Shown here: positions 1-36,659 of the stretch, piece after piece | Layout: each line of letters opens with the position of its first letter | Numbering within the stretch: position 1 is the first letter of the stretch | DNA from: an uncultured Lachnospiraceae bacterium | Lineage (GTDB): Bacteria; Bacillota; Clostridia; Lachnospirales; Lachnospiraceae | NCBI GenBank assembly: GCA_947630085.1 | Contig: CANRGP010000014.1 | Coordinates: forward strand, 1-36,659 | Reading direction: 5' to 3' | DNA length: 36,659 nt | Notes under the pieces: generated by a model | The model's input: the letters and a program-made list of their open reading frames with translations, nothing else | The model's database searches: none | Told to the model about the DNA's origin: nothing | Position numbers and translations under genes: made by a program

Positions 1-1
1 G

Positions 2-787
2 GATCCGGAGCAGGATCAGGAGTTCCTCGCCCTGCTGGGTGAAGATGTCCTCGAGACGTTCCGCCGGATGCTCTATGAGACGAAGCCCAGGAATCCGGTC
101 TTTCGCTTCCAGGGCATCCTGAATGTGCAGGGAAAGCCCAGGTGGCATCAGATCATATGCCAGGCCACCTGGACATCCGACGAGGTGCCCAGGCTCCAGG
201 GAGCCATCGGAAAAGCGGTAGACATCCACGACGAACATATGCGCCTGGTGACGCTCGAACAGACGGCTTCCCACGACGGGCTGACCGGGCTGCTGAACCG
301 GGTGAGCGCGGAGTTTATCATCAGGGAACGGCTGAGGCTCCATCCGGACGGGAAGTTCGCTCTCCTTTATCTGGACCTCGACTATTTCAAGTCCGCCAAC
401 GACGAGCATGGACATGAGTTCGGGGATCAGGTTCTGCGGTATTTTGCGGGAAAGATCCGGGAGAGTGTCCGTGAGGAGGATCTGGCCATCCGGATCGGCG
501 GCGACGAGTTTATGATATTTTTTGATTATACCTCGGATCTGGATGCGGCGGTGGACAGGATCTACCATTCGATCCACGGGGTGTATGAGGGCTTTCCCAT
601 TTCGGTCAGTATGGGAGTGTCTGTAAACAACGGACGCGGGTATGATTATGAGACGATGTTCCACCAGGCGGATATGGCGCTTTATTCGGTAAAGCGGGCT
701 GGCAGAGGACGGTATCATTATTATGACCCGACCATGGAGGAGCTGTTTAAAGGCCGCCCGGACGAAGGGGAGGAGCCGACATCATAA
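2..787 (+). CDS. PAS-GGDEF diguanylate cyclase, 5' partial
   Basis: The reading frame is open to the first base of the window, so the Met at position 68 is probably internal and the gene continues upstream. The first ~80 visible residues look like the end of a PAS-type sensor fold (aromatic and strand pattern around [10 protein letters not shown]). A GGDEF domain follows: it opens with DGLTGLLNR, has the metal-binding stretch YLDLDYFK, and carries an intact RIGGDEF active-site loop. The family condenses two GTP into cyclic di-GMP. I see no RxxD inhibitory site immediately before GGDEF (the sequence there is [10 protein letters not shown]). The C-terminal tail is short and acidic. The protein probably belongs to a longer multidomain signalling protein whose sensor lies outside the window. 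GGDEF call secure; PAS call moderate. Confidence 0.9.
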
Positions 788-807
788 TAATAAAGGAGAA
801 GAAAGCA

Positions 808-1326
808 ATGAAGAATCCAACGGCAGTTATTGAGATGGAAAACGGAAAAAAGATCACGGCAGAGCTGTACCCGGAGACAGCGCCTAACACGGTCAGAAAC
901 TTTATCAGCCTTGCAAAGAAGGGCTTTTATGACGGTCTGACTTTTCACCGGGTGATCGAAGGGTTCATGATCCAGGGCGGATGCCCCAGAGGAAACGGAA
1001 CGGGAGGCCCGGGCTATGCGATCAAAGGAGAGTTTGCCCAGAACGGTTTTCCGAATCCTCTGAAACACACGCCGGGCGTGATCTCCATGGCGCGCGCTAT
1101 GGATCCCGACTCTGCCGGGTCCCAGTTCTTTATCATGCACGAGACCTCGCCTCATCTGGACGGAGCGTATGCGGCTTTCGGAAAGGTGACCGAGGGAATG
1201 GACGTGGTGGATGAGATCGCCCGGACGCGCACGGATTACAGCGACCGGCCCCTGAAGGAGCAGAAGATCCGTTCCGTCACGGTAGAGACGTTTGGCGAGG
1301 AATATCCGGAGCCGGAGAAAATCTGA
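808..1326 (+). CDS. Peptidyl-prolyl cis-trans isomerase, cyclophilin type
   Basis: A 172-residue single-domain cyclophilin, the usual length for cytoplasmic bacterial forms. It has the catalytic-core signature [13 protein letters not shown] with the active-site Arg, the [13 protein letters not shown] loop, the SQFFIMH strand and the [13 protein letters not shown] segment. No signal peptide is visible, so it should act in the cytosol, catalysing cis-trans isomerisation of Xaa-Pro bonds during protein folding. The start is set by an AAAGGAG ribosome site at about 792-798. It lies 20 bases after the GGDEF gene and two bases before the acetyltransferase gene, so the three are likely co-transcribed, although no functional link is evident. 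Confidence 0.95.
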
Positions 1327-1328
1327 TC

Positions 1329-2126
1329 ATGAAAGAGGAACGCACCGTCCCGGTGGAGGGGCGGACGTACCGTGTGCTGCTCTCGGACGAGAGAAAGGCC
1401 GTTCTGGAGGCGGAAGCTGCCGGAGGGATCGTCGTCGGCGTCCTGGGAGGAGAGGAAACCGGGGCGAGATACCTGGTGACCGATCCCGACGCGGCGGATG
1501 AGAGATACCTGGAGCGTGTGGTGCGCAGAAAGCTGGGGCTTCCCTGGATCATCGCCAGATCGCGCAGGCTGCTGATCCGCGAATTCGCGGCGGACGACGC
1601 GCGGCTTTTGGCCGCGGAGGAACGGATCACCCGGGACGATGAGATGTTTGCCAGCGCTTCCTGGCTTTCCGAATATATCCGGCTTCAATACGGATTCTAC
1701 GAATATGGGATCTGGGCGGTAACGGACGTCTCGGACGGAAGGCTTGTGGGAAAGGCGGGAGTCGTGAACGCGGGGGCGGATCTGGAGCGTATGCTGGCGG
1801 ATACTCCCTTTCACGCCGCGCAGGCGCGGGACGGGGCGGAACCGCCGCTGGACCTGGAGCTGGGCTACCATATTTTTCCGAGGTACCGCGAAAAAGGATA
1901 CGGGACGGAGGCGTGCCGCGCCGTTTTGAGCGCGGTCCGTGAGGAACATCCCGGGGAGCGGATACGGATCCTTGCGAGGACGGACGCCGCTAACAGGGCT
2001 TCCTCGGCGCTTCTGCAGAAATGCGGGTTTCATGCCGCGCTGAACACGGACGGGCAGCTTTTGTATGTGCTGGAGCTGTCCTCCGCAGAAAGGGTGCGGG
2101 AGGACGGAACAGGGAAAGGAAGATAA
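1329..2126 (+). CDS. GNAT-family N-acetyltransferase with N-terminal extension
   Basis: A 265-residue protein. The C-terminal ~170 residues form a GNAT fold: LLIREFAADDARLL is the opening strand, LELGYHIFPRYREKGYGTEA contains the acetyl-CoA pyrophosphate-binding loop (RxKGYG), and ANRASSALLQKCGFH is the typical closing helix. The first ~80 residues precede the GNAT domain and I do not recognise them; they are rich in charged residues and small strands. The pattern resembles RimJ/RimL-type enzymes that acetylate proteins or small amines, but the substrate cannot be told. The start codon is two bases after the cyclophilin stop, indicating coupling. The stop is seven bases before the next gene. 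Confidence 0.85.
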   Translation: MKEERTVPVEGRTYRVLLSDERKAVLEAEAAGGIVVGVLGGEETGARYLVTDPDAADERYLERVVRRKLGLPWIIARSRRLLIREFAADDARLLAAEERITRDDEMFASASWLSEYIRLQYGFYEYGIWAVTDVSDGRLVGKAGVVNAGADLERMLADTPFHAAQARDGAEPPLDLELGYHIFPRYREKGYGTEACRAVLSAVREEHPGERIRILARTDAANRASSALLQKCGFHAALNTDGQLLYVLELSSAERVREDGTGKGR

Positions 2127-2133
2127 GGAACTT

Positions 2134-2832
2134 ATGAAGGGCTTTTTCAATTACGACAATCCGTTATGGCGGTTTATGGGCAAACTCTGGGATGTGCTGG
2201 TCCTGAATTTTCTCTGGATCGTGTGCAGCATACCCATTATCACCATAGGCGCCAGTACGACTGCGATGTATTATGTGACGCTGAAACTGGTGCGGGACGA
2301 GGAGGGCTATACGATCCGCTCGTTTTTCCGCTCGTTCCGTCAGAACTTCCGCCAGTCCACCATTATCTGGCTGATCTTTATGGCGGTGGGGATCCTGCTC
2401 GGGATGGATCTGTGGTTTGTGACGAATTCGGGGGTATTTCCGGACGGCCTGTTCCGGATCATGGCCCCGGCGGCATTTCTGGCGATGCTTATCATCTGGC
2501 TGATCATGCTCATCTATGTTTTCCCGATCCTGGCGCGCTTCTACGGGACCATAAAACAGACGATCAAGAATGCGTTTCTGCTCTCCATCCGGCACATCCT
2601 CTATACGGTGGGGATCCTGGCGGTGGATGCGGGGGCCGTGTATGTCACGTTCCGCTATGCCTCTTTCCTGCTGATGTTCGGCGTAGCGCTCCTGGCGTTT
2701 TTAAATTCCTGGTTCTTTGAACGGATATTCCGGAGATACATCCCGGAGGACGAGGATAAGGAAGAAAAGCCGCAGGAGGAAGAGCAGCCGGATCAAAAAA
2801 CTGCCGGGGAAGCCGGCAGTCAGGACAGATAA
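2134..2832 (+). CDS. YesL-family (DUF624) membrane protein
   Basis: A 232-residue integral membrane protein that begins MKGFFNYDNPLWRF, the usual opening of YesL/DUF624 proteins. About five hydrophobic segments follow: residues ~20-40, ~70-95, ~110-135, ~150-170 and ~175-195. The C-terminal ~35 residues are a very acidic and lysine-rich cytoplasmic tail. The frame is open farther upstream (to 2065), but position 2134 has an AAGGA site just before it and gives the family-typical N terminus. YesL proteins often sit beside sugar-transport or polysaccharide genes in Firmicutes, but no transporter is next to this one and its role is unknown. The last codons encode a strong stem-loop (see 2801-2820). 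Confidence 0.85.
   Translation: MKGFFNYDNPLWRFMGKLWDVLVLNFLWIVCSIPIITIGASTTAMYYVTLKLVRDEEGYTIRSFFRSFRQNFRQSTIIWLIFMAVGILLGMDLWFVTNSGVFPDGLFRIMAPAAFLAMLIIWLIMLIYVFPILARFYGTIKQTIKNAFLLSIRHILYTVGILAVDAGAVYVTFRYASFLLMFGVALLAFLNSWFFERIFRRYIPEDEDKEEKPQEEEQPDQKTAGEAGSQDR
2801..2820 (+). terminator. Stem-loop at the end of the YesL-like gene
   Basis: CTGCCGG and CCGGCAG form a 7-bp GC-rich stem around a five-base loop, inside the last codons of the YesL-like gene. No run of T follows directly; a short T stretch comes about 15 bases later. It may be a weak terminator or a 3'-end stabiliser. Function not certain. Confidence 0.4.
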
Positions 2833-2860
2833 TTCATTTTTGCGGAAAGAATGCGGCGCG

Positions 2861-2971
2861 GCCGCGGCGAACAAACAGGCGGGACTGCGAAATGCGCCGC
2901 GGCAGACAGACAGGCGGCTGTGAGAGACGCCGCGGCGAACAGACAGGCGGGGCCGTGAGAGGCGCCGCGGC
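2861..2971. repeat. GC-rich imperfect tandem repeat between convergent genes
   Basis: Three full copies and one partial copy of a unit of 33-35 bases start at 2861, 2896, 2929 and 2964. Each begins with the self-complementary octamer GCCGCGGC; the full copies continue with a (G)A(A/G)ACA-rich stretch ending in AGGCGG. The array fills most of the space between the YesL-like gene and the stop codon of the convergent hemolysin III gene. Because the octamer is palindromic, transcripts from either side could form hairpins here, which may help separate the two convergent units. No coding capacity is supported. Confidence 0.7.
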
Positions 2972-2972
2972 A

Positions 2973-3626
2973 TCAGGCTACGAACCGGTACATCATCACA
3001 TAATGACAGAGGCTTCCGGCCATCACGAACAGGTGAAAGATCTCATGGGAGCCGAAATTGCGGTGTCTGGAATTGAACAGCGGAAGCTTGAGGGCATAGA
3101 TAACGCCGCCTGCCGTGTAGATCAGTCCGCCCGCCAGCAGCCAGCAGAAGGCCGCAGAAGGCAGGGCCTTTACGATCTGGGTAAAGGCAAGCACGCATAC
3201 CCAGCCCATGGCGATGTAGAGAACGGAGGAGAACCACTTGGGGCAGGTGATCCAGAACGCCTTGATCAGGATCCCTACAATGGCGATGCTCCAGACCAGA
3301 AGGAGGAGCAGCCATCCCGTCCGGTTCCCCAGGACCACCATGCAGACAGGGGTGTATGTCCCGGCGATGAGGATAAAGATCATCATATGGTCAATCTTGC
3401 GGAGAACGCGGTTGACTGCGGGAGAAATATCAAACGTATGATATATGGTGCTCGCCGCATATAAAAGGATCATGCTGCAGATAAATACGCCCAGGGCGGC
3501 CACAGTCAGAGAGCCCGTTTCCCGATGGGCTTTCATGAGGAGAGGAGCCGCCGCTCCGGCGGCAAGGATCATACCGACAAAATGGGTGATGGCGCTGCCG
3601 GGATCTTTGATCTGAAGTTTATTCAT
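2973..3626 (-). CDS. Hemolysin III / YqfA-type membrane protein
   Basis: A 217-residue protein with seven predicted membrane spans, of the hemolysin III (PAQR-related) family. Family signatures are ITHFVGMILA in the first span, the AASTIYHTFD segment, RKIDHMMIFILIAGTYTP, and the C-terminal HEIFHLFVMAGSLCHY. The conserved His residues and the Asp in these segments match the metal site of the wider PAQR/CREST superfamily. The start at 3626 has an ideal GGAGGTGA site; the upstream in-frame Met at 3650 does not fit. Despite the name, a true hemolytic role is not established for most members. It is transcribed alone, from a recognisable promoter at 3680-3707. Confidence 0.9.
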   Translation of the reverse strand: MNKLQIKDPGSAITHFVGMILAAGAAAPLLMKAHRETGSLTVAALGVFICSMILLYAASTIYHTFDISPAVNRVLRKIDHMMIFILIAGTYTPVCMVVLGNRTGWLLLLLVWSIAIVGILIKAFWITCPKWFSSVLYIAMGWVCVLAFTQIVKALPSAAFCWLLAGGLIYTAGGVIYALKLPLFNSRHRNFGSHEIFHLFVMAGSLCHYVMMYRFVA

Positions 3627-3679
3627 GATGTCACCTCCACATATTAACACATGGTTTTAAAAACTACGTCCTGAAATAT

Positions 3680-3707
3680 ATTGTACCACATTATACAAAA
3701 AATGCAA
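3680..3707 (-). promoter_or_regulatory. Promoter of the hemolysin III gene
   Basis: Read on the minus strand, TTGCAT and TACAAT are separated by 16 bases, with TGG directly before the -10, an extended -10 element. It lies ~55 bases upstream of the start codon. Confidence 0.6.
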
Positions 3708-3741
3708 GCGGATAATAAAGAAAGAGCAATCGGGAGAGAAA

Positions 3742-4488
3742 ATGCTGGAAATCCTGTATGAGGACAAGGATGTCATTGTGGCAGTGAAGCCGGCGGGGAT
3801 GGAATCCCAGTCCAGCCGGTCTTTTGAGCCGGATATGGTAAGCGAGATCCGGGGACATATCCGCGACGTATCTCCCGCAGGCGGAGAGCCGTATGTCGGG
3901 GTGGTCCACCGGCTGGACAAGCCGGTATCGGGAATCATGGTCTATGCCCGGAACCGGGCCGCGGCGGCGGCTTTAAGCGCCCAGGCGGGCGGGACGGGGA
4001 TGAAAAAGACGTATCGGGCCGTGGTGTGCGGGATCCCGGGGGAGCCGCAGGGCCGGTTCGTTGATTATCTCCGGAAAATACCGGGAAAAAATATGTCGGA
4101 GACGGCCGCCGGAGGAACAAAGGATGCCAGGCGGGCGGAGCTGTTCTACCGGGTGCTGGACAGCATCCGGCCGGGAAGAGAAGAAGGGGACGCGCCGCTT
4201 ACTCTGGTGGAGATCGGGCTGGTTACAGGCCGCCACCACCAGATCCGCGTGCAGTTTGCCGCGCACGGACTGCCTCTGTGGGGAGACAGACGGTATAACC
4301 CGGCGTTTGCCGCCGCTTCCGGCGGCGGGCGGCCGCAGGAGGCGCAGCGGTATTCTTCCCTGGCTCTCTGTGCCTGCGGACTTTCCTTTGAGCATCCGTC
4401 TGCCGGCAGGAGGATGGATTTCTCCGTGGAGCCGCGGGGAGGCGCTTTCGGGCTGTTTCATTTTTCAGGTGACGGGAAACACACATAA
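3742..4488 (+). CDS. RluA-family pseudouridine synthase
   Basis: A 248-residue protein with the RluA catalytic motif HRLDKPVSGIMVYARN, in which the Asp is the invariant nucleophile. It also has the LVTGRHHQIRVQFAAHGLPLWGD segment that closes the active site in this family. There is no N-terminal S4 domain, and the length fits the short RluA/YjbO-like members. It should convert specific uridines in rRNA or tRNA to pseudouridine; the target base cannot be inferred. A GGGAGAG site lies just before the start. The gene ends before the strong terminator at 4594-4618 and is divergent from the hemolysin III gene. Confidence 0.92.
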   Translation: MLEILYEDKDVIVAVKPAGMESQSSRSFEPDMVSEIRGHIRDVSPAGGEPYVGVVHRLDKPVSGIMVYARNRAAAAALSAQAGGTGMKKTYRAVVCGIPGEPQGRFVDYLRKIPGKNMSETAAGGTKDARRAELFYRVLDSIRPGREEGDAPLTLVEIGLVTGRHHQIRVQFAAHGLPLWGDRRYNPAFAAASGGGRPQEAQRYSSLALCACGLSFEHPSAGRRMDFSVEPRGGAFGLFHFSGDGKHT

Positions 4489-4593
4489 AGACCGGAAAAA
4501 CGGTTATACTGATTCCTGTTACAAAGGAAGTACAAATCAGAAACAGGCGAATCCATGGATATGCCGGGAAAGGCACTGAAGACAGAGCAGCAG

Positions 4594-4618
4594 GGGGGCC
4601 GCAGGCCCCCTATTTTAT
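4594..4618 (+). terminator. Intrinsic terminator after the pseudouridine synthase gene
   Basis: GGGGGCC and GGCCCCC form a perfect 7-bp stem with a GCA loop, followed by TATTTTAT. The stop codon of the convergent AraC gene (4610-4612) lies inside the 3' arm and tail, so the two transcription units end on the same element. Confidence 0.8.
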
Positions 4619-5464
4619 GATGATCTTATGTCCGTTGCGCCATTCTCTGGGAGAGACGCCGTAGACATTCTTGAAAGCCCTGGAAAAATGCAGCTGGCGG
4701 GAGTAGCCTACGGCATTGCCGATATCGCCGACGGAGAGATCCGTGAGCTTCAGCAGCTCGGCGGCCTTGGACATCCGGTAGCTGATGAGAAACTCCTGGG
4801 GACTTTTTCCTACGGCGCTGCGGAAGACCTTTCCGAAGTAGCTGCGGTTCAGATTGCAGTATGCGGCAATATCCTCTACGCTGATGTCATTCTGAAAATT
4901 CTGCTCGATAAAGGAGAGCGCTTCGCGTACATAGAAATCCTGAAGCTTGCCGGTATGGACGATCTGCCGGTCCTGGGACGAGCGTATCAGGTAATCCAGG
5001 AACAGGTACAGATGGCCGATCAGGTGCAGAGAGGAACGGTCGGACTGCCGCGCAATGTAGAGCATCTCGTTTTTGAGCTCCGCGCTCAGATCCCGCATAT
5101 TGGAATGGTAGACGGGAGAAGCGGGGGTAAGTCCCGCCAGATCAAGGGCCTCCTTTACCTTCAGACCGTCAAATTCCAGCCACACGTATTCCCAGGGGTG
5201 ATGCTCGTCCGCGCGATAGCTGGCGGTCTGCCTGGGAAAGGTCATAAAGCCGCTGCCGCTTTTGACACGGTATTCCCGGGTCTTTCCGTCCGGCTGTGCG
5301 GCGGTGAGAGTTCCGGCTCCGGATATGACATAGTGGAAGAGATAGTGGCTTTTGGTATCGGGCCCGCAGACGTGCAGAGGCTCGCACTGCGCCCACCCGA
5401 ACTGATACAGATTCAGATCCACAAAACGCTCGTTTGGAAAGACTGAAAGCAGGACGTTTCCCAT
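4610..5464 (-). CDS. AraC-family transcriptional regulator
   Basis: A 284-residue regulator. Residues ~1-150 form an AraC-type cupin sensor (HYVISGAGTLTAAQ, WEYVWLEFDG). The C-terminal ~100 residues carry two helix-turn-helix units: ISVEDIAAYCNLNRSYFGKVF, and VGDIGNAVGYSRQLHFSRAFK followed by GVSPREWR. The start at 5464 (MGNVLLS) has a GAAAGGAG site; the upstream in-frame Met at 5503 would overlap the promoter. It is divergent from the alpha-galactosidase gene with two face-to-face promoters, the usual layout of a melibiose/raffinose-type activator. The sugar effector is inferred from context only. Confidence 0.9.
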   Translation of the reverse strand: MGNVLLSVFPNERFVDLNLYQFGWAQCEPLHVCGPDTKSHYLFHYVISGAGTLTAAQPDGKTREYRVKSGSGFMTFPRQTASYRADEHHPWEYVWLEFDGLKVKEALDLAGLTPASPVYHSNMRDLSAELKNEMLYIARQSDRSSLHLIGHLYLFLDYLIRSSQDRQIVHTGKLQDFYVREALSFIEQNFQNDISVEDIAAYCNLNRSYFGKVFRSAVGKSPQEFLISYRMSKAAELLKLTDLSVGDIGNAVGYSRQLHFSRAFKNVYGVSPREWRNGHKIIIK

Positions 5465-5492
5465 ATGGCGGCTCCTTTCCGTTGATATATTG

Positions 5493-5522
5493 ATTATATA
5501 CAAAAATGCGTCTTAAAATCAA
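5493..5522 (-). promoter_or_regulatory. Promoter of the AraC-type regulator
   Basis: On the minus strand TTGATT and a perfect TATAAT are separated by 18 bases, ~28 bases upstream of the start codon. It is 27 bases from the divergent alpha-galactosidase promoter, so regulator binding between them could control both. Confidence 0.65.
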
Positions 5523-5549
5523 GGCTCCGGCGGAAATATTCCGGCGTTG

Positions 5550-5578
5550 TTGACAGCCGTTTTTCTAAATGCTAAAAT
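5550..5578 (+). promoter_or_regulatory. Promoter of the alpha-galactosidase operon
   Basis: A perfect TTGACA and TAAAAT are spaced by 17 bases. An in-frame ATG at 5569 lies inside this promoter, so it cannot be the start of translation; the start at 5653 leaves a leader of about 68 bases. Confidence 0.8.
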
Positions 5579-5652
5579 TGTTACGGTTCATACGGAGCAT
5601 CCTCCCCGGCGGGAAGAGCCGCGGAGAAAGAGGGATTCGGAGGACATGGACG

Positions 5653-7854
5653 ATGGCGATTTGTTACGAAGAAAAACAGAGAATTTTTCATCTTGAGACC
5701 GACAGCAGCAGCTATCAGATGCAGGCAGATCCATATGGCTGTCTTCTTCATCTGTATTACGGCCCCAGGGTATATTCGGATATGGATTATCTGCTGACAT
5801 ATTATGACCGGGGCTTCGCTCCCAATCCCTATGATGCCGGGAGGAACCGGGGGTATTCCCTGGATGTGCTGCCCCAGGAATTTCCCGTCCGGGGAACCGG
5901 AGATTTCCGGTGCTCCGGTCTGACGGTCCGTCAGGCCGACGGCAGCCTCGGATGCGACCTGCGCTATGCCGGATATGAGATCTGCCCGGGAAAATATTCT
6001 CTTCCCGGCCTGCCCGCGGTCTACGCGGAGGAGGAGCAGGCGCAGACGCTCAGGATCTTCCTGCGGGACGAAAAAAGCGGTCTCAGGGTGACCCTGCTTT
6101 ACGGGGTGCTTCCCGCTTATGACGCCATAACAAGAGCCGTGCAGATCGCAAACGAGGGAAGGGAAGAGATCTGTCTCAACCGGGCCCAGAGTTTGTGCCT
6201 GGATCTCCCCAACGGGGAATATGACTGGATCTCTTTTTATGGAAGCCATGCGATGGAGCGGAACGTGCAGAGGGCTCCGGTCGGGCATGGGGTTCAGGCG
6301 GTGGGGAGCCGGAGAGGCACCTCAAGCCATCAGTACAATCCGTTCCTTGTCGTCTGCGGCTCTGATGCCACTGAGAAGTACGGGGACTGTATGGGGATCT
6401 CCTTTGTATACAGCGGCGGATTTCTGGCGGAGGTGGAGAAGGATCCGTTCTGCCAGATCAGAGTGACAATGGGGCTTTCGGACGAATCGTTTTCGTATGT
6501 TCTGGCGCCCGGGGAAACGTTTACGGCCCCCGAGGCGGTTATGGTATTCAGCGGAAGCGGCCTGGGAGAGATGTCGAGGAGGTTTCACAGGCTGTACCGG
6601 AACCATCTGTGCCGGGGAAAATATAAAACCGCGGAACGTCCCGTGCTTCTCAACAGCTGGGAGGCAGCATATTTTCATTTTACGGGGGAACAGATCCTCC
6701 GGCTGGGCCGGCAGGCCGCGGAGCTGGGAGTGGATATGCTGGTTCTCGATGACGGCTGGTTCGGAAAACGGGATTCGGATGAGAGCGGTTTGGGAGACTG
6801 GAGCGTGAATGAGGAGAAGCTGGGCATGAGCCTGGCATCCCTGGCGGAGCGTATCAACGGGATGGGTCTGAAATTCGGACTCTGGATGGAGCCGGAATGT
6901 GTATCCGAGGACAGCAGCCTGTACCGGAGCCATCCGGACTGGGCCTTTCGGGTCCCCGGAAGAAAGCCGGTGAGAGGGAGGGGCCAGCTGGTCCTGGACT
7001 TTTCCCGGCCCGAGGTGGTGGACGCCGTTTACGGGCAGATCGCCTCGGTGCTTCGCAGCGCCAATATCGAATATGTAAAATGGGATATGAACCGAAGCAT
7101 ATGCGACGCCTGGTCCGACGGGACGGCGCCGCGGCTCCAGGGACAGGTCCTCTACCGGTATATGCTCGGCCTGTACGGTTTTCTGGAAAGGCTGGAGACG
7201 GAATTCCCCCATATCCTTATGGAAGGCTGCAGCGGGGGCGGAGGGCGTTTCGACGCGGGAATGCTGTATTATTTCCCGCAGATCTGGTGCAGCGACAACA
7301 CGGATGCCATGGACAGGATCCTGATCCAGTACGGGACATCCTTCTGCTATCCGATTTCGTCGGTGGGCTCCCATGTTTCCGCGGTTCCCAACCATCAGAC
7401 GGGGCGGGTCACGCCCATGAAGACCCGGGGGATCGTGGCGATGGCGGGAAGCTTCGGCTTTGAGCTGGATCCTGAAAGGATGACCCCGGAGGAGCGGGAG
7501 TGCGTCCGCGGGCAGATATCGGATTTCCGGAAGTACCGCCGCCTGATCCATGAGGGGGATTATTTCCGGCTCACGGATCAGGCGGTGCGAAAGGACGTGG
7601 CGGCGTGGCAGTTCGTGAGCGCGGACAAGGAGGAAACCCTGATCTGCATCGTGACGCTGACCACGCACGCGAGCCGGCCGGTTCCCTATGTAAAAGCGGA
7701 AGGGCTCCTGCCGGAGGCGGTCTATCGGGACACGGACAGCGGGCGGACCTTCTGCGGAGCGGCACTGATGAACGGCGGGATCGCCGTACCGCTGGAGTGC
7801 GGGGAATATCTGGCATATCAGATCCACCTGGTCAGGGAAACGGACCGCGGCTGA
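5653..7854 (+). CDS. Alpha-galactosidase, glycoside hydrolase family 36
   Basis: A 733-residue GH36 enzyme that hydrolyses terminal alpha-1,6-galactose from melibiose, raffinose and related sugars. It has the N-terminal beta-supersandwich, then a (beta/alpha)8 domain with LVLDDGWFGKRDSDESGLGD and the nucleophile Asp478 in KWDMNR. The acid/base Asp548 lies in WCSDNTDAMDR and the glycine-rich MEGCSGGGGRFD loop is present. Positions 478 and 548 match those I recall for subgroup I tetrameric enzymes such as AgaA. There is no signal peptide, so the substrate must be imported. The start at 5653 has a GGAGGA site eight bases upstream. It is first in an apparent operon with the GH13 gene, 38 bases downstream, and divergent from the AraC regulator. 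Confidence 0.95.
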   Translation: MAICYEEKQRIFHLETDSSSYQMQADPYGCLLHLYYGPRVYSDMDYLLTYYDRGFAPNPYDAGRNRGYSLDVLPQEFPVRGTGDFRCSGLTVRQADGSLGCDLRYAGYEICPGKYSLPGLPAVYAEEEQAQTLRIFLRDEKSGLRVTLLYGVLPAYDAITRAVQIANEGREEICLNRAQSLCLDLPNGEYDWISFYGSHAMERNVQRAPVGHGVQAVGSRRGTSSHQYNPFLVVCGSDATEKYGDCMGISFVYSGGFLAEVEKDPFCQIRVTMGLSDESFSYVLAPGETFTAPEAVMVFSGSGLGEMSRRFHRLYRNHLCRGKYKTAERPVLLNSWEAAYFHFTGEQILRLGRQAAELGVDMLVLDDGWFGKRDSDESGLGDWSVNEEKLGMSLASLAERINGMGLKFGLWMEPECVSEDSSLYRSHPDWAFRVPGRKPVRGRGQLVLDFSRPEVVDAVYGQIASVLRSANIEYVKWDMNRSICDAWSDGTAPRLQGQVLYRYMLGLYGFLERLETEFPHILMEGCSGGGGRFDAGMLYYFPQIWCSDNTDAMDRILIQYGTSFCYPISSVGSHVSAVPNHQTGRVTPMKTRGIVAMAGSFGFELDPERMTPEERECVRGQISDFRKYRRLIHEGDYFRLTDQAVRKDVAAWQFVSADKEETLICIVTLTTHASRPVPYVKAEGLLPEAVYRDTDSGRTFCGAALMNGGIAVPLECGEYLAYQIHLVRETDRG

Positions 7855-7892
7855 AAACGAGAAAACGAAAGGGAAGGAAGACAGCGGGGGAT

Positions 7893-9722
7893 ATGGACGA
7901 GACATACAGAAAACGCCTGGAAAGACATTATGATGAGCTGAAATGGCTCTATATGGAGCTGTATGACGATGAAGAGTCCTTTGAAGGACTGTGCGCCGGG
8001 ATGCTGGACGCCTGGCAGAACCGGATGGAGGAGCTGCGTGTCCTTGATACCGCACGGGAGGAGAACCCGGACTGGTTCAAGGGAAATGCTCTGCTGGGAA
8101 TGACCATGTACGCCGGACAGTTTGCCGGGAACCTGAAGGGAGTGGCGGAGCATCTGGACTATGTCCGCGCCTGCGGGGTCAACTGCCTGCATCTGATGCC
8201 GCTCATGAAAACGCCCGCGGGCCGTTCCGACGGCGGATATTCCGTGGCGGATTTCCGCAGGGTCCAAAAGGAGCTGGGGACGGTCGAGGATCTGAAGGAG
8301 CTGGCTTCGCGGTGCCGGGCACAGGGGATCAGCCTGTGCCTGGACCTGGTCATGAACCACACGTCCGAGGAGCACGAATGGGCCATACGCGCCCGGAACG
8401 GAGAGGAGGAGTATCAGAAACGGTACTTTTTCTACGAGGGCTGGGAGGTGCCCATGCAGTTTGAACGGACGCTGCCGCAGGTGTTTCCCACTACGGCTCC
8501 CGGCAATTTCACCTGGATCCCCCAGGCAGGCAAGCACGTAATGACGACATTTTATCCCTACCAGTGGGATCTGAATTATGCCAATCCGGCGGTATTCAAC
8601 GAGATGGCCGGGAACCTGCTGTACCTGGCGGATCTGGGCGTTGACGTGATCCTGCTGGACGCGGTGGTCTTTATCTGGAAACAGCTGGGAACAGACTGCC
8701 GCAGCCTTCCCCAGGTACATACGCTGCTCCGGATGCTTCGGATCATCTGCGAGGTGGTCTGCCCCGGCGTGCTGCTTCTGGGAGAGGCGGATCTGGAGCT
8801 CCGGGAGGCGGCCGCTTATTTTGGGACGCCGGAGAAACCGGAGTGCCATATGCTCTACAACGAGGCGTCGATGGCGGTGATCTGGCACACGGTGGCGGTC
8901 CAGAATGTGCGTCTTTTGAAGCGGCAGATGGAGATCGCCTATGGGATCCCCGGAAAGCATACGTTCGTCAATTATCTCAGGAGCCATGATGACATCCGCT
9001 GGAAACTGGACTACGGCGACCTCGAGGAGCAGGGGATGAGAGAGCTTTCCCACCGGCAGTTTTTGAACGATTTCTTTACCGGCAACAACGAATACAGTTT
9101 CAGCAGGGGAGAACTCTACAACAACGATCCCATTACCCGGGACGCCAGATTCTGCGGGACGACCGCATCCATGTGCGGCGTGGAAAGGGCTTCTCTGTGC
9201 GGCGACCAGGCAGGCATGGATCAGGCCCTGCGCCTGGACATCATGCTCCATGCGCTCCTGCTGTTCCAGCCGGGGATCCCCATGCTTTACAGCGGAGATG
9301 AGATCGCCTGCGTCAACGATTATTCGTATAAGGACGACTGGGAAAAGATCCTGGATGCCCGCTTTATCCACAGGGGCGTGTTCCCGTGGGGGCAGGCGGA
9401 GGAAAGGAACAGGGAGGGAACGCCGCAGAATTATATTTTTAACCGTCTGCGCGCCCTGGAGGAGCTGCGCTCTGCCCAGCCGGCTTTCCGGGAGGGAGCC
9501 TTCATAACGACGATAGATACGCAGGACGACGCCGTCCTGCAGCTGGAGAGAACGGCGGGAGGCGAAAGGATCACGGGAATCTTTAATTTCAGCAGGAACA
9601 GGAAGGAACTGCCCTGGGAAATGGGGGGCGAGGCGCTGGTAAATCCCCGCTCCATGACGGGAGACGGAAGGATCGTCCTGCTTCCGTATGATTTTGTGTG
9701 GGTGAAGACCGCCTGCTTTTAA
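7893..9722 (+). CDS. Amylosucrase/sucrose hydrolase-like GH13 protein with atypical active site
   Basis: A 609-residue protein aligned by motif with the amylosucrase subfamily (GH13_4). Shared features are an N-terminal helical region, SDGGYSVADFR, the MNHTSEEHEWA segment (His156), DAVVFIWKQLGTDC with the probable nucleophile Asp256, GEADLE with acid/base Glu298, and RSHDDIRW with His365-Asp366. The 42-residue nucleophile to acid/base spacing equals that of Neisseria amylosucrase as I remember it. Such enzymes cleave sucrose and may transfer glucose. The Arg normally two residues before the nucleophile is Leu254 (codon 8652-8654), which is unusual and may lower or change activity. The start at 7893 gives the family-like N terminus; the open frame upstream overlaps the GH36 gene. 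Paired with the alpha-galactosidase it suggests raffinose breakdown. Confidence 0.85.
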   Translation: MDETYRKRLERHYDELKWLYMELYDDEESFEGLCAGMLDAWQNRMEELRVLDTAREENPDWFKGNALLGMTMYAGQFAGNLKGVAEHLDYVRACGVNCLHLMPLMKTPAGRSDGGYSVADFRRVQKELGTVEDLKELASRCRAQGISLCLDLVMNHTSEEHEWAIRARNGEEEYQKRYFFYEGWEVPMQFERTLPQVFPTTAPGNFTWIPQAGKHVMTTFYPYQWDLNYANPAVFNEMAGNLLYLADLGVDVILLDAVVFIWKQLGTDCRSLPQVHTLLRMLRIICEVVCPGVLLLGEADLELREAAAYFGTPEKPECHMLYNEASMAVIWHTVAVQNVRLLKRQMEIAYGIPGKHTFVNYLRSHDDIRWKLDYGDLEEQGMRELSHRQFLNDFFTGNNEYSFSRGELYNNDPITRDARFCGTTASMCGVERASLCGDQAGMDQALRLDIMLHALLLFQPGIPMLYSGDEIACVNDYSYKDDWEKILDARFIHRGVFPWGQAEERNREGTPQNYIFNRLRALEELRSAQPAFREGAFITTIDTQDDAVLQLERTAGGERITGIFNFSRNRKELPWEMGGEALVNPRSMTGDGRIVLLPYDFVWVKTACF

Positions 9723-9801
9723 ATCCGCCGCGCAGGATGCGGATAAGGGAAGGAAAACTGTCCATACTAACGGTATCCTGCAGGGAGAGCAAACCGTCGG
9801 T

Positions 9802-10848
9802 ATGAATGAAAAGTGGAAGAAGACAGTCAGAATCACGGGAGTGACCGCCGCAACATATATGGTGTTCCGATATGTGCTGCCGCTGGTGGCTCCCTTTGTG
9901 TTTGCCTGCGGCGCGGCCATACTTCTGAAGCCGTCGGCACAGAAGATCTCGGAAAAGCTCCGGATAGAATGGAGGGGGCGGAAAATAGGGATTCCGCCGT
10001 GCGTGGCGGCGGCAGCGGAGATGATCCTGCTCCTGGCACTCCTCGGCTTCGGCGCATATGTGGGCGGACGGAGCCTGATCAGACAGCTGATGCTGTTTAC
10101 CGAGGAGATCCCCGTGTGGGTGGATCAGCTGGACGGCTGGATGACGGGAATGTGCCACCGCATGGAGGAAACCTTCGGGCTCCGGGAAGATGCCGCCGTA
10201 TACATTCTCCAGGATATGCTCCGGGGGCTTGGGAACAGCCTGAAGAACGGGATCATGCCCTACGTGATGGGCAATTCGCTGTCCCTGGCCAGGGGAGCCG
10301 TCAAAGCGGCCGTCCTTCTGGTACTGTTCGTGATCGGCGTGATGCTGTTCGTACAGGAGCTGGACGAAATCGGCCGGAGGATCGACCGCTCCGTATTCCG
10401 GGACGAGGCTCAGAGGCTCCGCCGCGTCCTGTCGGTTATGGGGAAGGCGTATCTCAGGACGCAGGGAGTGATCCTCCTGATCACGGTAGGGATCTGCACG
10501 GCGGGACTTTTTCTGCTGAAGAGCCGGTATTATATCCTTGCGGGGATCGGACTCGGGCTCCTGGATGCCCTGCCCGTTTTCGGAACCGGCACGGTGCTGG
10601 TCCCCTGGGCCGTCTTCTGCTTTCTCGGCCGGAAATGGGGAAAGGGGGCAGCCCTGCTGCTTCTTTATATGATCTGCTATGTGCAGAGAGAGGTGCTGGA
10701 GGCGCGGATGCTGGGAAACCGGGTCGGACTGTCCTCTCTGGAAACGCTGATCTCCATTTATGCGGGCCTGGCCCTGTTCGGCATCGCGGGTGTGGTGCTG
10801 GGGCCTGTCGGGGCTCTGATCGTGAGAGAATTCGCCGCGGACACTTGA
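9802..10848 (+). CDS. AI-2E/YtvI-family membrane protein, sporulation-type
   Basis: A 348-residue polytopic protein of the AI-2E transporter (PerM) family. Hydrophobic segments lie at ~15-35, ~65-90, ~165-190, ~215-260 (paired), ~275-295 and ~305-335, with the conserved GLLDALPVFGTGTVLVPW stretch typical of YtvI-like sporulation proteins. YtvI is a sporulation membrane protein in Bacillus and related clades, and the CotS-like gene nearby fits a spore-former, but transport substrate and role are unproven. The ribosome site is weak: GGGAGAG lies about 13 bases before the ATG. Its stop codon sits inside the -35 box of the proS promoter. Confidence 0.8.
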   Translation: MNEKWKKTVRITGVTAATYMVFRYVLPLVAPFVFACGAAILLKPSAQKISEKLRIEWRGRKIGIPPCVAAAAEMILLLALLGFGAYVGGRSLIRQLMLFTEEIPVWVDQLDGWMTGMCHRMEETFGLREDAAVYILQDMLRGLGNSLKNGIMPYVMGNSLSLARGAVKAAVLLVLFVIGVMLFVQELDEIGRRIDRSVFRDEAQRLRRVLSVMGKAYLRTQGVILLITVGICTAGLFLLKSRYYILAGIGLGLLDALPVFGTGTVLVPWAVFCFLGRKWGKGAALLLLYMICYVQREVLEARMLGNRVGLSSLETLISIYAGLALFGIAGVVLGPVGALIVREFAADT

Positions 10849-10873
10849 CAAACAGGCGAAAATATCGTAGAGT
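10845..10873 (+). promoter_or_regulatory. Promoter of proS
   Basis: TTGACA and TAGAGT are spaced by 17 bases. The TGA stop of the preceding gene (10846-10848) is inside the TTGACA box. The ~60-base leader holds a small GACCG/CGGTC hairpin but no T-box signature. Confidence 0.7.
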
Positions 10874-10932
10874 CAGCATATCAGAGCCGCGACCGGAAAT
10901 GCGGTCCGGCGGCGGCAAAAAGGAGACTCATT

Positions 10933-12447
10933 ATGGCAAACGACAAGAAGCTTGTGGAGGCGATCACGTCCATGGACGTGGATTTTGCCCAGTGGTACAC
11001 GGATGTTGTGAAGAAAGCGGAGCTGTGCGACTATGCCAGCGTCAAGGGCTGCATGGTCATCAAGCCGGCCGGATATGCGCTTTGGGAAAATATTCAGAAG
11101 GAGCTGGACGCCCGCTTTAAGGCAACGGGCGTGGAAAATGTGTATATGCCCATGTTCATCCCGGAAAGCCTTCTGCAGAAGGAAAAAGACCATGTGGAGG
11201 GGTTCGCGCCGGAGGTGGCGTGGGTGACCCATGGAGGTCTGGAACCGCTGCAGGAGAGGATGTGCGTGCGCCCCACCTCGGAGACGCTGTTCTGCGATTT
11301 CTACGCCAACGACATCCATTCCTACCGGGATCTGCCCAGGCTTTACAATCAGTGGTGTTCGGTGGTGCGCTGGGAGAAGACCACCAGGCCGTTCCTCCGC
11401 TCCCGGGAGTTTTTGTGGCAGGAGGGGCACACCGCCCATGCGACGGAAGAGGAGGCTCAGGAGAGGACGGAGCTGATGCTGAATGTGTACGCCGATTTCT
11501 GCGAGGAGGTCCTGGCGATCCCCATGATCCGGGGACGCAAGACCGATAAGGAGAAATTCGCGGGCGCGAAGGCTACTTATACGATCGAGGCCCTGATGCA
11601 TGACGGAAAGGCGCTGCAGTCCGGAACCAGCCACAATTTCGGCGACGGATTTGCGAGGGCGTTCAATATTCAGTTTGCGGATAAGGACAATACGCTGAAA
11701 TATGTTCATCAGACTTCCTGGGGCATGACGACCAGGCTGATCGGCGCGATCATCATGGTCCACGGCGACGACAACGGACTGGTGCTTCCGCCCCGGATCG
11801 CGCCGGTTCAGGTGATCGTGATCCCGATCCAGCAGAAGAAGGAGGGCGTGCTGGACAAAGCCCGCGAGCTGGAAGCCCGCCTGAGCCGGGCCGGGTTCCG
11901 CGTGAAGCTGGACGACTCGGACAAGAGCCCGGGCTGGAAGTTCAGCGAGTGCGAGATGCGCGGCGTGCCGTTCCGGGTGGAGATCGCCGATTCCGACAAG
12001 AGCACGGGATGGAAATCCGCGGAGCAGGAGATCGTAGGGATCCCGACCCGTATCGAGATCGGCCCGAAGGATATCGAGAACGGCCAGGCTGTCCTGGTGC
12101 GCCGCGATACCCACGAGAAGATCACGGCAGCGATTGAGGAGCTGGAGACGAAGGCAGGAGAGCTGCTGGAGACGATCCAGAAGGATATGTTTGAGAGGGC
12201 GAAGGCCCACCGGGACGCGCATACCTATGTGGCGACGGACTACGATGAATTTGTGGCGACGGTGAACGGGAAACCGGGCTTTGTGAAAGCCATGTGGTGC
12301 GGATGTCAGGAGTGCGAGGACAGGATCAAAGAGGAAACCGGAGCGACTTCCCGCTGCATACCGTTTGTTCAGGAGAACCTTTCGGACAAATGTGTCTGCT
12401 GCGGCAAACCCGCGGCAAAGATGGTCTACTGGGGAAAGGCATACTGA
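10933..12447 (+). CDS. proS: Prolyl-tRNA synthetase, archaeal/eukaryotic-like type 3
   Basis: A 504-residue class II synthetase that attaches proline to its tRNA. The form is the short type lacking the bacterial editing insertion. Visible motifs are [15 protein letters not shown], the motif 2 region [20 protein letters not shown] with the class II Arg, [13 protein letters not shown], the [13 protein letters not shown] segment, and motif 3 around [21 protein letters not shown]. The C-terminal third holds the anticodon-binding domain, then a zinc-type region with Cys residues in WCGCQECED and [19 protein letters not shown] ending in Tyr, the hallmark of type 3 enzymes. An AAGGAG site precedes the ATG. 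Transcribed from its own promoter and probably co-transcribed with the CCA-adding enzyme gene. Confidence 0.97.
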
Positions 12448-12526
12448 TTATTGCCGTGAAAGAGCTGTATTTGCCCGGCGTCCTGCTTTGCGCCGGTTTA
12501 TCGGAACGGAGGAAGAACGGGATCCC

Positions 12527-13783
12527 ATGGGCGTGACGGTCTGTATTCCCCCGGCGGCGGAGGAGATCATTGAAAAACTGAACAGAAACGGATTCGAGGC
12601 GTATGTGGTGGGAGGATGCGTGCGCGATTCGCTGATGGGACGCAGGCCGGAGGACTGGGATATCACCACGTCGGCCAGACCCGCCCAGGTGAAGGCGATC
12701 TTCGGAAGGACAGTCGATACGGGGATCCGTCATGGTACCGTGACGATCATGCGGGGACGGACCGGGTACGAGGTGACCACCTACCGGATCGACGGGGAAT
12801 ATGAGGACGGACGGCACCCCAGCTCGGTGGAGTTCACATCGGATCTGAGGGAGGACCTGAGACGGCGCGACTTTACCATAAACGCTATGGCCTACAACAG
12901 GCGGGACGGCCTGGTGGATATCTTCGGGGGACTCCGGGATATCGAACTGCGCAGGATCCGGTGCGTGGGCGATGCCGGGGAGCGGTTCACGGAGGACGCG
13001 CTCCGGATCCTGCGGGCCCTGCGCTTCTCGGCCCAGCTGGATTTTGAGATCGAACCGGAGACGGAGGCGGCCATGAAAGCGCTGGCTCCCAACCTTGTCC
13101 ATGTGAGCCGGGAGAGGATCGCGTCGGAACTGACAAAGCTTCTGCTGTCGGATCATCCGGACCGGGTCGGACGGGTGTTCACGGCCGGGGCGGGCCGCTT
13201 CGTTTCGGAGACGTTCGCGAAGATCTCCCCGGAGAAGATCCGGGTGGAAAATATGCTTCCCGCGGAGAAGGGGATCCGCTGGGCCGCGTTTCTCAGGCAT
13301 GAGTCTTCCGGGGATGCGGTGCGGATCCTGGAGGAGCTGAAGATGGACAATGACACCATAAACCGTGTCCGTGTCCTTGTGGAATACTGGGATAAGCCGG
13401 TGGGAAAGACACAGGAGGAGATCCGGCGGACCATGAGCAGAATACCGCCGGGGCTGTATGACTCCCTTCTGGAGCTGAAGCGGGCGGCAGCGGAAAGCGG
13501 GGAGGGAGAAGAGACATCGGAGGAACTTGAATATATAAGGGAGCAGACCCGGCAGATCCGGGAGAGAGGCGACTGCGTCGGGCTGAAGACGCTGGCCGTG
13601 ACGGGAGCGGATCTGATCGGCATGGGAATGAAGCCGGGGCGGGAACTGGGACGGATGCTGGAAAGGCTGCTGGACCTGGTGATCGTCAGCCCGGAAAGGA
13701 ATACGGCGGACGGCCTTCTTGCGGAGGCGAAACGATATCTGGCGGCGGAGAAGAACGGAGAGCGGAAGGAACTGCGTTCATAA
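12527..13783 (+). CDS. cca: CCA tRNA nucleotidyltransferase (class II)
   Basis: A 418-residue enzyme that builds or repairs the CCA end of tRNAs. The nucleotidyltransferase core shows the GGCVRDSLMGR motif and the catalytic DWD in RRPEDWDITT. Next come RHGTVTIMRGRTGYEVTTYR, the RRDFTINAMAY helix and ERFTEDALRILRALRFSAQLDFEIE, all classical for the family. The C-terminal part is more divergent. The start at 12527 is supported by a GGAGGAAG site; the longer open frame overlaps the end of proS. It lies directly downstream of proS, a sensible pairing in tRNA metabolism. A poly(A) polymerase assignment is possible by homology but unlikely in a Clostridium relative. Confidence 0.93.
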   Translation: MGVTVCIPPAAEEIIEKLNRNGFEAYVVGGCVRDSLMGRRPEDWDITTSARPAQVKAIFGRTVDTGIRHGTVTIMRGRTGYEVTTYRIDGEYEDGRHPSSVEFTSDLREDLRRRDFTINAMAYNRRDGLVDIFGGLRDIELRRIRCVGDAGERFTEDALRILRALRFSAQLDFEIEPETEAAMKALAPNLVHVSRERIASELTKLLLSDHPDRVGRVFTAGAGRFVSETFAKISPEKIRVENMLPAEKGIRWAAFLRHESSGDAVRILEELKMDNDTINRVRVLVEYWDKPVGKTQEEIRRTMSRIPPGLYDSLLELKRAAAESGEGEETSEELEYIREQTRQIRERGDCVGLKTLAVTGADLIGMGMKPGRELGRMLERLLDLVIVSPERNTADGLLAEAKRYLAAEKNGERKELRS

Positions 13784-13843
13784 TCTTCCGCCTTTTCACA
13801 TACCCTAGAAGTAGCTATGAAGAGGGCGTGTGGAGGGGTAGAA

Positions 13844-14821
13844 GTGAACGAGAGATATATGGATATTTTGACCCAGTATGATCTGACGGTGGATACCATC
13901 CGGAAGGGCAGGAGCGGATTTGTCTGCGAGACAGACGCCGGATGTGTGCTGCTTTCGGAGTACCGTGGGACGCTGAAACGCCTGGAATTCGAGACGCAGG
14001 TGCTTACGGCGGTCCGCCGGGCCGGGCTGGACCGCGTTGACGATTATATAAGCAACGGGAAGGGCGAGCTGATCTCCGTCGGTGAGGACGGCGTCCGGTA
14101 CGTGCTGAAGCGCTGGTTTACGGACAGGGAGTGCAACATCCGGGACCGGAGGGAGGTCAGAGCCGCTGTCGCCCAGATCGCCAGGCTCCACCAGATCCTG
14201 CGCCACATTCCCAGAGATGAGGAATGGAGTCTGGGATCCATTGTGGCGGAGCCCGTGCAGAAGGAGATGGAACGGCATAACCAGGAGCTCCGGCGGGCCC
14301 TCAATTACATGAAGAACAAGAGAAAAAAGACGGAATTTGAGCGGTGTGCCATTGACAGCTACCACACATTTTATGACCAGGCCGCGGAAGCCTGCGAGGG
14401 GCTTAATCGGATGAAGGAGACGGAAAGCGGGGGCGCTCTTTTTTTGTGCCACGGCAATCTGGACCATCACCATATCCTCATGGGGGACGAGAGCGTGGCA
14501 TTCATTGAGTTCCACCGGATGCATCTCGGCAGGCAGATGCGCGATCTCTATTATTTTATGCGAAAAGTGATGGAAAAGCATGACTGGAACGTGAGCCTGG
14601 GAATGGAGATGCTGGCCGCCTATGACCGGATTCTCCCCATAGGGGAGGAAGACCGGAAAATACTTTACTATCTGTTCCTGTATCCGGAAAAATACTGGAA
14701 GCAGATCAATTTCTATTTTAACGCGAACAAAGCCTGGATTCCGGCGCGCAATATCGAAAAACTGAAGAACCTGGAAATGCAGCTGGAGCAGAGAGAAGAA
14801 TTTTTGTCAAAAATCCGCTAG
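13844..14821 (+). CDS. CotS-family spore coat protein (kinase-like fold)
   Basis: About 325 residues, related to CotS/YtaA spore coat proteins, which adopt an aminoglycoside phosphotransferase-like fold. It has the N-lobe pattern (LKRLEFETQVLTAVRRAG, VRYVLKRWFTDREC) and a catalytic-loop-like LCHGNLDHHHILMGD followed by VAFIEFHRMHLGRQMRDLYYFMRK. The usual metal Asp (xDxxR type) appears as E in FIEFHR, so kinase activity is uncertain. The GTG at 13844 has a strong GGAGGGG site five bases upstream; the in-frame ATG at 13817 has none. Its presence suggests a spore-forming host, and it would act at the spore surface. Confidence 0.8.
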   Translation: MNERYMDILTQYDLTVDTIRKGRSGFVCETDAGCVLLSEYRGTLKRLEFETQVLTAVRRAGLDRVDDYISNGKGELISVGEDGVRYVLKRWFTDRECNIRDRREVRAAVAQIARLHQILRHIPRDEEWSLGSIVAEPVQKEMERHNQELRRALNYMKNKRKKTEFERCAIDSYHTFYDQAAEACEGLNRMKETESGGALFLCHGNLDHHHILMGDESVAFIEFHRMHLGRQMRDLYYFMRKVMEKHDWNVSLGMEMLAAYDRILPIGEEDRKILYYLFLYPEKYWKQINFYFNANKAWIPARNIEKLKNLEMQLEQREEFLSKIR

Positions 14822-14861
14822 GAACGCGTTCAGGGGACTTCCTTTTTTCCGGGAAATACGG

Positions 14862-14867
14862 TATACT
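14862..14867 (+). promoter_or_regulatory. -10 element before the phosphohexomutase gene
   Basis: TATACT lies 40 bases before the start codon. The matching -35 around 14839 is poor, so the assignment is tentative. Confidence 0.4.
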
Positions 14868-14906
14868 ATACAATAAGAATCAAACGTGAAGGAGGTCCGC
14901 GTTATC

Positions 14907-16643
14907 ATGAAGGATTATATGAAGATTTATCGGGAATGGCTGAGCAACCCGTATTTTGACGAGACCACCAGAGAGGAGCTTCGCGCCATCGAAGGCGACG
15001 AGGCCGAGATCAAGGAGCGCTTTTACATGGATCTGGAGTTCGGGACTGCCGGACTGCGCGGGATCATCGGAGCCGGGATCAACAGAATGAACATCTATGT
15101 AGTCCGCCGCGCCACCCAGGGGCTTGCCAACTATATTATCAAGCAGGGCGGCGCCGGGAGAGGAGTGGCCATCGCCTATGACTCCAGGCGGATGTCGCCG
15201 GAGTTCGCGGACGAGGCGGCCAGGACCCTTGCGGCCAACGGGATCACGGCGTACAAGTTTGAATCCCTTCGGCCTACGCCGGAGCTCTCCTTTGCGGTCC
15301 GCGAGCTGGGCTGCATCGCGGGGATCAATGTGACGGCCAGCCATAACCCGCCGGAATATAACGGATACAAGGTTTACTGGGAGGACGGCGCCCAGTTCAC
15401 ACCTCCTCACGATATGGGAGTGACCCGCGAGGTCCTTGCCATAGAGGATCTGTCGTCGGTGAAGACAATGACGGCGTCCGACGCCAAGGCCGCCGGCCTT
15501 TATAAGGTCATCGGCGCGGAGATCGACGACAAATATATCGCGCACGTTAAGGCGCAGGTAGTCAACCAGAGCGCCATAGATCAGATGCAGGATAATATCC
15601 GCATCGTCTATACCCCTCTTCACGGTACGGGAAATATCCCGGTCCGCCGCGCTCTGAAGGAGATCGGCTTTACCCATGTACAGGTGGTTCCCCAGCAGGA
15701 GCTGCCCGACGGGGAGTTCCCCACGGTCAGCTATCCCAATCCCGAGGCCGCGGAGGCGTTTGCCCTGGGGCTTGAGATCGCCGCGAAGACAGACGCGGAT
15801 CTGGTCCTTGCCACTGATCCCGATGCGGACAGGCTCGGCGTGTATGTGAAGGATACCGGGTCCGGGAAATACATCTCCCTGACCGGCAATATGTCCGGTT
15901 CCCTCCTGTGCGAATATGTTCTGAGTCAGAAAGCGGCCGCCGGACAGATACCCGCCGACGGCGAGGTGGTCAAATCCATTGTCACCACCAACCTTGTCGA
16001 TGCGGTGGCGGACGCTTATGGCTGCAAACTGGTGGAATGCCTGACCGGGTTCAAATGGATCGGCCAGCAGATCCTGCGGGAGGAGAATACGGGAAAGGGA
16101 CATTATCTTTTCGGGATGGAAGAGAGTTACGGCTGCCTGATCGGAACGTATGCCCGGGACAAGGACGCGGTGAGCGCCAGCGTAGCGCTCTGCGAAGCGG
16201 CCGCCTATTATAAGACGAAGAATATGACGCTGTGGGATGCCATGCTGGCCATGTACGAGAAATACGGATATTACAAGGATGCCGTCAAGTCCATCAGCCT
16301 GGCCGGGATCGAGGGGCTGGAGAAGATCCGTCTGATTATGGATACCCTGAGAAATCATACTCCCGAGACGGTGGGAGAATGGAAGGTGCTTTCCGCAAGG
16401 GATTACATGACCGGAGAGATCCGGGATATGGAGACAGGACAGGTGACGCCCGCCGGGCTTCCCGCGTCCAATGTGCTCTATTATGATATGAACGACAATG
16501 CCTGGGTCTGCGTCAGGCCGTCCGGAACCGAGCCGAAGATCAAGCTGTATTACGGCGTCAAGGGAACCTCCCTGGAGGACGCGGACGCGCGCTCGGCGGC
16601 GCTGGGCGAGGCGCTTATGGCCATTGTGGACAGGATGCTGTAG
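14907..16643 (+). CDS. Phosphoglucomutase/phosphomannomutase
   Basis: A 578-residue alpha-D-phosphohexomutase that interconverts hexose 1- and 6-phosphates. The four family landmarks are intact. These are the phosphoserine loop TASHNPPEYNGYKVYW, the Mg site DPDADRLGV, the sugar-recognition loop GMEESYGC, and the phosphate-binding loop RPSGTEPKIKLYY near the C terminus. The length fits the longer PgcA/PGM2-like group. The ATG at 14907 is ten bases after GGAGGT; an in-frame GTG at 14886 precedes that site and is rejected. It would link galactose or glucose 1-phosphate from sugar breakdown to glycolysis and cell-wall precursors. It ends 42 bases before the convergent membrane protein gene. Confidence 0.95.
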   Translation: MKDYMKIYREWLSNPYFDETTREELRAIEGDEAEIKERFYMDLEFGTAGLRGIIGAGINRMNIYVVRRATQGLANYIIKQGGAGRGVAIAYDSRRMSPEFADEAARTLAANGITAYKFESLRPTPELSFAVRELGCIAGINVTASHNPPEYNGYKVYWEDGAQFTPPHDMGVTREVLAIEDLSSVKTMTASDAKAAGLYKVIGAEIDDKYIAHVKAQVVNQSAIDQMQDNIRIVYTPLHGTGNIPVRRALKEIGFTHVQVVPQQELPDGEFPTVSYPNPEAAEAFALGLEIAAKTDADLVLATDPDADRLGVYVKDTGSGKYISLTGNMSGSLLCEYVLSQKAAAGQIPADGEVVKSIVTTNLVDAVADAYGCKLVECLTGFKWIGQQILREENTGKGHYLFGMEESYGCLIGTYARDKDAVSASVALCEAAAYYKTKNMTLWDAMLAMYEKYGYYKDAVKSISLAGIEGLEKIRLIMDTLRNHTPETVGEWKVLSARDYMTGEIRDMETGQVTPAGLPASNVLYYDMNDNAWVCVRPSGTEPKIKLYYGVKGTSLEDADARSAALGEALMAIVDRML

Positions 16644-16685
16644 TTCTTCCCGCAGCATCCCGCCTTCCCGGTCGTGAAAAGGACG

Positions 16686-17477
16686 CTACTGCCTGTGGTG
16701 TTTGTCCAGGGAGTCGCGCAGCTCCTTCAGGGCCGCGGCAAACCGAGTCGAGGACGCGGTGGGATTGCCCCGCAGCAGTGAGCGGCGGTAGAAATTCATA
16801 TGAGACAGCTTCAGCTGTTTTTCGGTGAGAGCGCGGATACGGGATGCCGCGCTCTCGGCTTTCTGCCGGGCTTCGTTTTTCAGCTCGTGGCCGTAGGAGG
16901 CAGCCTGGACGCGGAGCTCGTCCAGTTCCGCCCTGAGTTTCGTCATTGCTTCCAGGGCGCGTCCCAGATCGATCGCCTCGCGGACCGATGCCGCCGTATC
17001 CGCCACGAAGAGGATGCCGACCACGATCAGGCACGGGAATTTGATCCGCGGATCCAGCGCAGCCACGAAGGACGAGATGGGGCGGTGGATCACTTCTGTC
17101 AGGAAGATGGTCAGGAAGCCCCACGCGATGGAGGAGGAAAGGCAGATGTAGCCGTTCAGCTGGAAGCGCTGGTCGCTGTAATCCCAGTATTTCATCTTAA
17201 ACAGCAGCTCCATCACATATCCGGTCACGTATTCGAGAGCGGTCGCCCCGATCATGCCGGAGAGCCATACGAGGAACACATGGTCCCGGAACGGGATGGA
17301 GACCCAGAGCATCATGACCGCTCCGGTCCCGTAGAGAGGGAGAAGCGGGAGACGGAGGAATCCCCGGTTGACGAATCTCTTCTTCAGAAAAGAGACGTAG
17401 GTTGATTCGATGATCCATCCGAAAAAGCTGTATATAAAGAAAAACATGATCCAGTCGTACCAGGGGAAGTCGTACAT
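16686..17477 (-). CDS. CmpB-type putative ABC transporter membrane protein
   Basis: A 263-residue protein. Residues ~1-160 hold about four to five membrane spans with the CmpB-family (PF06541-like) pattern: YDWIMFFFIYSFFGWIIES, VNRGFLRLPLLPLYGTGAV, ALEYVTGYVMELLFKMKYWDYS. A charged coiled-coil-like cytoplasmic region of ~100 residues follows. The family is annotated as a putative ABC permease, but no ATPase gene is adjacent and the real function is unknown. The start at 17477 is preceded by AAGGAGAAT; the upstream Met at 17513 has no ribosome site. Confidence 0.8.
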   Translation of the reverse strand: MYDFPWYDWIMFFFIYSFFGWIIESTYVSFLKKRFVNRGFLRLPLLPLYGTGAVMMLWVSIPFRDHVFLVWLSGMIGATALEYVTGYVMELLFKMKYWDYSDQRFQLNGYICLSSSIAWGFLTIFLTEVIHRPISSFVAALDPRIKFPCLIVVGILFVADTAASVREAIDLGRALEAMTKLRAELDELRVQAASYGHELKNEARQKAESAASRIRALTEKQLKLSHMNFYRRSLLRGNPTASSTRFAAALKELRDSLDKHHRQ

Positions 17478-17771
17478 GGATATTCTCCTTTCATCTGTAT
17501 GATCGCGGCACATCTTTTATCATAACCGCTTCGTCGGATTTTTTCAATACCCAAACGGTGGAGGAGGGGCCGCTTCGGCGGACCGGGCCGTCCGCGGCTC
17601 CGGGCTGTCCGTAAAAAGGACAGAATTTAAAAAAGAACGGCATATATTGATATTTTGAAGAAAAATAAGAATACCCCCTTTAAAAAAAGGCATTCTTTGT
17701 ATATAATGAAAACAGCTACCACCTCATTACGGACGAACGCCCCGCGGGGCAGATTCAGGAAGGGATAATTC
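17478..17771. promoter_or_regulatory. Intergenic region with mreB-family promoter
   Basis: This 294-base gap holds a GC-rich stretch with several short inverted repeats (17565-17625) followed by AT-rich sequence. On the + strand a perfect TATAAT at 17702-17707 is paired with a weak TTTAAA 17 bases upstream, ~65 bases before the MreB-family gene. I see no gene or small RNA that I can support. Confidence 0.5.
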
Positions 17772-18779
17772 ATGATGACCATTTCAAATGATATCGGAAT
17801 CGATCTGGGTACGGCAAGTATCCTTGTATATATCAAGGGCAAGGGGGTCGTCCTAAAGGAACCCTCCGTGGTTGCCATCGACCGCGACACCAACCGCATC
17901 ATCACCTTCGGGGAAGAGGCCCGGCTGATGATCGGGCGCACCCCCGGCAACATTGTGGCGATCCGCCCTCTGCGCCAGGGCGTGATCTCCGACTACACCG
18001 TCACGGAAAAAATGCTGAAATATTTTATCAATAAGGCAGTGGGCAGAAAGACGCTGCGCAAGCCGCGGATCGCCGTCTGCATTCCCAGCGGCGCGACGGA
18101 GGTGGAACGCAAGGCGGTCGAGGACGCCACCTATCAGGCCGGCGCCCGTGAAGTAACGATCATCGAGGAACCGGTTGCGGCCGCTATCGGAGCGGGGATC
18201 GACATCTCCAAAGCCTGCGGGAACATGATCGTGGATATCGGAGGCGGAACGGCGGATATCGCCGTGATCTCCCTGGGCGGGACCGTGGTCAGCGCCTCCA
18301 TCAAGGTTGCGGGCGACGACTTTGACGAGTCCGTCGTACGGTATATGAGAAAAAAACACAATCTGCTTATCGGTGAACGCACCGCGGAGGAGATCAAGAT
18401 CAATATCGGAGCGGCTTACCGCCGCCCGGAGGTGCTCACCATGGAGGTGCGGGGGCGTAATCTGGTCACGGGGCTCCCCAAGACCATCGTTGTGACCTCC
18501 GACGAGACGCTGGAGGCCCTGCGGGAACCGGCCATGCAGATCGTTGACGCCGTACACAATGTGCTGGAACGCACGCCGCCGGAGCTTGCCGCCGATATTT
18601 ATGACCGGGGCATTGTTCTTACCGGAGGCGGATCGCTTTTGAGCGGCCTGGACGCGCTGATCGAGGAGAAAACCGGGATCACGACGATGATCGCCGAGGA
18701 TCCTCTTACGGCCGTGGCAGTGGGGACAGGGAAGTTCATCGAATTTAACCGTTCCGATCTGGAGCGGAGTGATTTCTGA
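17772..18779 (+). CDS. MreB/Mbl-family rod-shape protein
   Basis: A 335-residue bacterial actin homologue. It has the phosphate-1 motif DIGIDLGTASILVY, the long PSVVAIDRDTNRIITFGEEA strand pair, the VDIGGGTADIAVISLGG phosphate-2 motif and the adenosine motif GIVLTGGGSLLSGLDALIEE. Such proteins polymerise under the membrane and direct elongation peptidoglycan synthesis. There is no mreC or mreD beside it, which points to an Mbl-like or solitary paralogue rather than the main mre operon copy. An AGGAAGGG site precedes the ATG; a second in-frame ATG follows immediately. Confidence 0.95.
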   Translation: MMTISNDIGIDLGTASILVYIKGKGVVLKEPSVVAIDRDTNRIITFGEEARLMIGRTPGNIVAIRPLRQGVISDYTVTEKMLKYFINKAVGRKTLRKPRIAVCIPSGATEVERKAVEDATYQAGAREVTIIEEPVAAAIGAGIDISKACGNMIVDIGGGTADIAVISLGGTVVSASIKVAGDDFDESVVRYMRKKHNLLIGERTAEEIKINIGAAYRRPEVLTMEVRGRNLVTGLPKTIVVTSDETLEALREPAMQIVDAVHNVLERTPPELAADIYDRGIVLTGGGSLLSGLDALIEEKTGITTMIAEDPLTAVAVGTGKFIEFNRSDLERSDF

Positions 18780-18908
18780 TACCGCGGAGGATACTACGCG
18801 GAGGAAAAGTGCGGCATATCCGGCGAAATTTTCGGATAGGCCGTGCTTTTGTATCACAGACGGATGAAGGAAGCACAGAATATCATCAGGAGGATCGGGC
18901 AGGATACG

Positions 18909-21161
18909 ATGGCCACGGTGTGCGGGTACATAGAGAAAATAAAATACCGGAACGAGGACAACGGATATTCCGTTCTGGAGGTGTCCTCCGGCGAGGAGGA
19001 GTTTATCCTGGTCGGGTCGTTCCACTATATCAGCGAGGGAGAAAGGATCGAGGCGCAGGGGGCTATGGTGGAGCATCCTGTGTACGGGGAACAGCTCCAG
19101 GTGGAGACCTACCGGATCCTGGAGCCGGATGACGCGGAGGCTATGGAGCGCTATCTGGGATCCGGGGCGATCAAGGGAGTGGGGGCGGCGCTGGCCGCAC
19201 GGATCGTCCGCCGCTTCAAGGCGGACACCTTCCGGATCATCGAAGAGGAGCCGGAGCGCCTGGCGGAGGTGAAGGGGATCAGCCAGCGTATGGCAATGGC
19301 GGTGTCGGAGCAGATGGAGGAAAAGAAGGAGATGCGGCAGGCAATGATCTTTCTCCAGGGCTACGGGATCTCCATGAACCTGGCGGTAAAGATCTATCGG
19401 GAGTACGGGGACCGGCTCTACCGGATCATACGGGAAAACCCGTACCGTCTGGCCGACGATATCCCCGGAGTGGGGTTCAAAATGGCGGATGAGATCGCCC
19501 GCAGGGCGGGGATCCAGGTGGATTCCGACTGCAGGATCAAGGCGGGGATCCTGTATGCCCTTCTGCAGGCGGCGTCCCAGGGACATACCTGCCTTCCCCG
19601 GAGACAGCTTGCCGCGCAGGCGGCGGAGCTTCTTCTGACCACGAAGGAGACCATCGAGGAGTATCTGCCGGATATGCAGATGGAAAAGCGGATCATCGTG
19701 CGCAGGCCGGATACGGCGGACGGGGAGGAGGAGGCGGAGCCGGAGCCGGAGCCGGACGTTTATGCGGCATCCTACTATTATATGGAGCTGAACGTCGCCC
19801 GGATGCTTCACGACCTGAATATCAGAGGAAGCGTCCCGCGGGAACAGATCAGGGAGAGGATCGGACAGATCCGCCTCCAGACCAGCATCTGTCTGGACGC
19901 GCTTCAGGAAAAGGCGGTGGAGGAGGCGGTCAACAGCGGACTTCTCATTATCACAGGCGGCCCGGGGACCGGAAAGACGACAACGATCAATACCCTCATC
20001 CGTTATTTTGAGATGGAGGGAATGGATATCCTTCTGGCAGCGCCCACCGGACGGGCGGCCAAGCGCATGACGGAGGCGACCGGATATGAGGCCAGGACCA
20101 TACACCGTATGCTGGAGCTGAGCGGAGGCCCCCAGGACGAAGAGGGAACTCCCATGCATTTTGAGAGAGACGAGGAGCATCCTCTGGAGGCGGATGTGGT
20201 CATCATAGACGAGGCATCCATGGTGGACATCCAGCTTATGAACGCGCTGCTGAAGGCGGTCAGCGTGGGCACGCGCCTGATCCTTGCCGGGGACATCAAT
20301 CAGCTTCCCTCCGTGGGACCGGGAAATGTACTCAGAGACATGATCGATTCGGGACGCTTCAACGTGGTTATGCTGACGCATATTTTCCGGCAGGCCGCGG
20401 AGAGCGATATCATTGTCAATGCCCACCGGATCAATGCCGGGCAGCCGGTGGATCTCGCGAAGCCCAGCCGGGACTTCCTCTTTATCCGGAGGGAGGGCGC
20501 CGACGCCATCATAAGCGCCATACTGACGCTCATTACCCGGAAGCTTCCGGGCTATGTCAACGCGCGGCCCCTGGAGCTGCAGGTCCTGACGCCCATGCGG
20601 AAGGGCCCATTGGGGGTGGAACGCCTCAATTCCATCCTGCAGGCGTATCTGAATCCTCCGGAAAAAGGCAAGGCGGAGCATGAGGCCGGAGGCTGCATAT
20701 TCCGGACAGGAGACAAGGTGATGCAGGTGCGCAACAATTATCAGATCAAATGGGAGATCCGGTCGCCCTACGGAACGGCGGTGGAGTCGGGAACCGGCGT
20801 TTTTAACGGCGATATCGGCGTGATCCGGGAGATCAATGAATTTGCGGATACCCTGACGGTCGAGTTTGACGAGAGAAGGACGGTGGAATACGAGTTTTCC
20901 CAGCTTGAAGAGCTGGAACTGGCTTACGCCGTGACGGTTCATAAGTCGCAGGGAAGCGAATATCCGGCGGTGGTCATCCCCATGTACGGCGGTCCTCGGA
21001 TGCTCCTGACCCGCAATCTGCTCTACACCGCCGTTACCAGGGCCCGTTCATGTGTGTGCCTGGTGGGACTCGAGGAAGCCTTCCGCTCCATGGCGGCCAA
21101 CAAAACGGAACAGCAGCGCTATTCCGGGCTTGCGGAGCGCATACGGGAGATCGGCGCATGA
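18909..21161 (+). CDS. recD2: RecD2-type ATP-dependent DNA helicase
   Basis: A 750-residue SF1B 5'-3' helicase. The N-terminal ~320 residues carry the OB-like segment and helix-hairpin-helix repeats typical of RecD2 (GSGAIKGVGAALAARIV, VKGISQRMAMAV, DIPGVGFKMADEIARRAG). The motor follows, with Walker A GGPGTGKTTT at about residue 350, VVIIDEASMVDI (Walker B), LAGDINQLPSVGPGNVL, and the C-terminal AYAVTVHKSQGSEYPAVV and LLYTAVTRAR motifs. RecD2 acts without RecBC in DNA repair. The start at 18909 matches the family N terminus (MATVCGYIEKIKYRN); a GGAGG lies ~15 bases upstream, a little far. The stop overlaps the comF start by four bases. Confidence 0.95.
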   Translation: MATVCGYIEKIKYRNEDNGYSVLEVSSGEEEFILVGSFHYISEGERIEAQGAMVEHPVYGEQLQVETYRILEPDDAEAMERYLGSGAIKGVGAALAARIVRRFKADTFRIIEEEPERLAEVKGISQRMAMAVSEQMEEKKEMRQAMIFLQGYGISMNLAVKIYREYGDRLYRIIRENPYRLADDIPGVGFKMADEIARRAGIQVDSDCRIKAGILYALLQAASQGHTCLPRRQLAAQAAELLLTTKETIEEYLPDMQMEKRIIVRRPDTADGEEEAEPEPEPDVYAASYYYMELNVARMLHDLNIRGSVPREQIRERIGQIRLQTSICLDALQEKAVEEAVNSGLLIITGGPGTGKTTTINTLIRYFEMEGMDILLAAPTGRAAKRMTEATGYEARTIHRMLELSGGPQDEEGTPMHFERDEEHPLEADVVIIDEASMVDIQLMNALLKAVSVGTRLILAGDINQLPSVGPGNVLRDMIDSGRFNVVMLTHIFRQAAESDIIVNAHRINAGQPVDLAKPSRDFLFIRREGADAIISAILTLITRKLPGYVNARPLELQVLTPMRKGPLGVERLNSILQAYLNPPEKGKAEHEAGGCIFRTGDKVMQVRNNYQIKWEIRSPYGTAVESGTGVFNGDIGVIREINEFADTLTVEFDERRTVEYEFSQLEELELAYAVTVHKSQGSEYPAVVIPMYGGPRMLLTRNLLYTAVTRARSCVCLVGLEEAFRSMAANKTEQQRYSGLAERIREIGA

Positions 21162-21883
21162 CGGGGGCGGAGCGCGTCCGGGAACGCCTCGTCGGACTTC
21201 TTTTTCCCCGCCGCTGCCCGGTCTGCGAGAGGATCGTGGTTCCTCCGGGGGAGTATATCTGCCCCGGCTGCCTCAGCCGCCTCTCCCCTGTCCGCCAGCC
21301 GTCCTGCAGACGGTGCGGCAAGGAGATCTTCTCCGGGACGGAGGAATACTGCGGCGACTGCGCGAAAAAGAAAAGAAGCTTCATCCGCAATTTTGCCCTT
21401 CTGAATTACAATCAGGCCGCGAAGGATTCGATGGCGGCCATCAAGTACAGGAACAAAAGAGAGTATCTGGATTTCTATTCCCGGGCGATCTGCGTCCGGT
21501 TCGGAAAAAGCATTCTCCGTGTCAGGCCCGATATCCTGGTTCCGGTTCCCATTCATCCGTCCCGCATGAGGAGCAGGGGCTTTAATCAGGCTGCCGTTCT
21601 GGCGGACGGCATCGGGAAACAGCTGGGGATCTCCTCCGTTCCGGACGGGCTGCGGAGAGTCAGAAAAACGCTGCCGCAGAAGGAGCTGGATCCGGAGGCG
21701 CGTCTCCGGAATCTGCGGGGAGCGTTTGCCGCGGGAAATCTGCCGGACGGTGTGGAGACGGTGCTTCTGGTGGATGACATTTATACGACCGGGAGCACCA
21801 TGGAGGCGTGCGCGCGCATTCTGACCGCCTCCGGGGTGAAGAAGGTTTATGGAGTGACCATATGCGTGGGGAGCGGCAGATGA
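21158..21883 (+). CDS. ComF-family phosphoribosyltransferase-like protein
   Basis: A 241-residue protein. The N-terminal ~65 residues hold a double zinc ribbon (CPVCER, CPGC, CRRCGKE, CGDC). The C-terminal half is a type I PRTase fold with the PRPP loop VLLVDDIYTTGST. RSRGFNQAAVLADGIGKQLG is the ComF signature stretch. ComF is needed for DNA uptake in competent bacteria and is thought to work with ComFA and primosome proteins. The ATG overlaps the RecD2 stop (ATGA), so translation is coupled, linking a helicase and a DNA-processing protein. Whether this host is competent cannot be told. Confidence 0.92.
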   Translation: MTGAERVRERLVGLLFPRRCPVCERIVVPPGEYICPGCLSRLSPVRQPSCRRCGKEIFSGTEEYCGDCAKKKRSFIRNFALLNYNQAAKDSMAAIKYRNKREYLDFYSRAICVRFGKSILRVRPDILVPVPIHPSRMRSRGFNQAAVLADGIGKQLGISSVPDGLRRVRKTLPQKELDPEARLRNLRGAFAAGNLPDGVETVLLVDDIYTTGSTMEACARILTASGVKKVYGVTICVGSGR

Positions 21884-21959
21884 GGAGGCGCAGCGGCGAT
21901 GGATACCGGATCTGCGGGCGATACTGCCCGAAAAAATGCGCAAAATAAGAGAAAACCCA

Positions 21960-21988
21960 TTGACGCGCGGCTTTTCATATGATATAGT
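21960..21988 (+). promoter_or_regulatory. Promoter of the rpmG-secE-nusG-rpl block
   Basis: TTGACG and TATAGT are spaced by 17 bases. The leader to rpmG is about 140 bases and contains a run of ten T at ~22014-22023 with no convincing stem before it. Confidence 0.7.
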
Positions 21989-22134
21989 GATATGGCGAAT
22001 GGAAGAAAGAGGTCTTTTTTTTTGCACTTATTTTATCCTGCGGGAATGTCCGCCCCAGGAAAAAGTCCGCCGGAACGTTTCGCCGGGCTGTGCGGGAAAG
22101 ACCGGTCAGACTACGGAAATTGGAGGTGGAAGTC

Positions 22135-22284
22135 GTGCGCACAAGGATCACACTGGCATGTACGGAGTGCAAACAGAGAAATTACAATACGACGAAGGAT
22201 AAGAAGACCCATCCGGATCGTATGGAGACGAGAAAATACTGCAGATTCTGTAAGACTCATACGTTGCACAAAGAAACAAAGTAA
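22135..22284 (+). CDS. rpmG: Ribosomal protein L33
   Basis: A 49-residue large-subunit protein with the zinc-binding form: CTECKQ and CRFCK supply four Cys. The sequence [17 protein letters not shown] and the ending HTLHKETK are family-typical. The start is a GTG at 22135, seven bases after GGAGGT; longer open frames upstream lack support. L33 lies near the ribosomal E site. It leads the secE-nusG block, a common firmicute order. Confidence 0.95.
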
Positions 22285-22312
22285 TTCAGTCTGAGAAAAG
22301 GACGCGGAGATT

Positions 22313-22516
22313 ATGGAAGGAACAGCAAGCAAAGAAAAAACCAAGAAAAAGAGCTTTTTCAGCGGCGTGAAGTCCGAATTCGGCAAGATCGTCTGGCCGG
22401 ACCGGGAGCAGGTGAGCAAGGAAACCGTTGCCGTACTGATATGTTCCGTGGCTCTGGGGCTGATTATCGCAGTTCTGGATCTGGCCATATCATTTGGTCT
22501 TAGTTTCATTTTATAA
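22313..22516 (+). CDS. secE: Preprotein translocase subunit SecE
   Basis: A 67-residue protein with a charged N-terminal third, the amphipathic surface helix FFSGVKSEFGKIVWPDREQV containing the conserved W-P, and one transmembrane helix (VAVLICSVALGLIIAVLDLA). This is the minimal single-span SecE of Gram-positive bacteria, which clamps SecY in the membrane. It sits between rpmG and nusG, as is normal. Confidence 0.95.
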   Translation: MEGTASKEKTKKKSFFSGVKSEFGKIVWPDREQVSKETVAVLICSVALGLIIAVLDLAISFGLSFIL

Positions 22517-22534
22517 AAAGCGAAGGTGAGACGT

Positions 22535-23050
22535 ATGGCAGAAGCAAACTGGTATGTAGTCCATACCTACTCAGGCTATGAGAACAAGGTGAAGGTCGAT
22601 ATCGAAAAGACGATAGAGAACCGAAGCCTTCAGGATCAGATCCTGGAGGTGTCCGTTCCGATGCAGTCCGTGGTGGAAATCAAGAACGGCGTCGAGAAAG
22701 CGGTGGACAAGAAGATGTTCCCGGGCTATGTTCTCATCCATATGGTCATGAATGACGACACATGGTATGTTGTCCGGAACACCCGCGGGGTTACCGGCTT
22801 TGTCGGGCCCGGCTCCAAACCGGTCCCGCTGACTGAGGAGGAAATGGCAGGCCTCGGGTTCATGGGCAAGGGCCTGGTCGTGGGGTTCGAGGTCGGCGAT
22901 CTGGTCTCTGTGGTTTCCGGAGCGTGGCGTGATACCGTTGGGGCCATCAAGTCGATCAACGAGAGCAAGAAGACCGCTACGATCAGTGTAGAGATGTTTG
23001 GCCGTGAGACACCGGTGGAACTGGCATTCACTGAACTGAAGAAGCTGTAA
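22535..23050 (+). CDS. nusG: Transcription termination/antitermination protein NusG
   Basis: A 171-residue protein with an NGN domain (WYVVHTYSGYENKVK, VLIHMVMNDDTWYVVRNTRG, VTGFVGPGSKPVPL) and a C-terminal KOW domain (DLVSVVSGAWRDTVGAIKSI). It binds RNA polymerase and modulates pausing, termination and ribosome coupling. The ATG at 22535 has a GAAGGTGAG site upstream; a GTG at 22526 in the same frame overlaps that site and is rejected. Confidence 0.97.
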   Translation: MAEANWYVVHTYSGYENKVKVDIEKTIENRSLQDQILEVSVPMQSVVEIKNGVEKAVDKKMFPGYVLIHMVMNDDTWYVVRNTRGVTGFVGPGSKPVPLTEEEMAGLGFMGKGLVVGFEVGDLVSVVSGAWRDTVGAIKSINESKKTATISVEMFGRETPVELAFTELKKL

Positions 23051-23059
23051 CTGTAACAA

Positions 23060-23088
23060 GTGGGAGGGACATCCCCCGACATTACCAC
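23060..23088 (+). promoter_or_regulatory. Probable L1-binding leader before rplK
   Basis: An outer GTGG/CCAC stem encloses GAG, a short GGGA/TCCC inner hairpin, and the unpaired CGACATTA. Two short helices split by an asymmetric loop with an A-rich 3' side is the layout of the L1-binding site on 23S rRNA and on L1-regulated mRNAs. The nearly same sequence recurs before rplA, which supports a regulatory role. Confidence 0.55.
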
Positions 23089-23110
23089 AATATTTAGGAG
23101 GTGCCTGATT

Positions 23111-23539
23111 ATGGCAAAGAAAGTAACCGGTTATATCAAACTGCAGATCCCGGCAGGCAAGGCTACGCCGGCCCCGCCCGTAGGACCTGCCCTGGGCCAG
23201 CACGGAGTCAATATCGTGCAGTTCACCAAGGAGTTTAATGCAAGGACAGCGGATCAGGGCGATCTGATCATCCCGGTGGTGATCACGGTCTATGCCGACA
23301 GAAGCTTCAGCTTTGTTACCAAGACTCCGCCCGCGGCCGTTCTGCTCAAGAAAGCCTGCAACATCAAGTCCGGATCCGGTACGCCCAACAAGACGAAGGT
23401 GGCGACCATTTCCAAGGACGAGGTCCGCAGGATCGCGGAGCTCAAGATGCCAGATCTGAACGCGGCCAGCGTAGAGGCGGCGATGAGCATGATCGCGGGA
23501 ACCGCAAGGAGCATGGGAATCACGGTGAAAGAGGCATAA
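23111..23539 (+). CDS. rplK: Ribosomal protein L11
   Basis: A 142-residue protein, standard length. It begins [20 protein letters not shown], continues with the proline-rich [14 protein letters not shown] hinge, and has the C-terminal rRNA-binding domain ending SMGITVKE. It binds the GTPase-associated centre of 23S rRNA. The ATG at 23111 follows AGGAGGTG by seven bases. The 170 bases to rplA hold three hairpins and the second L1-type leader. Confidence 0.97.
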
Positions 23540-23660
23540 TTTTCCCGGCAGGCGAGCTTTCAGGGAAAGCCCGCGAGACCGGAAAATCAGCCGTTCGGCG
23601 GCCGAAAAAAGCCGAACATCCATAATGCGCGCCGCAGGCGCGGCAAGGTTAACGGAAACA
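23540..23660 (+). other. rplK-rplA spacer with three stem-loops
   Basis: The spacer contains GCTTTC/GAAAGC (~23555-23571) nested inside a TTTTCC/GGAAAA pairing. It also has GTTCGGC/GCCGAAC (~23593-23616) and a GCGCC/GGCGC hairpin (~23628-23641). None is followed by a T run, so they are not clear terminators; they may be processing or stability elements. Confidence 0.4.
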
Positions 23661-23666
23661 ATACCC

Positions 23667-23694
23667 GTGGGAGGGCAATCCCCGACATTACCAC
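23667..23694 (+). promoter_or_regulatory. Probable L1-binding leader before rplA
   Basis: The second copy of the element found before rplK. It has the same GTGG/CCAC outer stem, the GAGGG start, and the identical 3' side CGACATTACCACAA, running straight into the AAGGAGG ribosome site. Occlusion of that site by bound L1 would allow autogenous control. Confidence 0.55.
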
Positions 23695-23710
23695 AAGGAG
23701 GTTTATAGAA

Positions 23711-24406
23711 ATGAAAAGAGGAAAGAAGTACGCGGATGCCGCGAAACTCATTGACCGCACGGCGCTCTATGATGCGGAAGAGGCTATCGCGCTGGTGAAG
23801 AAGACGGCTGTCGCAAAGTTTGACGAGACGATCGAGGTCCATCTGAGGACGGGCTGCGACGGACGCCACGCGGATCAGCAGGTCAGAGGAGCCGTTGTTC
23901 TGCCTCACGGAACCGGCAAGACCGTTCGCATCCTGGTGTTCGCCAAGGGAGCCAAGATCGATGAAGCGACGGCGGCGGGAGCCGATTATGTCGGCGGTGA
24001 GGAGCTGATCCCGAAGATCCAGAACGAAGGATGGCTGGATTTCGATGTGGTCGTTGCCACACCTGACATGATGGGCGTGGTAGGCCGCCTGGGCCGTGTC
24101 CTTGGTCCCAAGGGACTGATGCCGAACCCGAAGGCCGGAACCGTCACCATGGACGTGACCAAGGCGATCAATGATATTAAAGCCGGTAAGATCGAGTACA
24201 GGCTTGACAAGACAAATATTATCCATGTGCCGGTGGGTAAGGCTTCTTTTACAGAGGAGCAGTTAGCGGACAACTTCCAGTCGCTTATGGACGCCATTAT
24301 CAAGGCAAGGCCCAGCGCGCTCAAGGGCCAGTACATCCGCAGCGCCACCATCACTTCCACGATGGGGCCGGGGATCCGCCTGAATGTGGCAAAGCTTGCC
24401 AACTGA
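23711..24406 (+). CDS. rplA: Ribosomal protein L1
   Basis: A 231-residue protein of normal length. It has the opening [15 protein letters not shown], the domain-swap [27 protein letters not shown] (L1 signature) and [13 protein letters not shown]. It forms the L1 stalk that moves E-site tRNA and is often a translational repressor of its own operon. The AAGGAGG site overlaps the end of the leader element at 23667-23694. Confidence 0.97.
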
Positions 24407-24419
24407 TTCATAATTAGGG

Positions 24420-24449
24420 TTGACAATCCGAATATAGATGTGTTATAGT
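24420..24449 (+). promoter_or_regulatory. Promoter of rplJ-rplL
   Basis: TTGACA and TATAGT are spaced by 18 bases, just after the rplA stop. This lets the L10/L12 genes be expressed separately from L11/L1. Confidence 0.7.
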
Positions 24450-24459
24450 ACGTAAGGTA

Positions 24460-24579
24460 TTGAAAGCCGAAGACAGCAGGCGCCGCAAGGCGTAAGTACA
24501 TCACGCCTGCCGAGGACTCAGTAAAGATTCACGTTACCGTGCATTTACGGGCCTCTCTGTCTGCGCAGAGAGGCTTTTT
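24460..24579 (+). promoter_or_regulatory. Ribosomal protein L10 leader with attenuator
   Basis: The leader has the GAAGACAGCAGGCG start, paired to CGCCTGCCGAGGAC, the kink-turn-bearing arrangement of the L10(L12)4 leader family. It ends in a strong intrinsic terminator: GCCTCTCTG (24551-24559) pairs with CAGAGAGGC (24566-24574), followed by TTTTT. Bound L10-L12 complex would favour termination and so balance L10 and L12 supply. rplJ starts ~100 bases later. Confidence 0.75.
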
Positions 24580-24676
24580 CTCTCCCGTGTACAGCCGCCG
24601 TGACGCGGCCCGCGGAGAGTCCCGGCCCGTTTTCAATACTTCTTATCGAATATTCTAATAAGGAGGTAAACCATTC

Positions 24677-25156
24677 ATGGCAAAGGTAGAATTAAAACAG
24701 CCGATCGTAGAAGAGATCTCCGCCCTTCTGGACGGGGCCCAGACTGCGGTGCTTGTCGATTATCGCGGCCTTACCGTGGAGCAGGACACACAGCTGCGCA
24801 AACAGCTTCGTGAGGCCGGCGTCACTTATAAGGTATACAAGAATACGATGATCCGCTTCGCCGCGAAGGGCACGCCGTTTGAGGCTCTCGGCCCGAATCT
24901 GGAGGGACCCACTGCAATGGCGGTTTCCAAGACGGATGCCACGGCTCCCGCAAGGCTTTTGGCTGAGTTCGGAAAGAAGAGCCCGGCCCTGGAGATAAAG
25001 GGCGGCGTTGTCGAGGGAACTTACTACGATGCCAAGGGGATGCAGACCATCGCTACCATCCCGTCCAGGGAAGTCCTTCTCGGAAGGCTCTTCGGCAGCA
25101 TGAAGTCCCCGATCACCAATCTGGCCCGCGTTCTCAACCAGATCGCGGAGGCGTGA
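24677..25156 (+). CDS. rplJ: Ribosomal protein L10
   Basis: A 159-residue protein. It has the N-terminal rRNA-binding domain (AVLVDYRGLTVEQDTQLRKQ, VYKNTMIRFA) and a C-terminal helical spine that holds L7/L12 dimers (EVLLGRLFGSMKSPITNLAR). The AAGGAGG site is 10 bases before the ATG. Regulated by the L10 leader upstream. Confidence 0.97.
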   Translation: MAKVELKQPIVEEISALLDGAQTAVLVDYRGLTVEQDTQLRKQLREAGVTYKVYKNTMIRFAAKGTPFEALGPNLEGPTAMAVSKTDATAPARLLAEFGKKSPALEIKGGVVEGTYYDAKGMQTIATIPSREVLLGRLFGSMKSPITNLARVLNQIAEA

Positions 25157-25218
25157 TCTTCTTAATGAACACAAAGTTACTGTTGTAAGAAAAGAAAATA
25201 TAAACGGAGGAAATGAAA

Positions 25219-25593
25219 ATGGCAAAGTTAACAACTGCTGAGTTTATCGAAGCGATCAAAGAGTTATCTGTTCTGGAGCTGAACGAGCTGGTAAAGGCCT
25301 GCGAGGAAGAGTTTGGCGTATCTGCGGCCGCGGGCGTCGTTGTGGCGGCTGCCGGTCCTGCTGCTGAAGAGGCAGAGGAGAAGACGGAGTTTGACGTTGA
25401 GCTGACCGAGGTCGGACCCAACAAGGTTAAGGTCATCAAGGTTGTCCGCGAGGCTACCGGCCTTGGCTTAAAGGAGGCCAAGGATGTGGTCGACAGCGCT
25501 CCGAAGGCTGTGAAAACCGGTGTTTCCAAGGAAGAGGCCGAGGATCTTAAGACGAAGCTGGAGGCTGAGGGAGCAAAGGTCACCCTTAAGTAA
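25219..25593 (+). CDS. rplL: Ribosomal protein L7/L12
   Basis: A 124-residue protein with the N-terminal dimerisation helices ([20 protein letters not shown]), an Ala-rich hinge and the conserved C-terminal domain ([36 protein letters not shown]). It recruits elongation factors to the ribosome. The ATG at 25219 is eight bases from GGAGG, while the ATG at 25213 is only two bases away and is rejected. Confidence 0.97.
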
Positions 25594-25634
25594 TCAGCTG
25601 TCTTTGCGATGCGAAAGCGAAAAGTCAGTCATGA

Positions 25635-25674
25635 AAAAACGCCCTGCGGCCGTTGCGGCCGCGGGGCGTTTTTA
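25635..25674 (+). terminator. Terminator after rplL
   Basis: AAAACGCCC..GCGGCC pairs with GGCCGCGGGGCGTTTT around a short GTTGC loop, followed by TTTTTA. A long GC-rich stem with A and T flanks can act in both directions. Confidence 0.85.
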
Positions 25675-25740
25675 TTCGGAAGCCGTGTCCTGTAAAACAG
25701 CAATACAACGATAAAATGTGTTCGGAATCCGCTGATACAG

Positions 25741-25980
25741 TCAGTCCTCGGCGTCCAGCTCATCAAAAATATCGTCGTCATAGAACTCACGGATGGTCAT
25801 TCCCAGTCCCTCCGCAATGCGTTTGATGTTGACGATCCCCGGATTCTGGCTTTTGCCGTGCAGAATGCTTTTTACGGTAGAAGAGGGCATTCCGCTGAGG
25901 TAGATCAATGCATATATAGATAAGCGCTTTTCTTTGCATAATTGAAAAATCCGAATCCGGGTAGCTTCGCAAATTTGCAT
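25741..25980 (-). CDS. Small XRE-type helix-turn-helix regulator
   Basis: A 79-residue Cro/C1-type DNA-binding protein that is nearly only the HTH domain. Helices are ATRIRIFQLCKEKRLS, IYALIYLSGMPSSTVKSIL, then a turn with NPGIVNIKRIAEGLGMTIREF, and an acidic tail (DDDIFDELDAED). The AGGAGG site is well placed. It is paralogous to the regulator at 27539; both share the NPG turn and the acidic end. It is divergent from the glycosyltransferase gene, so local control of that gene is plausible but unproven. Confidence 0.85.
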   Translation of the reverse strand: MQICEATRIRIFQLCKEKRLSIYALIYLSGMPSSTVKSILHGKSQNPGIVNIKRIAEGLGMTIREFYDDDIFDELDAED

Positions 25981-26171
25981 AATGCAGATCCTCCTTTTTG
26001 AAATTAGTGTATCCTAAACGCGGAAGCGGAAAGGGCAAGATATAGACCTACCAGGTAACTTTTTAGACATATTTTTGAAAAATTCGGCGCATAATACCAA
26101 AAAATGGGTAAAAATGCAGAAAAAAGTACAAAAAAACCGACCGCAGCAGAGGCCAAAAAGGGAATCCGGTT

Positions 26172-26201
26172 TTGACCTTTTTTATAAACCTGTGGTATAA
26201 T
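26172..26201 (+). promoter_or_regulatory. Promoter of the glycosyltransferase gene
   Basis: TTGACC and a perfect TATAAT are spaced by 18 bases, with TGG before the -10 (extended -10). The upstream part of this 276-base gap is AT-rich with A-runs and an AAAACCG/CGGTTTT dyad (26133-26139, 26167-26173). Confidence 0.7.
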
Positions 26202-26256
26202 TATTTCAAAATTCCGATAAGTACCGTCCGAAATCTTACGGAAGAGGAGGGAACCG

Positions 26257-27465
26257 ATGACTGCGAAAAAGAAAGCGCTGCTTGTGACAACGGTGAGCGG
26301 CTTTGTTCCCCAGTTTGAGATGAACAATGTCCGGATCCTGCAGGAAATGGGATACGAAGTCCATTACGCGTCCAATTTTCAAAATCCGTCCTATGGGGAT
26401 GACAACCGCCGGCTTGACGGAACAGGGATCGTATGCCATCAGATCGATTTTATAAGAAATCCGTTTCATCTGTCGAACAGGGAGGTGTACAGGCAGCTCT
26501 GCGCGCTGATGGAAGGCGAAAGATTTGATCTTGTGCACTGCCACACTCCTATGGGGGGCGTGATGGCGCGCCTGGCGGCGCATAAAACCGGCACGGGGCC
26601 TGTCATCTATACCGCTCACGGATTTCATTTTTTCCGGGGCGCCTCTCCGCTTAACTGGCTTTGTTATTATCCGGTGGAAAGGTTTTTGTCCAGGTATACG
26701 GACCAGCAGATCTGCATGAACCGGGAAGATTATGCCCGTGCAAGGGCCGCCTTTCATGCAAAGTGGGTGGACTATATTCCCGGCGCGGGGATCGACCTGG
26801 ATGAGGTCCGCAAGACCGTCCGTGACGGGGACCGAGCGAAGCGAAAAGAGCTGGGTATTTCCGAGAGTACGATCCTGATCCTTTCCGTCGGGGAGCTGAT
26901 CCGCCGCAAGAACCATGAAACGGCACTTCGGGCGGTCGCAGGGCTCGGCTCCTCCGATATCCGGTATGTGATCTGCGGACACGGGGAAGAGGAGGACAGG
27001 CTGAAGGAGACGGCGGGAAAGCTTGGGATCGCGGATCGGGTCCTGTTTTTGGGATACCGGGAGGATATCCTGGAGATCTGCCGGTCGGCGGATCTGTTTC
27101 TGTTTCCGTCCTATCAGGAGGGGCTTCCCCGGGCCCTTCTGGAGGCTATGGCCTCGGGGCTCCCCGTGGTATGCTCCGGCATACGCGGGAACCGTGACCT
27201 GATGGGAGAGGGAGAGGACCGCGGGGGAGGACTGAGGTACTGTCCCGGCGGGATCATGGTAGATAAGCCGGACGACGCGAAAGGATTCAGCCGGGCATTA
27301 AGGCTTATGATCGAAGACAGAGAGCGGTGGAAGGATATGGGAGAGAGAAACAGGGAGCGGTCGGAGGATTTCTCCCTGGAGCGTGTGGACCGGATCATGA
27401 GGAAGATCTACCGGAGAATGGACGAAATGAAAAAGGCTCCTTTTTTGGCCGATTTAGGCGACTAG
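26257..27465 (+). CDS. GT4-family glycosyltransferase
   Basis: A 402-residue retaining glycosyltransferase with two Rossmann-like lobes. The N lobe contains VTTVSGFVPQFEMNNVRILQ, DLVHCHTPMGGVMARLAA and YTAHGFHFFRG. The C lobe has ILSVGELIRRKNHETALRAV, YVICGHGEEEDRLKE, and the nucleotide-sugar site FPSYQEGLPRALLEAMASGLP with the E-x7-E pattern of GT4. It is similar in kind to capsule or exopolysaccharide enzymes, yet no polysaccharide cluster adjoins it. It is flanked by two small XRE regulators, an odd context. The acceptor and donor sugars are unknown. Confidence 0.9.
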   Translation: MTAKKKALLVTTVSGFVPQFEMNNVRILQEMGYEVHYASNFQNPSYGDDNRRLDGTGIVCHQIDFIRNPFHLSNREVYRQLCALMEGERFDLVHCHTPMGGVMARLAAHKTGTGPVIYTAHGFHFFRGASPLNWLCYYPVERFLSRYTDQQICMNREDYARARAAFHAKWVDYIPGAGIDLDEVRKTVRDGDRAKRKELGISESTILILSVGELIRRKNHETALRAVAGLGSSDIRYVICGHGEEEDRLKETAGKLGIADRVLFLGYREDILEICRSADLFLFPSYQEGLPRALLEAMASGLPVVCSGIRGNRDLMGEGEDRGGGLRYCPGGIMVDKPDDAKGFSRALRLMIEDRERWKDMGERNRERSEDFSLERVDRIMRKIYRRMDEMKKAPFLADLGD

Positions 27466-27473
27466 TATATTAT
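27445..27473 (+). promoter_or_regulatory. Possible promoter at the end of the glycosyltransferase gene
   Basis: TTGGCC and TATTAT with a 17-base spacer. It would start a transcript near 27480 that covers the dyad and hairpin before the second XRE gene. Confidence 0.4.
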
Positions 27474-27486
27474 ATGGGAGTAGTTG

Positions 27487-27530
27487 CCCCCGAAAAAGTA
27501 ATACACTTGTGGTAATACCACAATCGGGGG
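27487..27530 (+). promoter_or_regulatory. Palindromic operator-like site nested in a stem before an XRE gene
   Basis: TTGTGGTAATACCACAA (27507-27523) is a perfect 17-base dyad, a size that fits a dimeric HTH regulator. Just outside it CCCCCGA (27487-27493) can pair with TCGGGGG (27524-27530). The G run is also the only Shine-Dalgarno candidate of the next gene, so the RNA stem would hide it. Confidence 0.6.
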
Positions 27531-27538
27531 TGCAAACA

Positions 27539-27781
27539 GTGAATGAACAAAAGATACTGTCGAATCGCATCAGGTATTACTGCCGGATCCGCAAGATGAG
27601 CTTTTATGCGCTGTCATACCGCTCTACGGTCCCTCTGAATACCATCATGCATATTATAAACTGTTCTACCAAAAATCCGGGCGTTTTTACGATCGCCAAG
27701 ATCTGCAACGGGCTGGATATCACCATCAGCGAGCTGTTCGGATCGGAAGAGTTTAACAATCTGGAATTTGAGATCGAGTAA
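27539..27781 (+). CDS. Small XRE-type helix-turn-helix regulator
   Basis: An 80-residue Cro/C1-type protein. The HTH covers most of the chain (NRIRYYCRIRKMSFYALSYR, VPLNTIMHII, NPGVFTIAKICNGLDITISEL), with an acidic C-terminal tail. The probable start is the GTG at 27539, the only start placed just after the G-rich site at 27526-27532. It is paralogous to the regulator at 25741. The 17-base palindrome directly upstream suggests self-control. It is followed 11 bases later by an unknown gene, likely the same transcript. Confidence 0.8.
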   Translation: MNEQKILSNRIRYYCRIRKMSFYALSYRSTVPLNTIMHIINCSTKNPGVFTIAKICNGLDITISELFGSEEFNNLEFEIE

Positions 27782-27792
27782 GGAACGCCTTT

Positions 27793-28647
27793 ATGAAACG
27801 GCAGTATGCAGATGAGGATTATAACGATTATGTCCGTTTTATGCTGGATTGCCTGGGAAAATGTGAATTTTTAGGCGAACCGGATCCTCTGTGGGCCGCG
27901 CTTTGCCGGGAACAGGCAGCAGGCGGCGCGCCTTTTGCGCCGGAAGACGGAAAATACGGATCAGCCGGACGAAGAAGGAAGAAATCCGTCCTGCAGGCCG
28001 CGGAGACGAAAAAACTGCATCAGATGTTTGACAGCCTGCGAGGCGGCGCAGACTCGCCGCGGCCGCTTCGGATCGCGGCATACAGGGCGGGAGGATCATA
28101 TTGTGGTGAAAAAGAACTGCGCAGGTACCGGGAAAGGGCGGACGCGGTTCTTTTATATAATGTCCTTTATGATCTCCCGGTATGGGACTGGCCGCAGGCA
28201 CTGAACCGGTTCTTTTCGATGGTCCGCGACGGCGGGATCCTGGTGTTCAGCGAAGAAAAGATATACCGGCCTGCCGGGGACCCTTACGGGAAGAGCGGTT
28301 ATCTTCTGCTGGGAGGGGAAGAGATCCGCAGGCTGTTTCCCGGGCGGGATACATACGCGGCCGCGTCCGGAGAAACGGGGAGAGTCTGGACGTATGTCAT
28401 ACGGAAAGGGACGCAGGGCGCGCGGATGAAGATCATCTGTGAGGATGTCCGGGACACGCTGCGGACCCTGGAGGAGAGCCTGTGGCGTATTCTCTCCGAA
28501 GACAGGGAGCCCGGCTCCGGGCATGGCCTGGCTTTGGAGGATTACGGTTTCTACTGCCGCCAGTATGTTCACGTCAGGCGGGCCAGACGCCAGCTGGAGT
28601 CCCACGGGACCGCGGAGGAAATCCGGGCAGGTTCGGCTTCGCATTGA
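27793..28647 (+). CDS. Unrecognised protein, possibly degenerate methyltransferase-like
   Basis: A 284-residue protein that I do not recognise. The middle part, AVLLYNVLYDLPVWDWPQ, then FFSMVRDGGILVFSEE, resembles the late strands of class I SAM-dependent methyltransferases (the 'GG-lvfsE' strand). The usual glycine-rich SAM motif I is not seen upstream; that region is charged and low in hydrophobics. The last ~80 residues are helical and charged. An AAGGA site precedes the ATG. It follows the XRE gene by 11 bases and probably shares its transcript. Its TGA stop lies inside the next promoter's -35 box. Confidence 0.6.
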   Translation: MKRQYADEDYNDYVRFMLDCLGKCEFLGEPDPLWAALCREQAAGGAPFAPEDGKYGSAGRRRKKSVLQAAETKKLHQMFDSLRGGADSPRPLRIAAYRAGGSYCGEKELRRYRERADAVLLYNVLYDLPVWDWPQALNRFFSMVRDGGILVFSEEKIYRPAGDPYGKSGYLLLGGEEIRRLFPGRDTYAAASGETGRVWTYVIRKGTQGARMKIICEDVRDTLRTLEESLWRILSEDREPGSGHGLALEDYGFYCRQYVHVRRARRQLESHGTAEEIRAGSASH

Positions 28648-28672
28648 CAAAATGCCCGTTGTCCTGTATAAT
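28644..28672 (+). promoter_or_regulatory. Consensus sigma-A promoter of the CNNM-type gene
   Basis: TTGACA and TATAAT, both perfect, are spaced by exactly 17 bases. The preceding gene's TGA (28645-28647) lies inside TTGACA. Transcription should begin near 28679. Confidence 0.85.
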
Positions 28673-28711
28673 CATTTCCGATGATAATCTATGCGTGGGA
28701 GTGTGATTTAT

Positions 28712-30022
28712 TTGGATTCCAGTGATGGCATACAATCGATCATCCTGATTGTACTGCTCTGTTTATCTGCTTTCTTTTCTTCTGCGGAGACGGCTCTTAC
28801 GACCGTGAACCGGATACGGATGCGGACCCTTGCCGAGAATGGGGATGCGCGCGCCGCCATGGTGCTCAAAGTGATCGAGCAGCAGGGCAAGATGCTGAGC
28901 GCCATTCTGATCGGCAATAACCTTGTCAATCTGTATGCGTCTTCTCTGGTGACATCGCTGACGATCCGGCTGTTCGGAAACGCGATGGTCGGAGTCTCTA
29001 CGGGAGTTCTGACATTACTCATTCTGGTATTCGGCGAGATTACCCCAAAGACGATGGCTACGGTTTCCTCAGAAAAGCTGGCCCTGCGGGACGCAAAGAT
29101 CATTTACGGGCTGATGGTGCTTCTCACTCCGGTGATCGCGGTTGTCAACCGCCTGTCCCTGGGTGTGCTTACCCTGCTCCGGGTGGACCCGGACCGCAGG
29201 CAGGATTCCATCACCGAGGACGAGCTGCGCACCATCGTGGAGGTCAGCCATGAGGAGGGTGTCATCGAACTGGAAGAAAGAAAAATGATAAACAATGTGT
29301 TTGACTTCGGAGATTCCGTGGCGAAGGACATTATGGTCCCGAGGATCGATATGGTTTTCGTGGATGTGGAGGCCGGCTATGAGGAACTTCTGGAGATCTT
29401 CCGCCGCGAGCGCTATACCCGGATCCCCGTCTGCGAGGAGAGCGCGGACAATGTGATCGGGATCATCAACGTAAAGGATCTTCTTCTGCGTGATCCCGAC
29501 GAAAATTTCCGGATCCGCGATTATCTGAGGGAGCCGCTGTATACCTATGAATATAAGAAGATCGCCGATCTTCTCATGGAAATGCGGAGGGATTCCAACA
29601 GCATCGCCATTGTCCTGGACGAGTACGGGGCGGCGGCGGGGCTGATCACCCTGGAAGATATGCTGGAGGAGATCGTGGGAGAGATCCGGGACGAGTACGA
29701 TGAAGACGAAGAGGAGAATCTGACCGAGACCGCGCCCGGCGAGTATCTGGTCCTGGGAAGCACCAAGCTGGACGAGATCAACGAGAAGCTGGGGCTGGAG
29801 CTGGAGTCGGAGGATTATGATTCGGTGGGAGGGCTTGTCATCGGCCTTCTCGATCATCTTCCGGAGGCCGGGGAGGAGGTCACCGACGGGGGGATCCGGT
29901 TCATCGTGGAAAGCGTCGATAAGAACCGGATCGACAGGATCCGGATGGTGCTAACTCAGGATACCCCCGACGATGCCGCTTCCGGTGCAGAGCCCCATAG
30001 CGATGCCCAGCTGCTGCAGTGA
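28712..30022 (+). CDS. CNNM/CorC-type transporter (hemolysin-family, DUF21-CBS)
   Basis: About 436 residues. Residues ~1-180 form a DUF21/CNNM membrane domain (IILIVLLCLSAFFSSAETALTT, ILIGNNLVNLYASSLVTS, LVFGEITPKTMA). Two CBS repeats follow (VAKDIMVPRIDMVFVD, IGIINVKDLLL and EYGAAAGLITLEDMLEE), then a CorC/HlyC domain (LVLGSTKLDEINEKLGLELE, DSVGGLVIG). Related proteins export or control Mg2+ and Co2+. The TTG at 28712 is eight bases after GGGAGTG and gives the N terminus LDSSDGIQ; the ATG at 28691 would leave only ~11 bases of leader and no ribosome site. The 3' end overlaps the opposite gene by 72 bases. Confidence 0.9.
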   Translation: MDSSDGIQSIILIVLLCLSAFFSSAETALTTVNRIRMRTLAENGDARAAMVLKVIEQQGKMLSAILIGNNLVNLYASSLVTSLTIRLFGNAMVGVSTGVLTLLILVFGEITPKTMATVSSEKLALRDAKIIYGLMVLLTPVIAVVNRLSLGVLTLLRVDPDRRQDSITEDELRTIVEVSHEEGVIELEERKMINNVFDFGDSVAKDIMVPRIDMVFVDVEAGYEELLEIFRRERYTRIPVCEESADNVIGIINVKDLLLRDPDENFRIRDYLREPLYTYEYKKIADLLMEMRRDSNSIAIVLDEYGAAAGLITLEDMLEEIVGEIRDEYDEDEEENLTETAPGEYLVLGSTKLDEINEKLGLELESEDYDSVGGLVIGLLDHLPEAGEEVTDGGIRFIVESVDKNRIDRIRMVLTQDTPDDAASGAEPHSDAQLLQ

Positions 30023-30310
30023 AGCACTGAGCCCGCGGTTCAGCGCGAAGGACGCCAGAAGGAGCACGGCAAAGTACAAAAGCCCCGCCGCCGCGCCGCA
30101 GAAGAAGCGGCCCTTTTTCAGTCCCTTTCCGGCCAGGAATCCCGCCAGCGCGCAGGAAAGCATATAAATGGCGTGGACGGCAATCCGCACCTGCCCTTCC
30201 TTGAGACGGAAGCGGTAGAGCGCGAAAGAAACGGCGAGCAGCAGAAGCGCTGACAAGAGATACGAAACCAGCAGAGAGCGAAGGAATACCTTTGGTGCTG
30301 ACAGTTCCAC
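29951..30310 (-). CDS. TIGR04086-like four-span membrane protein
   Basis: A 119-residue hydrophobic protein with four membrane helices (~10-32, ~43-62, ~70-90, ~97-118). The small-residue pattern and length fit the TIGR04086/YrzE-like family often found beside SCIFF genes in Clostridia. The start is GTG at 30310, seven bases after AAGGAGG. It is divergent from scfA. Its last 72 bases overlap the end of the convergent CNNM-type gene. Function unknown; a role in the SCIFF system is only suggested by neighbourhood. Confidence 0.75.
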   Translation of the reverse strand: MELSAPKVFLRSLLVSYLLSALLLLAVSFALYRFRLKEGQVRIAVHAIYMLSCALAGFLAGKGLKKGRFFCGAAAGLLYFAVLLLASFALNRGLSASLQQLGIAMGLCTGSGIVGGILS

Positions 30311-30403
30311 AGGCAGCCTCCTTGTGATACTTGTTTGCTTTAATATATTCGCGGACGCGCCCGGATAGTACGTGTCTTTTGCGGCAAAAACCGATTAAAA
30401 GCC

Positions 30404-30432
30404 TTGCAACCGGAGATAAGTTATGCTATACT
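30404..30432 (+). promoter_or_regulatory. Promoter of the SCIFF peptide gene
   Basis: TTGCAA and TATACT are spaced by 17 bases, ~50 bases before the scfA start codon. Confidence 0.7.
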
Positions 30433-30481
30433 TTTATGGATGTATCAGTAAATGGTTACATAAACACAAGGAGGAACGGCT

Positions 30482-30628
30482 GTGAAGAAGGTTAAGACAT
30501 TAAGCGGAAACACTCTGAAGGAGACCATGAAGAACGGCGGCTGCGGCGAGTGCCAGACATCCTGCCAGTCCGCGTGCAAGACTTCCTGCACGGTGGGCAA
30601 CCAGAACTGCGAGAATACAAGGCGCTGA
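30482..30628 (+). CDS. scfA: SCIFF (six-cysteine ranthipeptide) precursor
   Basis: A 48-residue RiPP precursor too short for routine gene finders. The leader VKKVKTLSGNTLKETMKNGG is followed by the core CGECQTSCQSACKTSC, then TVGNQNCENTRR. It has six Cys at residues 21, 24, 28, 32, 36 and 43, the defining spacing of SCIFF. The adjacent radical SAM maturase is expected to link Cys sulfurs to nearby residues through thioethers. The start is GTG at 30482, seven bases after AAGGAGG. SCIFF is almost universal in Clostridia and proposed to have a signalling or metabolic role; its mature product in this organism is unknown. Confidence 0.93.
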   Translation: MKKVKTLSGNTLKETMKNGGCGECQTSCQSACKTSCTVGNQNCENTRR

Positions 30629-30657
30629 ACACAGACCGGCATATGAAAGAGCAAGGA

Positions 30658-30693
30658 GCCCCCTACGGTCCTTATGATTGTAGGGGCGTTTTT
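30658..30693 (+). terminator. Attenuator between scfA and scfB
   Basis: GCCCC(C)TAC pairs with GTAGGGGC around a 13-14 base loop and is followed by GTTTTT, an intrinsic terminator with one bulge. Its place inside the operon suggests partial termination, giving more precursor than maturase. An ATG at 30674 lies in its loop and cannot be the scfB start. Confidence 0.7.
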
Positions 30694-30724
30694 GCTTGCG
30701 GGAGCGCCGATTAAGGAGAATAAC

Positions 30725-32128
30725 GTGATTCATCAGTATAAAAACAACGGTTACGCGATCATCATGGACGTAAACAGCGGCTCCGTTCATGTGGCGGATG
30801 ACGTAGTGTACGATGCGGTCGCCGTCCTGACGGAAGAGACAGGCGGGGCCGACGGCCAGGTTTCCCTTACCGATGAGCTGGCCGGCCGGGTAAAGGAACG
30901 CCTTTCCCTGGAGTATGGCTATGAAGAGAGCGACATAGAAGACGCGCTTTCGGATATCCGGGAGCTGATCGACCGGGAGGAGCTGTTTACCGGGGACCTC
31001 TATCATGACTATGTGATCGACTTTAAAAAACGGAGCACCGTGGTCAAGGCACTCTGCCTTCATGTGGCGCATGACTGCAACCTGGCGTGCCGCTATTGCT
31101 TTGCCGGAGAAGGAGAATACCACGGGAGACGGGCCCTTATGAGTTTTGAGGTGGGCAGGAAGGCGCTGGATTTCCTGATCGCCAATTCCGGGCGCCGAAG
31201 GCATCTGGAGGTGGATTTTTTCGGCGGAGAGCCGCTGATGAACTGGGACGTAGTCAGGCAGCTTGTCGAGTATGGCCGTTCCCAGGAGGCGCTCCACGAT
31301 AAACAGTTCCGCTTTACGCTCACGACGAACGGCGTCCTGCTCAACGATGAGATCATGGAATTCTGCAACCGCGAGATGAGCAATGTGGTTCTGAGCCTGG
31401 ACGGCCGCAAGGAGGTCAACGACAGGATGCGCCCGTTCCGGAACGGAAAGGGAAGCTACGATTACATTGTGCCGAAATTTCTGAAATTTGCGGAGAGCCG
31501 CGGACAGAGCAATTATTATGTGCGGGGGACCTTCACCCACAACAATCTGGATTTTTCGGAGGATGTGCTGCATCTGGCGGATCTGGGCTTTGAACAGATC
31601 TCCGTGGAGCCTGTGGTGGCGGACCCAAAGGAGCCCTACGCGATCCTCCCGGAGGATATTCCCCGGATCCTTGAGGAGTATGACCGGCTGGCGGTTGAGT
31701 ATATTAAAAGAAAAAAAGAAGGACGGGGCTTCCGTTTCTTCCATTTTATGATCGATCTGAAGCAGGGCCCCTGCGTGGCCAAAAGGCTGGCAGGCTGCGG
31801 GTCCGGAACGGAGTATCTGGCGGTGACGCCCTGGGGCGATCTGTATCCCTGCCATCAGTTTGTGGGGAGAGAGGATTACTGTCTCGGCGATGTGGACCGG
31901 GGCATCATCCATACGGAGCTCCGGGACCGTTTCAAAATGTGCAATGTATATGCCAAGGAGAAATGCCGCAGCTGCTTCGCCCGTTTTTACTGCAGCGGCG
32001 GATGTGCCGCCAACGCCCTCAATTACGACGGTTCCATCACCGGTGCGTACGATATCGGTTGCGAGATGCAGAAGAAACGCATCGAGTGCGCCATTATGAT
32101 ACAGGCGGCGCTCGCGGACGGGGAATGA
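30725..32128 (+). CDS. scfB: Thioether cross-link-forming SCIFF peptide maturase (radical SAM, SPASM)
   Basis: A 467-residue enzyme. The first ~90 residues form a RiPP-recognition-like region (VIHQYKNNGYAIIMDVNSGS). The radical SAM core carries the CX3CX2C cluster site CNLACRYC (Cys118, 122, 125), FFGGEPLMNW and TLTTNGVLLN. The C-terminal SPASM/auxiliary cluster domain has GPCVAKRLAGC, LYPCHQFVG, CNVYAKEKCRSCFARFYCSGGC and a late GC. It makes thioether bonds in the scfA product using S-adenosylmethionine. The start is the GTG at 30725, after AAGGAG; the family begins with the same Ile-His-Gln-Tyr. Downstream of the attenuator and upstream of secDF. Confidence 0.95.
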   Translation: MIHQYKNNGYAIIMDVNSGSVHVADDVVYDAVAVLTEETGGADGQVSLTDELAGRVKERLSLEYGYEESDIEDALSDIRELIDREELFTGDLYHDYVIDFKKRSTVVKALCLHVAHDCNLACRYCFAGEGEYHGRRALMSFEVGRKALDFLIANSGRRRHLEVDFFGGEPLMNWDVVRQLVEYGRSQEALHDKQFRFTLTTNGVLLNDEIMEFCNREMSNVVLSLDGRKEVNDRMRPFRNGKGSYDYIVPKFLKFAESRGQSNYYVRGTFTHNNLDFSEDVLHLADLGFEQISVEPVVADPKEPYAILPEDIPRILEEYDRLAVEYIKRKKEGRGFRFFHFMIDLKQGPCVAKRLAGCGSGTEYLAVTPWGDLYPCHQFVGREDYCLGDVDRGIIHTELRDRFKMCNVYAKEKCRSCFARFYCSGGCAANALNYDGSITGAYDIGCEMQKKRIECAIMIQAALADGE

Positions 32129-32219
32129 ACCGGGGGTACTTTTTTAAGAGCTCACTGCGCCCGGCATCTGCCGCGGCAGGAGATAAAAGTGTAAATCATT
32201 AAGTAAGGAGATAACGAAG

Positions 32220-34391
32220 ATGAAGAGTGGAAAAGCGAAGGGTCTGGTGGGCCTGCTGATCACCTTGATTCTGGTGGGGGTATTCGGGTATCTTGCCTAT
32301 ACTTCCCTGGATGATATCAAGCTGGGCCTGGATCTGGCAGGCGGTGTCAGCATCACTTACCAGACGACAGTGGACAACCCCTCTGACGAGGATATGTCCG
32401 ATACCATCTATAAGCTGCAGCAGAGGGTGCAGAATTACAGCACCGAGGCGGCCGTTTACCAGGAAGGGGACAACCGGATCAATATCGACATCCCGGATGT
32501 CTATGACGCGGATGCGGTGCTGGAGGAGCTCGGCAAGCCCGGTTCCCTGCTGTTCATGGATCAGGACGGCAACGTGATCCTGACCGGCGACCATGTGAGC
32601 AGCGCCAAGGCGGGTATTATGGATGAGAATGGGACGGACAATTATATTGTAAGCCTTACCTTCGACGATGAAGGCGCCAAGGCGTTTGCGGACGCGACGT
32701 CGGCCAATATCGGCAATCCCATCTATATCATCTATGATGATGAGATCGTTTCCGCGCCGACCGTGAGAACGGCCATTACCGGCGGCGAATGCTATATCGA
32801 AAATATCGGCGATTATGAGGACGCCAACAACCTGGCATCAACCATCCGCATCGGTTCTCTCTCCCTGGAGCTGGAGGTCCTGCGGTACACCGAGGTCGGA
32901 GCCAGACTGGGAGAAAACGCCATTCAGACCAGCCTTCTGGCAGCGGCCATCGGCTTTGTCATTATCGCAATATTCATGATCGCCGTTTACCGCACGCCCG
33001 GACTGGCTTCCGTGCTTGCACTGGCTCTGTATGTTGAACTTGAGATCATCCTGCTTGCTGCGTTCGAGGTCACTCTGACGCTTCCGGGCATTGCGGGCAT
33101 CATCCTGTCCATCGGTATGGCGGTGGATGCCAATGTCATTATTTTCACCAGGATCAAGGAAGAGATCGGCGTGGGCAAGACGGTCCATTCGGCGATCAAG
33201 ACCGGTTTCAGCAAGGCTCTTTCCGCCATCGTGGACGGCAACATAACCACGCTTATCGCGGCCGCGGTCCTGTTCCTGCGCGGATCGGGCACTATCAAGG
33301 GATTTGCGGCGACGCTTGCCATCGGTATCATTCTGTCCATGTTCACAGCGCTGTTTGTGACGAGATCCATTCTTTACGCGCTGTTTGAACTGGGACTTTC
33401 CGGAGAGAAATTCTACGGCGTCAAGAAGGACAGGGAGCCGGTGAATTTCCTGGCCCGGAGAAAAGTATTTTTTGCGCTGTCCGCAGCGCTGATCCTGATC
33501 GGCTGGGTGGCTATGGCTGCCGGGAAATTTACCGGCCGCGGGATGTTCAATTACGGCCTGGATTTCAGCGGCGGAACCTCCACAACGGTTGAATTCAAAG
33601 AAGATATGAGCCTTGAGCAGCTGGACAGCCAGGTGATCCCGGTGATCCGCGAGGCGGCCGGCGTCACGGAGGTGCAGCAGCAGAAGCAGAGAGAATCCAA
33701 CACGGTTATCTTCCAGACGCAGAGTCTCACTGCCGAGCAGGGACAGGCTCTTTCCACGGCCCTTGCGGATAATTTCGGGGCGGAGGTGATCTCCTCGTCC
33801 AACATTTCCGGAGCGATCAGCGCGGAAATGAAGCGGGATGCCATCGTAGCGGTCGTGATCGCTACCGTCCTTATGCTCTTATATATCTGGTTCCGCTTCA
33901 AGGATATCCGCTTTGCCGCAAGCGCGGTCGCGGCCCTGGTCCATGACGTGTTCGTGGTACTGACCTTTTACGCGGTGGCCAGGTGGTCCGTGGGATCCAC
34001 GTTTATCGCCTGTATGCTGACGATCGTCGGATACTCCATCAATGCGACCATCGTTATCTTCGACCGGATTCGTGAGAATCTGAAGGAAAAGGCGGGAAGA
34101 CAGGAGCTGATCGATGTGGTGAACACCAGTATCACCCAGACCTTTACCAGAAGCATCAATACGTCGCTGACTACGTTTATCATGGTGTTCGTGCTGTTTA
34201 TCCTGGGTGTCAGCTCGATCCGTGAGTTTGCTCTGCCCCTGATGGTAGGCATCGTGTTCGGAACGTACTCATCCGTCTGCATCACGGGAGCGCTCTGGTT
34301 TGTCATGACTAAGAAGGCAAGGGCGATGAAGGCGGAGAAAGCGGCAAGAGAAAAAGCCGAGAAGAAAGCGGAGAAGAAATCGGCCAGGTAA
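32220..34391 (+). CDS. secDF: Protein translocase SecDF fusion
   Basis: A 723-residue fusion of SecD and SecF. It has an N-terminal span, periplasmic-side P1 domain (GLDLAGGVSITYQ), then the SecD membrane block with GIAGIILSIGMAVDANVIIF. The SecF half begins at ~residue 400, with GLDFSGGTSTTVEF and a second membrane block containing TIVGYSINATIVIFDRIREN. A Lys/Ala-rich tail follows. The proton-driven pump helps secreted proteins leave the Sec channel. The AAGGAG site is about ten bases before the ATG. In line with scfB, tgt and yajC. Confidence 0.96.
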   Translation: MKSGKAKGLVGLLITLILVGVFGYLAYTSLDDIKLGLDLAGGVSITYQTTVDNPSDEDMSDTIYKLQQRVQNYSTEAAVYQEGDNRINIDIPDVYDADAVLEELGKPGSLLFMDQDGNVILTGDHVSSAKAGIMDENGTDNYIVSLTFDDEGAKAFADATSANIGNPIYIIYDDEIVSAPTVRTAITGGECYIENIGDYEDANNLASTIRIGSLSLELEVLRYTEVGARLGENAIQTSLLAAAIGFVIIAIFMIAVYRTPGLASVLALALYVELEIILLAAFEVTLTLPGIAGIILSIGMAVDANVIIFTRIKEEIGVGKTVHSAIKTGFSKALSAIVDGNITTLIAAAVLFLRGSGTIKGFAATLAIGIILSMFTALFVTRSILYALFELGLSGEKFYGVKKDREPVNFLARRKVFFALSAALILIGWVAMAAGKFTGRGMFNYGLDFSGGTSTTVEFKEDMSLEQLDSQVIPVIREAAGVTEVQQQKQRESNTVIFQTQSLTAEQGQALSTALADNFGAEVISSSNISGAISAEMKRDAIVAVVIATVLMLLYIWFRFKDIRFAASAVAALVHDVFVVLTFYAVARWSVGSTFIACMLTIVGYSINATIVIFDRIRENLKEKAGRQELIDVVNTSITQTFTRSINTSLTTFIMVFVLFILGVSSIREFALPLMVGIVFGTYSSVCITGALWFVMTKKARAMKAEKAAREKAEKKAEKKSAR

Positions 34392-34448
34392 GCGGCGGGC
34401 CCGGCGGCCCGCAACGCGCGGAGCAGCTTACCGGAAAGCAGAGCGTTT

Positions 34449-35585
34449 ATGAGATATCAGTTGATTACCAAGGACGGACGCGCAAAGCGGGCGGTGGTCA
34501 CCACGGTTCACGGATGTATACAGACGCCGGTGTTTATGAATGTGGGGACGGTCGGAGCCATTAAAGGAGCGGTTTCGACCGACGACCTCCGGCAGATCGG
34601 CACGCAGGTGGAGCTGTCCAACACATACCACCTTCACGTCCGTACCGGCGATGCGCTGATCCGGAAGTTTGGCGGCCTGCATAAGTTCATGAACTGGGAC
34701 CGTCCCATTCTGACCGATTCCGGAGGATTTCAGGTATTTTCCCTTGCGGGAATGCGCCGGATCAGGGAAGAGGGAGTGTATTTTAATTCCCATATTGACG
34801 GGCGGAAGATCTTCATGGGGCCGGAGGAGAGCATACGGATCCAGTCCAACCTGGGCTCGACCATCGCGATGGCCTTTGACGAGTGCCCGCCCCATCCCGC
34901 CACCCGGGAATATATGCAGGCATCCGTTGACCGGACTACGCGCTGGCTGGAGAGATGCCGGCTCGAGATGGAAAGGCTGAACAGCCTGCCGGATACCATA
35001 AACCGCAGCCAGCTCCTTTTCGGGATCAATCAGGGCGGAACCTTTGAGGATATCCGGATCTCCCATGCCAGGACGATCGCCGCTATGGATCTGGACGGAT
35101 ATGCCATCGGCGGACTGGCCGTAGGCGAGAGCCATCAGGAGATGTACCGGATCCTGGATGAGACGGTTCCCTTCCTTCCGGAAGAAAAGCCTACCTATCT
35201 GATGGGAGTAGGGACGCCCGCCAATATTCTGGAGGCGGTGGACCGCGGCGTGGACTTTTTCGACTGTGTTTATCCCAGCCGGAACGGGCGGCACGGGCAC
35301 GTATATACGAATCACGGCAGATTGAACCTGTTCAACCAGAAATACGAGCTGGATGCCAGGCCCATCGAGGAGGGCTGCGGCTGCCCCGCCTGCGTATCCT
35401 ACAGCAGGGCCTATATCCGGCATCTGCTCAAGGCGAAGGAAATGCTGGGAATGAGATTATGTGTGTTGCATAATTTGTATTTTTATAATACAATGATGGA
35501 AGAAATACGGGCCGCGATCGAAGCCCACCGCTATTCCGAGTACAAGGCGCAGAAGCTTTGGGGGATGGCGCAGGGACCGGCCTGA
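34449..35585 (+). CDS. tgt: tRNA-guanine transglycosylase
   Basis: A 378-residue enzyme that exchanges the anticodon wobble guanine for preQ1 in Asp, Asn, His and Tyr tRNAs. It shows DSGGFQVFSLA with the catalytic Asp, GGLAVGE, and the second catalytic Asp in DFFDCVYPSRNGRHG. The zinc site is CGCPACVSYSRAYIRHL with the later His-Asn (LHNLYFYN). Length is normal. It is followed by yajC 26 bases later, the common firmicute pair. Confidence 0.97.
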   Translation: MRYQLITKDGRAKRAVVTTVHGCIQTPVFMNVGTVGAIKGAVSTDDLRQIGTQVELSNTYHLHVRTGDALIRKFGGLHKFMNWDRPILTDSGGFQVFSLAGMRRIREEGVYFNSHIDGRKIFMGPEESIRIQSNLGSTIAMAFDECPPHPATREYMQASVDRTTRWLERCRLEMERLNSLPDTINRSQLLFGINQGGTFEDIRISHARTIAAMDLDGYAIGGLAVGESHQEMYRILDETVPFLPEEKPTYLMGVGTPANILEAVDRGVDFFDCVYPSRNGRHGHVYTNHGRLNLFNQKYELDARPIEEGCGCPACVSYSRAYIRHLLKAKEMLGMRLCVLHNLYFYNTMMEEIRAAIEAHRYSEYKAQKLWGMAQGPA

Positions 35586-35610
35586 CTGATGGATTAAGGA
35601 GGAAACGATT

Positions 35611-35910
35611 ATGGTTGCAGCGACGGCCTCGGGAGGAGGCGGAATGGGATTCTGGATCTTTTACATTATATTCCTGGCCGCAATGATGTGGTTCATTGCG
35701 ATTCGCCCGCAGCAGAAAGAGAAAAAGAAAATGCAGCAGCTTCTGGCAAGTGTGGCGATCGGGGACAATGTTCTTACGTCCAGCGGATTTTATGGGGTCA
35801 TCATTGATATGACCGACGACACGGTCATCATCGAGTTCGGCGGAAACAAAAACTGCAGGATTCCCATGCAGAAGGCGGCGATCGTGCAGGTGGAGAAGCC
35901 GGAAGCATAA
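35611..35910 (+). CDS. yajC: Preprotein translocase subunit YajC
   Basis: A 99-residue protein with an N-terminal membrane helix (FWIFYIIFLAAMMWFIAIRP) and the family segment QQKEKKKMQQLLASVAIGDNVLTSSGFYGVI. It belongs to the SecDF-YajC accessory complex of the Sec translocon. An AAGGAGG site precedes the ATG. Confidence 0.95.
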   Translation: MVAATASGGGGMGFWIFYIIFLAAMMWFIAIRPQQKEKKKMQQLLASVAIGDNVLTSSGFYGVIIDMTDDTVIIEFGGNKNCRIPMQKAAIVQVEKPEA

Positions 35911-35919
35911 CGGCGAAAG

Positions 35920-35957
35920 ACCGGGGGCCATGATACGGCATGACATGGTACCCCGGT
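35920..35957 (+). terminator. Stem-loop after yajC
   Basis: ACCGGGG and CCATG pair with CATGG and CCCCGGT around a ~10-base loop, with small internal bulges. No clear T run follows, so termination is likely but weak or assisted. Confidence 0.5.
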
Positions 35958-36216
35958 ATTGCTATGTTCTGGAGGGATTTAATCCGTGCCGAAACAACTG
36001 GAAATATAACCTGAAGTTATGAAATAAATTTGATTCACTATACATACAAACACAATAAAATCAAGGGGTCTTTCTGGTTTACATAATTTTTTCAAACCGT
36101 TTTTATACCAATTTTAGACCATTAGTCCCAAATTACACCAACAACAGCGCAAATACGTAGTATGGTTAAGACCATCAGCAACCAGATTGAAAGTTTGTAG
36201 AACCGGGAACTTTATA
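35958..36216. other. AT-rich stretch without genes
   Basis: Base composition falls sharply compared with the preceding 36 kb. I see no open frame with a ribosome site. A small ATGGT/ACCAT hairpin lies at ~36161-36175. This may be the flank of an integrated element; no att site can be assigned. Confidence 0.5.
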
Positions 36217-36245
36217 TTGTGGTATCGCCTGAAATCTGCTATAAT
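36217..36245 (+). promoter_or_regulatory. Promoter of the small toxin-like gene
   Basis: TTGTGG and a perfect TATAAT are spaced by 17 bases. Transcription should start near 36252, giving a leader of about 105 bases. Confidence 0.7.
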
Positions 36246-36283
36246 CTGATACATGGGAAACCAGAGCGCATAAAGGCGGCCTA

Positions 36284-36349
36284 CCCTCCACTTTTCGGAG
36301 GGGCTAACCCTCCAGATATCATGCCCTATGGGTACGAAAGAAAGGAGGG
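36284..36349 (+). promoter_or_regulatory. Structured leader with alternating CCCTCC/GGAGGG elements
   Basis: The leader holds, in order, CCCTCC (36284-36289), GGAGGG (36297-36302), CCCTCC (36308-36313) and GGAGGG (36344-36349). The last is the ribosome site of the small gene. Any C element can pair with any G element, so two exclusive folds are possible, one hiding and one freeing the ribosome site. Confidence 0.6.
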
Positions 36350-36356
36350 CGTGCCA

Positions 36357-36446
36357 ATGATTACATACTCTGACTTGATTCAGATAGGTATCTTCATTGT
36401 AGCCCTTGTGGGTCTTTGTTATCAGATCTTCAGGGGAAAGAAATAG
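36357..36446 (+). CDS. Holin-like small membrane toxin candidate
   Basis: A 29-residue peptide with a short polar N terminus (MITYSDLIQ), one hydrophobic span (IGIFIVALVGLCY) and a basic end (FRGKK). This matches the putative holin-like toxin pattern of type I toxin-antitoxin loci. AAAGGAGGG lies seven bases before the ATG; a longer frame to 36219 overlaps the promoter and is rejected. A convergent antisense promoter and strong stem-loops in the leader support a type I locus. Toxicity is inferred, not shown. Confidence 0.65.
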   Translation: MITYSDLIQIGIFIVALVGLCYQIFRGKK

Positions 36447-36472
36447 CCGCCACTACTCGCAATAGTGACGGC
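36446..36472. terminator. Stem-loop shared by toxin mRNA and antisense RNA
   Basis: GCCG-CACTA pairs with TAGTG-CGGC with one mismatch and a seven-base loop. It begins at the last base of the toxin-candidate stop codon. On the minus strand it is followed by TATTTCTTT, which suits the end of the antisense RNA. On the + strand a T6 run follows only at 36498-36503. Confidence 0.5.
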
Positions 36473-36538
36473 AGCCCGTTAAGGGTTTAGCTAGTTATTT
36501 TTTGGGGGTAGGCCGTGTGTCTCTGGCTTTCCCTCTGT
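36446..36538 (-). ncRNA. Putative antisense antitoxin RNA
   Basis: A minus-strand promoter (TTGCAT, 17 bases, TATATT; 36545-36573) would start an RNA near 36538 running toward the toxin gene and ending at the shared stem-loop. Size would be about 90-100 bases, or more if it reads through into the toxin frame. Extent is inferred. Confidence 0.45.
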
Positions 36539-36544
36539 GATTCA

Positions 36545-36573
36545 AATATAACATATCTTAGGAAACAATGCAA
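36545..36573 (-). promoter_or_regulatory. Convergent antisense promoter
   Basis: Minus-strand TTGCAT and TATATT with 17-base spacing, just after the end of the unrecognised minus-strand gene at 36581. Confidence 0.55.
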
Positions 36574-36580
36574 GAGGTTT

Positions 36581-36658
36581 TTACTTGAGTTTCCGCAGTT
36601 CTTTCCACAGAACTGTTTCCCAGATACGCTGCTTATAAACATTCGTTAAATAATCCCC
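36581..36658 (-). CDS. C-terminal end of an unrecognised minus-strand gene, partial
   Basis: The last 25 codons of a frame that runs in from outside the window, ending LTNVYKQRIWETVLWKELRKLK and TAA. The other two minus frames have stops within 30 bases. The residue pattern is amphipathic, basic and coding-like, but too short to name. The AT-rich setting beside a toxin-like locus suggests mobile-element cargo. Confidence 0.4.
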   Translation of the reverse strand, partial: GDYLTNVYKQRIWETVLWKELRKLK

Positions 36659-36659
36659 A

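Follow-up and report, generated by a model that had tools for sequence, protein, structure and literature searches.

Organization of the locus

The window, i.e. the whole stretch of 36,659 nucleotides that was analysed, holds at its right end a sense promoter-like site, a leader with four alternating complementary hexamers, an ORF of 29 codons and a 3' region complementary to the transcript start (Table 1). Judged from sequence, the parts are arranged as in a type I toxin-antitoxin system with a putative 3'-overlapping antisense RNA. The four hexamers described in the earlier note were all recovered in the claimed order on the forward strand, spanning exactly 36284–36349. Its assignment of the last hexamer as ribosome site also holds, the distance to the start codon being that expected for a Shine-Dalgarno (SD) sequence.

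Table 1 Features of the toxin-antitoxin-like locus (window coordinates)
Feature	Position	Strand	Basis
Sense promoter TTGTGG-17-TATAAT, TG one base before -10	36217..36245	+	sequence and recurrence in relatives
Predicted toxin mRNA start	about 36252-36255	+	from sense promoter
5' strand of end-to-end helix, GGGAAACCAGAG...GGCGGCCTACCCTCC, hexamer 1 included	36255..36289	+	fold z, covariation over 125 loci
Hexamer 1 CCCTCC; partners hexamer 2, hexamer 4 or 3' GGGGG	36284..36289	+	
Hexamer 2 GGAGGG (relay); partners hexamer 1 or 3	36297..36302	+	
Hexamer 3 CCCTCC (anti-SD); partners hexamer 2 or 4	36308..36313	+	
3-4 loop, long form, 30 nt	36314..36343	+	loop lengths in 125 loci
Hexamer 4 GGAGGG, SD of candidate toxin	36344..36349	+	7 bases before ATG 36357
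29-aa Hol_Tox membrane peptide, candidate toxin	36357..36446	+	Pfam PF16935
Hairpin, would-be terminator of antisense RNA	36446..36472	-	terminator-like site
Element 5, GGGGG, predicted to capture hexamer 1	36504..36508	+	SD cost drop 36503 to 36515
3' strand of end-to-end helix	36504..36533	+	folding, own versus other tails, covariation
Antisense promoter TTGCAT-17-TATATT, extended -10 (TGT before)	36545..36573	-	sequence and recurrence in relatives
Predicted antisense start	about 36538	-	from antisense promoter
Predicted antitoxin RNA, about 100 nt	36436..36538	-	sequence, terminator-like site, promoter recurrence

The ORF product, MITYSDLIQIGIFIVALVGLCYQIFRGKK (29 aa), matches the Pfam family Hol_Tox with an E value of 1.8e-6 and 28.2 bits (curated cut-off, 23.3 bits); peptides from two other four-hexamer loci remained under this cut-off (18.4 and 17.2 bits). 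The NCBIfam model PepG1 (NF041589), which requires 70 bits, was not matched by the window peptide (16.4 bits), and phage and plasmid collections contained no match to it at E 0.1. The combination typical of type I systems, a small hydrophobic peptide encoded behind a structured, SD-hiding leader, is present with the structure as a prediction, and the peptide is presumably toxic. Rfam covariance models yielded no match in positions 35900–36659 up to E 5; on seven related loci, the one match obtained was to a tRNA that lies at one end and not within the element.

Neither of the two promoters was listed by a generic promoter scan of the window, nor did the scan list a terminator-like site by which the sense mRNA could end (36504–36545). 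In many relatives, TTTTTCT comes right after the 3' strand, so that the end-to-end helix might itself act as sense terminator. The last codons of the candidate toxin (GKK; 36436–36472) are at the same time complementary to the T tract in the terminator of the antisense RNA. In the window copy with its long 3-4 loop, an in-frame ATG lies 12 codons before the toxin start (36321–36356), with no obvious ribosome site upstream.

The last 76 bases of the window (within 36568–36659) are matched at 100 % identity at the end of another contig (C93) of the same genome, and shorter pieces of 36568–36659 adjoin three further contig ends (C61, C83, C8); this segment is probably a repeat that broke the assembly. 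A reading frame on the minus strand ends at 36581 and may represent the terminal part of a mobile-element gene.

Distribution among Lachnospiraceae

Peptide matches were detected in 21 out of 26 genomes of the genus, the own genome counted. In the genus, 46 distinct loci matched by the peptide were compiled, again with the own genome, and 38 of them showed the four-hexamer pattern. Dropping the 8 loci without the pattern and 3 with a short tail left 35 for further use. A leader model (R1), built from sequence only, matched 82 of 397 sampled Lachnospiraceae genomes and 76 of 334 genera. Genomes often carry several copies of the leader element, at times in tandem; whole elements are arrayed as three copies 371 bp apart in L158 (119–953) and as two copies in L116 (1009–1586).

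In a class-wide draw, the leader model matched 5 of 291 genomes. Three of these belong to the own family (the own genome, G047 and, weakly, G204); the remaining two are G660, a strong match from another family, and the weak match G669. Among the 80 matches listed out of at least 120, carriers of the core pattern include Acetatifactor (a member of Lachnospiraceae), Blautia, Roseburia, Eisenbergiella, Mediterraneibacter and Enterocloster, together with one record labelled Alistipes (label as given). The leader core is also present in 8 viral contigs, from which 4 of the 73 loci of the second set described below stem.

A second copy in the own genome (L057; contig C77, about 499–812) has lost its start codon and contains an in-frame TAG. 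Its promoter and 5' strand are replaced, its 3' and antisense side looks intact, and by its sequence it could be an orphan antitoxin RNA.

Conservation of the hexamers

A search for hexamers 1 to 3 that allowed variable spacing gave one occurrence in the window and none in 100 dinucleotide shuffles; the pattern is no product of chance. Conservation was determined in 125 loci, a set that left out L135, L196 and L197 (5' end or tail lost), L036 (longer ORF), L057 and L022 (5' end replaced), L001 and L019 (already present) as well as duplicates. Hexamer 2 reads GGAGGG in 124 of these loci, hexamer 3 CCCTCC in 121 and hexamer 4 GGAGGG in 113, and hexamer 1 occurs as CCCTCC (66), CCCTCT (48) or CCCTTC (8). 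All six bases are standard-paired for 1:2 in 122 loci, for 1:4 in 118, for 2:3 in 123 and for 3:4 in 120, conservation and pairing figures both being favoured by the location of the hexamers through their likeness to the consensus. Hexamer 2 is near-invariant with no evident coding or ribosome role. The commonest form of the 3-4 loop, AGACGAAAGAAA, has 12 nt; this length occurs in 89 of the 125 loci and a length of 30 nt in 9.

Changes within the hexamers are mostly C to T or A to G (69), by which pairing is kept as G·U, versus 4 breaking transitions and 6 transversions. The earlier note had looked to conservation and covariation of the hexamers in homologous loci for support of a translation switch. 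The former was borne out across the sampled family genomes and the 125 loci; two-sided covariation is nearly absent, plausibly because every hexamer is tied to at least two partners and hexamer 4 would in addition have to bind rRNA.

A helix joining the transcript ends

The full-length RNA of the window folds with a z-score of -6.5. Pairing between the transcript ends was evaluated in 98 loci, obtained from 119 model matches after dropping 7 weak or antisense matches, 5 duplicates, 7 loci without a recognised ORF and 2 with short tails. The first 48 nt of the leader pair with the own tail at a mean of -45.7 kcal/mol, as compared to -39.2 kcal/mol with the tails of 20 other loci. The own tail surpassed the mean of the other tails in 87 of the 98 loci and in 64 of the 73 loci of the second set; it was the best of 21 in only 18 of the 98, because relatives share much of the helix sequence. 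Within the genus (35 loci), the mean gain of own over mismatched tails was small (-47.6 versus -44.3).

Two-sided covariation is present in the 5'-3' helix flanking the hexamers, one leader position being represented by 64 G-C, 28 U-A, 12 C-G and 4 A-U pairs in the 125 loci. In the same loci, the helix contains 483 G·U pairs versus 34 one-by-one A·C mismatches, a ratio inflated by the duplex program, which favours G·U; an excess of this kind is expected if the sense RNA pairs. Hexamer 1 lies inside the helix, its CCC columns pairing with the tail in 117–122 of the 125 loci, and a fifth element at the 3' end (GGGGG or GAGGG) matches it. Three loci (L178, L179 and L198) have a very different helix sequence (GGTGCTACC...GGTAGCACC) with the hexamer scheme unchanged.

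Promoter-like sites on both strands

Promoters were surveyed in 87 family loci, 11 of the 98 being left out. Upstream of the leader, a promoter score of at least 9 (of 13) was reached in 80 loci, in 70 of which the -10 element ends 7–9 nt ahead of the first G of the leader; the rate of such scores in shuffled upstream windows was 8.8 %. On the opposite strand, scores of at least 9 were obtained in 81 loci (mean score 9.7 versus 7.1 shuffled), and in 74 of these the -10 element ends 9–13 nt beyond the 3' strand. From this position, the predicted RNA would begin as complement of the 3' strand and would thus resemble the mRNA leader, with which it would compete for that strand.

A hairpin motif of the type GCCGCC...GACGGC is located right behind the stop codon in 138 of 171 loci. 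The 9 nt ahead of this hairpin contain a mean of 6.5 A, the T tract of the antisense RNA being the complement of the last Lys codons. Overall, sequence comparison gives good support to the conservation, to the end-to-end helix and to the antisense promoter-like site.

Predicted accessibility of the Shine-Dalgarno sequence in the window RNA

All energies given here are equilibrium predictions that consider neither proteins and ribosomes nor kinetics. For the leader alone, 90–96 % of the predicted ensemble consists of the nested pairing 1:4 plus 2:3. According to the earlier note, a fold with 1:2 and 3:4 hides the SD and an alternative fold with 2:3 frees it. The former agrees with the predictions; in the latter, hexamer 1 is left to pair with hexamer 4, and the SD is hidden there too. 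In the calculation the SD is freed by the 3' end of the mRNA (36504–36533), which takes hexamer 1 and does not figure in the earlier note. As a complete scheme, this two-fold model was rejected, since the 1:4 pairing had been omitted from it. A leader switch controlling translation of a type I-like toxin is supported as possible, albeit not by the two-fold mechanism as written.

Opening the SD costs 8.9–10.9 kcal/mol in the six truncated transcripts that were folded with ends up to 36503. Extension from 36503 to 36515 lowers it from 10.9 to 4.9 kcal/mol, and at full length it is 4.75 kcal/mol. Blocking 36446–36537, 36473–36537 or 36500–36537 from pairing results in costs of 9.3, 9.7 and 10.8 kcal/mol, respectively. 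When the outer 5' strand alone is blocked (36256–36267), the cost is still low (5.55 kcal/mol) although 3:4 accounts for 0.61 of the ensemble, i.e. the SD cost tracks no single helix.

Upon reaching full length, the ensemble shifts from 1:4 plus 2:3 or 1:2 plus 3:4 to 2:3 without 1:4, which makes up 0.88 of the full-length ensemble; hexamer 1 is paired with the 3' end in 0.72. The minimum-energy structure of the full-length window RNA keeps 1:2 and 3:4, with the SD paired, whereas the ensemble prefers 2:3. Within the long 3-4 loop of the window copy, CATGCCCT can still pair with part of the SD region.

Predicted accessibility across loci and controls

The same predictions were performed for 94 loci (the 98 minus 4 without a recognised SD). 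Median SD costs were 8.8 kcal/mol for transcripts ending at the stop codon, 4.5 kcal/mol for the full length, 9.1 kcal/mol with the 3' end blocked and 8.9 kcal/mol with mononucleotide-shuffled tails; even the full-length mRNA thus needs a median of 4.5 kcal/mol to open its SD. The full-length cost was below the blocked value in 92 of the 94 loci, below the to-stop value in 87, below the mean of the shuffles in 88 and below the lowest of six shuffles in 77. The full form was no more open than the to-stop form in 7 loci, and no more open than the blocked form in 2.

A second set was assembled with a pattern in which hexamers 2, 3 and 4 are fixed and hexamer 1 and the tail are left free. Of its 129 matches, 27 belonged to the first set as well, 18 lay at an edge, 7 lacked an ORF and 4 were duplicates; 73 loci remained. 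As these loci stem mostly from the same bacterial family, they represent a new sample and no independent lineage. Medians were 9.1 (to-stop), 4.3 (full), 9.4 (blocked) and 9.0 kcal/mol (shuffled), the full-length value being below the blocked and the one-shuffle value in all 73 loci and below the to-stop value in 72. Hexamer 1 was found in 72 of the 73 loci though the pattern did not fix it. Barring hexamer 2 from pairing in the full RNA raised the cost to 10.5 kcal/mol, with an increase over the full value in each of the 73 loci; in terms of the folding model, this rise represents the relay step.

The 30 top-ranking Hol_Tox loci from a search of the family mostly possess one anti-SD and one SD, and 23 of them were taken into a comparison (7 dropped). 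In these two-hexamer loci, the end-to-end helix has a mean of -48.0 as compared to -43.4 for mismatched tails, and SD costs are 9.5 (to-stop), 5.2 (full) and 9.5 (blocked), full being lower in 21 of 23. An added complementary hexamer pair keeps the parity, so that both designs are predicted to be open with the 3' end paired.

As a positive control, bsrG of B. subtilis (Hol_Tox, 34.5 bits) was treated by the same procedure, its transcript being taken to start 7 nt after the -10. An end-to-end helix was found, and the SD hairpin comprises 5 bp in the full RNA and 9 bp without the 3' end. This predicted shift is in line with the published change, SR4 binding to the 3' end of the bsrG mRNA, whereby the helix that sequesters the SD grows from 4 to 8 bp according to the available excerpts of PMC7430163 and PMC6562991. 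The SD cost of bsrG barely moves (8.3 full, 8.8 to-stop, 8.3 or 10.7 blocked, shuffled mean 9.0). For the loci studied here, the predicted direction of the switch rests on equilibrium folding with these controls.

Proposed mechanism and alternatives

The locus is probably a type I toxin-antitoxin system of the BsrG/SR4 kind, the toxin mRNA of which would act as a strand-displacement relay by means of inserted hexamers. Sequence analysis and computation established conservation, covariation in the end-to-end helix, promoter-like sites on either strand and, as a prediction with controls, the accessibility of the SD. Both RNAs are presumably made and would refold in the cell as predicted, with SD accessibility setting translation.

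In the nascent leader, 1:2 and 3:4 (or 1:4 and 2:3) would pair and the ribosome site would be hidden. Once made, the 3' end would pair with the 5' end in the long helix and take hexamer 1; hexamer 2 would then take hexamer 3, leaving hexamer 4, the SD, open. It is hence the complete mRNA that would be translatable. An antisense RNA whose transcription begins on the opposite strand a short way past the 3' strand would cover the latter, upon which hexamer 1 would return to 2 or 4 and hexamer 3 to 4, and translation would be off.

More tentative is the full version of this scheme, for which the chances appear nearly balanced: a five-element relay upon completion of the 3' end (5 takes 1, 2 takes 3, 4 is free), an antisense antitoxin that mimics the leader and competes for the trigger strand, and a possible origin of the relay from a two-hexamer ancestor by gain of one complementary pair with parity unchanged.

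Among the alternatives, a system resembling RatA or SR5, in which the antisense RNA works only via RNase III decay and the leader hairpins damp translation with no switch, is unlikely but has precedent, as two of three probed B. subtilis systems (txpA/RatA and bsrE/SR5) show no SD refolding in the available text of PMC6562991. It leaves unexplained, however, why there is an additional hexamer pair, why hexamer 2 hardly varies and why element 5 is in register with hexamer 1.

Marginally less probable is the logic of hok and aapA, where the end-to-end helix would be the OFF state, 3' trimming would activate the mRNA and the hexamers would be mere transient co-transcriptional locks. This logic has been published for aapA mRNAs (accessible parts of PMC6733600 and PMC8167048), and the minimum-energy fold of the full-length window RNA, with its paired SD, would fit it. 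Yet the helix here pairs hexamer 1, an anti-SD-like strand, and not the SD, and with the 3' end blocked, opening of the SD is predicted to cost more (92 of 94 and 73 of 73 loci). Assignment to this group, in which 3' pairing hides the SD and its removal opens it, was rejected, the opposite effect being predicted. The suggestion of the earlier note that the mRNA might need processing to become active follows the same logic and finds no backing, as loss of the 3' end is here predicted to close the SD.

Two further readings carry very little weight. A MITE-like DNA element with terminal inverted repeats and an incidental small ORF, the end pairing being a DNA feature, would agree with several copies per genome, tandem copies and copies near contig ends, but the excess of G·U over A·C (in a ratio inflated by the program) is unexpected for a DNA repeat, and promoter-like sites stand at near-fixed distances on both strands with SD and ORF conserved. 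Just as improbable is a ligand-sensing leader (riboswitch or attenuator) in place of an antisense-controlled toxin: the alternating hexamers recall attenuator logic, but the element is without an Rfam match, and hexamer 1 finds its partner in the 3' end of the same mRNA, behind which lies an antisense promoter-like site.

Comparison with known systems

A word search of the available text of a review on type I systems in Clostridia (PMC6563280) retrieved neither "Lachnospir" nor "Blautia". Literature on Hol_Tox, Lachnospiraceae or Blautia type I systems, mutually exclusive folds of toxin mRNAs and RNA motifs of the family was covered in part; in the titles and abstract beginnings covered, the present design is not described.

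The closest counterpart is BsrG/SR4, a type I system of the B. subtilis SP-beta prophage, which shares with the locus the Hol_Tox peptide and a computed long helix of the mRNA ends; a closing of the SD as in BsrG/SR4 is predicted for 92 of 94 and 73 of 73 loci with the 3' end barred from pairing. In contrast, bsrG has one anti-SD and a little-changed SD cost, whereas here two extra hexamers would serve as relay and the start of the predicted antisense RNA resembles the mRNA leader. The two-hexamer Hol_Tox loci of the same family likewise combine the end-to-end helix with the predicted parity (21 of 23), but their 3' strand would take the anti-SD directly, with no relay pair.

Full-length mRNA as the active form is known from timP/TimR of enterobacteria, where, as far as described in the excerpts of PMC11228461, activity depends on a pseudoknot that is broken by the antitoxin RNA; timP differs in encoding another toxin and in having a pseudoknot instead of an end-to-end helix with hexamers.

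If the proposed mechanism is true, it would provide a natural precedent for engineered toehold cascades, realized in a widespread RNA element that lacks an Rfam match, is tied to a Hol_Tox-like peptide and occurs in about one fifth of the sampled family genomes (82 of 397). Long-distance 5'-3' pairing is shared with aapA/IsoA of H. pylori and with hok/sok, the hok mRNA being end-paired as well. In the aapA mRNAs, end pairing hides the SD (accessible parts of PMC6733600 and PMC8167048), and sequential co-transcriptional SD locks have also been described for aapA3 (PMC6733600, same parts). The predicted polarity is the reverse: while the 3' end of aapA mRNAs hides the SD, that of the present toxin mRNA would free it and thereby turn translation on.
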